Below, piece by piece: positions 1-64,000 of a DNA stretch of 64,000 nt; position 1 is the stretch's first letter; the number at the start of each line of letters is the position of its first letter. Below the pieces are notes generated by a model that was given only the letters and a program-made list of their open reading frames with translations, searched no databases and was not told where the DNA came from. The position numbers and the translations under genes were made by a program. This stretch comes from Yponomeuta sedellus (lineage: Eukaryota > Arthropoda > Insecta > Lepidoptera > Yponomeutidae): positions 21,514,672-21,578,671 of the forward strand of contig OW203721.1 of assembly GCA_934045075.1 (NCBI GenBank), given 5' to 3'.

Positions 1-478
1 GCATGACAGAGAGGCCTTGCCCGGTAGTAGGTGTGAGCTAGATATATAGGTATATAATAAATAAGTTTCAAGATTTTTACATTGCAAACCGGATGCATTT
101 ATTTAAAATTTAGGTACGTAAATAATGCGCATGCCGAAGAAGCTGCTTACAAAGCTTAAAAATTGAGAGAAGACTTGTGCCCGACCAGTGTACGACGTAC
201 TAAGATAGGGTGCACTGTTATTGGACTGCGAAACACGTTTGCACCAAAATTCAAAACTTTAATTTGTTTGGCAAGTAAGTCTTAACATAGTGCATTGCTC
301 TATTTTCCTAAAGTTTTGCGTCTCACTTTAAGGCTGCGTTTTCCGGTAGCAACCGCAAAAATATATTTTACCGTTTGATGATTAGTTCTCAAAATATCAC
401 TTATTCCGTCGGTACTTTTTTTTAATAATTTATTTAGCGCTGATTTTTCAATCCTCGGGTAAGACTTATCCGTGTTAT
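1..478. other. No recognisable feature
   Basis: AT-rich sequence with no supported exon, RNA gene or repeat family shared with the rest of the window. Confidence 0.5.
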
Positions 479-735
479 TTGCTGTGTGGTGTCGGCCTAG
501 AGAAGCACCAACCCAAATTCTTCCCGCGGGTTTCGTAAAAGGCGACTAAGGGACACAAACCGAGGGTGGGAGGCAGCGCCCCCTGCAGTACAATTTCATC
601 AAACTGCGATCCCCAACCCGCATGCCCAGCGTGGGGATTATGGGCATTACCCCCCCATGATGCCACAACCTTGCGCTTTGGCGCTCATTAGGAAAGGGCT
701 ATGTCCAGCAGTGGACTAATATAGCCTGAAGAAAA
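479..735 (+). mobile_element. LINE 3'-end fragment (YVQQWTS-type)
   Basis: This copy matches stretches at 32455-32612, 46366-46475 and 53270-53530. It ends in the block that in better copies encodes a reverse-transcriptase C-terminus of the form WRSLGEGYVQQWTSI followed by stop; here the frame is broken. Only the 3' end is present, as expected for 5'-truncated non-LTR retrotransposons. The LINE clade is not assigned. Confidence 0.6.
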
Positions 736-1924
736 AGAAGTGTTATAAAGTATTACATAATGATATTAAAGTGTCAGAGTAAAATAACAAAAGAAAGGCA
801 ATCAGAACACATTTTTGAAATGGTTGTTTAATAATACATATGACGAATAATTTATCCGAGGATTAAAAAGTCAGCCCTTACATAATAATGTATTATTATA
901 AACTTTACCGCTTGAAAAAAATTGCGAACATGCGTCTTAAATGAACTGGAAATACTCCAAATTGTTGTCTTTTAATTGTAACGTTCATTAAGCCGCGGCT
1001 TTACTTTGAATAAGACCTTTTCATTTCATAATATGGGATAACACTAGAATAGGTGGCAACGGACTATTCTTATATATTTCAAATTCACACATTCACAGAA
1101 CAACAAATAATTTTCATCTTTTTTTATGTTATCTTAATTATAACGAAATAACTGCTTCTGCGACTCTCTAAGGTTTGCTGGAAGAAATATTGAAGTATGG
1201 CAATTTTTTTTAACATTATCGTTATCAGTCATCATAATGTGGCATTTTAGGGCAATTTTCATTTTGTATATTTACATATTAGTCGCTCCTTTACATGTAG
1301 GATAAACTCAATTTAAGTATTAAATCGTTTCGGTCTGCTTTGAAGGTCTGTGACCTACTACTTCGGCAAGGCTAAAAATCTAAATCTATTACAATTCATT
1401 TAATAATATCATTTATTTATATTATTTCTTTATTTGTCGGTCTAAAAGAACTTTTTTTAAATTATTTTTAAAGGTTAAGGATGTCATATAATCCCTCAGG
1501 GGAGGTGGTAGATCATTCCCATTCATATTAACCAAAAACGATCACTGAATTGAATCAAAAAATTTGAAAAATATTCGGAAGTCCGCCGAAGATAGGTAGA
1601 ACGTGGTAAAATGGTAGTGACGTAAACCAATTTACCAAACCTTAAGTAAGCTTAAAAAATAGTAGACTAGCTTACCCAACCTCGTCTCTACTAGTCGACT
1701 GCCACCTTAAAGTGAAAGCGATTAAACCTAATAATGCTGCGAACACTCGGCTCTGTTATTTATTTTGAGAGCACGTTTTCTTACCACCACTTGAGTAAAA
1801 GGTCTCTTTCCCCCGTTGAATTTAGGACACTGCATAAATATCAATTCCTGGGTTATTTGCAATAAATTTTCATTTTAATGCTTCAGGCGAGCTTGTGAGT
1901 ATCTCGATATTATTCTCCTTACTC
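736..1924. other. Non-coding AT-rich stretch
   Basis: No gene is seen. Positions about 973-1030 match the 3' end of the LINE whose tail reads GAATAAAACCTTTTCATTTC, so a short LINE tail lies here. The rest shows nothing I can identify. Confidence 0.45.
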
Positions 1925-2550
1925 AACTTAATTCATTGGATTATTACAGTACAGTAATACATTTTGAATGCTAAAAAACCAACACATGTGTTAATGAACG
2001 ATAGTACTCATAATTTTTCCAACTTCTATTGAAAACGTTTGACCAATTATGCAAACTACTCTTATCACAAAGAATTTCTTCAACCACAAAGAAAATACGA
2101 CCGCAGACAAATAAATAATCCTTACAAACAGTATTTATTATTTGTCAAATACTAAAAAGCCGATACACCACTGTTAATGAAAAAATTGTTCGCATAATTG
2201 CTCAAACTTTTTCTATACAAGGACGGATTTCTCTGACCGCAAACAAAATACAACCGTCCACAAATAATATTCCGTACAAACAGTAATACCGTTTGTGAAT
2301 ACAAAAAAAACCAACAGACGGGTTTGCAATAAAGTTCTAATAATTAGTCAAACTTTTTCAATACAATGATAATTTTTTCTGACCGCCACGAATATACAAA
2401 CGTACACAAATAATCCTTACAAACAGTATTATTTGTTGAATACTAAAAAGTCAAATAAACTGTTTGAAATAAAGTTCTCATAATTGCCTAAACTTTTTTA
2501 ATACAAGGACAAATTTCTCTGACCGCAAAAAAAATATAACCATACACAAA
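1925..2550. repeat. Degenerate tandem repeat, period about 140 bp
   Basis: Four to five diverged units run head to tail. The marker GACCGC recurs at about 2099, 2235, 2381 and 2521 (spacings 136, 146, 140). Each time it is followed by a CACAAATAATCC-like block, then ACAAACAGTA, then a CATAATT-CAAACTTTTT-like block. Units differ by many substitutions and small indels, so the array is old. No coding content. Confidence 0.65.
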
Positions 2551-2954
2551 TGAAGGAAAACCTGCCTTGAAAATCTATTTCACCACTGCAAGCAAATCTT
2601 TTCGAGCCGATCTTTCTGACAGCAAACGCACCGATAAGTTATCTCACCAGATTTCAAAATGCATACAGTGTCATTGCCTCTATTTGCCGAGGACATGTCG
2701 TTGCAGCGACCGTTGCGCAAAGTCTGCTCTGAATAAATTGAATCTCGATATCATCCTACTGCGCTGTTGACCCTTGGCAGATGACATTTCGATGTCGTCG
2801 CTCATAGAATCTTTATATTTGGCCCAAAACTTGCGCCGAAAAAAATGTGGTTAATAATATAGCGAGTAATGATTGGTGAATTAGGTGAGGAGAGAAACTC
2901 GATACTGCATCGGTAATCCCAATGATTGTCATCATCGAATATATATAAATAACA

Positions 2955-3262
2955 TAACAACATAGCCTCACGCCTGTATCCCAGAGGGGTAGGTAGAGAC
3001 CATGGACTGCCTCTTGCCACGATCCTGACAGACCAACTTCGCTTCATCACCGTTCACAAGTCGTTGCATGCACGCACGCCGGTTCCTGGTTCTTGTTATC
3101 TTCCCCTTTGCTAATACATCTATTTGGTTTACCGGCCCTTTCACTTCATTCGCAATATGTATTTCTTTCGTCAATCTTTATTCCTTTAATCTGTCCACAT
3201 GTCCAAACCAACGGAACATTCCTTTGTGAATTTTAGTCACTACATCCGCTTTCAGTCTACGA
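2955..3262 (-). mobile_element. LINE reverse-transcriptase C-terminal fragment
   Basis: The minus strand encodes, with frame breaks, a FRWFGHVDRL motif (about 3190-3245). Further on it encodes RACMQRLVNGDEAKLVCQDR and a terminal VSTYPSGIQA before a stop (about 2968-3090). These are typical of the C-terminus of lepidopteran endonuclease/reverse-transcriptase LINEs. Related stubs lie at 8038-8155, 44965-45065 and 58365-58579. It is a decayed remnant, not a gene. Confidence 0.7.
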
Positions 3263-3297
3263 CGTATTTATAAATATCATTAAGTGTTATCTATTTT

Positions 3298-6058
<2,761 letters not shown>

Positions 6059-6330
6059 ATAGTTCAGTACACACATCATAAATATGTCGCACAATAAACC
6101 TTTGACTGTTCGTAAGTGTTGAAAGAACATCAGCCTGGCAACGCTAACGAACAACAAAGGCAGGAAAACGCATTACGTTACTTCGGATAAACAGTGTTCA
6201 ATTGGCCTGATATATTTTCCCTGAATATACTAATGAAGCATTCTACTCCTCGTTTTCTACGCTCCCAATTTATTGACTTTGTTTTCCATAAAATGTACGT
6301 CAGTATACAATAATATATTGACTAATTGGC

Positions 6331-6499
6331 AATATTGCCATTAATTTAAAAACCTATTTAGAGGCTAAAAATTTCACCCATGCCGGGATTCGAACCCGCA
6401 ACCTCTGGCTATCCGTGCGGGTTCGAAAAGGTTTTTAAATTTGTCCTTAGCACGGGTTAGTGCATTAAAAATAAAAATAGTATAATATTGCCATTAATT
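6331..6499 (+). mobile_element. Fold-back tRNA-type SINE with 16-bp TSD
   Basis: A 137-bp insert (6347-6483) sits between perfect copies of AATATTGCCATTAATT at 6331-6346 and 6484-6499. The left half is an inverted piece of the tRNA-type SINE (minus-strand box B GGTTCGAATCC). The right half is the direct 3' part, ending in the tail AAAAATAAAAATAGTAT. The middle is deleted. Confidence 0.85.
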
Positions 6500-6912
6500 A
6501 ATATAGTTTGAAAAAGTTTGTGTTGATTTTGAGGCCGAAAATGCTCATTGTAAAGCAGTTTTTTTCTGCAAAATAAACACGAGCACTTTCTTGTATGAGG
6601 AAATGCGCCGCTTTATTTGAACAACTGCATCGTCGTTTTTTCGTCGTTATCGCGATGTTGTTGCACTAAAAATACAGTGTAATCACTGCCTTTATGCATG
6701 TGTTTTAAGATGTATTTTATGGATTTCGCGGCCTGCAAATTCAACGTTAACGAGTATGCGTGACGGTTGATGTCACAGACAACAGTTTTACAGTTTTACA
6801 CAGTTATTATGATTTTCCACCATTATCCTGCGAAGGTAAAGGGATAGCCTTCATTATTAATGAAAGTATCGTTAATACTCTCTTTTGAGAGAGAGAGAGA
6901 GAGATATGAGAG
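6500..6912. other. No gene; (GA)n run
   Basis: AT-rich non-coding sequence with a short GA microsatellite at about 6886-6903. Confidence 0.5.
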
Positions 6913-6990
6913 AACAGTGGTAGTGCGGTCGGTAGAACATTTGCCTCTCATTGAAGCGGTCGTGGATCGAACCTCGAGCTTTTTTTTTTA
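6913..6990 (+). mobile_element. tRNA-like SINE head fragment
   Basis: A box A-like segment (AGTGCGGTCGGTAGAAC) is followed about 30 bp later by a box B-like GGATCGAACCTC and a T-rich stretch. This is the layout of a tRNA-derived SINE head. Pairing is too poor for a functional tRNA. Confidence 0.45.
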
Positions 6991-7161
6991 TTTGTAAGCT
7001 GTGATGAAAATGAAATGAAAATGAAACAATATTTGTTTCTAAAACAAAAAAAATCAGGAATTTACAAGGATGAGATCTCCTTTTAAGTGCAAAACCCCTA
7101 TTTTAGGAGATCCCGCTTGTCAACAACTATACATCTGATTTTTATAACTTAAAGTTCTATA

Positions 7162-7200
7162 TACATTTATTGTGTGTGTGATGTACACACAATAAATGTA
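7162..7200. other. Small perfect hairpin
   Basis: Arms TACATTTATTGTGTG (7162-7176) and its reverse complement (7186-7200) surround a 9-nt loop. Confidence 0.6.
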
Positions 7201-7235
7201 TTATAGACACTGTTAGGGAAAACACCTTGAGTAGA

Positions 7236-7570
7236 TAGATAGATAGATAGATAGAGAAATGAAATGAAACGAAACGAAACGAAACGAAACGAAACGAAAC
7301 GAAACGAAACGAAACGAAACGAAACGAAACGAATCGAAACGAAACGAAACGAAACGAAACGAAACGAAATAAAAGGTTTTATTCAAAGTAGCTCAGAAAC
7401 TGCGGCTTAATGAACGTTACAATTCAAACTAGGTGTCCATTTCAAAACCTAGATCATTTAGGAGAAAAAACGGACAAAAAAACTCCTAACTTAGTCTTTT
7501 CAAAAGTCCTTAATTAACAAAGTTTACATAATTATTATAAACATAGAACTCATACATTGTACTGGCTTTA
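7236..7570 (-). mobile_element. LINE 3' end with expanded (GAAAC)n tail
   Basis: On the minus strand this is the 3' untranslated end of the LINE that reads GAATAAAACCTTTT. Its usual ATTTC-type tail is expanded here into about 20 GTTTC units, with one T variant (GAAAC on the plus strand, 7264-7368). A short (GATA)n lies at 7236-7255. Related 3' ends lie at 19885-20330, 45905-46075 and 51310-51945. Confidence 0.7.
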
Positions 7571-8037
7571 GTTAAAACATTTATTTAACGGCACAATACT
7601 TTAAAACATACATTGGCATACATCGACATCAAATATAACATAAAGGAAAAATATTACATGTGTACAAGAAAAGAAAAGGACAAACAGAACATGTTTCAGA
7701 CATTGATTACGTTTACATACGCTTAAAAACAATAAAACAGAACATCACAAACGTATACAAACATTTTTATATAGTCACGCTCAGGATTAAAAGTATTGAG
7801 CCACTAAAATTGTCTGGACTATAGGTATCCTAAGTCTATAAGTATCCTAAACGCGGATAAGTATGTGAGCACCCCAGACACTCAGGTGAGTATTTGCAGG
7901 GCTTACATACCGCAGCGCATGATATTGGTGATCCACAGTGGATGTCTCTACCTGAGAGAAAGCCTGGGTCCTACAGTGGAATATAAAGTGTATAGGCTGC
8001 ATTATAATATACACTTTTAGGAAACGTTTCGTACATT
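7571..8037. other. Repeat debris, no gene
   Basis: AT-rich sequence. At about 7940-8015 is the tail of the lepidopteran SINE that reads CTGAGAGAAAGCCTG...GGCTGCATTATAA. The same tail is seen at 31275-31325. Confidence 0.4.
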
Positions 8038-8155
8038 TTATGAACGACTTATGAACGTTGATGAAGCGAAGGTGATCTGTCAGGATGGTGGCAAGTGGCA
8101 ATCCCTGGTCTCTGCCTAGCCCTCTGGGATAGAGGCGTGAGGTTATGTATGTGTG
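8038..8155 (+). mobile_element. LINE C-terminal fragment
   Basis: The plus strand encodes RLMNVDEAKVICQD, then a terminal LVSA-PSGIEA with one internal stop. It is the same LINE family as 2955-3262 in the opposite orientation. Only the last 40 or so codons remain. Confidence 0.65.
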
Positions 8156-8248
8156 TTTCGTACATTTTTTATTATGCGGCGTCATATTATACGGGACATT
8201 GCATAAACAGTGGGGATCATACTTTCTATGTGAAAAACTCTTGATTCC

Positions 8249-8615
8249 ATTATCAACCCTTGTATGTCCCCACTGCTGGGGCACGGGTCTCTTCCTGCAT
8301 CGCAGGAAGGTTAGGCCGTACTCCATCACGGGGGCCAAGTCCGGGTTGGTGGAGAATTGTAAGATAGTGGCGGGCCTTACTGACAGGAGTTACCAAGCCG
8401 CCCATAAGGCCTCTGACATGGCTTAACGACTGCCATTACATGACAGCCAGCACCAACGGCTTAACGTGCCTAGCCAAGCACGGAAGCGCTCGGAAAAAAT
8501 TCCACTAGCGGTAGTCACGAGACGGTCACCCATCCTGCACCTGAGCGCACCTGTTGTTGCTTAACCCAAGTTATTGATTTCAATCACTCGGTTCGCTTAG
8601 GCCTCGAGCGCTTCG
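8249..8615 (-). mobile_element. 5S-rRNA-derived SINE, near full length
   Basis: This is a copy of the roughly 370-bp family found more than a dozen times here. On the minus strand it begins GCGCTCGAGGCCTAAGCG and carries a 5S-like block GGTTAAGCAACAACAGGTGC...GGATGGGTGACCG. It ends in CAGTGGGGACATACAAGGG. The 5S block corresponds to the internal Pol III promoter of 5S rRNA genes. A reading frame across part of it is incidental. Confidence 0.85.
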
Positions 8616-10675
8616 AACTCTATAGGCTTACAAACTTATACAGCAGCAGTATTCATCCATGCACTATTATCATTACCATACCATAGTCATGGTACCACAT
8701 ACGTTCGGCTTCAGATGACAGTCATATTATTTTATAAGCTGTTTTTTACATGACGCTATATGTAAAACCAGTAGTAGTGATATTTCACATTTATGAACTT
8801 GTGTAAACCCCGTAGCAAACTTTGCGGCCTTTGCAGCTGTGGCTATAAAATTAGCTATGTCCATTATCCATTCATAAAGAGCTGCTAGTAAACTAAAAAC
8901 TGCATCATCGCAAACGCAGCCGGAGTTTCACAGAATGTTCTGAAAAAGCTACAAAAGCGGACTTGCTTGATTTTTGTTCGGGCCTGCGAGCGGCTCGGGC
9001 GGACCCGCACTGAGATACTCGATTCACGTAAAACTTTATGTGGGCTCGCTCTCTACATTATATGCCATCGCTGCCGTCGCCACCCTCCGGCCCCCTGCTA
9101 CATCCTCGCTACCCTCGGCCCCGCAATAGTAGCACGTATCCCAAAGAATTTTCTACCTTTCACTACACAGTTATCCGGTGGTTGCGATGTTCAATATATA
9201 AGCGGCCTATTTACATCCCAGTGCGGAGCACAGACCTAGTCTCACAGATAGTATGGGCTTAATCGCCACTCATGCCCACCTCGGATTAGTTATTTCAAGC
9301 GCTGAAATAAGTGAACTGAACCTTACAATCGCGTTTCCTCACGGTGTTTCCCTTCAAAGTTAGTGAGTGATGTTGTTTCTATATACGAATGTACGTAACT
9401 TAGCAAACAAAGCCATAGACGTTTTATGTATGATATGATATTATGCTCAGCAAACTGATTTTAAATGTTTTATGACAAAAATAACTCTCTCTTGCTTGAA
9501 CACTTCTCAAATCATACCGTTTACAACCGCCACCAAAGAAAAAAAAACTTTATATTAATTTGATATTCTAAAAACGGGCGGTTTTAGATATGCATGACCT
9601 TCATTACCATTTTGCAAAAAGGCTTATAAAGGACTATTTGAGTTTATTTCCATAATTATGTGGCGCCAGTCAACATCATAACTAGCCTTAATGCTTCAAA
9701 TTAAAATTAACAAAATTGTATTGCATGTGTCCGTTCATCGCACGCAATATACTGAAACGCTTACCTCGTACTATATCTGACGAGTTTGGATGAGATGAAA
9801 CTTTACGACATTTCATTGAAACATTTTCAAACTCCGCTGAAGTATTTCAACTGCGGAGAATTTAAGCATGCTTGCAGTGAAATATGTTCATTTCACGTAC
9901 GTTCATTGGAATATGTTTCTCTGTAGTGAAGGAAGAGTCGTAGGGAGTATTCCTAGAATCACTAATGGCATTTGATCGATAACCTAATGACATCTACCTG
10001 TGGTAGCTATATAAGCTCGTTTAAATCGTCTCTAACGGGATCTAGACGTAACTGACACCATTTACAAAATGAAATAGGTATTTCAACTAGTAATGTTAGT
10101 GAATACCAAAGCCTAGTGAGCACGTAACGAGACGGGAACCCAGGAAGATATTGTAAAACATTTTTATCGGTTCTCTTCTTCAGCGTACTCTTTATAAGTA
10201 AAGCATTTTTCTTCAAGAAATATTAGGGGGCGTTTCACCTTACCGCCGTTTCCCATTTTCTAAGTATTTGGTGTCAGGCTATGAGGCATCTTTAGTATAA
10301 TACGTGGTAAATCAAAGTTTTGGTTGAACTAAATCGCCTAGATGCGTATTTTAAAACGCCCAAAAAGATAGGCAAAGTGTTTTAAGGAAGGAAAATAGTA
10401 AAAAGGAATGTAATTATGTTTTTATAAATTACACTGTGATATTTTAAAAAAGCCGTTGTTGTAAGGATGTTTACAGTTTTGTAACTCGTTAAAGTCTATC
10501 CACAATATTGTGTAATGTAATACTCCACTAACTGAGATTTATTTTAGCAATCAGATAAAACTTTTTATTATTTTTTTGTCATTGCTTAGCCTCGACTGGG
10601 ATTGACTCTAACTACGAGTGGAATATTTTTTTTTTTCATGTGAAGTGTAAATGTAAAGACACCTGTCACCTCAGT
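8616..10675. other. No supported gene
   Basis: Mostly AT-rich. Positions 8955-9260 are more GC-rich and open in two frames, but show no domain, start context or splice pattern I recognise. A reading frame at 10007-10216 (minus) is also unsupported. Confidence 0.4.
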
Positions 10676-10770
10676 CATCCGGGACCACGGCACCTGAAAA
10701 AGTGCCGAAACGTTGGAAAATTGTAAAAATGTAATAAACGAGCATAAATCCGTATAAAAACAGTTTTAAT
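10676..10770 (+). repeat. GAAACGT-hairpin repeat copy
   Basis: A stem CGGCAC/GTGCCG with loop CTGAAAAA is followed by AAACGTTGG and an AT-rich tail. The same layout (stem, then GAAACGT) recurs at 21155-21300, 26486-26743 and 31811-31960. Such hairpins resemble stem II plus GAAAC of hammerhead motifs in Penelope-like elements, but no CUGANGA box is present. Confidence 0.5.
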
Positions 10771-11288
10771 TACGTGTAAATTTGTTCCAATAAATGTCTA
10801 TCTTTCAATCTTCTTTCATATTTTTTAAATAATTCATACTCTGCCTAGACGGGTGCGCCAGCCATCCACTATAAAGTAGTATCGGTACAGTAAACACAAG
10901 TATTATTCATTCCAATTTGTGCTCAGTAGCATAATTTTCTTTAGTTCCGAGCGATAGAGATCCTTAATGCGGTCGGAAGATATTTTTAAGCCGGCAATAT
11001 ACACCTTATTCGCCGCACAGTTGCAGTCGGAGCTAGCCCCGAGTCGGGCGCAATCTCCTTTGTGTCGACATTTTTATTATCAGCGGAGCCACCACCCCGT
11101 TGTAATCCCTTGCGAACTGTACAATTTACGATTTATAAAACTGCCGTTACCCCCGCTGTAAAGAAAAACGATAAAAAGCAAAGAAAGCGAGCCAACGGCG
11201 GCCCGAGAGGCGATTATTGATATAATCTTCAGTATCTTCGGCCGTCTAACTGGTGACCCAATAATCTAAATTATAAACAAACTAGCAG
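10771..11288. other. No supported gene
   Basis: Non-coding sequence. The 64-codon frame at 10967 shows no recognisable domain. Confidence 0.4.
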
Positions 11289-11435
11289 ATGATGAAAATG
11301 GTTGTCTGGAAGAAATTACTTTTAGTAATAAGGCCGCCACTTGTACTGTACTGTTATTTTTTAAGTCTCTTATGTAATCCCTGGTTGCATGTACCTACCA
11401 CCACCATAAAGAATATTCTATCTATCTACGAGTAT
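11289..11435 (+). mobile_element. LINE 3'-end fragment with TCTA tail
   Basis: It matches 19560-19690 (plus) and 16140-16285 and 47225-47320 (minus). It starts TGGTTGTCTGGAAGAAATT, continues through AATAAGGCCGCCA and ends in AAAGAATATTCTATCTATC. The microsatellite tail is typical of CR1/jockey-like 3' ends. No coding capacity remains. Confidence 0.65.
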
Positions 11436-11640
11436 CTAGCTGTGCCCCGCGGTTTACCGATTTTCCCATGGGAATAAGATATTTTTCCGCAGTAAAAAGT
11501 AATCTATGTGTTTATCCAGAGTGTCAGCTATCTCCATACCAATTTTTTATTTAAATCGCTCCAGCCGTTTAACCGTGAAAAAGTAACAAACATACACACT
11601 CACACACTTTCGCCTTTGTAATATTAGTGTGATGTGATGT
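11436..11640 (+). repeat. Interspersed repeat ending in AACAAACATAC
   Basis: It contains the block GTGAAAAAGTAACAAACATA followed by CACAC/CATC-type tails and a TAATATTAGT end. The same block occurs at about 35005-35340 and, more diverged, 26335-26480. It is common in moth genomes; class not assigned. It ends in a GTGAT microsatellite. Confidence 0.5.
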
Positions 11641-12879
11641 GATGATACAGTATTGTCGACGCACCCATTAGTCTCAACTACAGATTTTGTACCGGACTAA
11701 CTTTGTGGTACTTACCAAATAAAGCAAGCAAATCACAGGGCACTTTGCAGCAAAAAACTCACAATGCAGGTACATTGATGCAAATTAATTACTGTAATAG
11801 AGTTCTCTACAAAACCTACTACTTAAGTTTTAATTCAATTGACTGTTCAAGTTCAGCCAAATCGCCCGTACAAAGTGGACAAAATCCTTTGTCCGCCGCC
11901 TTATAGAAGCATAATTTAGTATAAATGAGTCACAAACACACCCAACTTTTTTAAATTAATAAAGAATTGTGGCTTTTAGACTAAATCATGCACAGCAAAG
12001 AGACGTTTACATTTCAAATTTCATTTTACCACAGACAATTTACATTGTACCATACACAATTTGTTTTTCTTTTGACAATCGTATAAATATTGAGAAATAT
12101 TGACATTAATATTTATACGACACTAACGTCACTTAATTGTTTCGCCTTCCTGGAACCTCTCCAATAACACTTAAACTTTATGGTATCGTATGAAAGTTCA
12201 AATTGACTTTTAAGTATTATTATTTTTACTCTTTTTCAGGCATTGTAATCTTTCTTTAATGTTTTCTCTCCGTAAAAACCATCCTCGTAAGTCAACGAAT
12301 ATTCTAAAAAAAATAGTAACGAAATCGGTTCAGCTGCTCTCGAGATTTGCGCTTACCAACACATTTGGCGATTCATATTTATATTATAGAGATACGGGCG
12401 TTTGTATACTTTGTTATCTAAAGATCTCATACCGATAAAAATATATTTATGTCCTTTAAAAGAGACCTATTCACGCCTTGTCTTGGTAGTGAAGAATTAT
12501 GTAATTTTCTTTTTCCTCTATGATAGCAACCAAGCCATGGTTGTAGTTACTTCTATTTTTTTAAATTTCTATTGTTTTTCCTTAAATATAATGTTTAATA
12601 AAAATAGGTAGGTACCTTTATAGACCTATTTTTTCTTAATTATTTAATTTTTTTATACTAATATTGCTTTTCTTTGCTTATCTACTCAGAAATAGAATGA
12701 ATTAAGTAATTTATTATTGATTCTAATGGATAATACAAACATTTTATATAACATAATAAAAATGCTCTATTTTTGTGGTATATAAATATTTGTGGTATAA
12801 TAGTGAGATTCAATTTATTTCACCATAGAAAATAACTTTTAATATTTTTAACATTAGGTATCATTATTAAAAAACTGTA
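11641..12879. other. No supported gene
   Basis: AT-rich non-coding DNA. It includes a perfect 13-bp hairpin at 12079-12120 and repeat-like sequence at 12255-12385. Confidence 0.4.
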
Positions 12880-13725
12880 CAGGCTGAAATAGTCCACGAG
12901 TGTCAAGTATTTAGGTTTAACACTAAATAAAAAGATGCTGTGAATGTTCATGCAAAGAAGGATGTTGGAAAGACCATTCGTGTTTCGAATATGCTTGGAT
13001 CTGCTAACAACCAGACGGTCTACGACCACCGGTAGTCTACTGGATTTGTTCTATTATTGCTATACCTATAATACTGGCTGAGAAGCAGGTTAAAGACTTG
13101 CCAACTATCGCTATCAAAAACTTCGAAGCATGGCTATAACAAGCGCATTTACGAGGACACCAACGCGTGCGATGGAAATGCTGTTAGACCTTAACCACTT
13201 CGCATTCTGATTCAAACAGAAGCGAGAACTACCAAACATATACTAAGAATAAATGGTTCATGAAATTTCAAGCCTAGAACTAGGCATGCCAGATTGTAAT
13301 TGTACTTCATATCAAGAGTTGCTGAGACCTACGTGACCTTTCACCATTACATGATTAACTGATAAGTCACCAAATTATCGTTTTCCCTGGTGCGAGCATT
13401 TATGCAGAGGACTCAAATGGATGTCAATCTAGAGCAACAGTGTTTCAAGCAAAAATCAAAAAAGCAATCGTCGCCTGCGCTCAGGGTAATAAAGACAGGT
13501 GTGTTAAAAATAAAACTTTTCGCTTTTTCAGTTATATTCGAGCGACGCTCGTGGCCATAAATCCTGAGTAGTAGACTCAAAGCTAGCGCTTAACTGTGTC
13601 AAGATTCTAAGCAAACTCAGTTGCGGGGTGGGATTGTTCTGGGTTTCTGGCAATGAGGCAGCTGGCAATCTGGCGGGAGAGCGATCGGAGGCGCTTTTGC
13701 ACAGCTTTGAACTACGCATGGTGCT
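12880..13725 (+). pseudogene. Decayed LINE: RT C-terminus and RNase H
   Basis: Plus-strand translation in shifting frames gives recognisable pieces in order. VKYLGLTLNKK is at about 12904-12936. A segment RTPTRAMEMLLDLNHF, matching the usual RTTPTxAxExLL-LPPL block, is at about 13156-13205. An RNase H-like FWVSGNEAAGNLAGE is at about 13640-13685, where the usual PGHSGI motif is lost. This order is that of I-group LINEs carrying RNase H. Many stops and frameshifts mean it is long dead. No 5' part or target-site duplication was found. Confidence 0.6.
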
Positions 13726-15086
13726 GTCATTGTGATGTAAAAACTGAGCTTAATGAAAGGTAAAACGCATCCTCGTAAAAATTGAAGAAAACGCGAAAGT
13801 AAATTTTAGGAGTCCATATTTTTTCTCCTTTTGGCATTGTCATATTCACTATGCTATTAAAAATACAGAAATGTTGAAATAGGTATAATAGAAGTAAAAA
13901 GATAAGACATGTTGATTAGCCGGTCGGCAAAGAAAGGTTCATCCTAAAAATTACATCGATAAACACATCGCGGGTTCAGGAAAGGTTACTTTTCGGGGGG
14001 ACGTCGGATGCAAGCGCAAAGGCTCTTGCATCCGGCGTGCTCTTACTTGTGCTCTGACGGATCACTTACCTATAGGTAAACATTTGGAGAAAATCGTACA
14101 TAATCATTATGCGAGTCATTCATACTGTTTGGCTTTGGAGTTGATTTTACATGTATTTTGCGACTGTGAAATAATGTCTGGAAAAAGAATCAGCCTTTTG
14201 GGGAATGGCTTACTCTAAATCCGAACACATCAGACACCTGTCTCTAAAGGGCGTGACTGACCTGGTAGACTAGGTACATCTCCGATGCGACATGATTGTA
14301 AGGTCAAAGGGGAGACACAGAACAAACAGATCCTTGTGGGTCGAAGTGTCGCTGAATAATTGATGGCCACCGAGTGACAACTTTAAGATAAGATAATAGT
14401 GGGTGAACTGTATTTTTAATTGACTTCAAAAAGAGGGGAAGGTTTTCAATCGTCGTGATTTTTTAATGTATGTTTTCGGATTGGTTAAAGACGAATAAAC
14501 CATCAAATTTCAATGGCACGCTTGAAGTAATTTGGGTATTTTGTAAAGTGATTCGTACTTTCGGTAAACACAATTTGGCGGAGACGTAAGACTAATTTAT
14601 GTTGTGGCCACGACCAGGTGTACTTGCTTACGTATGATTTTCTTTCGTTAATCTTAAAGAGTTATTCTGAGTCTGTCAGTAATGACACCAGTACTGCGTA
14701 GCAAGAAATCCACTTACTTCTTCAATGAGCGTACACCTTCAACTCCAGCATACAGCAGGTGAAGAAGCGGTCGTCAAGACTCATTTTGGTTCGATTAGGA
14801 AGAAAAAGTGTCCCTACACTGGCCGGTGCAGTATACACCACAAATCTTGGGTCTCACTTTCAAAGAAGGCACAAATTGATGCGGAAAAGTCGGAAATTAT
14901 TCCATTTCCTTATTTTTCGCCTATTTTTACTGTCCATCACACAGAAAATTATTTGACAGCGAGAAAACAAAAGAAAAATTGATTTTAAAATACTACAGTA
15001 CTTCAGTACTGAGAGAAAATTCAAACAAACCGTTGAATTGGAATTGTTCACCGACTCCAAAATATATTTCTACAATACCTATGTCG
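13726..15086. other. No supported gene; small hairpin and repeat scraps
   Basis: A 10-bp perfect hairpin (CGGATGCAAG) lies at 14005-14034. A moth-type repeat scrap GACTTCAAAAAGAGGGGAAGG lies at about 14423-14443. Frames around 14725-15060 show no recognisable domain. Confidence 0.4.
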
Positions 15087-15157
15087 AATATAAAGATCAT
15101 AATCATTCGTGCAAGCTAATCCTCACACATACGCTGAGACTACTTGTTCTTCTTCTC

Positions 15158-15240
15158 CAGGCTATATGTTAGTCCACTGCTGGACATAGCTCTCTCCTAA
15201 TGAGCGCCATAGCGCCCTGTCTTCAGCTTGCCGCATTGAG
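15158..15240 (-). mobile_element. LINE 3'-end stub within intron 4 edge
   Basis: The minus strand reads MRQAEDRALWRSLGESYVQQWTNI then stop, the C-terminus of a YVQQWT-type LINE. The same stub is in the inverted copy (about 22119-22201), so it was here before the segment was duplicated. Confidence 0.75.
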
Positions 15241-15331
15241 ACTACGTAAAAAAAATATTCGTTTGGGTTATTTCACTGTTTTTGTGCTGCAGTATTTAAA
15301 AGTCGGTTTGTAGATTTATTTATGCACTTAC

Positions 15332-15461
15332 CGTCGTGAGAATCGTAGACGTAGATGATCTCCTTCCACCCGTAGTGAAGAATAGTGTCAACAACGGCTT
15401 TGTGGTAGTCTGGTCTCATGCTCACAGCGTGATCGATCAGTCCAGATGATGGTGGTATGAC
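15332..15461 (-). CDS. GluR1-like: AMPA-type glutamate receptor, exon 4
   Basis: This 130-bp exon is preceded on the minus strand by TTAACTAG and followed by GTAAGT. It starts in frame after the complete Lys codon ending exon 3 and encodes 43 residues plus the first base of a Gly codon. Residues 129-171 run VIPPSSGLID...MRPDYHKAVV...HYGWKEIIYVYDSHDG. The pattern MRPD..KA....I..Y.W....Y.YDS..G is the early amino-terminal-domain signature of AMPA receptors and matches the insect GluRIA/GluRIB type. The product is a postsynaptic glutamate-gated cation channel; this part forms the upper lobe of the extracellular amino-terminal domain. The next exon must lie left of the window. An identical exon sequence in reverse orientation sits at 21895-22024. 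Confidence 0.9.
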
Positions 15462-15518
15462 CTAGTTAATAAAAAAACATAAGGGTTATTTTACGAAAAA
15501 TATGATGTCATTGTTAAT

Positions 15519-16139
15519 GTTTTACCGAACATAAGAATAATTTTTTTTTGAAATTTCGAATTTTTACGTATGGGATAAAATGGTCATAATGCTCACACAT
15601 TTTTAGTTTGGGAATGATTTGAATATGGTAAAACTTGCTTACACTTAATAGTTGTCGGTTATATAAGTAAATAGTATAGGAATCAGCACATTTAGTTAAG
15701 GTAGTAATTCTAATTACGAACTTTTCTAGTTTGTCTCGTGTCTTGGATGTTATCTATGTATTTATTGTATTCAATCTATCGTCGAGTTAGCACGTATAAC
15801 ACAAGGCATTTAGTTGTAATTAGTATAGGGCTAACGAGATCTGTGTAATATGTCTATGAATATTTATTGATTTATTTATTTATTAATTCTAATTGTAAAA
15901 TTATGAAATCTGGAAAAACCGCCCCTAGCACAAGGAATTCTAGTTTGAGCCAGCAACCTTTTGTTTGGAAATGTTTTACAATAAAATTCTTTTCATTTCA
16001 TTAAAAGGTGAAGTATAAAATAATTATCTTTGTCCCACTACTAGCCACTTTCCTACACTCAGGTTCCCTCACGACGTTTTCCTTCACGGCAAGCGAGTGG
16101 TATTTCTAATAGAAGTAACTTGACAATATAAAAAAAATA
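15519..16139. other. Intron 3 with interspersed repeat
   Basis: Positions about 15725-15900 match, inverted, 40735-40905. Shared landmarks are TGTCTCG-GTCTTGGATGTTATC, ATTTAGTTGTA and GGGCTAACGAGATCTGTGTAAT, with a TTTA-rich tail. This is an unclassified dispersed repeat. Positions 16060-16110 carry a scrap of the SINE with CACGACGTTTTCCTTC. Confidence 0.5.
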
Positions 16140-16285
16140 GAATAGATAGATAGATAAAATATTCTTTATTGCATGTACAGCAGGGATTACATAAGAGACT
16201 TAAAAAATAACAGTACAGTACAAGTGGCGGCCTGACATTATTAAAAGTAATTTCTTCCAGACAGCCAGAATATTACAATATATAA
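16140..16285 (-). mobile_element. LINE 3'-end fragment with GATA tail
   Basis: The inverse of the 11289-11435 element. It starts with a GATAGATAGATA tail, then ATTCTTTATTGCATGTAC, and runs to AATTTCTTCCAGACAGCC. Confidence 0.65.
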
Positions 16286-16522
16286 AAAAAGTTACGCTTG
16301 ATATCCGCTCTGCAGTTCCTACACTTCATTTTCATCAACTTGCCTCGCCCAACTTCACACTTTGCTGCATAGTTTGCAAGAAGCAATCATTCTCTCATTA
16401 CAAACTTTGAATGTTGGTACATTAAAATAATATCACTCAGGCAAGCCGGCCAATTACCAAAACTTAAGGGGCTCCACGCAGTAACACTCGCGCTCCACCA
16501 ATGGAAAGAAACTAGTCAAAAA

Positions 16523-16725
16523 ATATTAAAACCTATTTAGAGGCCAAAAATTCCACCCATGCCGGGATTCAAACCCGCGACCTCTGGCTGTCCGTGCCAG
16601 CGCTCTTTCCAACTGAGCTAATGGGTGACTCACCGGCATCAGTGAAATTTCGAACCTCTTTACAAAACTCTCTGTATTACGTACCCACTTAATAAAAATA
16701 TTCAAAAATATTTATTAATAGGTTC
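16523..16725 (-). mobile_element. tRNA-type SINE, single copy
   Basis: The minus strand carries GCCCATTAGCTCAGTTGG (box A) and GGGTTTGAATCCCGGCATGG (box B), flanked by TTTAGCCTCTAAATAGG. The flanks carry an imperfect repeat TCAAAAA(A)TATT that may be the target-site duplication. Confidence 0.75.
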
Positions 16726-17194
16726 AGGCAGGACATTCCTTTCATTTCACTGTGGGCATTTAAAGGCATATAAGGTAGACATTGTCACTTAGATAATGTA
16801 ATAAACATGCATTTTGGCTTATTATAGAACGTTTACATATTTTTCGCTGTCAAAAAATAAACTATTTTTTATTAAAAAATATATATATATATATTTTTTA
16901 GAGATTGTTTTGGTAAAAAATGTCGATCAATATTTCAAGCATGTTGATAGTTTAGATTAAAGACCCACAAAGAAGAATATAAGATCACAGACCTAGGACT
17001 AAAAAAACGGCCGTTTTTGGTTAAATTTTAGACTCACGGGTCAAGAGATTGGTCTGACACTTTTAGCGAAACCGATATGTTAATAAAATAATGATTTATT
17101 GGCACAAAGGAATATATTATTAGGTCCTTACATATGATATTGGCGTTTTGTATGAGGGAATATATATCACTTAGTTTTATTTAAATAGAATCGA

Positions 17195-17556
17195 TATCAA
17201 CCCTTGTATGTCCCCACTGCTGGGGCACAGGTCTCTACCTGCATCGCAGGAAGGTTAGGCCATACTCCACCTCGGGGACCTAGTCCGGGTTGGTGGAAGA
17301 TTGTAAGACAGTGGCGGGCCTTACTGTCAAAAGTTATCAAGCCGCCCATAAGGCCTCTGACATGGCTTAACAACTGCCATTACATGACAGCCGGCACGAA
17401 CGGCTTAACGTGCCTTGCGAAGTTCGGAAGCGCTCGGAAAAATGCCACTAGGGGTAATCACGGGCCGTCACCCATCCTGCACCTGGTCGCGCCTGTTGTT
17501 GCTTAACTCGAATGATCGATTCCAATCACTCGGTTCCACTAGGCCACGAGCGCTTA
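17195..17556 (-). mobile_element. 5S-rRNA-derived SINE, near full length
   Basis: A copy of the family at 8249-8615. The 5S-like promoter block lies at about 17460-17505 on the minus strand. TTAAATA occurs on both flanks, a possible short target-site duplication. A 100-codon frame across the element has no biological meaning. Confidence 0.85.
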
Positions 17557-19559
17557 AATATAATATGATTATTTAATCAACGTATGTACCCGTATGTATT
17601 TATGCCTTTTAATAAAAACCTTTCGGAATCAATAAAAAATTTGAAGAGTTTACAAGTTCGTGTAAGCATTTTATTTTGGGCGTAAATAAGAATTAGTAGT
17701 GTAGCGATACCTCCTTTTTTGTTATTGGCCTGCAGATTGGTTCTGGGTTATGCGTGAATTTCCGTGCTGGTTTATATTGTTGTAAACAAGGACTGTAGAC
17801 GCCTATATTACAGCCTACTAGCAGAGTGTGGACATGATAGTAAAACGCTATATGTTGCTCGGTTGATATATTTTCCGCAAGTGTCTTACATCACAACAAA
17901 CAATGGTATCCTAGCGATATTCAAATCGGTGTCAGCCATGTACTGGGATAAGATTATAACTGGCCAATACATGTGCACATACCACCTCCAATACGCCCTC
18001 TTAATCTATCACGTACATGCGTGAACACTTTTGCACTCGTCTGTACATAGTACATTAAATAAATACTTACTCAACACTTTTGTGTTTAACTGTACCAACT
18101 GTCCTTACATGTACCTACAACACTGATTGATTAATCTACAAAATTATTCTATTACCCTATAGAAAGTACATAAAAAATATACAATATAATATCAAAGACA
18201 TCTATCCAAACATAGAACAGTACCTAACCCGCCCTCTAATACATGAGCATATACCACCTCCAATAGTTTAATCCGCAAGCAAAGATATGCCTTGGTTACT
18301 CGCATGCCCCATTTCACCTATACATCTGTGTGTGAAAGCGGAATGTTAATTTAGCTCCACTGTCTAGATAGGAGGCGTAATATGTATCACATATAGTGGA
18401 TACCGCATATCCGTTGATCTGATACGTGACCGTGATATTGAGCTACATAATTGTACGATAAAGTCCAGTAGATATTTCGATTTTGCACACAGATGTCTAC
18501 GTGCAAAGTTAAAGAATCAAGCCGCTGGTTGCCATAGGGCACCCTTCTTTGGGACCAGTTATTAAATATCGATAGACAAGGAATTCTTTGTTATTTTGTT
18601 AAAGAAAATAGTCTAGAGCGAGTCGCCAATGTAGTAGGTCTGATATTAACATAAAAACTAATAATATTCTTTCTTGTATACGAGCTCATGGGCTTATGAA
18701 GGCAAATATATACGTGTACTTATAACAAAAGTAATACGTAACTCTTTAATTTCCTCAAACAGGGTTAGCTAGCCCTTCGGCACAATACCGAACATCCAAC
18801 CAATCGATTGTCGTATCCGAATCACCAGATTCTCTGGGAAAAGTTATAGTCTGTTAGCTTTTAGAATATACCTCGGGCTGTAGAGTAGGCTTCGGTTTTC
18901 GCCGAAAGCACACGGGTGTAATACTGCTTCCTGCTCTGTATAAAACTTGCGTATTTTTTTAGTTTTTTGAATTTAGTGGCATACTAGTTCCGATATTTCT
19001 AATTCATTTTTTTTTTATTTGTGTGACACAAGTACTTCTGGTGTTAAAGTTAAAAATACAGTTTCTTTTGTGCTCTACTTAAATAGACAACGAATCTTGT
19101 GTAGAAGTATTAAAACATTTAAATAACAATTAAATACAGAATGTCAAAGATTTGAAAAAAATATAACAAAAGAAAAAATGCAATATAAAGCAATCAATTC
19201 AGAAAATACAAAATGTCAATGATAAAAACGTGTATGTCAGCTTGTAAATAATTAGGTACCAAAATAATAAATATTTAAATTACAATAAAATTCTATTACA
19301 CGAAAATATCAAATTCTATCCGAGGTATATTCTAAAAGATATTTAAGTGTAGAGTGAAGGAATATAAAGCAGTTACTTAAATATTACGTAGGTATATTAT
19401 ATTATTTCCTTTTTCCATATATAATTTATTTATTAGTATGTATGTATATCTTAATTATTTATTCATTTTATTATTTATGTATGTGGTTTAAGTAAGTTTA
19501 TATAAATTTCGTTGAATTCCTAATTTCAATATTGCACCGACTACCCGTCTCTAATTTCT
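17557..19559. other. No supported gene (intron 3)
   Basis: AT-rich. The only internal repeat noticed is a short shared block ATACCACCTCCAATA at about 17980 and 18250. No exon with homology to the receptor was found. Confidence 0.4.
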
Positions 19560-19692
19560 TTCTTGTCTCCGTCTATGGTTGCCTGGAAGAAATTGCGTTT
19601 AGTAATAAGGCCGCCATTTGTACTGTATTTTTTATATAATTTCTGTTACTATAATTTCTGTGTACAATAAAGAATATTCTATATATCTAAAG
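19560..19692 (+). mobile_element. LINE 3'-end fragment
   Basis: Same family as 11289-11435: TGGTTGCCTGGAAGAAATT, AATAAGGCCGCCATTTGTAC, then AAAGAATATTCTATATATC. Confidence 0.65.
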
Positions 19693-19884
19693 ATAACAGA
19701 CTGTGTGTATTGAACCGGCAATTTAGTCAAGTAAAATCTACAGTCAACGCAGGAGTTACGTTAATTAAACATAAATTCGACCCCCGGGGCGGCTGATGGA
19801 CGCACTCTAGTATTGGTGTTTCTGGGCCTCTATGTCAAAGGACTTTGTTTGTCCAGCGCAGTGATAATTAAATCGCTCTGTTTA

Positions 19885-20330
19885 AATTTGAGTACGAAAC
19901 TGATTCTGGGCATTCTACAGGGCACATTACAAATTCAAATGCAAACGTTAATACATCCTTCATGGGGCATTGCATACGCTTCTATAATAAAATCCCTGAA
20001 GATATATTAAGCTTGCCTGAAACGCGGTTCAAAAAATGTGTTAAGCACACTGTGCCAAAAGGGCTACTATGACATAAAGGATTATTGAGATGACAATGAT
20101 GTCTGGAATTAAAGCCAGTACAATGCATAAGTTCTATGTTTTATAATAATTATGCAAACTCTGTTAACTGAGGACTTTGAAAAGACTAAGTTTGGAGATT
20201 TTTTTCCATTTTTTGTCCAATATGATTTAGATTTTGAAATGGACACCTAGTTTGGATTGTAACATTCACTAAGCCGCAGTTTCTGCGCTACTGTGAATAA
20301 AACCTTTTCATTTAATTTCATTTCGTCGTA
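19885..20330 (+). mobile_element. LINE 3' end (PEDILSLPETRFKKCVK type)
   Basis: In broken frames the plus strand gives a C-terminus like IPEDILSLPETRFKKCVKHT...KGLL, then the 3' untranslated region with ATGTCTGGAATTAAAGCCA and CACCTAGTTTGGATTGTAAC. It ends GAATAAAACCTTTTCATTT. This resembles the end of jockey/CR1-like reverse transcriptases. A second copy is at 51310-51945. Confidence 0.65.
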
Positions 20331-20354
20331 TGTTTCTTCACCTCTGAAGAAACA

Positions 20355-20530
20355 AACGACGAATTTGACGGCTTCTGTGGCGCACCGGTAGCGCATCTGC
20401 CTACCATGCAAGAGCTCTCGGGTTCGGACCCGTTTACATGTTTGTGATGTCGTTTTTTCTAGTTCCCACGGCACATGGTATCCTAGTGTGAGGCCAGAAA
20501 CAATGTAAGTGCCTGTAGGTAAATGTTATG
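20355..20530 (+). mobile_element. tRNA-Gly-like SINE
   Basis: The head CTGTGGCGCACCGGTAGCGC...CTGCCTACCATGCAAG...GGGTTCGGACCC is tRNA-like, with box A, box B and an ACC in the anticodon position. It is followed by a family-specific body (CATGTTTGTGATGTCGTT...GGTATCCTAGTGTGAGGCC). The inverse copy is at 27470-27665. It is degenerate, so not a working tRNA gene. Confidence 0.7.
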
Positions 20531-21154
20531 TTATTTATGTTATTCTTTTTTCTTAAATTACAACACCTGCCTTTCTCCTCTTTTTTTAAATTACAACACC
20601 TGCATGTTACAAGAAGAGGAAGAGCGGTTAGTTTTTGTAACAATGTGTTTTACAGAGTGTGAAATAAAACTGACGCCCGATCTGAAAAATACCCATATTT
20701 ATGAGCGTAGAGGCGATTCTATGCTTTTATGCCCTGCTTTTTAATTAGCCTTGTCTAACAGACGGGACTTAAGAAAATACAAAATTGTTATGCTCGATTT
20801 TGCCCCATTAAAGAGAAATATTTTTCACGAGTGCGAAAACAGATCATTTTCAGTCGTCTGATGTTCAAACTTATTTTAATGATTATTACGCAAGTATTAT
20901 GAAAGTCGCAGTCAAAAACAAACAAAATTTTACTCTTGAGCTTCTTAGAACCGATTTCGTTGGTAAAATATTTTTTTTTAATTACCATTTAATTTGAAAA
21001 TTACGACTACACCAACGTTGATACTCACAGAAGTCTTCAATTATTTTAGCACTCTTTACCCTCAAATATTTACATCCATAATAGGAATAATAATAGGGGA
21101 TATATTACAAAAATTACAAGTGACTACCCACAATAATTGACTGTACTCGCCACT
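20531..21154. other. No supported gene (intron 3)
   Basis: AT-rich. A short direct repeat, AAATTACAACACCTGC, occurs at about 20555 and 20587. Nothing else is recognised. Confidence 0.4.
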
Positions 21155-21300
21155 TTAGTCTACCCGAGACCTCGGCAACTGTAACGCTGCCGAAACGTCG
21201 GGAAATAAAATAATTACATTTTACCTAATAAATAAACGCGAATAGACTCCTTTTATATATACCTAACTATGTATGAGTATCGCGAATCATTGAGAAATAC
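21155..21300 (+). repeat. GAAACGT-hairpin repeat copy
   Basis: It matches the right half of the palindromic copy at 26486-26743: GTCTACCCGAGACC, stem CGGCA/TGCCG, GAAACGTCGGGAAATAA, then TATGAGTATCGCGAATCATT. This copy is not palindromic. Confidence 0.65.
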
Positions 21301-21302
21301 TA

Positions 21303-21402
21303 GTCTTGCAATCCTCCATCAATCCGGACTTGGCCACCGTGGTGGAGTGTGGCCTATACCTCCCACAGGGAAGAGACCCGTGCCCCTCGGTGGACATAAT
21401 GG
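21303..21402 (+). mobile_element. 5S-derived SINE, 3' fragment
   Basis: It carries CAATCCTCCATCAATCCGGACTTGGCC-like and AAGAGACCCGTGCCCC blocks of the family 3' half, then GGGTTGATGATGATGATGA. The 5S-like head is missing. Confidence 0.7.
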
Positions 21403-21839
21403 GTTGATGATGATGATGATGAAGTCTTGATATCAAAATAAAAAAAATCCTTAAGGGTTGAAGATAATGGTTACCAACAGTTCTTTTAATTATACTATTT
21501 TTATTTTTAATGCACTACCCCGTGCTAAGGACAAATTTAAAAACCTATTTAGAGGCTAAAAATTTCACCCATGCCGGGATTCGAACCCGCAACCTCTGGC
21601 TATCCGTGCCAGAGCTCTACCAATCGCTGCCTGTACGTAATACAGAGAATAGTGTAAAGAGGTTCGAAATTTCACTGATGCCGTGAGTCGCCCATTGGCT
21701 CAATTGGTAGAGCGCTGGCACGGATAGCCAGAGGTTGCGGGTTCGAATCCCGGCATGGGTGAAAAAATTTTTAGCCTCTAAATAGGTTTCTAAATTTGTT
21801 CCTTAGCACGGGTTAGTGCATTAAAATAAAAATAGTATA

Positions 21840-22269
21840 ATTAACAATGACATATTTTTCGTAAAATAACCCTTATGTTTTTTTTATTAACTAGGTCATA
21901 CCACCATCATCTGGACTGATCGATCACGCTGTGAGCATGAGACCAGACTACCACAAAGCCGTTGTTGACACTATTCTTCACTACGGGTGGAAGGAGATCA
22001 TCTACGTCTACGATTCTCACGACGGTAAGTGCATAAATAAATCTACAAACCGACTTTAAAATACTGCAGCACAAAAACAGTGAAATAACCCAAACGAATA
22101 TTTGTTTTACGTAGTCTCAATGCGGCAAGCTGAAGACAGGGCGCTATGGCGCTCATTAGGAGAGAGCTATGTCCAGCAGTGGACTAACATATAGCCTGGA
22201 GAAGAAGAACAAGTAGTCTCAGCGTATGTGTGAGGATTAGCTTGGACGAATGATTATGATCTTTATATT
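21840..22269 (+). repeat. Inverted copy of the exon 4 segment
   Basis: This is the second arm of the pair described at 15087-15518, in opposite orientation and bounded on both sides by SINE sequence. It retains intron flanks, the splice acceptor and donor, and the LINE stub, so it was not copied from spliced mRNA. Confidence 0.9.
21895..22024 (+). pseudogene. Antisense-oriented duplicate of receptor exon 4
   Basis: The 130 bp are identical to exon 4 at 15332-15461, with intact AG acceptor and GTAAGT donor. It lies on the plus strand inside intron 3 of a minus-strand gene, so it cannot be spliced into the receptor mRNA. No other receptor exon is on the plus strand here. It is classed as a non-functional exon copy. 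Its perfect identity suggests a recent event, gene conversion, or a haplotype or assembly effect. Confidence 0.8.
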
Positions 22270-22940
22270 TTTAAATTTGTCCTTAGCACGGGTTAGTGCA
22301 TTAAAAATAAAAATAGTATAATCATGTGGGTACAGTGATATCGTTCCGATGTAAAACCTAACTGCAAAGTAGGTAGTCGGGGCTGTAAGTGATGCAATTT
22401 GCTTAAGCCAGATGTCGCTGCCTGTACGTAATACAGAGAATAGTGTAAAGAGGTTCGGAATTTCACTGATGCCGTGAGTTGCCCATTGGCTCAATTGGTA
22501 GAGCGCTGGCACGGATAGCCAGAGGTTGCGGGTTTGAATCCCGGCATGGGTGAAATTTTTAGCCTCTAAATAGGTTTTTAAATTTGTCCTTAGCACGGGT
22601 TAGTGCATTAAAAATAAAAATAGTATAATCATGTGGGTACAGTGATATCGTTCCGATGTAAAACCTAACTGCAAAGTAGGTAGTCGGGGCTGTAAGTGAT
22701 GCAATTTGCTTAAGCCAGATGTCGCTGCCTGTACGTAATACAGAGAATAGTGTAAAGAGGTTCGAAATTTCACTGATGCCGTGAGTTGCCCATTGGCTCA
22801 ATTGGTAGAGCGCTGGCACGGATAGCCAGAGGTTGCGGGTTCGAATCCCGGCATGGGTGAAATTTTTAGCCTCTAAATAGGTTTTTAAAGTTCTTTTAAT
22901 CTTAGGTTTTTTTATTATTGTTAACGTAACACCGTTATAA

Positions 22941-23329
22941 ATAATAATATTTCAAAAACCTATTTAGAGGCTAAAAATTCCACCCATGCCGGGATTCAAA
23001 CCCGCGACCTCTGGCTGTCCGTGCCAGCGCTGTTTCCACCTGAGCTAATGGGCGACTCACCGTAGTAGGTACTCGGGGCTGCAAGTGATGCAAATTACTT
23101 CAGCCAAATGTCGCTGCCTGTACGTATTACAGAGTATATTGTAAAGAGGTTCGAAATTTCACTGATGCCGGTGAGTCGCCCATTAGCTCAGTTGGAAAGA
23201 GCGCTGGCACGGATAACCAGAGGTCGCGGGTTTCAATCCCGGCATGGGTGGAATTTTTAGCCTCTAAATAGGTTTTTAAAATTGTCCTTAGCAGGGGTTA
23301 GTGCATTGAAAAGAATATAATAATATTTC
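22941..23329 (+). mobile_element. Fold-back tRNA-type SINE with 13-bp TSD
   Basis: The insert 22954-23316 lies between perfect copies of ATAATAATATTTC (22941-22953, 23317-23329). The left part is a minus-oriented SINE piece. The right part is a plus-oriented near-full unit ending TTGTCCTTAGCAGGGGTTAG and a tail. It is only 40 bp from the composite insertion, so this intron site has taken several SINE insertions. Confidence 0.85.
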
Positions 23330-24915
23330 GTTCGAGTTTCACAACGTTTGTACGGTCATTCTTAACAATACGCATTGGTTTTAAATCTAAAAAGTCTGCC
23401 CCGTTGCAAGTAAGAAGTTTAAAATACATCGTCCCGAGACTATGTTAGCTCACATGCCGCCGAGACCTTATCACAAATTTAAATGAAATGGAATTACGTC
23501 AGTCAGAGGGTTGTAAGGTTATAAAATACGATAAAAAAATTCTTCCTTCATTTATAATATTGAGATAAAAAAGTAAGACAAGAAAATGTAAGAATAAGAT
23601 AGAATCCGGCTAAGTGAATCCGGAATTAAGGTAATAATACTGAGATACAGCTGCTACGGGCAGCACTACGCTGGGCAATTGTGGAAAACGATGTTTCTAC
23701 TGTGCAAACGCAAAGTGGCGCTGACATTGTTACGTGAAAACACTGTTATATGCTCGATAGTTACACGGAGGGTCAGGAGGTAAGCTAGCGCGCTATATAC
23801 TCTATAGGTACCCAGCCAATTATCTATTTACGGGCCCCTTTCATGTCACCCCTGACAAGAAATTGAGAATACAATTACCGTTCAATAAGCACGTTCGTTG
23901 GAAAACCGACGGGACTTTAAAACATATGCTTCAATATGGCAGATAAGTAAAAAAAGGTAGGTATGGTGAATGACTTTTGTAATATTAATAGTTTTTTTAA
24001 CAAACTGATTAATGTGCAATAAAATGACCTGGGCATCAAGTGAGTTCACGAATTTGTTAATCAGCCAGAAAGTATAACAACCCTTTTATCCATTTACAGT
24101 GTTACATTTTATCGGCCTAAATTACGCACACCAAATCCCAAATAATCCCAATCGTCTAGCTGTCAAATTCCACGCTCATTGCTATCACAAACGTAAGGAT
24201 TTGTTACGCATAATTAGGTCCCTGAACTTTATTGGGAACGATTCAAACCAGGGTTTTAGTAACGAGGAAATAATTAACCAAGGTGCGCGAAAAAATCCAC
24301 TGAGTGTAGGCGTCTGGGAGACAGAAGTGGTTCCATTAATATCCATCAAACCCAGCGTTGAGTGTCTGTCCGCGTTAATGCGCCACAAAAATAAAGGATT
24401 GCATTTTGCTTTTCAGAAGCTTAACCAAAATTAAGCTTGATTTATATCCCTGGCTGACTTTTGCAATATAAATGGAGTGTAATTACTGCAATTATGAACA
24501 TGCGTGGTAAATCTACGAGTAGTTAAATTGCATGTTTTGTTCAACAAACATGAACGAAACAAACTGCGTTTCTTTAGACTGATGTAAATTCGCAATAGAT
24601 CACTGAAATGGTTTTGTAAACGTACACAGTTGCGTTCCAAACAATTTTAGAGAGCTTCTTTTTTGGAATGTTCGTACGAGTGTATTCGCGCGTAACTTTT
24701 AAATAAACTCGGAGCTTCAACATTGCAGGCGGTACCTTAGAAAATAAGAAAATCAGCTCTATTTTCGTGTAGGGAAAAGCAGACAGGAATTGCCTTGAGC
24801 TAGACAGGTGTCCCGTCTGTTTTTACGAAATTTAGCATCGAATCGAAAAGCTAAGGCGGCGGCAACCTCACGAAAAGAGCTGGCGATTCCCTCTGACTTT
24901 TACTCCTCGACTTAC
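23330..24915. other. Intron 3, no supported exon
   Basis: AT-rich. The stretch 24099-24434 is open on both strands (111 codons plus, 67 codons minus) without recognisable domains. It may be a decayed repeat or chance. Confidence 0.4.
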
Positions 24916-25043
24916 CTTTTCCGGGAACCACGGTGTGACGAAGGGCATCTGGAAGGTGTTGGTGTAGGAGTGCAGCGTATCAAAAGAGTCCGGAGTCACC
25001 GCGCCCAGCATCGACCACACGCCGCGCGCGAATTGATTGCAGA
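24916..25043 (-). CDS. GluR1-like: AMPA-type glutamate receptor, exon 3
   Basis: This 128-bp exon is preceded on the minus strand by TTTCTAG and followed by GTAAGT. Its first two bases complete the Ile codon begun by exon 2; 42 full codons follow, ending at a codon boundary. Residues 86-128 run ICNQFARGVWSMLGAVTPDS...HSYTNTFQMPFVTPWFPEK. The C-x-Q-F-x-R-G-V motif holds the first cysteine of the amino-terminal-domain loop, and F.TPWFP is the following conserved strand and turn. Both are typical of AMPA-type receptors and close to insect GluRI proteins. Codons are GC-rich compared with the surrounding intron. The plus strand is also open here, but it shows only the reversed splice signals of this exon. 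Confidence 0.92.
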
Positions 25044-25672
25044 CTAGAAACAAAATTATTTCTTACTAAAAGCCTCTGCATCAAATGTTGCAGTCATTAT
25101 TTGAATATTTCTACTTAATACATCGGCGAATTTGTAGTAGCAATACCACATCTTGCTGCAAAGGAAAACATCGTGGGGAAACTATCGGTTTTATTCCTAG
25201 ATTCCTGGGGATAGGCCGAAGAAGCTGCCGAGATGGTAGAGGTGCTAGGCAAGCATACTTCACTTAAAAAAACAACGACCCAGGCACTGCAGTGTTTGTG
25301 TAGTACCTTCACCCATCTAGTGTGAGTTAAGGTGCAACCGGGCGCTGTATGAATCATCGCTTTACGGAGATGCAAAGGCACATTCATCGTAATAAAACAT
25401 TAAAAACGTTTCTGAATCTAATTGAGATGCTCCAAAGACAAATTCAAGCAATTGTGGTCACTTAAACTTAGTACACAAAACATTTTTTATCACCCTCGCT
25501 TAAGTTGACAAAGGTTACCGAAGGCAAAGACAAATAAGATTAGACAATTCACTTTATTTTAAGTTCATTAAATTTGCGTCACTGACAGGCTTTTAAGGTA
25601 ATTGCGCAACGGACGAACGAAAATTCTGCCACGGTTAAAAGCGGTCCCCTAGTTAGGCACAATATGGCTGTA
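25044..25672. other. Intron 2, no supported exon
   Basis: AT-rich, with a SINE scrap (CTGCAAAGGAAAACATCGTGG) at about 25153-25175. Confidence 0.4.
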
Positions 25673-26226
25673 CCCTACAGAGAAACTAAAATTGCTGTAT
25701 TTACTCCGTCCTTGCCTAACATCATTACTTTGAGCTTAAGTAGTATTCTGTTTATTGACTCATACAGTTTAGATCTGAGTATATATTATTTGATTCTATG
25801 TAAGTGAAGAAATTGACCATAAGTGTCGATATTTCTCGAAGTAATTAATTATTCTACTCTACAGAGAAACTAAAATTGCCGAATTTACTCCGTACTTGCG
25901 TAACAACATTTACCATGAGCTTAAGTAATATTTTGTTTATTGACTCATACAGCTTCGGTCTGTGTATATATAATTTGATACTATGTAAGTGACGAAAATC
26001 ATCATCTGGTTCGATATTTCTCGAAGTAACTAATTATTCTATCCTACAGGGAAACTAAAATTGACGTATTTACTATATCATTGCGTAACATTATTACTTT
26101 GAGCTTAATTAGTATTTAGTTTATTGACACGTACAGCTTTGGTCTGTGCATATGTTATTTGTTATTGTGTAATTGAAGAAATTGACCATAAGGGTCGCTT
26201 TTTTCTCGAAGTAATTAATTATTGAC
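25673..26226. repeat. Three-unit tandem repeat, period 184-185 bp
   Basis: Units start at about 25677, 25861 and 26046 with CTACAGRGAAACTAAAATTG and end with TTTCTCGAAGTAAYTAATTATT. Units differ at scattered sites, roughly 15% by eye, so the array is moderately old. No coding potential or known family. Confidence 0.85.
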
Positions 26227-26334
26227 CGAAGACGAGCGAACAACTTGATAGATATTTTGCTACCCCTATTTAATGGTATCTATTAAGAGTTGTAGGAAAA
26301 TCCGAAAGGAATTAAATATAGACTACTACGTAGC

Positions 26335-26480
26335 TTAAACCCGCAGCTTTGCCCGCTGTAGAAATTATACCATGTGAACGCGTTACCGGTATATCAAGTA
26401 TCTTAAATCTCAATTCAGATCTTGGTCTATCTGTAAGCCAAGTTTCCTGTAACTGCATTCAGTCGTTATTGCGTGATTGT
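26335..26480 (+). repeat. Diverged interspersed repeat
   Basis: It contains CCCGCAGCTTTGCCCGC, then TTGTGTAACAAACATC, as in the moth repeats at 11436-11640 and 35005-35340. Degenerate. Confidence 0.4.
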
Positions 26481-26485
26481 GTAAC

Positions 26486-26743
26486 AAACATCTTAGTTAT
26501 ATATTAAACGGGTCAAATCGCGATTATTTATTAGGTAAAACGTAATTACCTTATTTCCCGACGTTTCGGCAGCGTTACTGTTGCCGTTGAGTCTACCCGA
26601 GACCACGGCAACTGTAACGCTGCCGAAACGTCGGGAAATAAGGTAATTACGTTTTACCTAATAAATAATCGCGATTTGACCCTTTTAATATGTAACTATG
26701 TATGAGTATCGCGAATCATTTAGAGATACAATCGAAACATCTT
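26486..26743. repeat. Near-perfect 77-bp palindrome with 9-bp TSD
   Basis: Arms 26510-26586 and 26606-26682 pair with one mismatch around a 19-nt loop. Weaker pairing extends about 20 bp further out. The right arm plus 26683-26734 matches the non-palindromic copy at 21155-21300, so the left arm is an inverted duplication made on insertion. AAACATCTT flanks the unit (26486-26494, 26735-26743). Each arm holds the CGGCA...TGCCGAAACGTCGGG hairpin. Confidence 0.85.
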
Positions 26744-26794
26744 CACAAACTTGCAGTGAGACGTCTACGTAGTCTATAGACGTCTCACTTCAGG

Positions 26795-27060
26795 GCACAT
26801 GCCTTAGCTCGTAGAGAGAGTACGGGATTAATTTATTAGCACGCGTGAACAACGCAAGAGACCCACTTTCGATACCCAGTGCGGGCAAGTACCAATGATT
26901 TTATTTTCTAAGTTATGCACATTTGTGAGTTAAAGTAGCAATACCACTCGCTATGCGTAAAGGAAAACATCGTGAGGAAACCTGAGGGTCTGAGATGTTC
27001 ACAAACCTAAGCGCTTAAAATTATCTCATTTGTGATATTAGTAGGATATGGCTCATTGCA
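26795..27060 (+). mobile_element. tRNA-derived SINE (GGAAAACATCGTGAGGAAACCT type)
   Basis: A degenerate tRNA-like head (CCTTAGCTCGTAGAGAGAGTACGG...TTTCGATACCC) is followed by the body CCACTCGCTATGCG-AAAGGAAAACATCGTGAGGAAACC. This body is common in moth introns. Related pieces lie at 28598-28800, 31140-31330, 44032-44170 and 53085-53260. Confidence 0.65.
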
Positions 27061-27469
27061 ACATCGCATATTGAAATGTAGTTAAAAAGCGATTGAAGTA
27101 TTGAGACAAGCAAAACATTAACACCATACTATCTACCTTACATGGATAAACCTTATTAACAAATTGATCCTAGTACCCGATATCGACGTGCGTACTTATA
27201 GGCACTAATAAATGTTAAGGAAGAAGAATAAAATTTATTTAAATAAACAGCCAGAGGTTGCTTATGCTAAACTGTATTTTAGTTTGTTGGCAGTTGGTAG
27301 ATTAATAAAGATATTTGAAACTCCACACACTGCACACTACTTCTTGCTTTTCCTACGCCTAAGTCTTGGGTTTAGTTCATCACATCTCATTGCCACAAAC
27401 AAAAGGGCAGTATACAGGCGAGAATCAAAACTAGCCAACTACAAACGGTACAGTTTATTTAACATAACA
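27061..27469. other. Intron 2, no supported exon
   Basis: AT-rich. The frame at 27212-27472 shows no known domain. Confidence 0.4.
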
Positions 27470-27665
27470 TAACATTTACATACAGGCACATACATTGCTT
27501 CTGGCCCCACACTAGGATACCCTGTGTCGTAGGAACCAGAAACAACGACATCACAAACATGTAAACATCCAAGACCTGGACTTTTTTTTTTTTTGTTTCC
27601 AGCTGGGATTCGAACCCGGGACCTCTTGCATGGTAGGCAGACGCGCTACCGCTACGCCACAGAGG
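27470..27665 (-). mobile_element. tRNA-Gly-like SINE
   Basis: The inverse of 20355-20530. On the minus strand it reads CTGTGGCGTAGCGGTAGCGC...CTACCATGCAAGAGGTC...GGGTTCGAATCCCAGC, then the body ending in ATGTTATGTTATG. The tRNA-like part is better preserved than in the other copy, but the acceptor stem does not pair. Confidence 0.7.
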
Positions 27666-28597
27666 TCGTTTTAACGTAGATACTACAATTGACTCATGCT
27701 GTTGATGAAACAAAACAGGTTTATCAGGAACGTGGCAAGCGGGAAACCTTTCGGACTAAGTAATCTAATTTACGAACGTGTTTGCTGCGGATTCCATACT
27801 AGGTCCCACCTCCCCAAATGTGTCTTTTGAAGATTTGCAAAAAGCAAAGGCTCGTAATAACAACGGCACAGAGGTCAGTGCGAGCGCAGGAAACAGTCGT
27901 CATTAGAGCAAATAGGACTGAGTGGCTGCGGTGGCCTCACCACAAATAATTAAAAAAAACAGAGGAACAACCACATTGCTTAGGATTGCGGGACACAAAG
28001 GCGTTGGCATTTGATTTCGTGGAATGTAATTTAATTAACTCGGCTTAGGGACTTACTGAGCCTCTGGAACTATTGGCTAAACCCCATCTCGGCACTAAAT
28101 AAGTTACTTTCACCCCTGAGGTAATGTACTATTGACCCATTGCAATACAGTGTAAGTACAGGGGTCTCGCCAAAGCATAGGGTTCTGACTTAGGATGATC
28201 TGGAGAGTAATTCTCTAGCATTGGTCTTTCGTCACTACCCTTCAGGTGGTCAGTAACTAAGGACCCTATAACGGTGCAAACCTCTTTACCCCATTTTTTT
28301 ATATTTCTTTAAATCTGTCTATCATTTCCAAAATTTTAAATTACGTCACCAATTTTTGAGATTTCCCTCATATATAATTAAAACACAAAGTCGTTCCAGT
28401 GTTATTATTCATTAAAAGATATACAACGTTACAACCCATAAGCGCCATAGTACAGCTGATTAAGAACAAATTAGTTGCGTACCATGAAGCAGAGTTACAA
28501 AAAAAGAAAGGTCTTTTATAACATAAGCCTGTTTAATTAAATGGAGAGTCATCTCCCTGTTAAAAAAACTATCTGTGGTAACAAGGCGCACTCTGAC
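27666..28597. other. Intron 2 with one dispersed repeat
   Basis: Positions about 28050-28150 (GAACTATTGGCTAAACCCC...TTTCACCCCTGAGGTAAT) resemble 36360-36465. This is a shared unclassified repeat. No exon is seen. Confidence 0.4.
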
Positions 28598-28800
28598 TAG
28601 CGATGATAGCGTAGTTGGTAAAACGCCTCACATTCAAAATGAAGTGGGTCCAAAGCCACACGTACTCATATCAATGACGTTGTTTTCGAAGTTACTCACA
28701 TTTGATTATGTGATTTATAGTGGCAAATTTACTCGCAGTTTTAGATTGACAAAAGACATCACGAGGAAATTGGCTTGCCGTGCTTATTATTGCTATGGCC
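28598..28800 (+). mobile_element. Degenerate tRNA-derived SINE
   Basis: The head GATAGCGTAGTTGGTAAAACGCC...GTGGGTCCAAAGCC fits a tRNA-like arrangement. It is followed by a body with CTCACATTTGATTATG and ACATCACGAGGAAATTGG, a decayed form of ACATCGTGAGGAAACCT. Confidence 0.55.
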
Positions 28801-29239
28801 CATAAAGTTTCTTTTTACTATAACTTTCGCAAGAACTACAAATTATTGACGATTCAGAGACGAGCAACCAATGACGCGAGCTCCGTCTTAACACACCATA
28901 AAGGTCTGCGGATCAGAGCAAAACCTAGCCGGAGTCCTGCGACAAAAAATCAAAAGTTAATCTGCATTTAATAAGTCAATAACAATGATACTACCAAAAG
29001 GTGGTCTTCTGCGGTAACAATTTTGCAGCCTCTACTCACCCTCTTTCACGGGCAATTTGCTTTTGTTTCTCCTTTTAATTTCCGCGACAGTATTTTTGTA
29101 TTGTCCTCATTTTCCGAGGAGGCGAAATATCCTCTCACCTTTATCTTTTGTCACATTTCGTTCGGTGAAACAAGCTGGTTGGATTTCTTCATTGTTACTT
29201 TAGCAGCTCGGTCCCGTCGGCGGTTTTAAATTGGGCGAT
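28801..29239. other. Intron 2, no supported exon
   Basis: Short frames at 28780 and 29023 show no recognisable domain. Confidence 0.35.
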
Positions 29240-29970
29240 AAAAAGTGTCTTTTGCTTGAGGTTGAATTTCACTAGTGTGGCCGGGCCGACGGAGATCTCG
29301 GTTTCGATATGTGACATTCTCGGTCAAAACTATGTCTCAATTTCGGTCGAATTTGAATGCAGGCCTCATAAACATTGACTAGTGTGCCGGGTCCGGCCGA
29401 GATCTCGGATTCGGCCACGGTCGTTCTCGATCAATCTTTCGGTCTCGGCCGAGATTGGATATGCCTCAGTGTTGTGAGCTCGCACGTCAAGCTATACTAG
29501 TCCACTGCTGGACATAGCCCTCCCGTAATGAGCGCCATACCGTCCTGTCTTCAGCTTGCCACGTTCAGCATCTATCTGCCTGCAGCTTTTTGTAGATCGT
29601 CACCCCACCTTATCGAGAGCGTCCTACACTATGTTTGCCGAGTCGCGGTCTCCACTCAAAAACACATTTACGAGCGTCTCGTGTCTTGCCTGTTCTCTTA
29701 TGAATGTCGGCTTTTATCCAATCAAATGGTTTTTTTTTGGCGTAATGGTGAAAACCATAGTATCTCTTTTCATCTCAATCGACGGCATTGCAGTGACGGT
29801 GCAGCGACATTGCGACGTTGTCGCAGCGTGTACGCCGCGCAATCGCAGCGAGCTCGCTACTTAATCGGCTTGCTTTCAAATTGTTCGCAAAGCGCTAGTG
29901 TGATATTCCTCGCTAGTGTGATATTGCTCTAACGTGTCCCGAGATCCCGAGATTTCTCGACCAGACTTTT
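29240..29970. repeat. GC-rich repeat-like block with nested LINE stub
   Basis: Two imperfect units (about 29272-29390 and 29385-29480) share TAGTGTG-CCGGG-CCG-GAGATCTCGG. Further right, CGCTAGTGTGATATT occurs twice (about 29893 and 29912), followed by CCCGAGATCCCGAGATTTCTCG. The minus strand at 29499-29590 is a YVQQWT-type LINE 3' stub. A 134-codon frame at 29528 runs antisense across that stub and is not a gene. Confidence 0.45.
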
Positions 29971-30349
29971 TACCTTCAAATCGAATTTTGTGTTGTTGAC
30001 TTTTATACAATTGTATAAGCCCTTTACAGAAAGTTGAGGAATACCAGTTTTTTTTTTCTTAAAATTGTTCACAAGAATTAAATGAATAAGTTTTAAATTT
30101 AAGGCCGACTTTATACAAATAAAAAAAAATGCATAATAAACTTGTGACTTATCAAATTTACGAGTTCGTCCGATAAAAATTCCAATATATTGTTCGTTTT
30201 AAAATTAAGGGTCCAAAGTTATTTAAGGTGATAGGTGGAAATGCCTGTCGAATTCCTACATTTTAATTTTAAATGTTATCCCTGAATCCACTGAACAGAA
30301 ATCTTGAAATGGTTTCGGAATATAAGTGCCGTGCTTTGCAATGCACTTT
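29971..30349. other. Intron 2, nothing recognised
   Basis: AT-rich sequence with no repeat or exon signal I can support. Confidence 0.4.
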
Positions 30350-30544
30350 AAGTCGTTGATGCCGGCTGACATCTAATGGCAGTTGTCAAGCCATGCCATG
30401 GGCGGCTTGATAACTTCTGACAGTAAGACCCGCCACTGTTTTACTATCTTCCACCAACCCAGACGGCCCGGTATGGCCTAGCCTTCCCGCGATGCAGTAA
30501 GAGACCCGTGCCCCAGGACAGGGGAGATACAAGGGTTGATATCG
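30350..30544 (+). mobile_element. 5S-derived SINE, 3' half
   Basis: It starts at GATGCCGGCTGACATCTAATGG, includes GGGCGGCTTGATAACTTCTG and ends ACAAGGGTTGAT. The 5S-like head is lost. Confidence 0.75.
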
Positions 30545-31139
30545 AATATTCCAACATCTCCATACACAAAACAGAACTGAAAAACACTACTAATATCCAA
30601 AAATACCGACCCAAAAGCCTCTGACGTCGCTAGCAAGGGGCAACGCAGTACCGCCATTCTTCGAAATTCCTTACGTGTATTACCCGAGGATAACAGCCAT
30701 AGCCGAGGCTCCTCAGAAAATTATTAAGCCATCTCTTTACAGGAAAGCCTAAAAGGAAATCTTGACTTTACAATTTACCACTAGCAAGTAGAAAATAATG
30801 TTTTTACGAGTACAAAATTACGTCAACTGTTTAATTGTATGGCAGTACGTCTATTTAGAAACTTAGTTTAGAAACATCAGGGCATAATATTAGTTCGGTT
30901 TTTATTACGAAACATTTGTATACGGCCTTCGGTTATGGTTTGTGAACGGTATTCTTTGTAAAAACATGATTACTTAAAACACTCCAAAAACGGTTACTAA
31001 ACCTGTCTGTGGTGCAGATTTTACAAGGAAAAAATGTAAGCAGATTTTAAATTAAATAAAAAGACCAATGAGTGCTTTAGAATAATGGTGTTTTAATAAT
31101 TAAGACCATCTAAATATTCACATTTGTATTTTACATTTG
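30545..31139. other. Intron 2, no supported exon
   Basis: Nothing recognised. Confidence 0.35.
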
Positions 31140-31330
31140 TGAATTTTTAGTAGCTATTCCACTCGTTGTGAAGAAAAACATCGTGAGGAAAGCTGAGTAC
31201 CTACCTGAAGTGTTTACATATTTCTTTCGCAATCCACCACGGACACGAATGGTAGTTAAGTTTATACTCTCTCTCTCTCTGAGGCAAAGCCTGTGCAATG
31301 AGATGAAATAGGCTGCATTATAAGACTGTG
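31140..31330 (+). mobile_element. SINE body fragment
   Basis: It contains ATTCCACTCGTTGTGAAG-AAAACATCGTGAGGAAA, a (CT)n run at about 31267 and the terminal GCCTGTGCAATGAGATG...GGCTGCATTATAA. The tRNA-like head is not visible. Confidence 0.55.
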
Positions 31331-31810
31331 AAAGTTTAAGGCAGAGACAGAGTGTACCACAAAGTCTACAAAATTAGACCATAGCAACTATCTCGAGGAA
31401 TTTTCGTTAAATACTAGATTTTACGAGCAATTTATGTGACGCACAGTTTTCTGAGCTGAACTAGAATTTCCGTAGAAAGATACATACAGATAGTCAGAGG
31501 ACCGTTTCGAATTTTAGTACAATTCCATCTTACCCGGGGCCGGGGCATTCTTAAAACTGCAGTTTTCAGCTAATAATGATAAATTTGAGATATATTGCGT
31601 AGCAGTCTTCCTACTTGATAATATGTGTGTTAATCGACTTTGCAATGTATATCACATTATGATATAAGTAATCATGAATAAAATTCTATAAAACAGGCCC
31701 CTGACAGACGTTGTCCAGTACAAGTTTCAATAAATAGTTAAGTTATTAATTTTTTCTGTATAATTTTTTTTCTCGAATCTACCTGAAATTTTTCCAATTA
31801 AGTTTTAATT
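31331..31810. other. Intron 2, nothing recognised
   Basis: AT-rich; no exon or repeat family identified. Confidence 0.35.
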
Positions 31811-31960
31811 GTTAGAATATTTTCGGGGCTTATTCGCGTAGTAATTTTTTGCTAATTTACCTCGACGACGTTTCGACGACGTTACAGTCATCGTGGTCAC
31901 GAGAAGACTGATGGCTGGTGCCCGCTCGCATCTAAAATAAGCCCCGAAAATATGCTAACA
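31811..31960. repeat. 150-bp element with 24-bp terminal inverted repeats
   Basis: Arms 31811-31834 and 31937-31960 (core ATATTTTCGGGGCTTATT) match with one mismatch. The interior, on the minus strand, reads GTGACCACGATGACTGTAACG...TCGTCGAAACGTCG. That is the same GAAACGT-hairpin layout as 10676, 21155 and 26510. The arms may be true TIRs or a snap-back end. Confidence 0.7.
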
Positions 31961-32454
31961 AAGTCGCGAAAGTATGTTATAATTTTAATTGGTTATTACA
32001 AACAGTTGCAAGTTCCGAAATAGCAAGTAGTGCAGTCCTCTTCAAGCGATTTTCTGACTCATGAACAGCACATTTTAAATTGATTTGCTAAAAGCATCAT
32101 TTATTAATTCGTCGCATTAATAACAAAAGTTAAATCAGCACCAAATCTTGACAAGTTCACGGACAAGTCTTTGCTTTTAAACGTATTACGAATAAAATGT
32201 ATAGTTAATAAGTTAATTTTAGTTGTTGAATAAGACGAGGCGTTAATTAAACCCACTATTTCCAAGACTCCGGACTCGGAAATAGTGGATTTAATAAAAG
32301 TAAAACATCTTTCTCGCCTTCAAAACAGTAACTTAGTTCTTACATTGTGTCTACGTGTCTTAATTCCATTTATAAGTGCTGGAAAAATGTGGAAGCATAT
32401 GTATTTTTCAATCAATAATGTTTAAAAGTCTTCTTTGAATATAATGTTTAATAT
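31961..32454. other. Intron 2; small hairpin
   Basis: A 15-bp hairpin with one mismatch (AAACCCACTATTTCC) lies at 32249-32292. Nothing else is seen. Confidence 0.4.
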
Positions 32455-32612
32455 TATTATGAGCCCCCTGCAGTACAATTCCACCGAACTGCGTTCCCCA
32501 ACCCGCATGCCCAGTGTGGGGATTATTGGCACTACCCCCTATGATAGCACAACGTGGCGCTCTTTAGGGGAGGGCTATGTCCAGCAGTGGACTAGTATAG
32601 CCTTACGACGAC
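32455..32612 (+). mobile_element. LINE 3'-end fragment (YVQQWTS-type)
   Basis: It carries CCCCCTGCAGTACAATTCCACC, then GGGGATTATTGGCACTACC. It ends in a frame reading WRSLGEGYVQQWTSIA, the family C-terminus. Confidence 0.7.
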
Positions 32613-35004
32613 GCCGATTACTATGAGATTGAACAGTTTTAAAACCTTTATCTCTATTTAACGGCAAATTTTATGCATCGCGAAAATGGCGAAGCAAGGA
32701 TTCGACACTATTCTATTAAACTTATAGAGAGATAAGTGGACGGGGAAATAATTGTTAAACAAAAGACCATTCATAGTCATGCTGTACGAGAAACGCCGGT
32801 CGTCGTGGTGAAAATCGATAAAGACGCTGGGCGCTGGCAAGCAGCGAGCGTATTCAAATCACGTGCCCTGCTGATGACAAGAGTCTCGGTGCGACCGCGC
32901 TTCGTGTAAGAGACAATGCCCGGGCCCGAGCATCCTGCCTTAATTTCATTCCCCACTTGCCCACTCTATCGGAACACCTCAGCCTTTATTGTTATTGCGG
33001 TAAATATAGCATTCCCTTTGTTACACAGCTTCCAGTCCCACTCGTTTGGAAAATAAAAGAAATGCTTTAATTATTTTTCTAGCACGATGACGCCGAAATG
33101 CGAAGCGAGACTCATATTTTGTCGAATGAGACTTAGCTACATTCCACTTACAGCTCTACACATGGTGTTACAAGGTTGAAGTGGGTGAAAATTAAATTAT
33201 TTCGGGCTCAGTGCCAAAACATGAGTTGACTTGGGCGGAATTAAGTAAAATACTGTTAGCAATCGCGCACATGTAGTATGCAGTTCACATGTTTTAAATA
33301 CATACGAGATTTCTCTGGCTGGTCATAGCACTCAGAATTCCGATGAAATAAACAATCCATTGCTCTCAACATTTTATCTCGTGAGAGTTTTATTTCTCCG
33401 AAGATAAGACCCGGTCCTCTATATCCAATCACTTTTATCGAACTTGAAACAATTTTATGTCACATCGAAACAGCGACCAATTTCATCAATTGGATGACAA
33501 TAGCTACGTGGCGGCGTGCCGTGTGTGTTTAGAGGGATCGAACTTGTGGAACAATATAGATAAGTAACTATGCACAGATATGCCGTTGTTTTACTGTAAC
33601 TATAGAATCATTGAATAGATGGATTGTGTGTTCACATGTTTTGACACAGGCAAAATGTGCTTCTTGCACTTCAACGTATTTCATTCACAAGGACCACACA
33701 AATAGGAAAAAAATGCAACGCAATTTCTTTAGTCGCACCAACGCTATAACGGGCATCCAAGCAAAGGCGTATGTAAAAGCCACGACTTATTGGACGCATA
33801 CCATGCTCTGCGGTTATTTGTATTTTTTTTTTGTTGCTGTTATCGGCCGGACACCTCGGCAACCAGCACTGCGGTAAAGGGAGGAATCCTGCATTTTGAT
33901 TGTATCGGCTTTCCAATATTGGTTTCTCTCTAATTCATTCTTTTGCAATACGCTGCTGCACTGCACCGCTGCAAAAATGGCTGGACGGAGCGTGCACGCT
34001 CGTAACTTTTTCAATGTAGTTATGCTTTTTCCTGCGTGGCGGCTTTTAGATTTTGACATATGACGTGACCGGCTCACTAATTTCGGGATGGCATGGTTGT
34101 TGCGGCGCATAGAGATTATGTCGGAAAATGTTATGACTACAGTTGCTATACAGCGGTACTAAGCGGTACCGCGGAACGGACATACTTTTTAGGACTTGAC
34201 GTACAAAACACTATTAAAGCAAAAAGTATTATACGATGACACTTTAAGTAACTTTTAGAGGTTTGTATATCAAAGAAATTTGTGAGATCTCCTGTAAATC
34301 ACAGCAGAAGTGTGAGCTGACTTTGCGGTAAAATCTTTAAGTTCTATCTATAATTACTGAGAATATCTGAGGAATATCTCGTACAAACCGGGTTTTTCTC
34401 AGTCTTATGGGTGTTTTAGTGGAATAATGTTTAAAGAGTAAGTTTATAAATAAGACGATAAGAAGATAAATGTTGCTGATAATTGTTTATTTATTGACAA
34501 AAACGGGAAACAATATGTGAAATGAATGGCAGATTAAAACGAATAGTTAATTAGCAAGAATTACTGCTGCGTTTGGTATTGCTGATTGGCAGGCGCATAC
34601 ATACATACACACAAATCATACCTTGCTTGGTATGCTTTGTGAGTTTGTATGTACCTTAGATTTGGTGTAGATTATTATCTGGTTTGAAATCTACACCAAA
34701 CTAAGGCTAATTACGAGCCAGCTAACGCGGCTTCACCGATTGTCCGCCTTCGAACAGAAATACTGCTAAAAGGATAGGCCTGAGATGGCATGAGAAACGT
34801 AACAGCACTTTTAATGTAGTGCAAATCATTTTTCAACGCTATAATACTTTTCACCACTATGAGTTGAGCCTTACAGTTTCGAACCAATCGCTGAAAATCA
34901 TGAATATTTACGAAAATGTTAAATATTATTTGTTTTTTAGGTTGCCGTGTTTGTGTACTACTGCCGGACAAAGGCCTCCCGTATATATACGAGTATTTTT
35001 AACT
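32613..35004. other. Intron 2, no supported exon
   Basis: About 2.4 kb without recognised repeats or receptor homology. A 13-bp hairpin (TTTGGTGTAGATT) lies at 34661-34700. Frames at 33611-34110 and 34711-35115 lack domains and splice context. Confidence 0.4.
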
Positions 35005-35340
35005 ACCTGGTGCCCGCGACTTCGTCTGCGCAGGATTCGTATTTCGAGTAGCTTATATATACAAAATATTCAAAAGGTTTTGGCAGCGCAGTTTTGGCAG
35101 CGCACGCCTGAATAACTCGCAAATGTTAGATTTTTTTCCGACTTACTTGACACTTTTCGCCATATTTCTGACAATTCACACAATATCCTCATAAATTGTA
35201 TCCTATGTGTTAGTCTGATGTATAAGCTATATTATTGTAAAGTTTCATTAAAATCCATACTGTAATTTTTACGTGAAAGAGTAACAAACATCCATCCATC
35301 CATACATACAAACATTTCCGTTCATAATATTAGTAAGATT
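35005..35340 (+). repeat. Interspersed repeat with CATC/CATA tail
   Basis: It starts CCTGGTGCCCGCGACTTCGTC and ends ACGTGAAAGAGTAACAAACATCCATCC...ATAATATTAGTAAG. This is a repeat with these ends that I know as common in lepidopteran DNA; its class is uncertain. Confidence 0.55.
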
Positions 35341-35351
35341 TTCCACCTTAT

Positions 35352-35762
35352 TAAAAATCAGCTAGGCGAACCGAGTAATTGGAGAAGCGCTCGTGGCCTA
35401 GGCGAACCGAGTAATTGGAATCAATCACTTGGTTAAGCAACAACAGGCGCGGTCAGGTACGGGATGGGTGAGCGTCCCGTGACTACCGCAAGTGGCATTT
35501 TTTTCCGAGCGCTTCCGTGCTTCGCAAGGCACGTTAAGCCGTTGGTGCCGGCTGTCATATAATGGCAGTCGTTAAGCCATGTCGGAGGCCTTATGGGCGG
35601 CTTGATAACTTCTGACAGTAAGGCCCGCCACTGTCTTACAATCTTCCACCAACCCGGACTAGGCCCCCGTGGTGGAGTATGGCCTAACCTTCCTGCGATG
35701 CAAGAAGAGACCCGTGCCCCAGCAGTGGGGACATACAAGGGTTGATAACGTAAAAATCAGCT
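35352..35762 (+). mobile_element. 5S-derived SINE with 12-bp TSD
   Basis: TAAAAATCAGCT flanks the element (35352-35363, 35751-35762). The 5' end is odd. AGGCGAACCGAGTAATTGGA occurs just before the element head and again inside it, about 35 bp later, suggesting an end-to-end template jump. The 5S-like block is at about 35433-35475 and the 3' end is ACAAGGGTTGATAACG. Confidence 0.88.
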
Positions 35763-35907
35763 GCCAAAACTTGCTCATGTATAACCAAACGGTAGGTCAT
35801 CAAACAAAAGTGTTGTATAGACCTAATTAATTCTGCGCATGTTACTGGAGGGCTGAATTTCATAAAACTACATTACTTAGTTGATTATGTCAAATCGATA
35901 TACATCA

Positions 35908-36052
35908 CGTTCGGCCAGTTTCTGAATTGAGAATTTCGCTAAGTAAGGTGCTTTCTGTAGTGCTTTTACTACGAATTCCCCAGAAAAGAGCGTGACAGAA
36001 CGTTTTATAAGTATTTACTTAGTGGAATTCTCAATTCTGAAATTGAACTCTT
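35908..36052. mobile_element. Short MITE, about 130-140 bp
   Basis: Ends GGCCAGTTTCTGAATTGAG...GCTAAGTAA and, inverted, TTACTTAGTGGAATTCTCAATTCTGAAATT form roughly 33-bp terminal inverted repeats. The middle contains AGAAAAGAGCGTGACAGA. The second copy at 52333-52470 shares ends and middle. Confidence 0.75.
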
Positions 36053-36359
36053 CCTACAAGTTAATCAGTGGGTATTTTTATCGAATTTTCATAGTAAACC
36101 ACAAATTTTAGTTCCAAAAACAGTGCTCAGGCGAGCTTATTTACCAGTAACTGGGAACCCGATAAATTCAATGGCAATATTTTTGCTACTGAAAATTGGA
36201 ATAAGCTTATATAGCTTAATCGCTTAAGGAACGCGATGAAAACTTTTCAATACATTTCAACCCTAGAGAGAATCGTTTTCAACTGAAGCTGTCAAATAAT
36301 AAAGAAAGTTTTATTTTATACTTTCCTTATAATTGTAATGAAAAGAACTGTACTGTACT

Positions 36360-36465
36360 GAACTGTACCTCGAGCTATTGGTGCCAAGCCCCGTCTCAGG
36401 ACTAAATTTAAGTTTATTTTACCCCTAGGGTAATAATGCACTATTATTTTATTGCATTGTATTCT
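36360..36465. repeat. Unclassified dispersed repeat
   Basis: GAGCTATTGGTGCCAAGCCCC...TTTACCCCTAGGGTAATAATG resembles the block at 28050-28150. No coding content. Confidence 0.4.
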
Positions 36466-36764
36466 TTATTTCGCATAAAACTATCCATAGTTTTTTTTAG
36501 TAAAATTACATTGAATATTTAAATGAAATTAATGAGAACACAAATAGTTTTTAGGTGTACTGCTTGTTTTTTTTTTCATTTAAAATAAGTATCTGCAGTG
36601 ACGTTAATACTTCAAGTTTACCCACGGGTGCAAAAATATAAAAAATAAACACACGGTATTAGAGAAATAACGTGAAAGCTGAACACCGCTTTCCTCAGGT
36701 TTCCAATTTAGAAACTTGACGCCTACTTTAATCTGGTTTTGCGTTCATTCGTTTTTTACACAAT

Positions 36765-36957
36765 AATTCCTGGTCCCAAACTAGGATAGCCTGGGCCATG
36801 GTAACCTGGCAAGGACATGACACACATGGAAATACACGCACGCTTCGGCCATTTGAACAAATCAAGTACCGGCCAGTGGTAATCGAACCCGCACGTCGAA
36901 CTCTCAACCGAAATCGAACACGGGTAGTATGAAACCCGCGCGACCCGCTAGACGCGC
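36765..36957 (-). mobile_element. Degenerate tRNA-like SINE
   Basis: It shares the landmark TCCCAAACTAGGATAGCCTG with the tRNA-Gly-like SINE body (inverse of 20480). A minus-strand box B-like GGTTCGATTACC lies at about 36880. Confidence 0.45.
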
Positions 36958-37400
36958 TTTTTAAAAGAAAAATGTCGCGATTTTCCAGTATAATACAATT
37001 TCCAGCCAGGTAGTAAGGAAATGCTTGTCGCGTGTTTTAATTGTCAAAAATCGCGACTCTCTAGTACAATACAATTTCCAGCCTGACTACCCACTCAAAC
37101 GTCCGGGTCGCGCGGCCACGTAAGCATTAAACGTCCGCGCGCGCGAATTACATTTTTGCGCGCCGAGCGGCCGGTACCATTGTTAGAAAAACTGTAATAA
37201 TTATAGGACGATGCGTGTCGCGCGATTTAACTGTCAAAAGTCGCGATTTACTAGTACAATACACTTCGCAGTCTGGGTAGTACGACGACGCTAGTCTCGC
37301 TTTTTAATTATCAAAAGCCGCGACTTTACAGTACATTAACTGTCAAAATATAAAATTTTTGCGCCACAAAAAGCGAGACTCAGTCATTCTACTGTCCAGC
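36958..37400. repeat. Diverged local repeats with TCGCGA cores
   Basis: Four related blocks (about 36970, 37025, 37215, 37295) share TTTAA-TGTCAAAA-TCGCGA followed by a CTAGTACAATACA-TTTCCAGCCT-like segment. A CpG-rich piece (CGCGCGCGCGAATTAC...GCGCGCCGAGCGGCCGG) lies between the second and third. Unknown family. Confidence 0.6.
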
Positions 37401-37737
37401 CTCGGTAGTACTATACGGTGGTGTGATTAAAATGCGTAAAGCTCTACTTATTGAAGCGCGTATTTTAAATAATATTATCTTTTAATTTTCTCTGTTTATC
37501 GAAACCCTAGCCTAGCAGGTCTCGACTGATACCTAAAACGAAACGTATGTAACGGTAAAGATTTTCTTTTAAATAATTCAAACCCGACCATACGGCTGCG
37601 CCGGCCAGCTATTATAAAAAAGTATCGTTAGTCACAATTGTGGCGAAAGAATATAAAAATTTGACAGTCAATTTCGCCTTCGCGTTACCGCTTGACCAAG
37701 GCAGTCAAATTTCAAATAGCACCTATTGTATACTCAC
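37401..37737. other. Intron 2, donor side
   Basis: No recognised feature other than the start of intron 2 (GTGAGT on the minus strand at 37737). Confidence 0.5.
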
Positions 37738-37893
37738 TCAATCGGGACAGTTTGAATGCATCAGCCGTATTGATGACGTCAACGTAGGCTTGAAACTCGA
37801 GGCGGCCACGGCTACTGACGTTTTGATTGTGTTGCGTCATTGCGTATTTGAAAACATTCTGGATCTCCTCGGTGTTCTGGTCGAAGATGGCAC
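37738..37893 (-). CDS. GluR1-like: AMPA-type glutamate receptor, exon 2
   Basis: This 156-bp exon is preceded on the minus strand by TTGTCTATTGTGCAG and followed by GTGAGT. Its first two bases complete the Gly codon begun by exon 1 and its last base begins an Ile codon finished by exon 3. Residues 34-85 run GAIFDQNTEEIQNVFKYAM...SSRGRLEFQAYVDVINTADAFKLSRL. The opening (V)GAIFD is the usual first beta strand of the receptor amino-terminal domain. The run ending NTADAFKLSRLICNQF across the exon 2/3 junction closely fits insect AMPA-type GluRI proteins. Frame and junction phases agree with exons 1 and 3. Confidence 0.92.
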
Positions 37894-37954
37894 CTGCACA
37901 ATAGACAAGGAAGTGAGAAAACTTGATAAGAAACCACATTATACTTTTTTTTTA

Positions 37955-38030
37955 TTTTGCCTTTAAACGTCCCACTGCAGGGCATACAAGCCTTCTCTCA
38001 GAGAGAGAGAGAGAGAGAGAGAGAAAAAAA
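37955..38030 (-). mobile_element. SINE tail fragment with (GA)n
   Basis: CCCACTGCAGGGCATACAAGCCTTCTCTCAGAGAGA is the inverse of the moth SINE tail CCTGTGCCCTGCAGTGGG. A GA run lies at 37999-38024. Confidence 0.5.
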
Positions 38031-38507
38031 CACTTTAGACACGATGGAATTAATAAAGAAGCACTTTACATTTTACAAAATTAATCACATATAGAGGGTT
38101 TCCTTTCTTTACAGCAGATGCTTGCATTCTGACTTTTCAGTTGGCATCCAACTTAAAATTTTATGAACATTTCAAAAATAACTATTTTTAGTATCACTCC
38201 GCATGAGACTCCATATATTCGGAAAGGCTACAAAATGAAAATGTAATAAAACTCGCGCTCTTTCTGTAGGAAATTTAAATTTCGTGAAAACCCCACCTGC
38301 ACCAGATTGCTGGTAAGAGCCCGCAAGTGCGTTCAGACATACTTTGTCACTCGCTTTCCATTAATTAGACTAAAATATTTTTTTGTCTAATTAATGGAAG
38401 AGATATTTACCATTTAAGGCTTACTTGCAAAGAGATTCAAATAGCGGATTATAAAAAAAAATTTTTAAATTCCTATCAAGTAAATAGGTTCCTCCAAATA
38501 CGAAGGA
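38031..38507. other. Intron 1; perfect hairpin
   Basis: Arms TTCCATTAATTAGAC (38356-38370) and the reverse complement (38385-38399) flank a 14-nt loop. Otherwise nothing is recognised. Confidence 0.5.
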
Positions 38508-38850
38508 AGGAATCGTTCGTGGCCTAGTGGAACCTAGTGATAAGAATCAAAGACTTGGGTTAAGCAACAACAGGCGTGGTCAGGTGCTGGATGCGAAACC
38601 ATCTCGTGAGTACCGCTAGTGGCATTTTTTCCAAGCGCTTCCGTGCTTCGCAAGGCACGTGAAGCCTTTGATGCCGGCTGTCATGTAATGGCAGTCGTTC
38701 AGCCACGTCAGGGGCCTTATGGGCGGCTTGATATGGCCCACCAGTTTCTTACAATCCTCCACCAATCTGGACTTGGCCCTCGTGGTGCGGTATGGCCTAA
38801 CGTTTCTGCGATGCAGGAAGAGGCCCGTGCCCTAGCAGTGTGAACCAAAT
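38508..38850 (+). mobile_element. 5S-derived SINE, diverged
   Basis: It begins CGTTCGTGGCCTAGTGGAACC. The 5S-like block GGTTAAGCAACAACAGGCGTGG is at about 38558, and the end is GAAGAGGCCCGTGCCCTAGC. Several small deletions. No target-site duplication seen. Confidence 0.8.
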
Positions 38851-38969
38851 GCAAAATATAAATAGTTACTTAAACTCTGTGATTAAGGTCGTTGAAAAGA
38901 CTATGATAGAAGATTTTTGTCAATTGTTTTCTCCAAAATGATCTATGTTTTAAAATGGGGGTATTATAG

Positions 38970-39045
38970 TTTAACGTGTAACGTTTGTTAAGTCGCAGTT
39001 TCCGTGCTCCTTTGAATAAAATCGGCTTGATTTGATTTTAGATAA
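38970..39045 (+). mobile_element. LINE 3' tail fragment
   Basis: GTAACGTTTGTTAAGTCGCAGTTTCC...TTTGAATAAAATCGGCTTGATTTGATTTT is a diverged end of the 19885-20330 family. Confidence 0.5.
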
Positions 39046-39604
39046 TTGCATTTAACGTTTTCTCTTTTATTTGTAGCTTATATTTGTCCCACGGCAGAGT
39101 ACAGACCTTCCCTTAATTTTTTATTAAATATTTAAAAACTGAAATAAAAAAAACAAGTATATGGGGTTTTGAGACAAATAAAACATACTCTCACACACAA
39201 ATCGATCTGAATTCGTTAAGTTTGTTTGATTATTACACATTATTACACCAAAAATACATTAACAGCAACTTAATTCACATAAAATGTGATAAACATTATA
39301 TATATACAAAGGCGAACTTATATCAACAAAAATTTCTGCCAGCCACTTGCTTTTTTTCAGAAAACAATACATAAGATGCTTAGACGCGCTAATAAGCGCC
39401 ACCAATGATATAAAAATCATAACACGTTGTATGATACGTTTTTTTTTTCAAAAATTAAACGTGAGAAATCTTAATATCTGTGGTAACTATATTTAGAACG
39501 TACAGCCTATAATAAATATCTTACGAATTTAATCGATTTCCGCTAAAAACGGCAGTTTCAGGCGGAAATTGATTAATGTCCTAATTTGTTGATCCTAGGT
39601 TCTA

Positions 39605-40120
39605 AAGGTGGCATTTTTCCGAGCGCTTCCGTGCTTCGCAAGCCGTTAGTGCCGGATCATTCGCGCAGGATCGTGCGTGATTTCATGGACGGCTTGCGGC
39701 GGAAGGATCCCCGGTCCAAGGATACCATCTCCGTAAGTGCCTTGCTTTCATTAAACTTAACAGCTAAGTTCCAGATTGATGAACCTAAGGATCAAGGCAC
39801 ACTGACGCGCAGTTTGAGAAGGAGCGTGAAATTCTTTGCACGTATTCCCACTCGTTAATTTCGTGCCGTATTTGGCACTTCCGTGCTTCGCAAGGCACGC
39901 TAAGCCATTGGTGCCGGCTGTCATATAATGACAGTCGTTAAGCCATGTCACAGGCCTTATGGGCGGCTTGATAACTTCTGACAGTAAGGCTCGCCACTGT
40001 CTTATAATCTTCCACCGAACCGGACTTGGCCCCCGTTGGTGGAGTATGACCTTACCTCCTGCGATGCAAGAAGAGACTCGTGCCCCAGCAGTGGGGACAT
40101 ATAAGGGTTAATAACGATAA
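39605..40120 (+). mobile_element. Split 5S-derived SINE
   Basis: The first piece (39605-39653) covers GGTGGCATTTTTCCGAGCGC...AGCCGTTAGTGCCGG. The second (39873-40120) restarts at CACTTCCGTGCTTCGCAAGG and runs to GGGTTAATAACG. The two pieces overlap by about 30 bp around the shared CTTCCGTGCTTCGCAA, so the middle segment is bracketed by repeated SINE sequence. Confidence 0.75.
39654..39872 (+). pseudogene. Exon-like segment of unknown origin inside the SINE
   Basis: It opens in frame as DHSRRIVRDFMDGLRRKD then PRSKDTIS, and is followed directly by GTAAGT, a consensus splice donor. Codons are GC-rich and coding-like, unlike the AT-rich surroundings, and nothing else in the window matches. I do not recognise the protein. 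It could be a captured host exon with its donor and some intron, or part of an unknown transposon. Confidence 0.4.
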
Positions 40121-40262
40121 CCAGGTTCTAAACTGTAGGTTGTATAAATAGTTATCACAGTTGCTAAGATTCTCATGTTCACTTTTAAACAAAACGTATT
40201 ATAAAATAAATTATTATTTGTATTCCATTGGTGGCGCTACTTAGCGTCCATAAGCGCCTTAA

Positions 40263-40579
40263 AAATTTTCCTGCTTCGAAAAACAATTTGTTCCATGAGC
40301 CCATCTTCTCCCAAAATACTTACAGCACATATGCAAGAATCGTTAATTGGTCACTTATAGGAATGTTTCCTTCTTATTACAAACTTATTTGTGCAGATGT
40401 ATTGTATGGGGAACACAAAATGTTACTGCAAAGTTAAGTTTGCACCCTGAGGGCGCGAGTCGTTATACACTTGACCTACACAATACAATCCACTTGTCTT
40501 AATAAATATTTTGAGTTCAGTATTGATGCGTCATCGAAAACATTTAGTAAGATGATTTCACAATAATAACTTTTTGTAT
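40263..40579. other. Intron 1, nothing recognised
   Basis: AT-rich sequence; no exon or repeat family supported. Confidence 0.4.
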
Positions 40580-40640
40580 ATAGCCTATAAACGACTCACT
40601 TCAGGGCACAGGCCTTCTCTCAGAGAGAGATTGATTGATT
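40580..40640 (-). mobile_element. SINE tail fragment
   Basis: CGACTCACTTCAGGGCACAGGCCTTCTCTCAGAGAGAG is the inverse of the moth SINE tail; compare 37955-38030 and 53200-53245. Confidence 0.5.
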
Positions 40641-40734
40641 GAAGATGTTTACTCAAATAAAATACAGAAGAATACAGAAGTTGGTTTCTGTCAAACTGCG
40701 TAACAGTTTGTTGGATGCTCTTGGTTTTACAATT

Positions 40735-40950
40735 ATAATAATAAATAATAATAATAAATATTCATGTACATATTACACAGATCTCGTTAGCCCTATACTA
40801 AGTACAACTAAATGACTTGTGTTATAGGTGCTAACTGGACGATAGATTTAATACAATAAATACATGGATAACATCCAAGACCCGAGACAAACTACAAAAG
40901 TTCGTTTCCTAGCTTGACCCGGCCGGGGATCGAACCCGAGCACGATGATG
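40735..40950 (-). repeat. Interspersed repeat with tRNA-like box B
   Basis: The inverse of 15725-15900 (ATTACACAGATCTCGTTAGCCC...GACCCGAGACAAAC). It is followed by CCGGGGATCGAACCCGAG, a box B-like motif on the minus strand, suggesting a SINE. Confidence 0.5.
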
Positions 40951-41261
40951 ATGAGATGAGGGGAACATCGAATTTCAATTATTCTTATATGCTGGGTACA
41001 TAATATTCAAAAAAAGGTTTTTGAAAACTCCCTACACACTAATTACAGGCTTATTTCCACGCCTGCTTCCCGCGGATTGGCAATTTCAAGCTTTAAGGTA
41101 TTTGGACACATCAAACACTGGTTTCCTCGAGATGTTTTCCTGCACAGTTAGCGAGTGGTATTACTACTATATTATAGTAATTAGCTAAGTAATTAGCATA
41201 ATTAGCGAAGTTATTAACTTCACTACTTAAACTCGTATATCTTCGATATCACCTCATATAA

Positions 41262-41530
41262 TGTCCCCACTACGACACGGGTCTCTTCTTGCATCGCAGG
41301 AAGGTTAGGCCATACTCAGCCGCCCATCCAGGCCTGTGGCATGGCTTAGCGACTGCCATTACGTGACACCCGTCCATCATTAGCTTAACGTGCTTTGCGA
41401 AGCACGGGAGCGCTCGGAAAAATGCTACTAGTGGTAGTCACAGGAGAATCATGCGCTTGACCGCGCCTATTGTGGCTTAACTCAAGTGATAGATTCCAAG
41501 CACTCGGTTCGACTAGGCCACGAGCGTTTC
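41262..41530 (-). mobile_element. 5S-derived SINE with internal deletion
   Basis: It runs from ATGTCCCCACTACGACACGGG to ACTAGGCCACGAGCG. Roughly 70 bp of the middle (GGACTTGGCCCCCGTGG region) is missing. The 5S-like block is diverged. Confidence 0.78.
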
Positions 41531-41926
41531 TACACGTATACTTATTAAAAGATCTAATTACAATAACTCGCAAGAGACACGTGAAAGGAAAACTCCAGCA
41601 TTATTTTATGCGGGTCTGCTCTCAGAGCAAGTAGTGAACACCCCATTTGGCCGGTTTTATCCCTTTATTCGAGATATTCGAGTGAGACCAGCCCGTATCC
41701 CGAAAAGCGTCATCGACTTGATATATAGCTGCTGACCACTACGTTTATCGGAATCACAGGCAGTGCGCTCATTCTTGTAGGGGTTTGCCTGCAAGAAGCT
41801 TGCTTCTAAGAATCTTGAAAGCGCGATTACGTTTTTCTTTGAACTTATTTTCTTACTTCGAGAGGAAGTGATCCACTTATTTCTCTAATTGATGCTTTTG
41901 CCATCGGATAGAAATAAGATTCCTAG
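41531..41926. other. Intron 1, nothing recognised
   Basis: No gene or repeat signal identified. Confidence 0.4.
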
Positions 41927-42510
41927 ATAATTCTCAAGGTAAAAAAAAAACAATTTAGAGGCTAAAAATTCCACCCATGCCGGGATTCGAACCCGCGACC
42001 TCTGGCTATCCGTGCCAGCGCTCTTCCAATTGAGCAAATGGGCGACTCACCGGCATCAGTGAAATTTTGAACCTCTTTACATTATTCTCTGTATTACGTA
42101 CAGGCAGCGACATCTAGCTTAAGTAAATTGCATCACTTACAGCCCCGACTTCCCTCCTTTGCAGTTAGGTTTTTACATCGGAATGATATCACTGTACCCA
42201 CATGATTATACTATTTTTATTTTTAATGCACTAACCCGTGCTAAGGACAATTTTAAAACCTATTTAGAGGCTAAAAATTCCACCCATGCCGGGATTCGAA
42301 CCCGCGACCTCTGGCTATCCGTGCCAGCGCTCTTCCAATTGAGCTAATGGGCGACTGACCGGCTCAATTGGAAGAGCGCTGGCACGGATAGCCAGAGGTC
42401 GCGGGTTCGAATCCAGGCATGGGTGGAATTTTTAGCCTCTAAATAGGTTTTAAAATTGTCCTTAGCACGGGTTAGTGCATTAAAAATAAAAATAGTATAA
42501 TTCTCAAGGT
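41927..42510 (+). mobile_element. Three-unit tRNA-type SINE array sharing one 14-bp TSD
   Basis: Perfect ATAATTCTCAAGGT copies (41927-41940, 42497-42510) bracket a 556-bp insert. It holds two minus-oriented units in tandem (41941-42245 and 42246-42356), then a plus-oriented 3' part (42357-42496) ending in the family tail. The second and third units form a long hairpin around GGGCGACTGACCGG. One duplication for three units implies insertion as a multimer. Confidence 0.87.
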
Positions 42511-43623
42511 GTTGAGCACTTTATGAATATTATAAAAGAATTTGTATTTTTAATTTAGCTGAAGGATTTTTATGGTCATTTCTTTTATAAATTACTATAG
42601 TGAATAAAGTAATATACAGGTCGAATTAATGACGTCCTACGTTTTTAAAGTCGGTTACGAGCAAAAATTGTCTACAACGTTTATTATCGCAAGATACTTT
42701 GTCAAGCCAAGTTCATTGCAGATTCCATTTTATTTTACCTACTTTCATACCATACTTTGCTATTATAAAGATGTTCCTCAGAGACCAAACGCCAGACTCT
42801 CAAGACGATCAATTCTACTCGACCAAATGCGTGGTGGTAAACTATCACTTCGTCTTTTTTCACTCGAGAAGGTTGGACATTATGTCCCAAGAGCCATTTT
42901 CACCATCTGATTCTTTCTAATGATATATTTCGTTCATTCCTTATATCTTCTTGCCATCGACTTGATATTCGAGTGGGATAAACTTTATTTTTGACGATGT
43001 CATCGGTAACTATTAAGATGAGGAAATCGTGTTGTATAGATTCACAATAAATTCAGTGTTGTTTTATAAGTAATTATGTAAAGTACCTACATTGTATCTT
43101 CTGAGGTAACCTATAAATTTATTTATTTATTTATTTATTCAGTTTGGAGAATCATCAGCTTAAACTTTTAACATAACAATGTGACTTAATCTCTAAAAGC
43201 TAATAACAGATTCTCGCCAGTAGTAACACATTATAAAAACTAAAACACGTGTGGACACTTGCTAATCCATGTAGTAAATACAAAAAAATGAAAAAAAAAA
43301 AAAAAAAAACAAGCCAAGCCATGTAACATAATTAGACCTCGCTCGCAAAAAAGGTCGAACTCATTAGTCGCCTTAAAGTCGATACCTTCGTATTGAACAA
43401 ATCAAGTTCACCGTGTAATTTAAGTAATTTATTATAATGATTACTCGCACGCACAATAAAACTATTTTGTCTATATTGTCTATAAATAAGAAGTATGTTA
43501 CATTATAAAGCTGGTTGGTTTCCAGAATAAACAAAATTAAAATTAAACAAGTTCTTTATGTAGCCTATGTCAACAGAAACTATGTGCTTCATTACCACGC
43601 GTGCCCACGGATTAACCCACCGT
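42511..43623. other. Intron 1; low-complexity runs
   Basis: A 93-codon frame at 42629 has no recognisable domain. A (TTTA)n lies at 43117-43139 and an A18 run near 43291-43308. No exon is seen. Confidence 0.4.
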
Positions 43624-44031
43624 GAACACCTTAGACACTCGTGGACACTCGAAGCGCTCGTGGCCTAGGCGAACCGAGTGATTGGAATCAATCACTTGGT
43701 TAAGCAACAACAGGCGCGATCAGGTGCAGGATGGGTGAGCGTCCCGTGACTACCGCTAGTGGCATTTTTCCGAGCGCTTCCGTGCTTCGCAAGGCACGCT
43801 AAGCCGTTGGTGCCGGCTGTCATATAATGGCAGTCGTTAAGCCATGTCAGAGGCCTTATGGGCGGCTTGATAACTTCTGACTGTAAGACCCGCCACTGTC
43901 TTACAATCCTCCACCAACCCGGACTTGGCCCCCGTGGTGGAGTATGGCCTAACCTTCATGCGATGCAGGAAGAGATTCGTGCCCCGGCAGTGGGGACATA
44001 CAAGGGTTGATAACGAACACCTTAGACACTC
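43624..44031 (+). mobile_element. 5S-derived SINE, full length, 17-bp TSD
   Basis: GAACACCTTAGACACTC flanks it exactly (43624-43640, 44015-44031). This is one of the best copies. The head GAAGCGCTCGTGGCCTAGGC is at 43651. The 5S-like block GGTTAAGCAACAACAGGCGC...GGATGGGTGAGC is at 43698-43740. The body and 3' end run to CAAGGGTTGATAAC. It is inserted into the older SINE that resumes at 44032. Confidence 0.92.
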
Positions 44032-44170
44032 AGGTTTCCACACGGTGTTTACCTTCACTTTCAGCGAGTGATATTGCTACTATAACACGTAGCTTAGAAG
44101 ACAATGTCATTGGTAGGATACGAACCCATGACCACCAAATGTGAGGCTGGCGTTCTACCGCTTTGCTACC
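44032..44170 (-). mobile_element. tRNA-derived SINE split by the 5S-SINE
   Basis: The minus strand has the tRNA-like head GGTGGTAGCAAAGCGGTAGAACGCC...CATGGGTTCGTATCC. The body holds CACTCGCTGAAAGTGAAGGTAAACACCGTG. The rest of its body lies left of the insertion, before 43640. Confidence 0.65.
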
Positions 44171-44285
44171 ACCGCTTTAGTTCAACAAACTAAGTATCCA
44201 GAAATAAAACTTAGCAAATTAGTATTTAAGTCAGCTGAAGTAGTAAGTAATTGAGCACAAATACAATAACAACTCTGTTTAAAGA

Positions 44286-44430
44286 AAGACAAAGATCTGG
44301 CACGGATAGTCAGAGGTTGCGGGTTCAAATCCCGGCATGGGTGAAATTTTTAGCCTCTAAATAGGTTTTTAAATTTGTTCCTTAGCACGGGTTAGTGCAT
44401 TAAAAATAAAAATAGTATCAAGACAAATAT
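44286..44430 (+). mobile_element. 5'-truncated tRNA-type SINE
   Basis: A 123-bp insert runs from CTGGCACGGATAGTCAGAGG to the tail AAAAATAGTATC. It is flanked by AAGACAAAGAT (44286-44296) and AAGACAAATAT (44420-44430), a target-site duplication with one change. It is a simple single unit, unlike the fold-back copies. Confidence 0.85.
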
Positions 44431-44964
44431 TTCATATCATTTTGTATCAATGTCAAGAGCAGAATTATTCCTAAAAAACATGTCTAATGTAATCGTTTTG
44501 AAGCTAATAAGATTTTTTTGTTAATGGTCCGGAATTTCGTCGCTGAGTAATTTGGAATCTTCTGTTGATAAATTTGGAATTTCATTTATTTATCAAATTA
44601 TTTTCTGCAGATGCTGCTGAAGAGATGTTTATTTCTGACATAAAGTATTTTATAAACAAAGTTGTTGATGGTTGAAATTATAGCCATCTTTCATTTTAAT
44701 CCTGAGGTGATTAAATTGATAGCTCTCAAATGTAATCTAAAAACCATTTCAGATAAAGTTTAATTAGAATATCATAATTGTTATTATGTAAACTTAATTT
44801 AGTTACAAGCCAGAAAGTCTACAAATATCACAAAAATCAAGTAATGCCAAAAATAGATTGAGTTGATGTCGAGCCAGAAGCAATAATTATAGGGTTCCGT
44901 AGGAGGGGGGGTTTTTATTGTTTCTACAACTTCACCAAAAGAATTTTCATCGGAACGTAACATA
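44431..44964. other. Intron 1, nothing recognised
   Basis: AT-rich sequence without exon or repeat signals. Confidence 0.4.
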
Positions 44965-45065
44965 TCATAGCCTCACGCCTGTATCCCAGAGGGATAGGCA
45001 GAGACCAGGGACTGCCACGATCCTGACAGATCACTTTCGCTTTATCAACGTTCATTAGTTCTAGT
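44965..45065 (-). mobile_element. LINE C-terminal fragment
   Basis: The inverse of the VSAYPSGIQA block: CATAGCCTCACGCCTGTATC...CACGATCCTGACAGATCAC...CAACGTTCATTAG. Same family as 2955-3262. Confidence 0.65.
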
Positions 45066-45143
45066 AGTATTAGTATTAGTTGGTTCAAGGTATTTTTTAT
45101 CTTTCCCTTTGAAATGAAATGAAAAGGTTTTATTCAAAGCAGC

Positions 45144-45161
45144 GCCCCACGTTGGGCGCCA
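45144..45161 (-). promoter_or_regulatory. LTR-element primer binding site (tRNA-Lys type)
   Basis: The minus strand reads TGGCGCCCAACGTGGGGC directly beside the LTR end. This is the known primer-binding sequence complementary to the tRNA-Lys(1,2) 3' end. Confidence 0.8.
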
Positions 45162-45162
45162 T

Positions 45163-45672
45163 TGAAACGTTGTATATCTTTTATAATAATGTTACGGGCT
45201 AGGGTTCTGGATTTAGATGTAAAACGCCAATGACAACTTCTTAGGATTTATTCACGCACGGTCTGGTCTCCAGGTCTTCACGACACTAAGTCCACACGTA
45301 GATTCCAATCGCAGGTCCAATCGAAGTCCAATAGTATCGCTGAGGTCGTAGGTTATTGCTCGTATCGCAGGTATGTTCGCTCGAAGTTCACTCTTCGCTA
45401 TTCCAAACGGAACTGACCGCGCGCCGCGGCGGCCGCTATTTATATCCGCCGGCAAGGGTTCCCGTACCTACGTACCTACGTACCTACACTCGGTACACGC
45501 GGCAACGTCGCTCTAACAGTTACATATCAAAGAGTTTTGAACCTTATGCCAGTGGAAATACGAGTCATTATTGCTTGCAGCGTTTATTGTTTACTAAAAC
45601 GCAGCATGCGGCGACTATTCGACAGGCTTCTAGAAGGCTCTATTCTAGATGGTTCGGGATAGGACCGCGACA
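45163..45672 (-). mobile_element. LTR of a retrotransposon, truncated just past its PBS
   Basis: On the minus strand the LTR starts TGTCGCGGTCCTATCCCG (45672) and ends ...TTTCA next to the PBS. TATAAATA at 45437-45444 is followed about 30 nt later by a TCAGTT initiator (45411-45416), so a core promoter is visible. After the PBS the sequence passes into a LINE 3' tail (45110-45143) with shared AGCGC, so the internal coding region is absent. Whether it is Ty3/gypsy-like or another LTR class cannot be told without coding sequence. Confidence 0.7.
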
Positions 45673-45904
45673 ATAATAATAAACACTGGATCGACTTCAA
45701 TTGTGGCTTTATTTGTAGATATGTAGTAATATTTTACAATAAAACAGAAAACTGGATAAAAACGGAGAATCAAGTAAAATAGTCGGATCTGGTCGAAGTG
45801 TAAAGTAGTAATGATAAAAATGAGGGAAATTTGGAAATGTGTGACAAAATTTTAATATTTGAAAATGATAGATAGAAATTAAAATAAAATGGTGTAAAGA
45901 GGTT
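45673..45904. other. Intron 1, nothing recognised
   Basis: AT-rich. Confidence 0.35.
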
Positions 45905-46075
45905 TGCACCTTTACAAGGCATTTTTTATCTTTCCCTTTGAAATTAAATGAAAAGGTTTTATTCGAAGCAGCGCATAAACTGAGGCTTAATGAACGCTCC
46001 AATTCAAACTAGGTGTCCAAAATCTAGACCATTTTGGAGAAAAAAAACTCCAAACTTAGTCTATCTAATACATTC
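45905..46075 (-). mobile_element. LINE 3' end fragment
   Basis: AAAAGGTTTTATTCGAAGCAGCGCATAAACTGAGGC...CAATTCAAACTAGGTGTCC is the inverse of the 19885-20330 family 3' end. Confidence 0.65.
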
Positions 46076-46244
46076 CCTATTTGGTGGTGATTTTCAATGG
46101 AATTTTAACAATTTTTCTCTTATAAATTGTTCGACTTTTTCTCATTATCTGATAGGTAGTAAATATACCGGCCAAATGTAGGGATACGAAGAAGAAGGGG
46201 TTTAGTACCTGCTTTACAAAACTAACAACTTTAATGACATAATG

Positions 46245-46345
46245 TAAGACAAGATAAGAAAATTCTTTATTGTACACCAGGAAACAAAACAAACTTAAAA
46301 TAATTATAAACATATACAGTATAATTTATTGGCGGCCTTATTGCT
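46245..46345 (-). mobile_element. LINE 3'-end fragment
   Basis: AAAATTCTTTATTGTACACC...ATTGGCGGCCTTATTGC is the inverse of the AATAAGGCCGCC...AAAGAATATTC family. Diverged. Confidence 0.5.
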
Positions 46346-46365
46346 GCCATAATATATTTGCCAAG

Positions 46366-46475
46366 TCGTCGTCGTCAGGCTATACTAGTCCACTTCTGGA
46401 CCTAGCCCTCCCCTAAAGAGCGCCACGTTGTGCTATCATAGGGGGTAATGCCCATAATCCCCACGCTGGGCATAC
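46366..46475 (-). mobile_element. LINE 3'-end fragment (YVQQWTS-type)
   Basis: The inverse of the 479-735 and 32455-32612 family, from CGTCGTCGTCAGGCTATACTAG to CCCCACGCTGGGCAT. Confidence 0.65.
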
Positions 46476-47219
46476 TTGCCAAGTATAATCTATAAATTTG
46501 GAACTCACAAAATATTTTTCCGTACCTACTTATATCAAGACTGATATATATTTAAGACCTTTTGTATTTTTTTAGCCATGGTCATGAATCAACTATATTG
46601 TATTCTGATTCTGACTAAATCTAAAAATATAAAGAAACTTGCCAAGTTCATAAAAAATATTTTTGTGAGACGAGAAGGTGGCCAGTTTTTACATTTATGA
46701 TTTGGTAGGATGAATGGACGTAGCCGACCACTGGTCCAATCGGAGCTTAATATCGAGGTACAAGTTCTCAAACAAACAAGCAGCAAGCGCTGTTAAGTTG
46801 AATATTTACAAGAAGCTGAGAAAGCCTTAGCTTGCATAAATAAAGAGTAATAATACTTTCACAATATTGCAACTTGCTATTATCGTCATAAAGAATTCAT
46901 TGTCTTTTTTCCGCCGAGTGTCCGCCGTGCAATTCGTTTTGTAGCGTTAAAACTTTCTTTTAATCTTCTTTTAATGAAGTTAGAGCTCCGCAGGCAGGTA
47001 ATACCGTAGCATAAACAAATCCTCCGTAACAAGGAAGACAGCGTGGGGCAAAGTTTTGCAACAAAACGTAAGGATTGTTTAAAAACGCGTCCAAAATTTT
47101 ACGTGCTGTGAATTTTTCTGCGGTCCTTGTATAGTTTTGTGTAACATTATTTTGTTGTAATTTATATCATCTTAGCAGTTTGGCTAACGGTGTAGTTGTG
47201 TTTTTTCAAATTTTTTATG
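46476..47219. other. Intron 1, no supported exon
   Basis: Nothing recognised. Confidence 0.4.
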
Positions 47220-47320
47220 AATAGATGGATAGAATAATCTTTATTGCATGAAGCCCAGGGACAGACTTAAACAATAGTACAATTAGCGGCTTTATTTCTA
47301 CAAGTAATTTCTTCTATAAT
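47220..47320 (-). mobile_element. LINE 3'-end fragment
   Basis: GATAGAATAATCTTTATTGCATG...AATTAGCGGC...AAGTAATTTCTTC is the inverse of the 11289-11435 family. Confidence 0.6.
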
Positions 47321-47416
47321 ATTTGTGTAATGTTTGAATAATATTTGTAGTATGTAAGTGTGTAAGTCTAACTGAAAAACCTAGTGAATAAACTAAAATG
47401 AAATAATATATTATGG

Positions 47417-47740
47417 TATCTGAATATTCGATAATCGATATCAACCCTTCTATGTCCCCACTGCTGGGGCACGGGTCTCTTCCTGTATCGCAGGAAGGTT
47501 AGGCCATACTTTACCACGGGGCGAAGTCCGGGTTGGTGGAGGATTGTAAGACAGTGGCGGGCCTTACTGTCAGATGTTATCCAGCCACCCATCCGGGCCT
47601 CTGGCATGGCTTAGCGATTGCCATTACATGACACCCGTCCACCAATGGACGGTCCACCACCGGTCATCCATCCTGCACCTGACCGCGCCTTTTGTTGCTT
47701 AACTCAAGCTAGGCCACGATCGCTTCAATATCTGAATATT
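47417..47740 (-). mobile_element. 5S-derived SINE with 12-bp TSD, internally deleted
   Basis: TATCTGAATATT flanks it (47417-47428, 47729-47740). The 3' half is well kept. The region between the 5S-like block and the body is shortened, and the block itself is partly lost. Confidence 0.87.
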
Positions 47741-48295
47741 AGTACTCATTTTTCGTGGAAAAGCCTGCACTCGCAATTCGTCCAGCTCCATCTCGAAAAA
47801 ATTCTAAAACAAAGCTATTAACTTCTTACTTGATCTGCAGATTAGGGAGTTATGGTTTGTAATGATTAGTGGTATAAGTATTCTTCATTATCTTCAATTA
47901 GTACCTAATAATATACTTATTTAGATTTACCATGACTCTAAAATGAAAGTACTATGGTAAACCAACTATCGTGCTCGAAGATTCTAAAATTTTTTTCATT
48001 GTAAAATAATTAGCAGGTTTACTTTCACAAATACATGTCAAAGCGATACCAGAATCAAATGTATTAAATTAAGGGAAATCTTTGTTTCCAAATACTTCGT
48101 TTTTATAGAAAAATATAGCGTAAGTATCTTTGTATAGTTATTTATTACAGGCATATGAACCTATATGAAAATCATTACGACAAATACCTAACTGATACAC
48201 AGACAAAAAGTAAATTTGAAATTAAACGGTAATTCTTTCGTATTCAGGCAATATCATGTTAGCAATGATGATATGAGCCCCATTTTGGATGACTA
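47741..48295. other. Intron 1, nothing recognised
   Basis: AT-rich sequence. Confidence 0.4.
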
Positions 48296-48545
48296 TCTAT
48301 CTATCTATCTATCCAGCCCATGAATGAAGCCCACTGCTGGGTATAGGCCTCTTCCATTTCACGCCTACTCTCCCGGTCCCTAGCCAATCTCGACCACTTA
48401 CCCCCGGCCGCTTTTTTAATGTCATCCCTCCAAAGGGCAAGTGGTCTACCCACCGAACGACGACCGGTTCTTGGCCACCACTCCGTGACTGCCCTTGTCC
48501 ACCTTCCGTCATCCCGTCTCATCAGATGTATGTATTGGATGTACA
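48296..48545 (-). mobile_element. RTE-like LINE C-terminal fragment
   Basis: The minus strand encodes, in one open frame, HLMRRDDGRWTRAVTEWWPR then GRRSVGRPLALWRDDIKKAA, GGKWSRLARDRESRREMEEA and YTQQWAS. The pattern GRRxVGRPxxRWxDDIKK...W.RxAxDRxxWxxxEEAYxQQW is the C-terminal signature of insect endonuclease/reverse transcriptases. The fragment stays open for over 70 codons, so it is fairly young, but everything upstream is missing. A (CTAT)n tail sits at 48295-48312 after the stop, as expected for the element's 3' end. Confidence 0.8.
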
Positions 48546-49665
48546 TACCCAAAACTTTTGTTTTACCCTTTACATAATTAGAAATAAATCACAGAAAACA
48601 TAACGCTCCATTGCTTATATACTCTCAGTTTTTGTGCTTCTAGTGCCTCAGTGTATTGAAGTTGGTTTTGACTTCAATTTTTTTTGCTAATACAAATTAC
48701 CAGTCTTTAAAAAAAGAAATTAAATACTTTTAAAAGGTTAACCAAGAAGTGGCTCCTAGATTATTGTTTTTATAGTTTGGAAGAGTTTATGGAGTATGAT
48801 GTTGAATAATTATATTGTGTAGCTAAGTGTGTCGCTATTGTTAGATACGTAGCTATTTAGTTTTTAAGATGATCTCATATTGTTAAGGATTTATATTTAA
48901 ACATGTTACCTATTACAGTTCTGCTTTGTTACCGTTTCCTAAAGGATCGATGAATGTGAGTACACCTGTTAAGGTAAGATTTGGTGAATCTTTTTTAAAT
49001 AACACTGTTACTGCTCAATGTGTAACCCATGTCTATGCTCACAATAAATATTCTTTATTCTTTATATCAATACGACTCCTCCAAATTGTGCCTTCCGACA
49101 GCAACTGCATGAGACACTTTAAAAAAACACCACCGTTTCAAGAGCGCCCTTAACATTTTAAGATTTTCCTCGGTATCTCCTAGATCTCATCATCAGATCC
49201 TGATTAGATGATCACCTAGAACCACCTAGAAAGTCGACCTTTAGTAGAAAAAAATATTTTTCAAATCGGATCGACAAATCGGGCGTCAAATGGGAGCAGG
49301 CGTCTTCGAGTAATCGGGGAACATAAACAAAAAAGAAGATTACGACGACTGGACTATCTCCTCCTTTTTTGAAGTAAAATTAAGAGTTTTTTGATGAAAG
49401 AGTTTTGCTTAAGCTTAAGAATAGCAGTGATGGCGCAAAGTAGAACGCTGAACCGGACCTCTGAGAGCTCCTCATTTACCAGATTTTTTTGCGAAATCAC
49501 GTATGGTTACGTGCACTAACATGGATGCACTTCAGTACCTTGGCAAAGTCAAAATAGTCAATATCTCATACATCAGGCTTGAAGAGGTTAATGTGACAAG
49601 GTTCTAACGTGCTTACATGAGTGAATTAGTATTAGCACTAACATCGAAAGGATAATTTTGAATTT
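48546..49665. other. Intron 1, no supported exon
   Basis: A scrap of the GACTTCAAAAAAGGAGGAGG repeat, inverted, lies near 49350-49380. A tRNA-like scrap (GTGATGGCGCAAAGTAGAACGC) lies at about 49428. Nothing else is seen. Confidence 0.4.
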
Positions 49666-49892
49666 AAATGTCATTTTTAAAAACCTATTTAGAGGCTAAA
49701 AATTTCACCCATGCCGGGATTCCAACCCGCAACCTCTGGCTATCCGTACCAGCGCTCTACCAATTGAGCCAATGGGCGACTCACGGCATCAGTGAAATTT
49801 CGAACCTCTTTACAATATTCTCTGTATTACGTATAGGCAGCGACATCTGACTTAAGCAAATTGCATTACTTACAGCCCCGACCAAATGTCAT
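49666..49892 (-). mobile_element. tRNA-type SINE, near-complete single unit with 9-bp TSD
   Basis: AAATGTCAT flanks the unit (49666-49674, 49884-49892). On the minus strand it reads GGTCGGGGCTGTAAG, then CGCTGCCTATACGTAATAC, the tRNA-like section with box A and box B, and TTTAGCCTCTAAATAGG. The tail segment (GTCCTTAGCACGG) is absent. It shows that a unit without inversion can insert alone. Confidence 0.85.
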
Positions 49893-50498
49893 ATTCGATG
49901 AAACTATTTCTATGTTTCTAGTGCTAATTTTGAAGACGATTTTTATTTTTTATCATGCATCAATTAAGTATGCATTACAGGCACGTAATTGCTGCAGCTG
50001 AGTGGAACTTGAAAAAGTGTTGTGATTCGATGAGACGCCCTTGGCAACCTGGATATAATAGTGATCTAATTATTATAGACACTGGATAATACAGTAATAA
50101 GACAATGGATAATAGAGATCTAAACGGCCTGTTAGTTTTTGACTAATGACCGTACTAATAAAGCGTTCCTACCTCAGCGACTGCTTCTGAGCGCAAATTT
50201 CACGATGCAAAACAGCAATTTCACAGCTCAGTCAAAGGTGTCTCAGAGGTAGCAGCGCTTTATTAATACCGTCTCGGCTCTTAACATTTCTTACTTTCCA
50301 GCTTAGAGGTACAAACGATAAAGTTAAGACACTTAAACAAGAGTACACACACGTACTGGCACACGCACACACACACAACAAACACATACATGGTTTTAAT
50401 TTTTTTCATTTTAGTTTTTGCTATAAATAAAATTAATTTGATGTGTAACTCACGGAAATTAGTTACTATAGGGTACGGAAAAGCGCAGTGTATCGACA
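49893..50498. other. Intron 1, nothing recognised
   Basis: A CA-rich run lies near 50345-50390; otherwise unremarkable. Confidence 0.4.
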
Positions 50499-50759
50499 TA
50501 CAGTCTATTTATTCTTACTTGTCCAATGTATTAAACAAGATTCTACCCTTAAACTGTGACTTTTTAGTCCAAAACTGCCATGTTTCTATAAATGAAGTTA
50601 CTTGGAACACTCTTTTAGATAACACGCTGCCAATTTTATAAACATATTTCATGATAGTTCATGAATTTGCGAGAAAATGTCTAGTTTAGGCATCTAATCT
50701 CAATTTTAAGGTTAGAATCTTGTTTACTAAATTGGACAAGTAAGAATAAATAGACTGTA
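50499..50759. mobile_element. Tc1/mariner-like MITE with TA duplication
   Basis: The element at 50501-50757 starts CAGTCTATTTATTCTTACTT and ends with its reverse complement. It is flanked by TA on both sides. Inverted similarity continues about 60 bp inward (AACAAGATTCTA.CCTTAAA). The CAGT start and TA target fit Tc1/mariner elements. No transposase. Confidence 0.8.
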
Positions 50760-51309
50760 GACATCTTGATTCCTAAAAGGATGCTCCAAATACAATTAAG
50801 ACCCCAGGTACCTTAGCTTGATAACATTTTATTGATTTATTTAAAGTTTAATACGCACGACGGTTTTCTTTAATGAATTTTACTCCGGCATAGCTAGTGC
50901 AAAGACGCTTTTAAAAGCCAGCATGTTTTGAAAGGGGTTTTAACGGAGGTTTCAACGGATATTTAACACATTTGTCGCGGAAGAATGAGAATGGAGCTGT
51001 AAATCGCAGCGAGGTTGAGAGCTTTCATGTTGATTGCTTTCTCCAGAGTCGAGCTTAAGGAGAATACCTGCTGGGTCATTTATTTACTTTACTTAGGTCG
51101 GTATTAATATACCGCTCTAACCTCTGAATAGCTTTAACATCAGGAAAAATATCAGTAACTTTCAAACTTTAAACAGCCAACATAATATCTTCTTCTTCAT
51201 CTTTAGGCTATATTATGTAGTCCACTGCTGGACATAGCAACATAATATAAATTCTAGAAATAAACATAAAGTTTCGTTCCTAAGATTTAGGCTAGCAAAG
51301 GTTAATATA
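50760..51309. other. Intron 1; LINE scrap
   Basis: A short YVQQWT-type LINE scrap (GGCTATATTATGTAGTCCACTGCTGGACATAGC) lies at 51206-51240. No exon is seen. Confidence 0.4.
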
Positions 51310-51945
51310 TTCTTCATGGGGCATTGTACACGTTTCTATAATAAACTCTCTGGAGATATATTAAGCTTGCCTGACTTTGTACCAGAAGGGCTACTATAAC
51401 ATAAAGGATTATTTAGATGAACAATGATAGCATCAGAGAGGCCTCAGGCTCCCAAATGCAAGTATCATTGCATTTGCATTTGGGAGCCTGAGGATGCCTC
51501 GTGTTGGAGGCGAAACGCGTCGCGTGTTTTCTCACACAAGTATTGGTGTTGGTGGTGGTGTGTTCGTGTCTTGCTTCTGCTTGAAAAAGTGGGAGGGAGG
51601 CTGGTGCATGAGCTAACCCCATGGTGCTGGTGGTATTTTTTGGCGGAATTTAGCAACGTAATTTTAACTTTTTAATGCTATTATGGATTTCCGCAAAGTA
51701 ACGCCTGATTCTATGCAACATATGAACAATGATGTCTGGAATTAAAGCCAATACAATGCATGAGTTCTATGTTTTGTCATAACTGTTATTATGTAAACTC
51801 AGTTTACATAATCATCATAAAACTTTGAAAGACTAAGTTTGGACTTTAAAAAGACAAAGTTGTCCATTTTTTTTCCAAAATGATCTAGACTTTGAAATGG
51901 ACACCTCGTTTGAATTGGTGGTGACTGGTTGGATAGCTCAGTTTC
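51310..51945 (+). mobile_element. LINE 3' end interrupted by a 293-bp insertion
   Basis: The left part (51310-51428) reads TTCATGGGGCATTGTACACG...GAGATATATTAAGCTTGCC...GGATTATTTAGATG. The right part (51722-51945) continues ATGTCTGGAATTAAAGCC to CACCTCGTTTGAATTGG. Same family as 19885-20330. The insertion between is described separately. Confidence 0.7.
51417..51733 (+). mobile_element. 293-bp insert with hammerhead-like motif and 12-bp TSD
   Basis: The insert 51429-51721 is flanked by perfect ATGAACAATGAT. Near its start are 20-bp perfect arms (CCTCAGGCTCCCAAATGCAA and its inverse, about 51442-51493). They are followed by CTGAGGA, a GCCTC/GAGGC stem and GAAACGCGTCG. CTGANGA, stem, GAAA is the order of a hammerhead ribozyme core. 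But one extra base follows CTGAGGA, the arm pairing overlaps that box, and I cannot place a convincing stem III. The rest is T/G-rich and non-coding. It may be a Penelope-like or other retroelement fragment. Confidence 0.6.
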
Positions 51946-52079
51946 CTGTGTAACATTTAGGCAAAGGCTAAAACATCATTATAGCTGCGAGGTCATTAAA
52001 TAATTATTTTGCCATAATGACGGTTTAACCAAGTTATAGAGAACCACCCAGTGCATATACTATTCTTCTGGATAACTGT

Positions 52080-52180
52080 CTTACAATCCTCCTCCAACCC
52101 GGACTTGGTCCCCGTGGTGGAGTATGGCTTAGCCTTCCTGTGATGCAGGAAGACACCCGTGCCGCAGCAGTGGGAAGAGT
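52080..52180 (+). mobile_element. 5S-derived SINE, 3' fragment
   Basis: GTCTTACAATCCTCC-CCAACCCGGACTTGG...GATGCAGGAAGACACCCGTGCC matches the family 3' third. Confidence 0.75.
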
Positions 52181-52332
52181 CAAGGACGAAATTTAACGCA
52201 GCGGTGAAAAGGAACGAATCTCAAGGGACGAAATTTCAAATGGAGATATACCACGACCTTGTTTAAGAAGTACTTCATATTCTAACCCAATGCGAACAAA
52301 GCAGGCACAGCAAGATTATAAATAATACTCTA

Positions 52333-52470
52333 TGGGCCAGTTTCTGAATTGAGAATTTCGCTAAGTAAATTGTTAACTGAAGTGCTGAATCATAGAATTT
52401 CTCAGAAAAGAGCGTGACAGACCGTTACTTAAATGTTTGCTTAGTGAAATTCCCAATTCAGAAACCGGTC
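52333..52470. mobile_element. Short MITE, second copy
   Basis: GGGCCAGTTTCTGAATTGAG...GCTAAGTAAA and the inverse AGTGAAATTCCCAATTCAGAAACCGGTCC form the ends. The middle AGAAAAGAGCGTGACAGA matches 35908-36052. Confidence 0.78.
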
Positions 52471-52566
52471 CTACATGCAGCGGTATAACTTCGCCTCCCA
52501 TTCAGGATGTCGTGGGTTCAAGTTCCGGCATTTACCAATGACTTTTTTCTAACTAACGTACATTTT

Positions 52567-53080
52567 AAAAAACCTATTTACAGGCTAAAAATTCCACCCA
52601 TGCCGGGATTCGGACCCGCGACCTCTGGCTATCCGTGCCAGCGCTCTTCCAACTGAGCTAATGGGCGACTCACCGGCATCAGTGAAATTTGGAACCTCTT
52701 TACAATACTCTCTGTATTACGTACGTATCCCGGCATGGGTGGAATTTTTTGCCTCTAAATAGGTTTTTAAAATTGTCCTTAGCACGGGTTAGTGCATTAA
52801 AAATAATATAATCATGTGGGTACAGTGATATCATTCCAATGTAAAACCTAACTGCGAAGTAGGTACTCGGGGCTGCAAGTGATGCAAATTACTTCAGCCA
52901 GATGTCGCTGCCTGTACGTAGTACAGAGAATATTGTAAAGAGGTTCGCAATTTCACTGATGCCGGTGAGTCGCCCATTAGCTCAGTTGGAAAGAGCGCTG
53001 GCACGGTTAGCCAGAGGTCGCAGGTTCGAATCCCGGCATGGGTGGATTTTTAAGCCTCTAAGTAGGTTTGTAAATTTGTC
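52567..53080 (+). mobile_element. Fold-back and tandem tRNA-type SINE
   Basis: A minus-oriented unit (52567-52722) joins at ATTACGTACGTATCCCGGC to a plus-oriented 3' part with tail (52723-52811). A second, nearly full plus unit follows (52812-53080). This is the same multimer design as 21491-22888 and 41941-42496. No clear target-site duplication was found. Confidence 0.82.
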
Positions 53081-53084
53081 AAGT

Positions 53085-53260
53085 TATTATTGGCATCACC
53101 ACTCGCTAACTGAAGGAAAACATCGTAAGAAAACTTTAGTGTCTAAGGTGTTAGCGCTAGAAACTGCCAATCCGCGGTTAGAACGGGTGGTAATTAAATC
53201 TCACTTTTCTCTCTGAGAGAAGTCCTGTGCCCTTCAGGGGGACGTAAATGGGTAGAAAAC
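53085..53260 (+). mobile_element. SINE body fragment
   Basis: CACCACTCGCTAACTGAAGGAAAACATCGTAAGAAAACTT...CTGAGAGAAGTCCTGTGCCCTTCAGGGGGACG is the body and tail of the moth SINE at 26795-27060. Confidence 0.6.
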
Positions 53261-53269
53261 AAATACCCC

Positions 53270-53530
53270 AGTCGTCGTCGTCGTCAGGCTATACCAGTCC
53301 ACTGCTGGACATAGCCCTTCCCTAAACAGCGCCACGTTGTGCTATCATAGGGGGTATATAATGCCCATAATCCCCACGCTGGGCATGCGGGTTGGGGATC
53401 GCAGTTCGGTGGAATTGTACTGCAGGGGGCGCTGCTGCCCACCCCCCGGTTTGTGTCCCTTAGTCGCCTTTTACGACATCCGCGGGGAGAATTGGGTTGG
53501 TGCTATTCTCTAGGCCGACACCACACAGCA
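53270..53530 (-). mobile_element. LINE 3'-end fragment (YVQQWTS-type)
   Basis: The inverse of 479-735 over nearly its whole length: CGTCGTCGTCAGGCTATACC...GCGGGTTGGGGATCGCAGTT...GGTGCTATTCTCTAGGCCGACACCAC. Confidence 0.7.
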
Positions 53531-53652
53531 AATACCCCAGTATAGTAATAAAAATAATATTCCCTCAAAATATTACTACTTATTTCAAAAAATCAAAATC
53601 AAAAGGCTTAATTATCACGCGGGCACGCCTTGATCGGCAATTTCCAAAATCT

Positions 53653-54037
53653 GTAGGATCTTTCAATATCAACCCTTGTATGTCGCCACTGCTAGGGCAC
53701 GGGACTCTTCCTGCATCGCAGGAAGGTTAGGCCATACGGGGGCCACAGGGGCCAAGTCCGGGTTGGTGGAGGATTGTAAGACAGTGGCGGACCTTACTGT
53801 CAGAAGTTATCAAGCCGTCTATAAGGCCTCTGATATGGCTTAACGACTGCCATTACATGACAGCCGGCACCAACGGCTTACGTGCCTTGCGAAGCACGGA
53901 AGCGCTCGGAAATATGCCGCTAGCGGTAGTCACGGGACGGTCATCCATCCTGTACCTGACCGCGCCTGTTGTTGCTTAACTCAAGTGATTGATTCCAATC
54001 ACTCGGTTCGCCTAGGCCACGAGCGCGTAGGATCTTT
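53653..54037 (-). mobile_element. 5S-derived SINE with 11-bp TSD
   Basis: GTAGGATCTTT flanks it (53653-53663, 54027-54037). Nearly full length. The 5S-like block on the minus strand is at about 53940-53982. Confidence 0.9.
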
Positions 54038-54524
54038 AGGAAATTTTAAAATATATTTCTTAAACGAACATAATGAGGTATTCGTTCCGAGGAACTCATT
54101 AATGTAAGGCAACTGGTACAAATTTCATCCACTTAAATTTCTTCCATAATTAAGGCCTTGGTTCTTAGATAAAAAGACAACTTTATCTGAGCCCGAATGT
54201 CGCCGCACTGATGTAAGAGGATTCGTACTTGCACCTTTCTTTTTATAAAGCATTAATTAAATTAATTGCAATCTACACAGTCTGCACTTCGTTAAAATTT
54301 ACATTTAAATATTAGTATATTAAATATTATCTGAATTAAGAGTTAAAATTCAGAGAATATTTAGTATACTTTGTCAATTGCGTTCCACAAAAACGACTAT
54401 AAATTTGCAGAATGAAGCCTTTTACTTAATAAAAAAAATATTGCGAAGCTAAAATATACATTATACTTTAATTTCAATAACAAATAGAAGTTTGCTGTGA
54501 ATTTTGTTTCCAAAACACGAAGGA
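54038..54524. other. Intron 1, nothing recognised
   Basis: AT-rich sequence. Confidence 0.4.
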
Positions 54525-54620
54525 AGGTTTGCTGGAAAAAAATGCTTACAGAGTTAAGCCGCCTTTGTACATTGTATTTCTTACGCAATGTCCGGTGAAA
54601 TGTTTGTTTTCAATAAAGTA
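54525..54620 (+). mobile_element. Diverged LINE 3'-end fragment
   Basis: GAAGGTTTGCTGGAAAAAAATGC...AAGCCGCCTTTGTACATTG...CAATAAAGTATG is a decayed copy of the TGGAAGAAATT...AAGGCCGCC family. Confidence 0.45.
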
Positions 54621-54651
54621 TGTTTAATTAAGGATCGGAAAGAAGAATAAG

Positions 54652-54708
54652 ACGCAGTCGGGGACGAAATCACAGTGGTATTTGATGCCTCCGACTGCGT
54701 TTTTTTTT
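54652..54708 (+). other. Hairpin followed by T9 run
   Basis: Arms ACGCAGTCGG (54652-54661) and CCGACTGCGT (54691-54700) enclose a 29-nt loop and run straight into nine T. This looks like a small RNA 3' end or Pol III stop, but no promoter boxes are evident. Confidence 0.4.
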
Positions 54709-54937
54709 GTGAATACTATCAACCATAATCATTTGAAACAAATATTTCATTGATCAACTTTATTCATCATTTATGAAGTAAGTATGAAAATTGTACTTTT
54801 TAAATTTTTTACGCAGTCAGATTTTCTGTTTTTGAATTCTTAATTTTTACTCACTTAGCTTCACTAAAAAATATCTTCCTTCGGTTCTGACCGAGAAAAA
54901 CGAGCGGAATTGTCATTCTTACCGATAGTACCGATAC

Positions 54938-55578
54938 TTGACCGATACCCAAGTTCCACGGTCCAAAAAAAACTTGACCGATACGCAAGTTCCACGGTCC
55001 AAAAAAAACTTGACCGATACGCAAGTTCCACGGTCCAAAAAAAACTTGACCGATACGCAAGTTCCACGGTCCAAACAAAACTTGACCGATACGCAAGTTC
55101 CACGGTCCAAACAAAACTTGACCGACACGCAAGTTCCACGGTCCAAACAAAACTTGACCGATACGCAAGTTCCACGGTCCAAAAAAACTTGACCGATACG
55201 CAAGTTCCACGGTCCAAACAAAACTTGACCGATACGCAAGTTCCACGGTCCAAAAAAACTTGACCGATACGCAAGTTCCACGGTCCAAAAAAACTTGACC
55301 AAGATACGCAAGTTCCACGGTCCAAAAAAAACTTGACCGATACGCAAGTTCCACGGTCCAAACAAAACTTGACCGATACGCAAGTTCCACGGTCCAAACA
55401 AAATTTGACCGCTACGCAAGTTCCACGGTCCAAAAAAACTTGACCGATACCAAGTTCCACGATCCAAACAAAACTTGACCAATACGCAAGTTCCACGGTC
55501 CAAACAAAACTTGACCGCTACGCACGTTCCACGGTCCAAAAAAACTTGACCGATACGCAAGTTCCACGGTCCAAAAAA
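54938..55578. repeat. 18-copy minisatellite, 35-36 bp unit
   Basis: Each unit reads TTGACCGATACGCAAGTTCC then ACGGTCC and an A-rich end (A7, A8 or AAACAAAA). Most variation is in the A run; a few units have point changes or an inserted AA. Because units are 35 or 36 bp and free of stops, several frames on both strands stay open for up to 213 codons. This gives fake repeat proteins (VPRSKKNLTDTQ; WTVELAYRSSFF). Near-identity suggests recent expansion. Confidence 0.93.
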
Positions 55579-55597
55579 TTGAAACTGAGAAATTCTT

Positions 55598-56095
55598 TAG
55601 GGCGCTGGGAAGGCTAAATAGCGCCACCGATGGAATAAAAATCATAGCTTGTTCATAACAGTCTAGATCCTAGGATCGAAAATCTAGGACTTTAATCGAT
55701 TTCTACTAAAAACGGCCGTTTGTGGCGGCAATCGATTTAAGTCCTACGATGTTGATACTACGTTCTAGGCTGCATGTTCTAAAAATAGTTGTCGTGTTGG
55801 TCACTTGTGGCTGAGCATTTCGCTGAGCTGCAACCTTTTTCTTTTGTTACACTTGCGTTCTCACTATTGTATTTCCAATATCTTTGTGTGTTTTTTGTTC
55901 TGCATATTCTTGATTTATTTTGGTGTTACGTTTATTTGTGTTACAAAAGTAATGAATTTTTTCCACTTTCACTTCGTCATAGAGGTGATTTATGATGTTT
56001 AGTTTTGAAAAAAACGTATTCTAAAACAAGTTACGATTTTTATTCCGTCGGTGGCGCTACTTAGCACTCCCCGCCCCCTACCGTCTTAATGTATG
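55598..56095. mobile_element. TIR MITE, second copy
   Basis: Left AGCGCCACCGATGGAATAAAAATCATA and right inverse ACGATTTTTATTCCGTCGGTGGCGCT are the conserved inner TIRs. The interior block ATCGATTTCTACTAAAAACGGCCGTTT matches the family. It is longer than the 354-bp copy by an insert around 55800-56000, and starts 20 bp after the minisatellite. Confidence 0.75.
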
Positions 56096-56499
56096 GCCAA
56101 AACGCAGCAGTGTTCCACAGTGTACAGTGTTTCAGTGCAAAGAACATTTGTTTAAAATGTTTGAGCGGGTTATAGATTAATAACACGCGGAACTATCTAG
56201 TTGAGGGAACGGGCAACTTGTAAGTAGCAATTTTTCCTATCTTTCCTCGACAACAATGAACAACTTCATGCAAACTTGTATTGAGGCGCTGCAATATTGA
56301 AGTATCAGCCGCACGGCGAGATACTCAGGTGGGCTCGGTGACTTGCTTCGTAGAAAACTTTAGCCAAATATTGTTAAAACTTTCCAAGCCGTCGCCGGTG
56401 TTGTTTCTTCGAAATAATATCGGTTGAAGGAGTTTCTACTTACTATAGACGGTAAACAAACAAGTCTTGCATAATCTAAAAAAATATTTGTAAGTAAAG
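56096..56499. other. Intron 1, nothing recognised
   Basis: Mixed-composition DNA with no repeat family or exon signal. Confidence 0.4.
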
Positions 56500-56822
56500 C
56501 GCTCGGGGCCTAGTGGAATCGAGTGATTGGAATCAATCGCTTGAATTAAGCAGGCGTGGCCAGGTGCAGAATGGGTGACAGTCCCGTGACTACCGCTAGT
56601 GGCATTTTATCCGAGCGCTTCGCCGTTGGTGCCGGCTGTCGTGCAATGGCAGTTGTTAAGCCGTGTTAGATTCTATGTGGGCTGATTGTTAAGTTTTGAC
56701 AGTAAGGCCCGCCACTGTCTTACATCTTTCACCAACCCTGACTTGGCACCCGTGGTGGAGTCCTGCTATGCAGGAAGAGACCCGTGCCCTAGCAGTGGGG
56801 ACATACAAAGGGTTGATGTCAT
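56500..56822 (+). mobile_element. 5S-derived SINE, diverged
   Basis: The head GCGCTCGGGGCCTAGTGGAATCG is followed by a shortened 5S-like block (AATTAAGCAGGCGTGGCCAGGTGC...GAATGGGTGACAG) and the body to ACATACAAAGGGTTGAT. Several deletions. Confidence 0.8.
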
Positions 56823-57544
56823 AGTGAAGCGTCGATTTTGTTAGGCTCTGTTAAAGTACTCCTTAGCGTATCAAGTTGAAATTGAGAGACAAAGAATTGC
56901 TTATGGATCCGTTACACACTAAGGCCCTGAACCAAACTGTTTTTGGTATCCCACCAAGACATAAATGTAAAAGACTGGCCAACTTCTTGTCTCAAAAAAT
57001 ACTTGAGAAGCATGTAAGAACTTGCCGAGTTTCTTGTCTTCGCGAATTTAGCAGTGTTTTGGTAAGCAAGAAATTATTGATGACTTAAATTTGGCAAGTG
57101 TATAGAATATTGTGAACACTCGTAGTTGTACAATAAAAACTGGTTAAGTATTTACTCCGAATTCAAAAAATACACAAAAGATTCTTCTTTATTTATGAGA
57201 ATATTGCTACATTCGCGAAGTTCCTTGGGACTTGGCAGGTTCTTATATACTTATCATGTTTTTTTTAAACCAGGAGTTGTTCAGCCTTTTTACTTAGACG
57301 AGGGTTGCAGCAGAAATTGCAGGAAGTTTCTTTAGACAATAATAATAATGCGGTGGAAGAGTTTCGAGTAGATTGTTGGTAAAAGTATTTTTTCTCTTAG
57401 AAACTGACTGTTTGCTTTTATTGTCAACATCTCGCTATGAGAGTTCCTTAAGCAAATGTTGCTAACGTGACCCTTTGATTAAGCTTACACTGTCGGTCTG
57501 GTAATGAAACCAACTTTGTTGCATGCGGTTTTAACAAGGAGTAT
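56823..57544. other. Intron 1, no supported exon
   Basis: A 70-codon frame at 56876 (LDPLHTKALNQ-like) and one at 57126 are not recognised and lack splice or start support. Confidence 0.35.
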
Positions 57545-57770
57545 TTTAAAAACGTATTTAGAGGCTAAAAATTCCACCCATGCCGGGATTCAAACCCGCG
57601 ACCTCTGGCTATCCGTGCCAGCGCTCTTCCAACTGAGCTAATGAGCGACTCACCGGCATCAGTGAAATCTCGAACCTCTTTATAACACTCTCTGTATTAC
57701 GTAAATAGGTTTTTAAAATTGTCCTTAGCACGGGTTAGTGCATTAAAAAGAATATAATCAAAGGGGTTAC
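57545..57770 (+). mobile_element. Fold-back tRNA-type SINE
   Basis: A minus-oriented unit (57545-57702) joins directly to a plus-oriented tail (AAATAGGTTTTTAAAATTGTCC...GCATTAAAAAGAATATAAT, 57703-57760). No convincing target-site duplication was found. Confidence 0.75.
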
Positions 57771-58364
57771 TTTGATAAAATCGCATGCAACGAATGCACG
57801 TCGCCTCGACGAGGGTTGTAAGTCTGTAACTACGAATCGTCTGAAGTTCATTTATATGTAAAACTAGCGGACCCAACATTGTCCTGCATGCAGCGCCATC
57901 TGCCGGGCTGATTGGTGAATCTAAACCATACAGGGCGCTAACCAGTTGCATGCAAAAAAATAGACATGCATGTCAATCATGGTGACAAAACGGTAAATGA
58001 AATCTTTTATTTCTCCCCGTATGAAGTAACGTTGGATTGGTCATTCAAAAATTTTGTCGATGAAGAATGATTTTTTTTTAATAAATCTTTCTTTTACTCT
58101 TTCGTGTTCTGTTTGCGAAATATCTAAGTTTGAAGCGCAATTTTTGAGTTGAATTTTGTATTGTATTTTTTTTCCTTCCTTTGTATTGTATTTTTGTGGT
58201 AGACTAACACAAAATATAAATCGTAGATTAAATTTGAATAACTTAATTAAGCGAAAGAAAATGCTTGCAGAACGCATTTTCATTCAGTCAATTAAGGATT
58301 TAATAACTTCCATAAATCTACCTATTTTAATCGATAGATTTATAAAAATATGTACATAAATACA
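57771..58364. other. Intron 1, nothing recognised
   Basis: AT-rich sequence. Confidence 0.4.
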
Positions 58365-58579
58365 TACATAACCTCACGCCTGTATCCCAGAGGGGTAGGC
58401 AGAGACCAGGGACTGCCACTTGCCACGATCCTGACAGATCACCTTCGCTTCATCAACGTTCATAAGTCGTTGCATGCACGCACGTCGGTTCCGGGTACTT
58501 TTTATCTTTCCCTTTGCTAATACATCCCCTATTTGGTCGATGTAGGTCCGTCTGGGACGTCCCTTACCAGCCCTAAATT
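58365..58579 (-). mobile_element. LINE C-terminal fragment
   Basis: The inverse of the 2955-3262 family, better preserved. It runs from CATAACCTCACGCCTGTATC through CGTTGCATGCACGCACGTCGG to CGTCTGGGACGTCCCTTACC. The last block encodes the GRPRRT-like segment usual before the C-terminus. Confidence 0.7.
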
Positions 58580-59283
58580 ATGTGTTATCGGAATAAAAAG
58601 TGAATAAATAATTTGAAGTGGCGTGCAGGTGGCTTCGCGGCCCTTTAATCAATTCACTGAATAACCGTCGATACAACCGCGAACTATGTTAATTGATTGC
58701 CAGATCGTGTGCTATTGGCCCGATGAAATGTTACCAATACCAGACGTAATCAATACACATTCAAGAGCCAATCGAGCAATAACAGGACATTAATCTGGAC
58801 TCGTAAGTTTTGCCACCGTTATCCACCACACGGTCCATTAACTTTTGTTTAAAAACGAACACCCGAAGTGCACGTTCAGATTATTATTGCTTAGTGAACT
58901 AGAACAGTCTCATTGCTTACTGTATTGTATACCTATTCCTTTGCGGAAAGCCAGCTAAATCCCAAAGTTCAGCACGAAAGAAAGAGAAGTCCTATGGCGG
59001 CAGAAAGAGAAATCGATAAAAGCCCCGTAGGAGAAAGAGACGGCTATAAGGTCTCGTTAGAGGGAGACGCCATGAAAACATTTTGGAAGTTTAATTTCAT
59101 CTACATATCTTACGTCGTGATACTAAGTTAAACCAGTGTTACGTGCTACATACTCGCAATAGTGAAATAAAATAATAAAGCGAAATATTCAAGAAAAACT
59201 AGACAAAATCACGCAATCAGAAAGGAAAAGCGTGGCACGAAAAAAATAAAGGTACTAATAGGTGATAAATATGTAATACTTAC
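58580..59283. other. Intron 1, donor side
   Basis: No exon or repeat is recognised. The intron begins GTAAGT on the minus strand at 59283. Confidence 0.5.
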
Positions 59284-59383
59284 CGACAGCAATTTTCTCG
59301 ACGGCGAAAGGCTGCGCTGACACGAAACGCTTTCCGAACAATAACAAACCGGCTAAAAACAACAGGACGTACGCTTTTGCCAT
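59284..59383 (-). CDS. GluR1-like: AMPA-type glutamate receptor, exon 1 (signal peptide)
   Basis: The start codon at 59383 (minus) sits in GAGAAAATGGC, a good insect start context. The exon encodes 33 codons and the first base of a Gly codon, ending at GTAAGT. The translation MAKAYVLLFLAGLLLFGKRF then VSAQPFAVEKIAV shows a basic residue, a 12-residue hydrophobic core and a VSA/Q site, so a cleaved signal peptide of about 23 residues is expected. The mature protein would start QPFAVEKI and run into exon 2 (GAIFDQN), as in insect AMPA-type receptors. Exon phases match exon 2 exactly. The 5' end of the mRNA is not defined; this is at least the first coding exon. Confidence 0.9.
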
Positions 59384-59460
59384 TTTCTCGGCCAAACGGA
59401 CTCTGTGCGTATCAGCCAGCTCAAGCCTCGCTATGCCATGCTAGTCCGTGAGAATTACTC
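59384..59460 (-). promoter_or_regulatory. Receptor 5' UTR with two-codon upstream ORF
   Basis: Upstream of the start codon on the minus strand, ATGGCATAG (59431-59439) forms a start codon followed after one codon by a stop. Such minimal upstream ORFs can lower translation of the main frame. That the mRNA includes this stretch is inferred from its position. Confidence 0.45.
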
Positions 59461-59517
59461 TAACCGGGAGAGACAATTTGGGCTGATTTGCAACTTGATC
59501 TGTGTGCAGAGATGCTG

Positions 59518-59635
59518 CGTACGAACCTGAGACTTAGGGGCGACTGCCGGCGTGGGCGGGCCGCGGTGGCGTGGGGCGCGGGGGGCGCCGCCCTGCCGCC
59601 CCCCGTCCCACCCTGCCGTGGGAGCCTCTCTCCTT
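59518..59635 (-). promoter_or_regulatory. GC-rich block upstream of the receptor, candidate promoter
   Basis: About 118 bp of very GC-rich, CpG-containing DNA (GGGCGGGCCGCGG, GGGGCGCGGGGGGCGCCG) lies 135-250 bp upstream of the receptor start codon, in otherwise AT-rich DNA. No TATA box is obvious. Position and composition suggest the promoter or 5' UTR. Confidence 0.4.
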
Positions 59636-61325
59636 ATTATCACGCCGATATCAATCATACTTTGCGTTCTTTGCGATCTTCAGCAGTTTACAACGTCTCC
59701 TATAACTTCTCGTCGTGTAAATAAACTCCTGAGGTCACGCCTCGAATATCCAATTGTACTGTCGGGTGTTCTCGGTGAGATATTGCGTTGTTTCATCGGC
59801 TAAAGAGTGTTGTGAGTTATTTTTATGCGTTTTCTTTGTTCTAAGGGTAGGTTAGACACGTATGTTAAGCGGTTAGCCTGCAGATGGTGCGCGCGTCGCC
59901 CCCCACCTCCTAGGAACGTACCCGCGTCGTGAGTTACCCACATCTCCGTGAAAACTCGCTGCTCCAGGCACCGTCTATTTGCGTATGTTAGCGCGACGGG
60001 GTAATAATAAACCCTTTTTATTTATGGCCCCTCATCAAAAGTGATTTTTGGCTTTACATCATGGAAAATCAAATTTTTTTTGGCTACGTAAGGAGTAAAA
60101 AGTTAAGTTGTTTTTAATTCTAATAATAGAGAAGCGCGACCCATATTATTGTAAGCTATTGCATACTGATGTATCCTTACGTGCACTGTAACTGCTTGAA
60201 TTGTGCAGCGAGTGACTCGATTTAGTGTTTAAAACCTGTTCTAAATTGTGTGCTTTAAGTGTGAACCTGTAATAAGCTTTATGTTTCCCTATATAAAAAT
60301 CTATGCTATTTGTAATAGCTGTTGGTTTACCTTGAGTTGGTTGAGCTCTACCAATTACAAACTTTGTCGCGGTGTGTCTCTGCTGCTGCAAATGGCAACT
60401 GACTTATCATAGTGCTGGGGGCGTGAACCCTCAGCGCTGATTTTCAGTCAGTACCGAAAGCCCTAAGTGCTCTAGAGCGCGGCGTGACCTGTTGCAAAGT
60501 AATAAATAAAACAATATAATAAATACATTCAACATAACAGTAAAAACAGTCAAGATAATAATAAACGTGTGTAAACAAAATAAAAATATTGGTTTATAGT
60601 TAGGCAAATTTAGCGAAATATGTCAATTAATAAATAATACATTTCTGTGCATATTCATATAAAAGAAAATAAACATGGATATTATAATGTACTTGTATTT
60701 AAATATGAAATATTAATTATATATACATATATGGTAAAGATAGAATAAATACGCAGTAAATACGCATCCTCGATGCGATCACATTCTCGTAGTTACGTCA
60801 ATTAGTCGTAGTGTTAAGTCTGCGGCGCGAAGTTCGATTTATTAAGTGTGACATGTTTTAAATAAATATATATTTTGATATATCTCTTTTCTATTGCGCA
60901 TCCTGTTATTCAAAGTAATACTACACGTACTTCTCAAAGACCTCATTTGTACATTTCTAATCACAAATGTTCATTATGGATTTGCCAATCAGCATAGGAG
61001 GCTCGCTGATTGTTACCCAGGGTGCGGTAGACGTACGGGCTCAGTGAGTACGTCGTTCCGGGAGGCTCCTTTCATGATATATCATGATCTACTATGGAAA
61101 AGCAACGGACCGCCATCATTGGGAAGCTGGGGTCCCTTCAGGAAGCCTGCAGTGACATCGGAGCACTGCTGGCTTTCTGAAAAGAGATAGGCTGGCTGGA
61201 GTAAACTGACAGCTCCATTACGTACAATGGCCCAATCATTAGGCTAAGTGCGGAAATCTCAGGTCTAAGTAACTAACTATGATCTACTAAAAAAAATGCT
61301 AGAGATTTGATTAACACTTACATAT
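59636..61325. other. Upstream flank, no supported gene
   Basis: Frames at 59488-59803 run across the GC-rich block and have no domain. A short frame at 60894-61190 (SVSTSFREAPFMIYHDLLWK) is not recognised. No second gene is seen. Confidence 0.4.
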
Positions 61326-61740
61326 TTATTTTCTTTTTAATGCACTAACCCGTGCTAAGGACAATTTTAAAAACCTATTTAGAGGCTAAAAATTCCACCC
61401 ATGCCGGGACTCGACTGCAGGCAGATGCTGGATGCGGCAAGCTCTTGAGCTTCCCCTAATGAGCGCCATAGCGCCCTGTCTTCACAGGGCGCTATGGCGC
61501 TCATTAGGGGAGGGCTATGTCCAGCAGTGGACTAGTATAGCCTGACGATGACGATGATGACGGGACTCGAACCCGCGACACTCGCTGCCTGTACGTAATA
61601 CAGGGAGTATTGGAAAGAGGTTCGAAGTTTCACTGATGCCGGTAGTCGCCCATTGGCTCAGTTGGGAGAGCGCTGGCACGGTTAACCAGGTCGCGGGTTC
61701 GAGTCCCGGCACGGGTGGAATTTTTAGCCTACTTACACAT
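61326..61740 (-). mobile_element. tRNA-type SINE split by a LINE stub, with a plus-oriented unit
   Basis: A minus-oriented SINE start (TTTTTAATGCACTAACCCGTGC to CCGGGACTCGA, 61338-61414) is broken by a 146-bp LINE insert and resumes at 61571. A plus-oriented unit follows (CGCTGCCTGTACG... to GGTGGAATTTTTAGCC). Imperfect CACTTACATATT / TACTTACACATT flanks could be the target-site duplication. Confidence 0.75.
61405..61570 (+). mobile_element. LINE 3' stub with inverted 5' end and 10-bp TSD
   Basis: CGGGACTCGA flanks it (61405-61414, 61561-61570). The right part is the YVQQWTS-type 3' end, finishing GACGATGACGATGATGA. The left part (CTTCCCCTAATGAGCGCCAT...CCTGTCTTC) is its inverse, joined at CTTCACAGGGCG. 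Inversion at the 5' end with a duplication fits twin priming or snap-back during insertion. Confidence 0.85.
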
Positions 61741-62881
61741 TACTTGTTTTTTAACTTAACTTATTTTATAATTTAATATTGTAGGTATCGTGTTAAAATC
61801 TACTTGCCTTAACTCCTGCTCTAAATTACAGCCATAAAGCCGGGGAGTGCTGAAAACCAGCGTTTGTCACTACTCAGTGGTAACCGACATGTTAGCTCTC
61901 TCCTTTTACCAAAATGGAAAAAAAATTGATTGTTGATACTATTTCTGTTAATTGTTATGTGTTTTCGTAGTAAAAGATTTCTATTCTATATTCGGTTTTA
62001 TTCTACCGAAGCTATAAGAGTGCCAATTGTACACATTTTTTTAGATATAATTGTAATGGATTACAAGGAATCATCGTGATTCTGGTTGCGCAAAAAATAT
62101 AGTCAATCTCTATTTAACAATCTTTCATGATCACCATAAATTATTAACTTTATTCTGCAATCACTTACGTGAAGTTATGTCTCAAAAGTCCGAGTTTCTC
62201 TCTTATTTAAAGAGATCAATCATGGCGAGTAGAAAAGATATCTTTCTAAAAAAATTACATGAAAAAAGTTATTGCTGTATTCTATAATTGTATCTTACTG
62301 GTGTCTATACGTTCACCCTGTGAAAGTCAGATGTACCTACTCGTAAACGGTCTAAGTAGTAAGTGGATTAATACTTATTAAAAACTTAACTAATTTTATC
62401 TTATCTTTAGTTTTATAAATCTTTAACCGACTTCAAAAAAGGAGAAGGTTATCAATTCGAAGCGTATATTATATATTTTTTAAGTAAAGTTTTATTTTGA
62501 CAGGAATGGCCAATGTTGCCATGTTCTAGCCACAAATATTTCTACACTACTAATCTTTGACGAAATTTTTTATACATTACTTTATTCAATCCATCAATCG
62601 AGCAGCCTGTATTCTTTCGCTGGATACGATCCTGTCACGGCGCGCCACTTATGTCTGTCTTCTGCAATCCTCATCCAGGCGTTGCAAACAGTCTGCCTCA
62701 TACCGTCGAAGAAAGAGTACAGAAATTCTTCTAGACGGACAATTACTGGGTCATCTCGATCATTATTAGAGAAATTAATGTATTAATTTTGGACAATGGT
62801 TCTGCCTACTGGCCGGGGGCGCCTGCTTAATTGATCACGTTAAATCTGTGGAAATCTCGTTGCCCAATGCGCGGCCGGCCT
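61741..62881. other. Upstream flank, no supported gene
   Basis: A moth-type repeat scrap CCGACTTCAAAAAAGGAGAAGG lies near 62425-62450. A 70-codon frame at 62557 is unsupported. Confidence 0.4.
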
Positions 62882-63243
62882 TTAAGGCGCTTAGGGGTGC
62901 TTACTAGCGCCACCGATGGAATTAAAAGCATAACTGGTTTTATAATATTATTATGTTTTCTTCAAAAAGCTAAGATTTAAAAATTTTAAATACTGATATA
63001 ACTATTTTCAGAACTATCTAAAACCGAGGATAAACAACCTAGGACTTTTATAGTTTTCTGACAAAAACAACCGTTTTTAGCGGAAATCGATTCAATTACT
63101 AGGATGTTGACAATACGTTTTAGCCTGTATGTTATAAAAATTGTTATCGCAAATATTAATAATGTTGGAAGAAAATGCATTATAAAACAATTTATGATTT
63201 TTATTCCATTGGTGGTGCTAGGTAGCAACCCTAAACGCCTTAA
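62882..63243. mobile_element. TIR MITE, intact copy with TTAA flanks
   Basis: The best copy of the family. TTAA at 62882-62885 and 63240-63243 flank a 354-bp element starting GGCGCTTAGGGGTGC. TIR similarity of about 50 bp includes AGCGCCACCGATGGAAT and the inverse at 63205-63222. The interior block TTTTTAGCGGAAATCGATT is shared with 39500 and 55690. TTAA targets are typical of piggyBac-type elements, but ends and length alone do not prove that group. Confidence 0.8.
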
Positions 63244-63447
63244 GCTCAAGCTCAAAGGGAAATAAAAAGATATTTCCATTGCAAATTAAAGCAAGTTTGA
63301 TTTTGATCGCTACTTCGGGGAAGAAGTCGATCAGCCATCTCACTCAGCTGGGTCACTAACAAAATACGACGGAAGCGCTGAGATAAAAACAATTTGGGTT
63401 ACGGTATTTTCATTATTATTTATGAGATACTTTATTTTGTCTCGGTT

Positions 63448-63795
63448 CATATCAACCCTTGTACGTCCCCACTGCTAGGGCACGGGTCTCTTCCTGCATC
63501 GCTGAAGGGTTTGGCCAAATCCGGGTTGGTGGAGGATTGTAAGACAGTGATGGGCCTTACAGTCCGAAGATATCAAGCCGCCCATAAGGCCTCTGATATA
63601 GCTTCACTACTGCCATTGCATGACAGCCGGCTCCAGCCGATTAGCGTGCCTTGTGAAGCACGGAATCTCTCGGAATAAATGCCACTAGCGGTAGTCACGG
63701 GACGGTCACCCATCCTGCATAAGACCGCACCTGTGGTTGCTTAACTTAAGTGATTGATTCCAATCACTCAGTTCGACTAGGCCACGAGCGTTTCT
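63448..63795 (-). mobile_element. 5S-derived SINE, near full length
   Basis: It runs from ATATCAACCCTTGTACGTCCCC to GACTAGGCCACGAGCG. The 5S-like block is at about 63697-63745. It has a deletion around the GGAGTATGGCC region. Confidence 0.82.
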
Positions 63796-63822
63796 AAATT
63801 ATCTAATACATAAAAAATAAAA

Positions 63823-63915
63823 CCAGGACTTGGCCCCCGTGGTGGAGTATCACCTTTCTGCGATGCGGGAAGAGACCTGTGTCCCAGCAGTGGTGATATA
63901 CAAAGGTTGATATCA
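63823..63915 (+). mobile_element. 5S-derived SINE, 3' fragment
   Basis: ACCAGGACTTGGCCCCCGTGG...AAGAGACCTGTGTCCCAGC...ACAAAGGTTGATATC is the family 3' end. It lies 28 bp from the inverted near-full copy, so the two form a partial inverted pair. Confidence 0.75.
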
Positions 63916-64000
63916 ACATAATTTATCGCCATAGGTTTCAAGATTAAAATAATGCCAAATGCTTTTAAGGATTGCAATTGACATATTTTCAATAGACTAT

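Follow-up and report, generated by a model that had tools for sequence, protein, structure and literature searches.

Template switching between RNAs during target-primed insertion, including double switches and the formation of mRNA chimeras, is already established in print (the papers below are cited from excerpts of their text). For the tripartite WEIRD-SINE-LINE of Magnaporthe, which is flanked by a 14-bp direct repeat, two template switches have been proposed within one target-primed event (PMC2104539). In LINE-1/mRNA chimeras a host transcript is fused into a target-primed insertion, and parts in opposite orientation have been ascribed to twin priming; 15 of 17 such chimeras map to the starts of transcripts, and the ends of six coincide exactly with splice donors (PMC13174262). 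Inversion of the 5′ part is found in about 18–31% of L1 insertions and almost never in Alu (PMC2912911; PMC12016303): one inverted Alu was counted among 5,554 in human and chimpanzee (PMC2912911), and 0.02% of 5,936 germline Alu insertions were inverted (PMC12016303). Among lepidopteran SINEs, HaSE1 of Helicoverpa is tRNA-derived and the origin of HaSE3 has been ascribed to proposed template switching; the words “inverted” and “tandem” do not occur in the excerpted text of the HaSE1–3 paper (PMC3272025).

Here we describe a composite insertion in a 64-kb stretch of DNA from the lepidopteran Yponomeuta sedellus (hereafter the window). We favor, with a probability of roughly two in three, a reading in which the block at 21479–22900 arose in a single target-primed retroposition of a tRNA-derived, often twin-primed SINE family, during which one growing arm (arm B) would have switched onto unspliced sense pre-mRNA.

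Structure of the composite and source of its exon

The block consists of 1,398 bp (21491–22888) enclosed exactly by a perfect 12-bp repeat, AGTTCTTTTAAT, which has no other exact occurrence in the window (Table 1). When 20,000 pairs of positions were drawn at random, none showed a direct repeat of 11 bp or longer whose copies both began no more than 3 bp from the chosen positions (pairs falling in simple repeats were passed over yet counted in the denominator). The perfect duplication reported in a preliminary description of this DNA holds. We give SINE positions as U, the coordinates of the 307-bp reference unit at 22323–22629. From left to right the block reads inverted SINE, forward SINE, host segment, SINE tail piece and two SINE units; this slightly corrects the order given in the preliminary description, in that the inverted piece stands leftmost and a partial unit is found ahead of the tandem pair. 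Segments of different origin are joined here within one target duplication, as in a chimeric retrogene, and two opposed arms stand head to head within it, as in a twin-primed insertion. By its ends the block is an ordinary member of its family, with the long end on the left (U305–307), the short end on the right (U259–260) and a 12-bp duplication.

Table 1. Coordinates of the composite, its source gene and the family insertions in the window
Feature	Position	Strand	Basis
Source of host segment	15087..15518	-	alignment and genome search
Source exon, predicted ionotropic glutamate receptor amino-terminal domain	15332..15461	-	protein matches
Preceding exon of the same gene	24922..25041	-	tblastn, glutamate receptor query
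Left target site duplication AGTTCTTTTAAT	21479..21490	.	exact repeat; last two bases also match SINE end
Arm A, SINE piece in inverted orientation, reaching U172, with its long outer end at U305-307	21491..21624	-	SINE alignment
Arm B, innermost SINE piece U93/94-U307	21625..21841	+	SINE alignment; final 2 bp common to host segment
Arm B, host segment, 430-bp copy of 15087-15518	21840..22269	+	sense with gene and with flanking SINE pieces
Copied 130-nt exon, both splice sites present	21895..22024	+	identical to source exon
Arm B, SINE tail piece U253-U307, begins at short-end TTTTTAAA	22268..22322	+	SINE alignment
Arm B, full SINE unit U1-307, tRNA-like part 22482-22550	22323..22629	+	alignment; tRNA match
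Arm B, outermost SINE unit U1-U259, ends at short end GGTTTTTAAA	22630..22888	+	tRNA-Ser-like part 22787-22860
Right target site duplication	22889..22900	.	exact repeat; first base also matches SINE
Inverted insertions of the family	6343, 21479, 22951, 41945, 52560, 57536, 61322		SINE alignment
One-stranded insertions of the family	16521, 44293, 49667		SINE alignment

SINE sequence does adjoin the host segment on both sides, as first described, with overlaps for which “2–3 bp” was slightly generous: read from the alignment, the junctions overlap by 2, 2 and 1 bp, host segment and SINE sharing 2 bp at either end. The tandem units at 22323–22629 and 22630–22888 show two differences in 260 columns, whereas the forward piece to the left of the exon differs from the first by four substitutions and three indels in 211 columns and from the second by only two substitutions and one indel in 165. 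This forward piece (21625–21841) carries C at alignment column 161, against T in both tandem units, and shares with the SINE copy at 44293 an additional T at column 272. Because it differs from the array more than the tandem units differ from each other, the exon probably lies at a change of SINE template, a reading that depends on few sites.

When 15087–15518 was aligned with the reverse complement of 21840–22269, the two were near-exact matches: one alignment gave 98.4% identity over 433 columns, and a second showed three substitutions and two indels, all of them intronic (under other aligner settings four indels, with 420 of 429 columns identical). The exon is identical at 130 of 130 nt, and the splice sites AG/GTCATACC and GACG/GTAAGT are retained in the copy. 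Among the 41 matches listed from a genome search (657.5 Mb, 57 contigs; best 40 of 2,732 first-look candidates scored), only the source and the copy cover the full host segment; the other 39 match a dispersed piece of about 90 bp within it. That piece lies in the source intron (15136–15245), flanked as judged by eye by GAGACTAC, and was carried along in the copy. The earlier assignment of 15087–15518 as source and of the segment in the block as copy is supported, and so is the dismissal of spliced mRNA as template, since introns are kept and both splice sites are present. The intron flanks set the copy apart from a processed pseudogene, from which introns are removed, and the sequence shows neither a splice junction nor poly(A) that would prove an RNA template; pre-mRNA would be compatible with it.

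The source gene was recognized through protein matches. With a GluA2 query, tblastn aligned residues 78–117 to the preceding exon (25041–24922, minus strand; E = 9e-6) and the sequence from residue 117 onward to the exon that was copied (from 15452 downwards, minus strand; E = 3e-5); PDB sequence matches of this exon were weak (best E = 0.003). The weak PDB matches and the tblastn alignments suggest an ionotropic glutamate receptor, with the exon coding for part of its amino-terminal domain. Given the position of the preceding exon and the source exon on the same strand, the insertion lies in the intron directly upstream of the source exon, and source and copy are 6.3 kb apart.

A SINE family with frequent inverted insertions

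The family is tRNA-derived. ARAGORN identified five tRNA-Ser and one tRNA-Thr, all six inside family copies, and ten of 11 Rfam tRNA matches likewise fell inside copies; the match outside the family, at 27600–27662 on the minus strand, is weak (31.2 bits) and perhaps marks another tRNA-derived repeat. As regards an RNA polymerase III promoter near the RNA 5′ end, the tRNA part begins about 158 nt into the unit, which contains TTTTT stretches. First-look searches of the genome returned between 1,460 and 3,222 candidates depending on the query (best 40 scored each), as for a dispersed SINE of many copies, and the SINE tail had no match in viral and prokaryotic contigs. The tandem junction U307/U1 is nearly invariant, with nine variants in 43 occurrences (overlapping loci counted repeatedly), as might result from a source that is itself tandem or from precise jumps between unit ends.

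This SINE often inserts head to head, in inverted form. The window holds ten insertions of the family, seven of them inverted and three one-stranded, when 61322 and 61582 are taken by eye as one. In a genome sample not chosen by structure, although non-random in being ranked by similarity to a single copy, 23 of 39 loci were inverted and 16 one-stranded; odd ends make four of the 23 uncertain (L047, L062, L065, L069), and 19 of 39 are firm. The sample comprised the 40 best genome matches to 120 bp from within the tRNA region of copy 16521, minus 16521 itself, and loci were classified after about 500 bp had been fetched on each side. The count of 23 comes from these fetched letters: the match table alone shows an opposite-strand partner at only 5 of 40 places, because the 120-bp query stretch is absent from most partner arms.

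A further set (L002–L038), fetched with tandem and inverted queries and hence biased by structure, was used solely for ends and duplications. It contains 33 inverted clusters, with a direct end repeat of at least 9 bp in 29 and of at least 12 bp in 25 (in L024 a single duplicated stretch is represented twice). In the structure-blind sample 15 of the 23 inverted loci had an end repeat of at least 9 bp, L062 being doubtful as its repeat matches SINE sequence. Within the window, only 6-bp repeats and no convincing duplication were found at 52560 and 57536, and at 61322 the script found none, while an imperfect ACTTACAyATT can be made out by eye. Duplications measured 8–16 bp, with a median of 13, in 31 insertions chosen for having them. 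In these same 31, picked by the presence of duplications, the left edge leans toward AC/AA (A at −2 in 20, C at −1 in 14, A at +1 in 19 and A at +2 in 17) and the right edge toward TT/GT (T in 16, T in 18, G in 15 and T in 17). As AC/AA and TT/GT are reverse complements, both nicks look alike, which fits one enzyme nicking both strands.

The ends of the inverted insertions follow a common pattern. With both sets pooled, 48 of 55 inverted clusters have one long outer end (U280–307) and one short outer end (U250–270), and two of the seven exceptions are the composite at 21479–22900 itself, which the script split and fused with its neighbor. Inner ends, by contrast with these fixed outer ends, are scattered, ranging in 54 joins over U30–U271 and U1–U272. 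If U307 is the RNA 3′ end, as we infer, then these 48 clusters are bounded by that end on one side and by a fixed internal site on the other; taken with the variable joins between the arms, we read this as twin priming.

Several neighboring features deserve mention in their own right. At 42205–42501 two SINE arms form a nearly perfect palindrome (one difference in 139 columns) preceded by a further inverted unit; here a single cDNA may have snapped back and copied itself, as opposed to the use of two templates. Snap-back self-copying was rejected for 21479–22900, where the arms differ by four substitutions and three indels in 135 columns. The insertion at 61322–61730 was considered as a second composite with foreign sequence; by eye it is instead an inverted SINE later hit by another inverted retroposon, nested with its own duplication CGGGACTCGA. 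The window also contains a TCTG tetranucleotide array of 2.76 kb (3298–6056; about 690 copies, 99% matches) that is open in several frames on both strands, a 36-bp minisatellite of 18 copies (54936–55578), also open in several frames, and a 205-bp palindrome (26494–26698), 92% self-complementary, that looks like a foldback MITE.

Exon capture by the family looks rare. No second captured host exon was found in the fetched loci, a verdict covering all but the gaps in L022, L042, L050, L056 and L069. The non-redundant fetched loci contain ten other gaps of at least 100 bp between neighboring SINE pieces, and five of the ten (in L003, L010, L012, L024 and L067) fall outside insertions with duplications of their own. 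In L046 (663–707) a 45-bp non-SINE filler separates SINE pieces of one arm, within an 11-bp duplication. The SINE blocks of L006 and L007 (G000:C4:12372094-12378292), about 2.6 kb apart, have a common left flank, and L007 resembles a segmental duplicate of L006 that has been truncated.

Proposed event and rival explanations

The structure, duplication, source and orientation of the block are observed, as is the end pattern of the family in the loci read; the order of events, a template of RNA as opposed to coding-strand DNA and the type of enzyme are inferred. We envision that the endonuclease of a putative partner LINE cut the two strands some 12 bp from each other. One strand would have paired through its 3′ end with the 3′ end of the RNA (the long end, ...GTATAAT), so priming arm A; the other would have paired through its own 3′ end with the internal GGUUUUUAAA (the short end), priming arm B from the window's right. 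Synthesis of arm B would have begun on a tandem-unit SINE RNA and moved, near U253, onto the glutamate receptor gene's unspliced sense pre-mRNA at position 15087. From there it would have run through intron, exon and intron to 15518 before a second switch, to the 3′ end (U307) of another SINE RNA, which it would have followed to about U94 before the arm was joined to arm A.

The direction of synthesis decides which templates are needed. Every segment of arm B, SINE pieces and host segment alike, is in sense, so that for an arm grown from the right all templates are sense and unspliced sense pre-mRNA suffices, with no need for antisense RNA or the template strand. The preliminary description had instead proposed a single cDNA growing from the left, which would have switched onto antisense RNA or the gene's template strand. 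That route would retain the introns as well, but it would also demand antisense templates for 21625–21841 and 22268–22888: the forward SINE pieces that flank the exon share its orientation, and the ends of the family point to two inward-growing cDNAs. We consider it highly improbable. An assembly artefact that joined repeats seems equally remote; the SINE repeats are dense enough to invite one, but the 12-bp duplication is flush, source and copy differ at several sites and the contig is 27.3 Mb long.

What arm B copied between its two SINE templates is a finer question. Source and target are 6.3 kb apart in a 657-Mb genome, which points to a local template, and this closeness fits local DNA as well as nascent RNA. 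That the nascent unspliced transcript of the hit, actively transcribed gene served as template, with inverted exon copies being laid into the host intron, is a suggestion we make tentatively and at a little under even odds. Alternatively, in the same target-primed event, arm B could have moved onto local coding-strand DNA, perhaps exposed by transcription or repair. LINE reverse transcriptase is able to copy DNA, and both the kept intron and the position of the source in the same gene agree with such a switch; however, it requires an exposed DNA strand, and the remaining arm-B templates are sense SINE, as expected from RNA. We judge it unlikely. A switch onto DNA, as first proposed, is possible to that extent, but the strand copied would then be the coding (non-template) one and not the one claimed. 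It is also conceivable, although we think quite unlikely, that the block formed in two steps, a plain inverted SINE being supplemented later with an inverted exon copy through DNA repair (templated insertion, break-induced replication or conversion). Such repair typically yields local, inverted templated insertions whose junctions overlap by 1–2 bp, and the outer ends alone are those of an ordinary family member. The 1–2 bp overlaps at the junctions do not discriminate between the models, and under DNA repair the sense orientation taken alone is a coin flip. What counts against two steps is that the left SINE piece is unlike the units of the right array (at few sites) and that the host segment has no short direct repeat of its own, the best between its edges being 7 bp and off the junctions. 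TTTTTAAA does bracket the SINE array to the right of the host segment, and two whole units produce that by themselves. Retroposition of the host segment into an array already in place should have left a repeat on either side of it, and none was found; nesting of this kind was rejected on that ground and because the left piece differs from the right array (again at few sites).

DNA transposons were rejected as well. A foldback or MITE-type element is at odds with a duplication of variable length and two outer ends that differ. Helitrons make no target duplication, and Pack-type elements have terminal inverted repeats and a fixed-length duplication; the duplications here range from 8 to 16 bp and the outer ends are of different sequence. 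Retroposition of a SINE composite by target priming, as stated in the preliminary description, is supported, and a single event with a switch of arm B onto unspliced sense pre-mRNA is the reading we retain.

Consequences and relation to known systems

A short element can in this way move an unspliced exon, together with both splice sites, over a few kilobases. The duplex of the exon region with its antisense copy is computed at −798 kcal/mol with 424 pairs; folded alone, the two strands reach −92 and −99. In the pre-mRNA a hairpin of about 430 bp could form between the exon and its antisense copy, comparable to those that serve in editing or exon masking. Such an intronic complement of an exon could mask splice sites or recruit double-stranded-RNA editing. 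If twin priming is truly frequent in this family, captured exons could be placed inverted in the host intron and form a ready-made complement there.

As far as our searches of the literature reach, the combination described here is novel, as are the very high rate of SINE inversion, the fixed internal priming site and the unspliced exon from the hit gene; no report of a predominantly inverted SINE family was found in the open-access literature searched. The SINE described here and HaSE1 are both tRNA-derived, on the excerpted account of the latter. Compared with WEIRD-SINE-LINE as described in the excerpt, the middle template here is an unspliced piece of the hit gene and lies within one arm of an inverted insertion. 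The LINE-1/mRNA chimeras, again from the excerpted text, differ in that here introns are kept and the source gene is also the target gene. The twin priming of human L1 in the model of Ostertag and Kazazian, as summarized in our sources, likewise involves two opposed cDNAs, one from the RNA 3′ end and one from an internal site, and its target duplications of about 13 bp resemble those of this family. Human SINEs, in contrast, stand apart from a family in which 23 of 39 loci in the structure-blind sample are inverted, the internal site is fixed and units occur in tandem. If about half or more of its insertions are twin-primed, this family would offer a natural system for asking why Alu almost lacks, and L1 commonly shows, twin priming.
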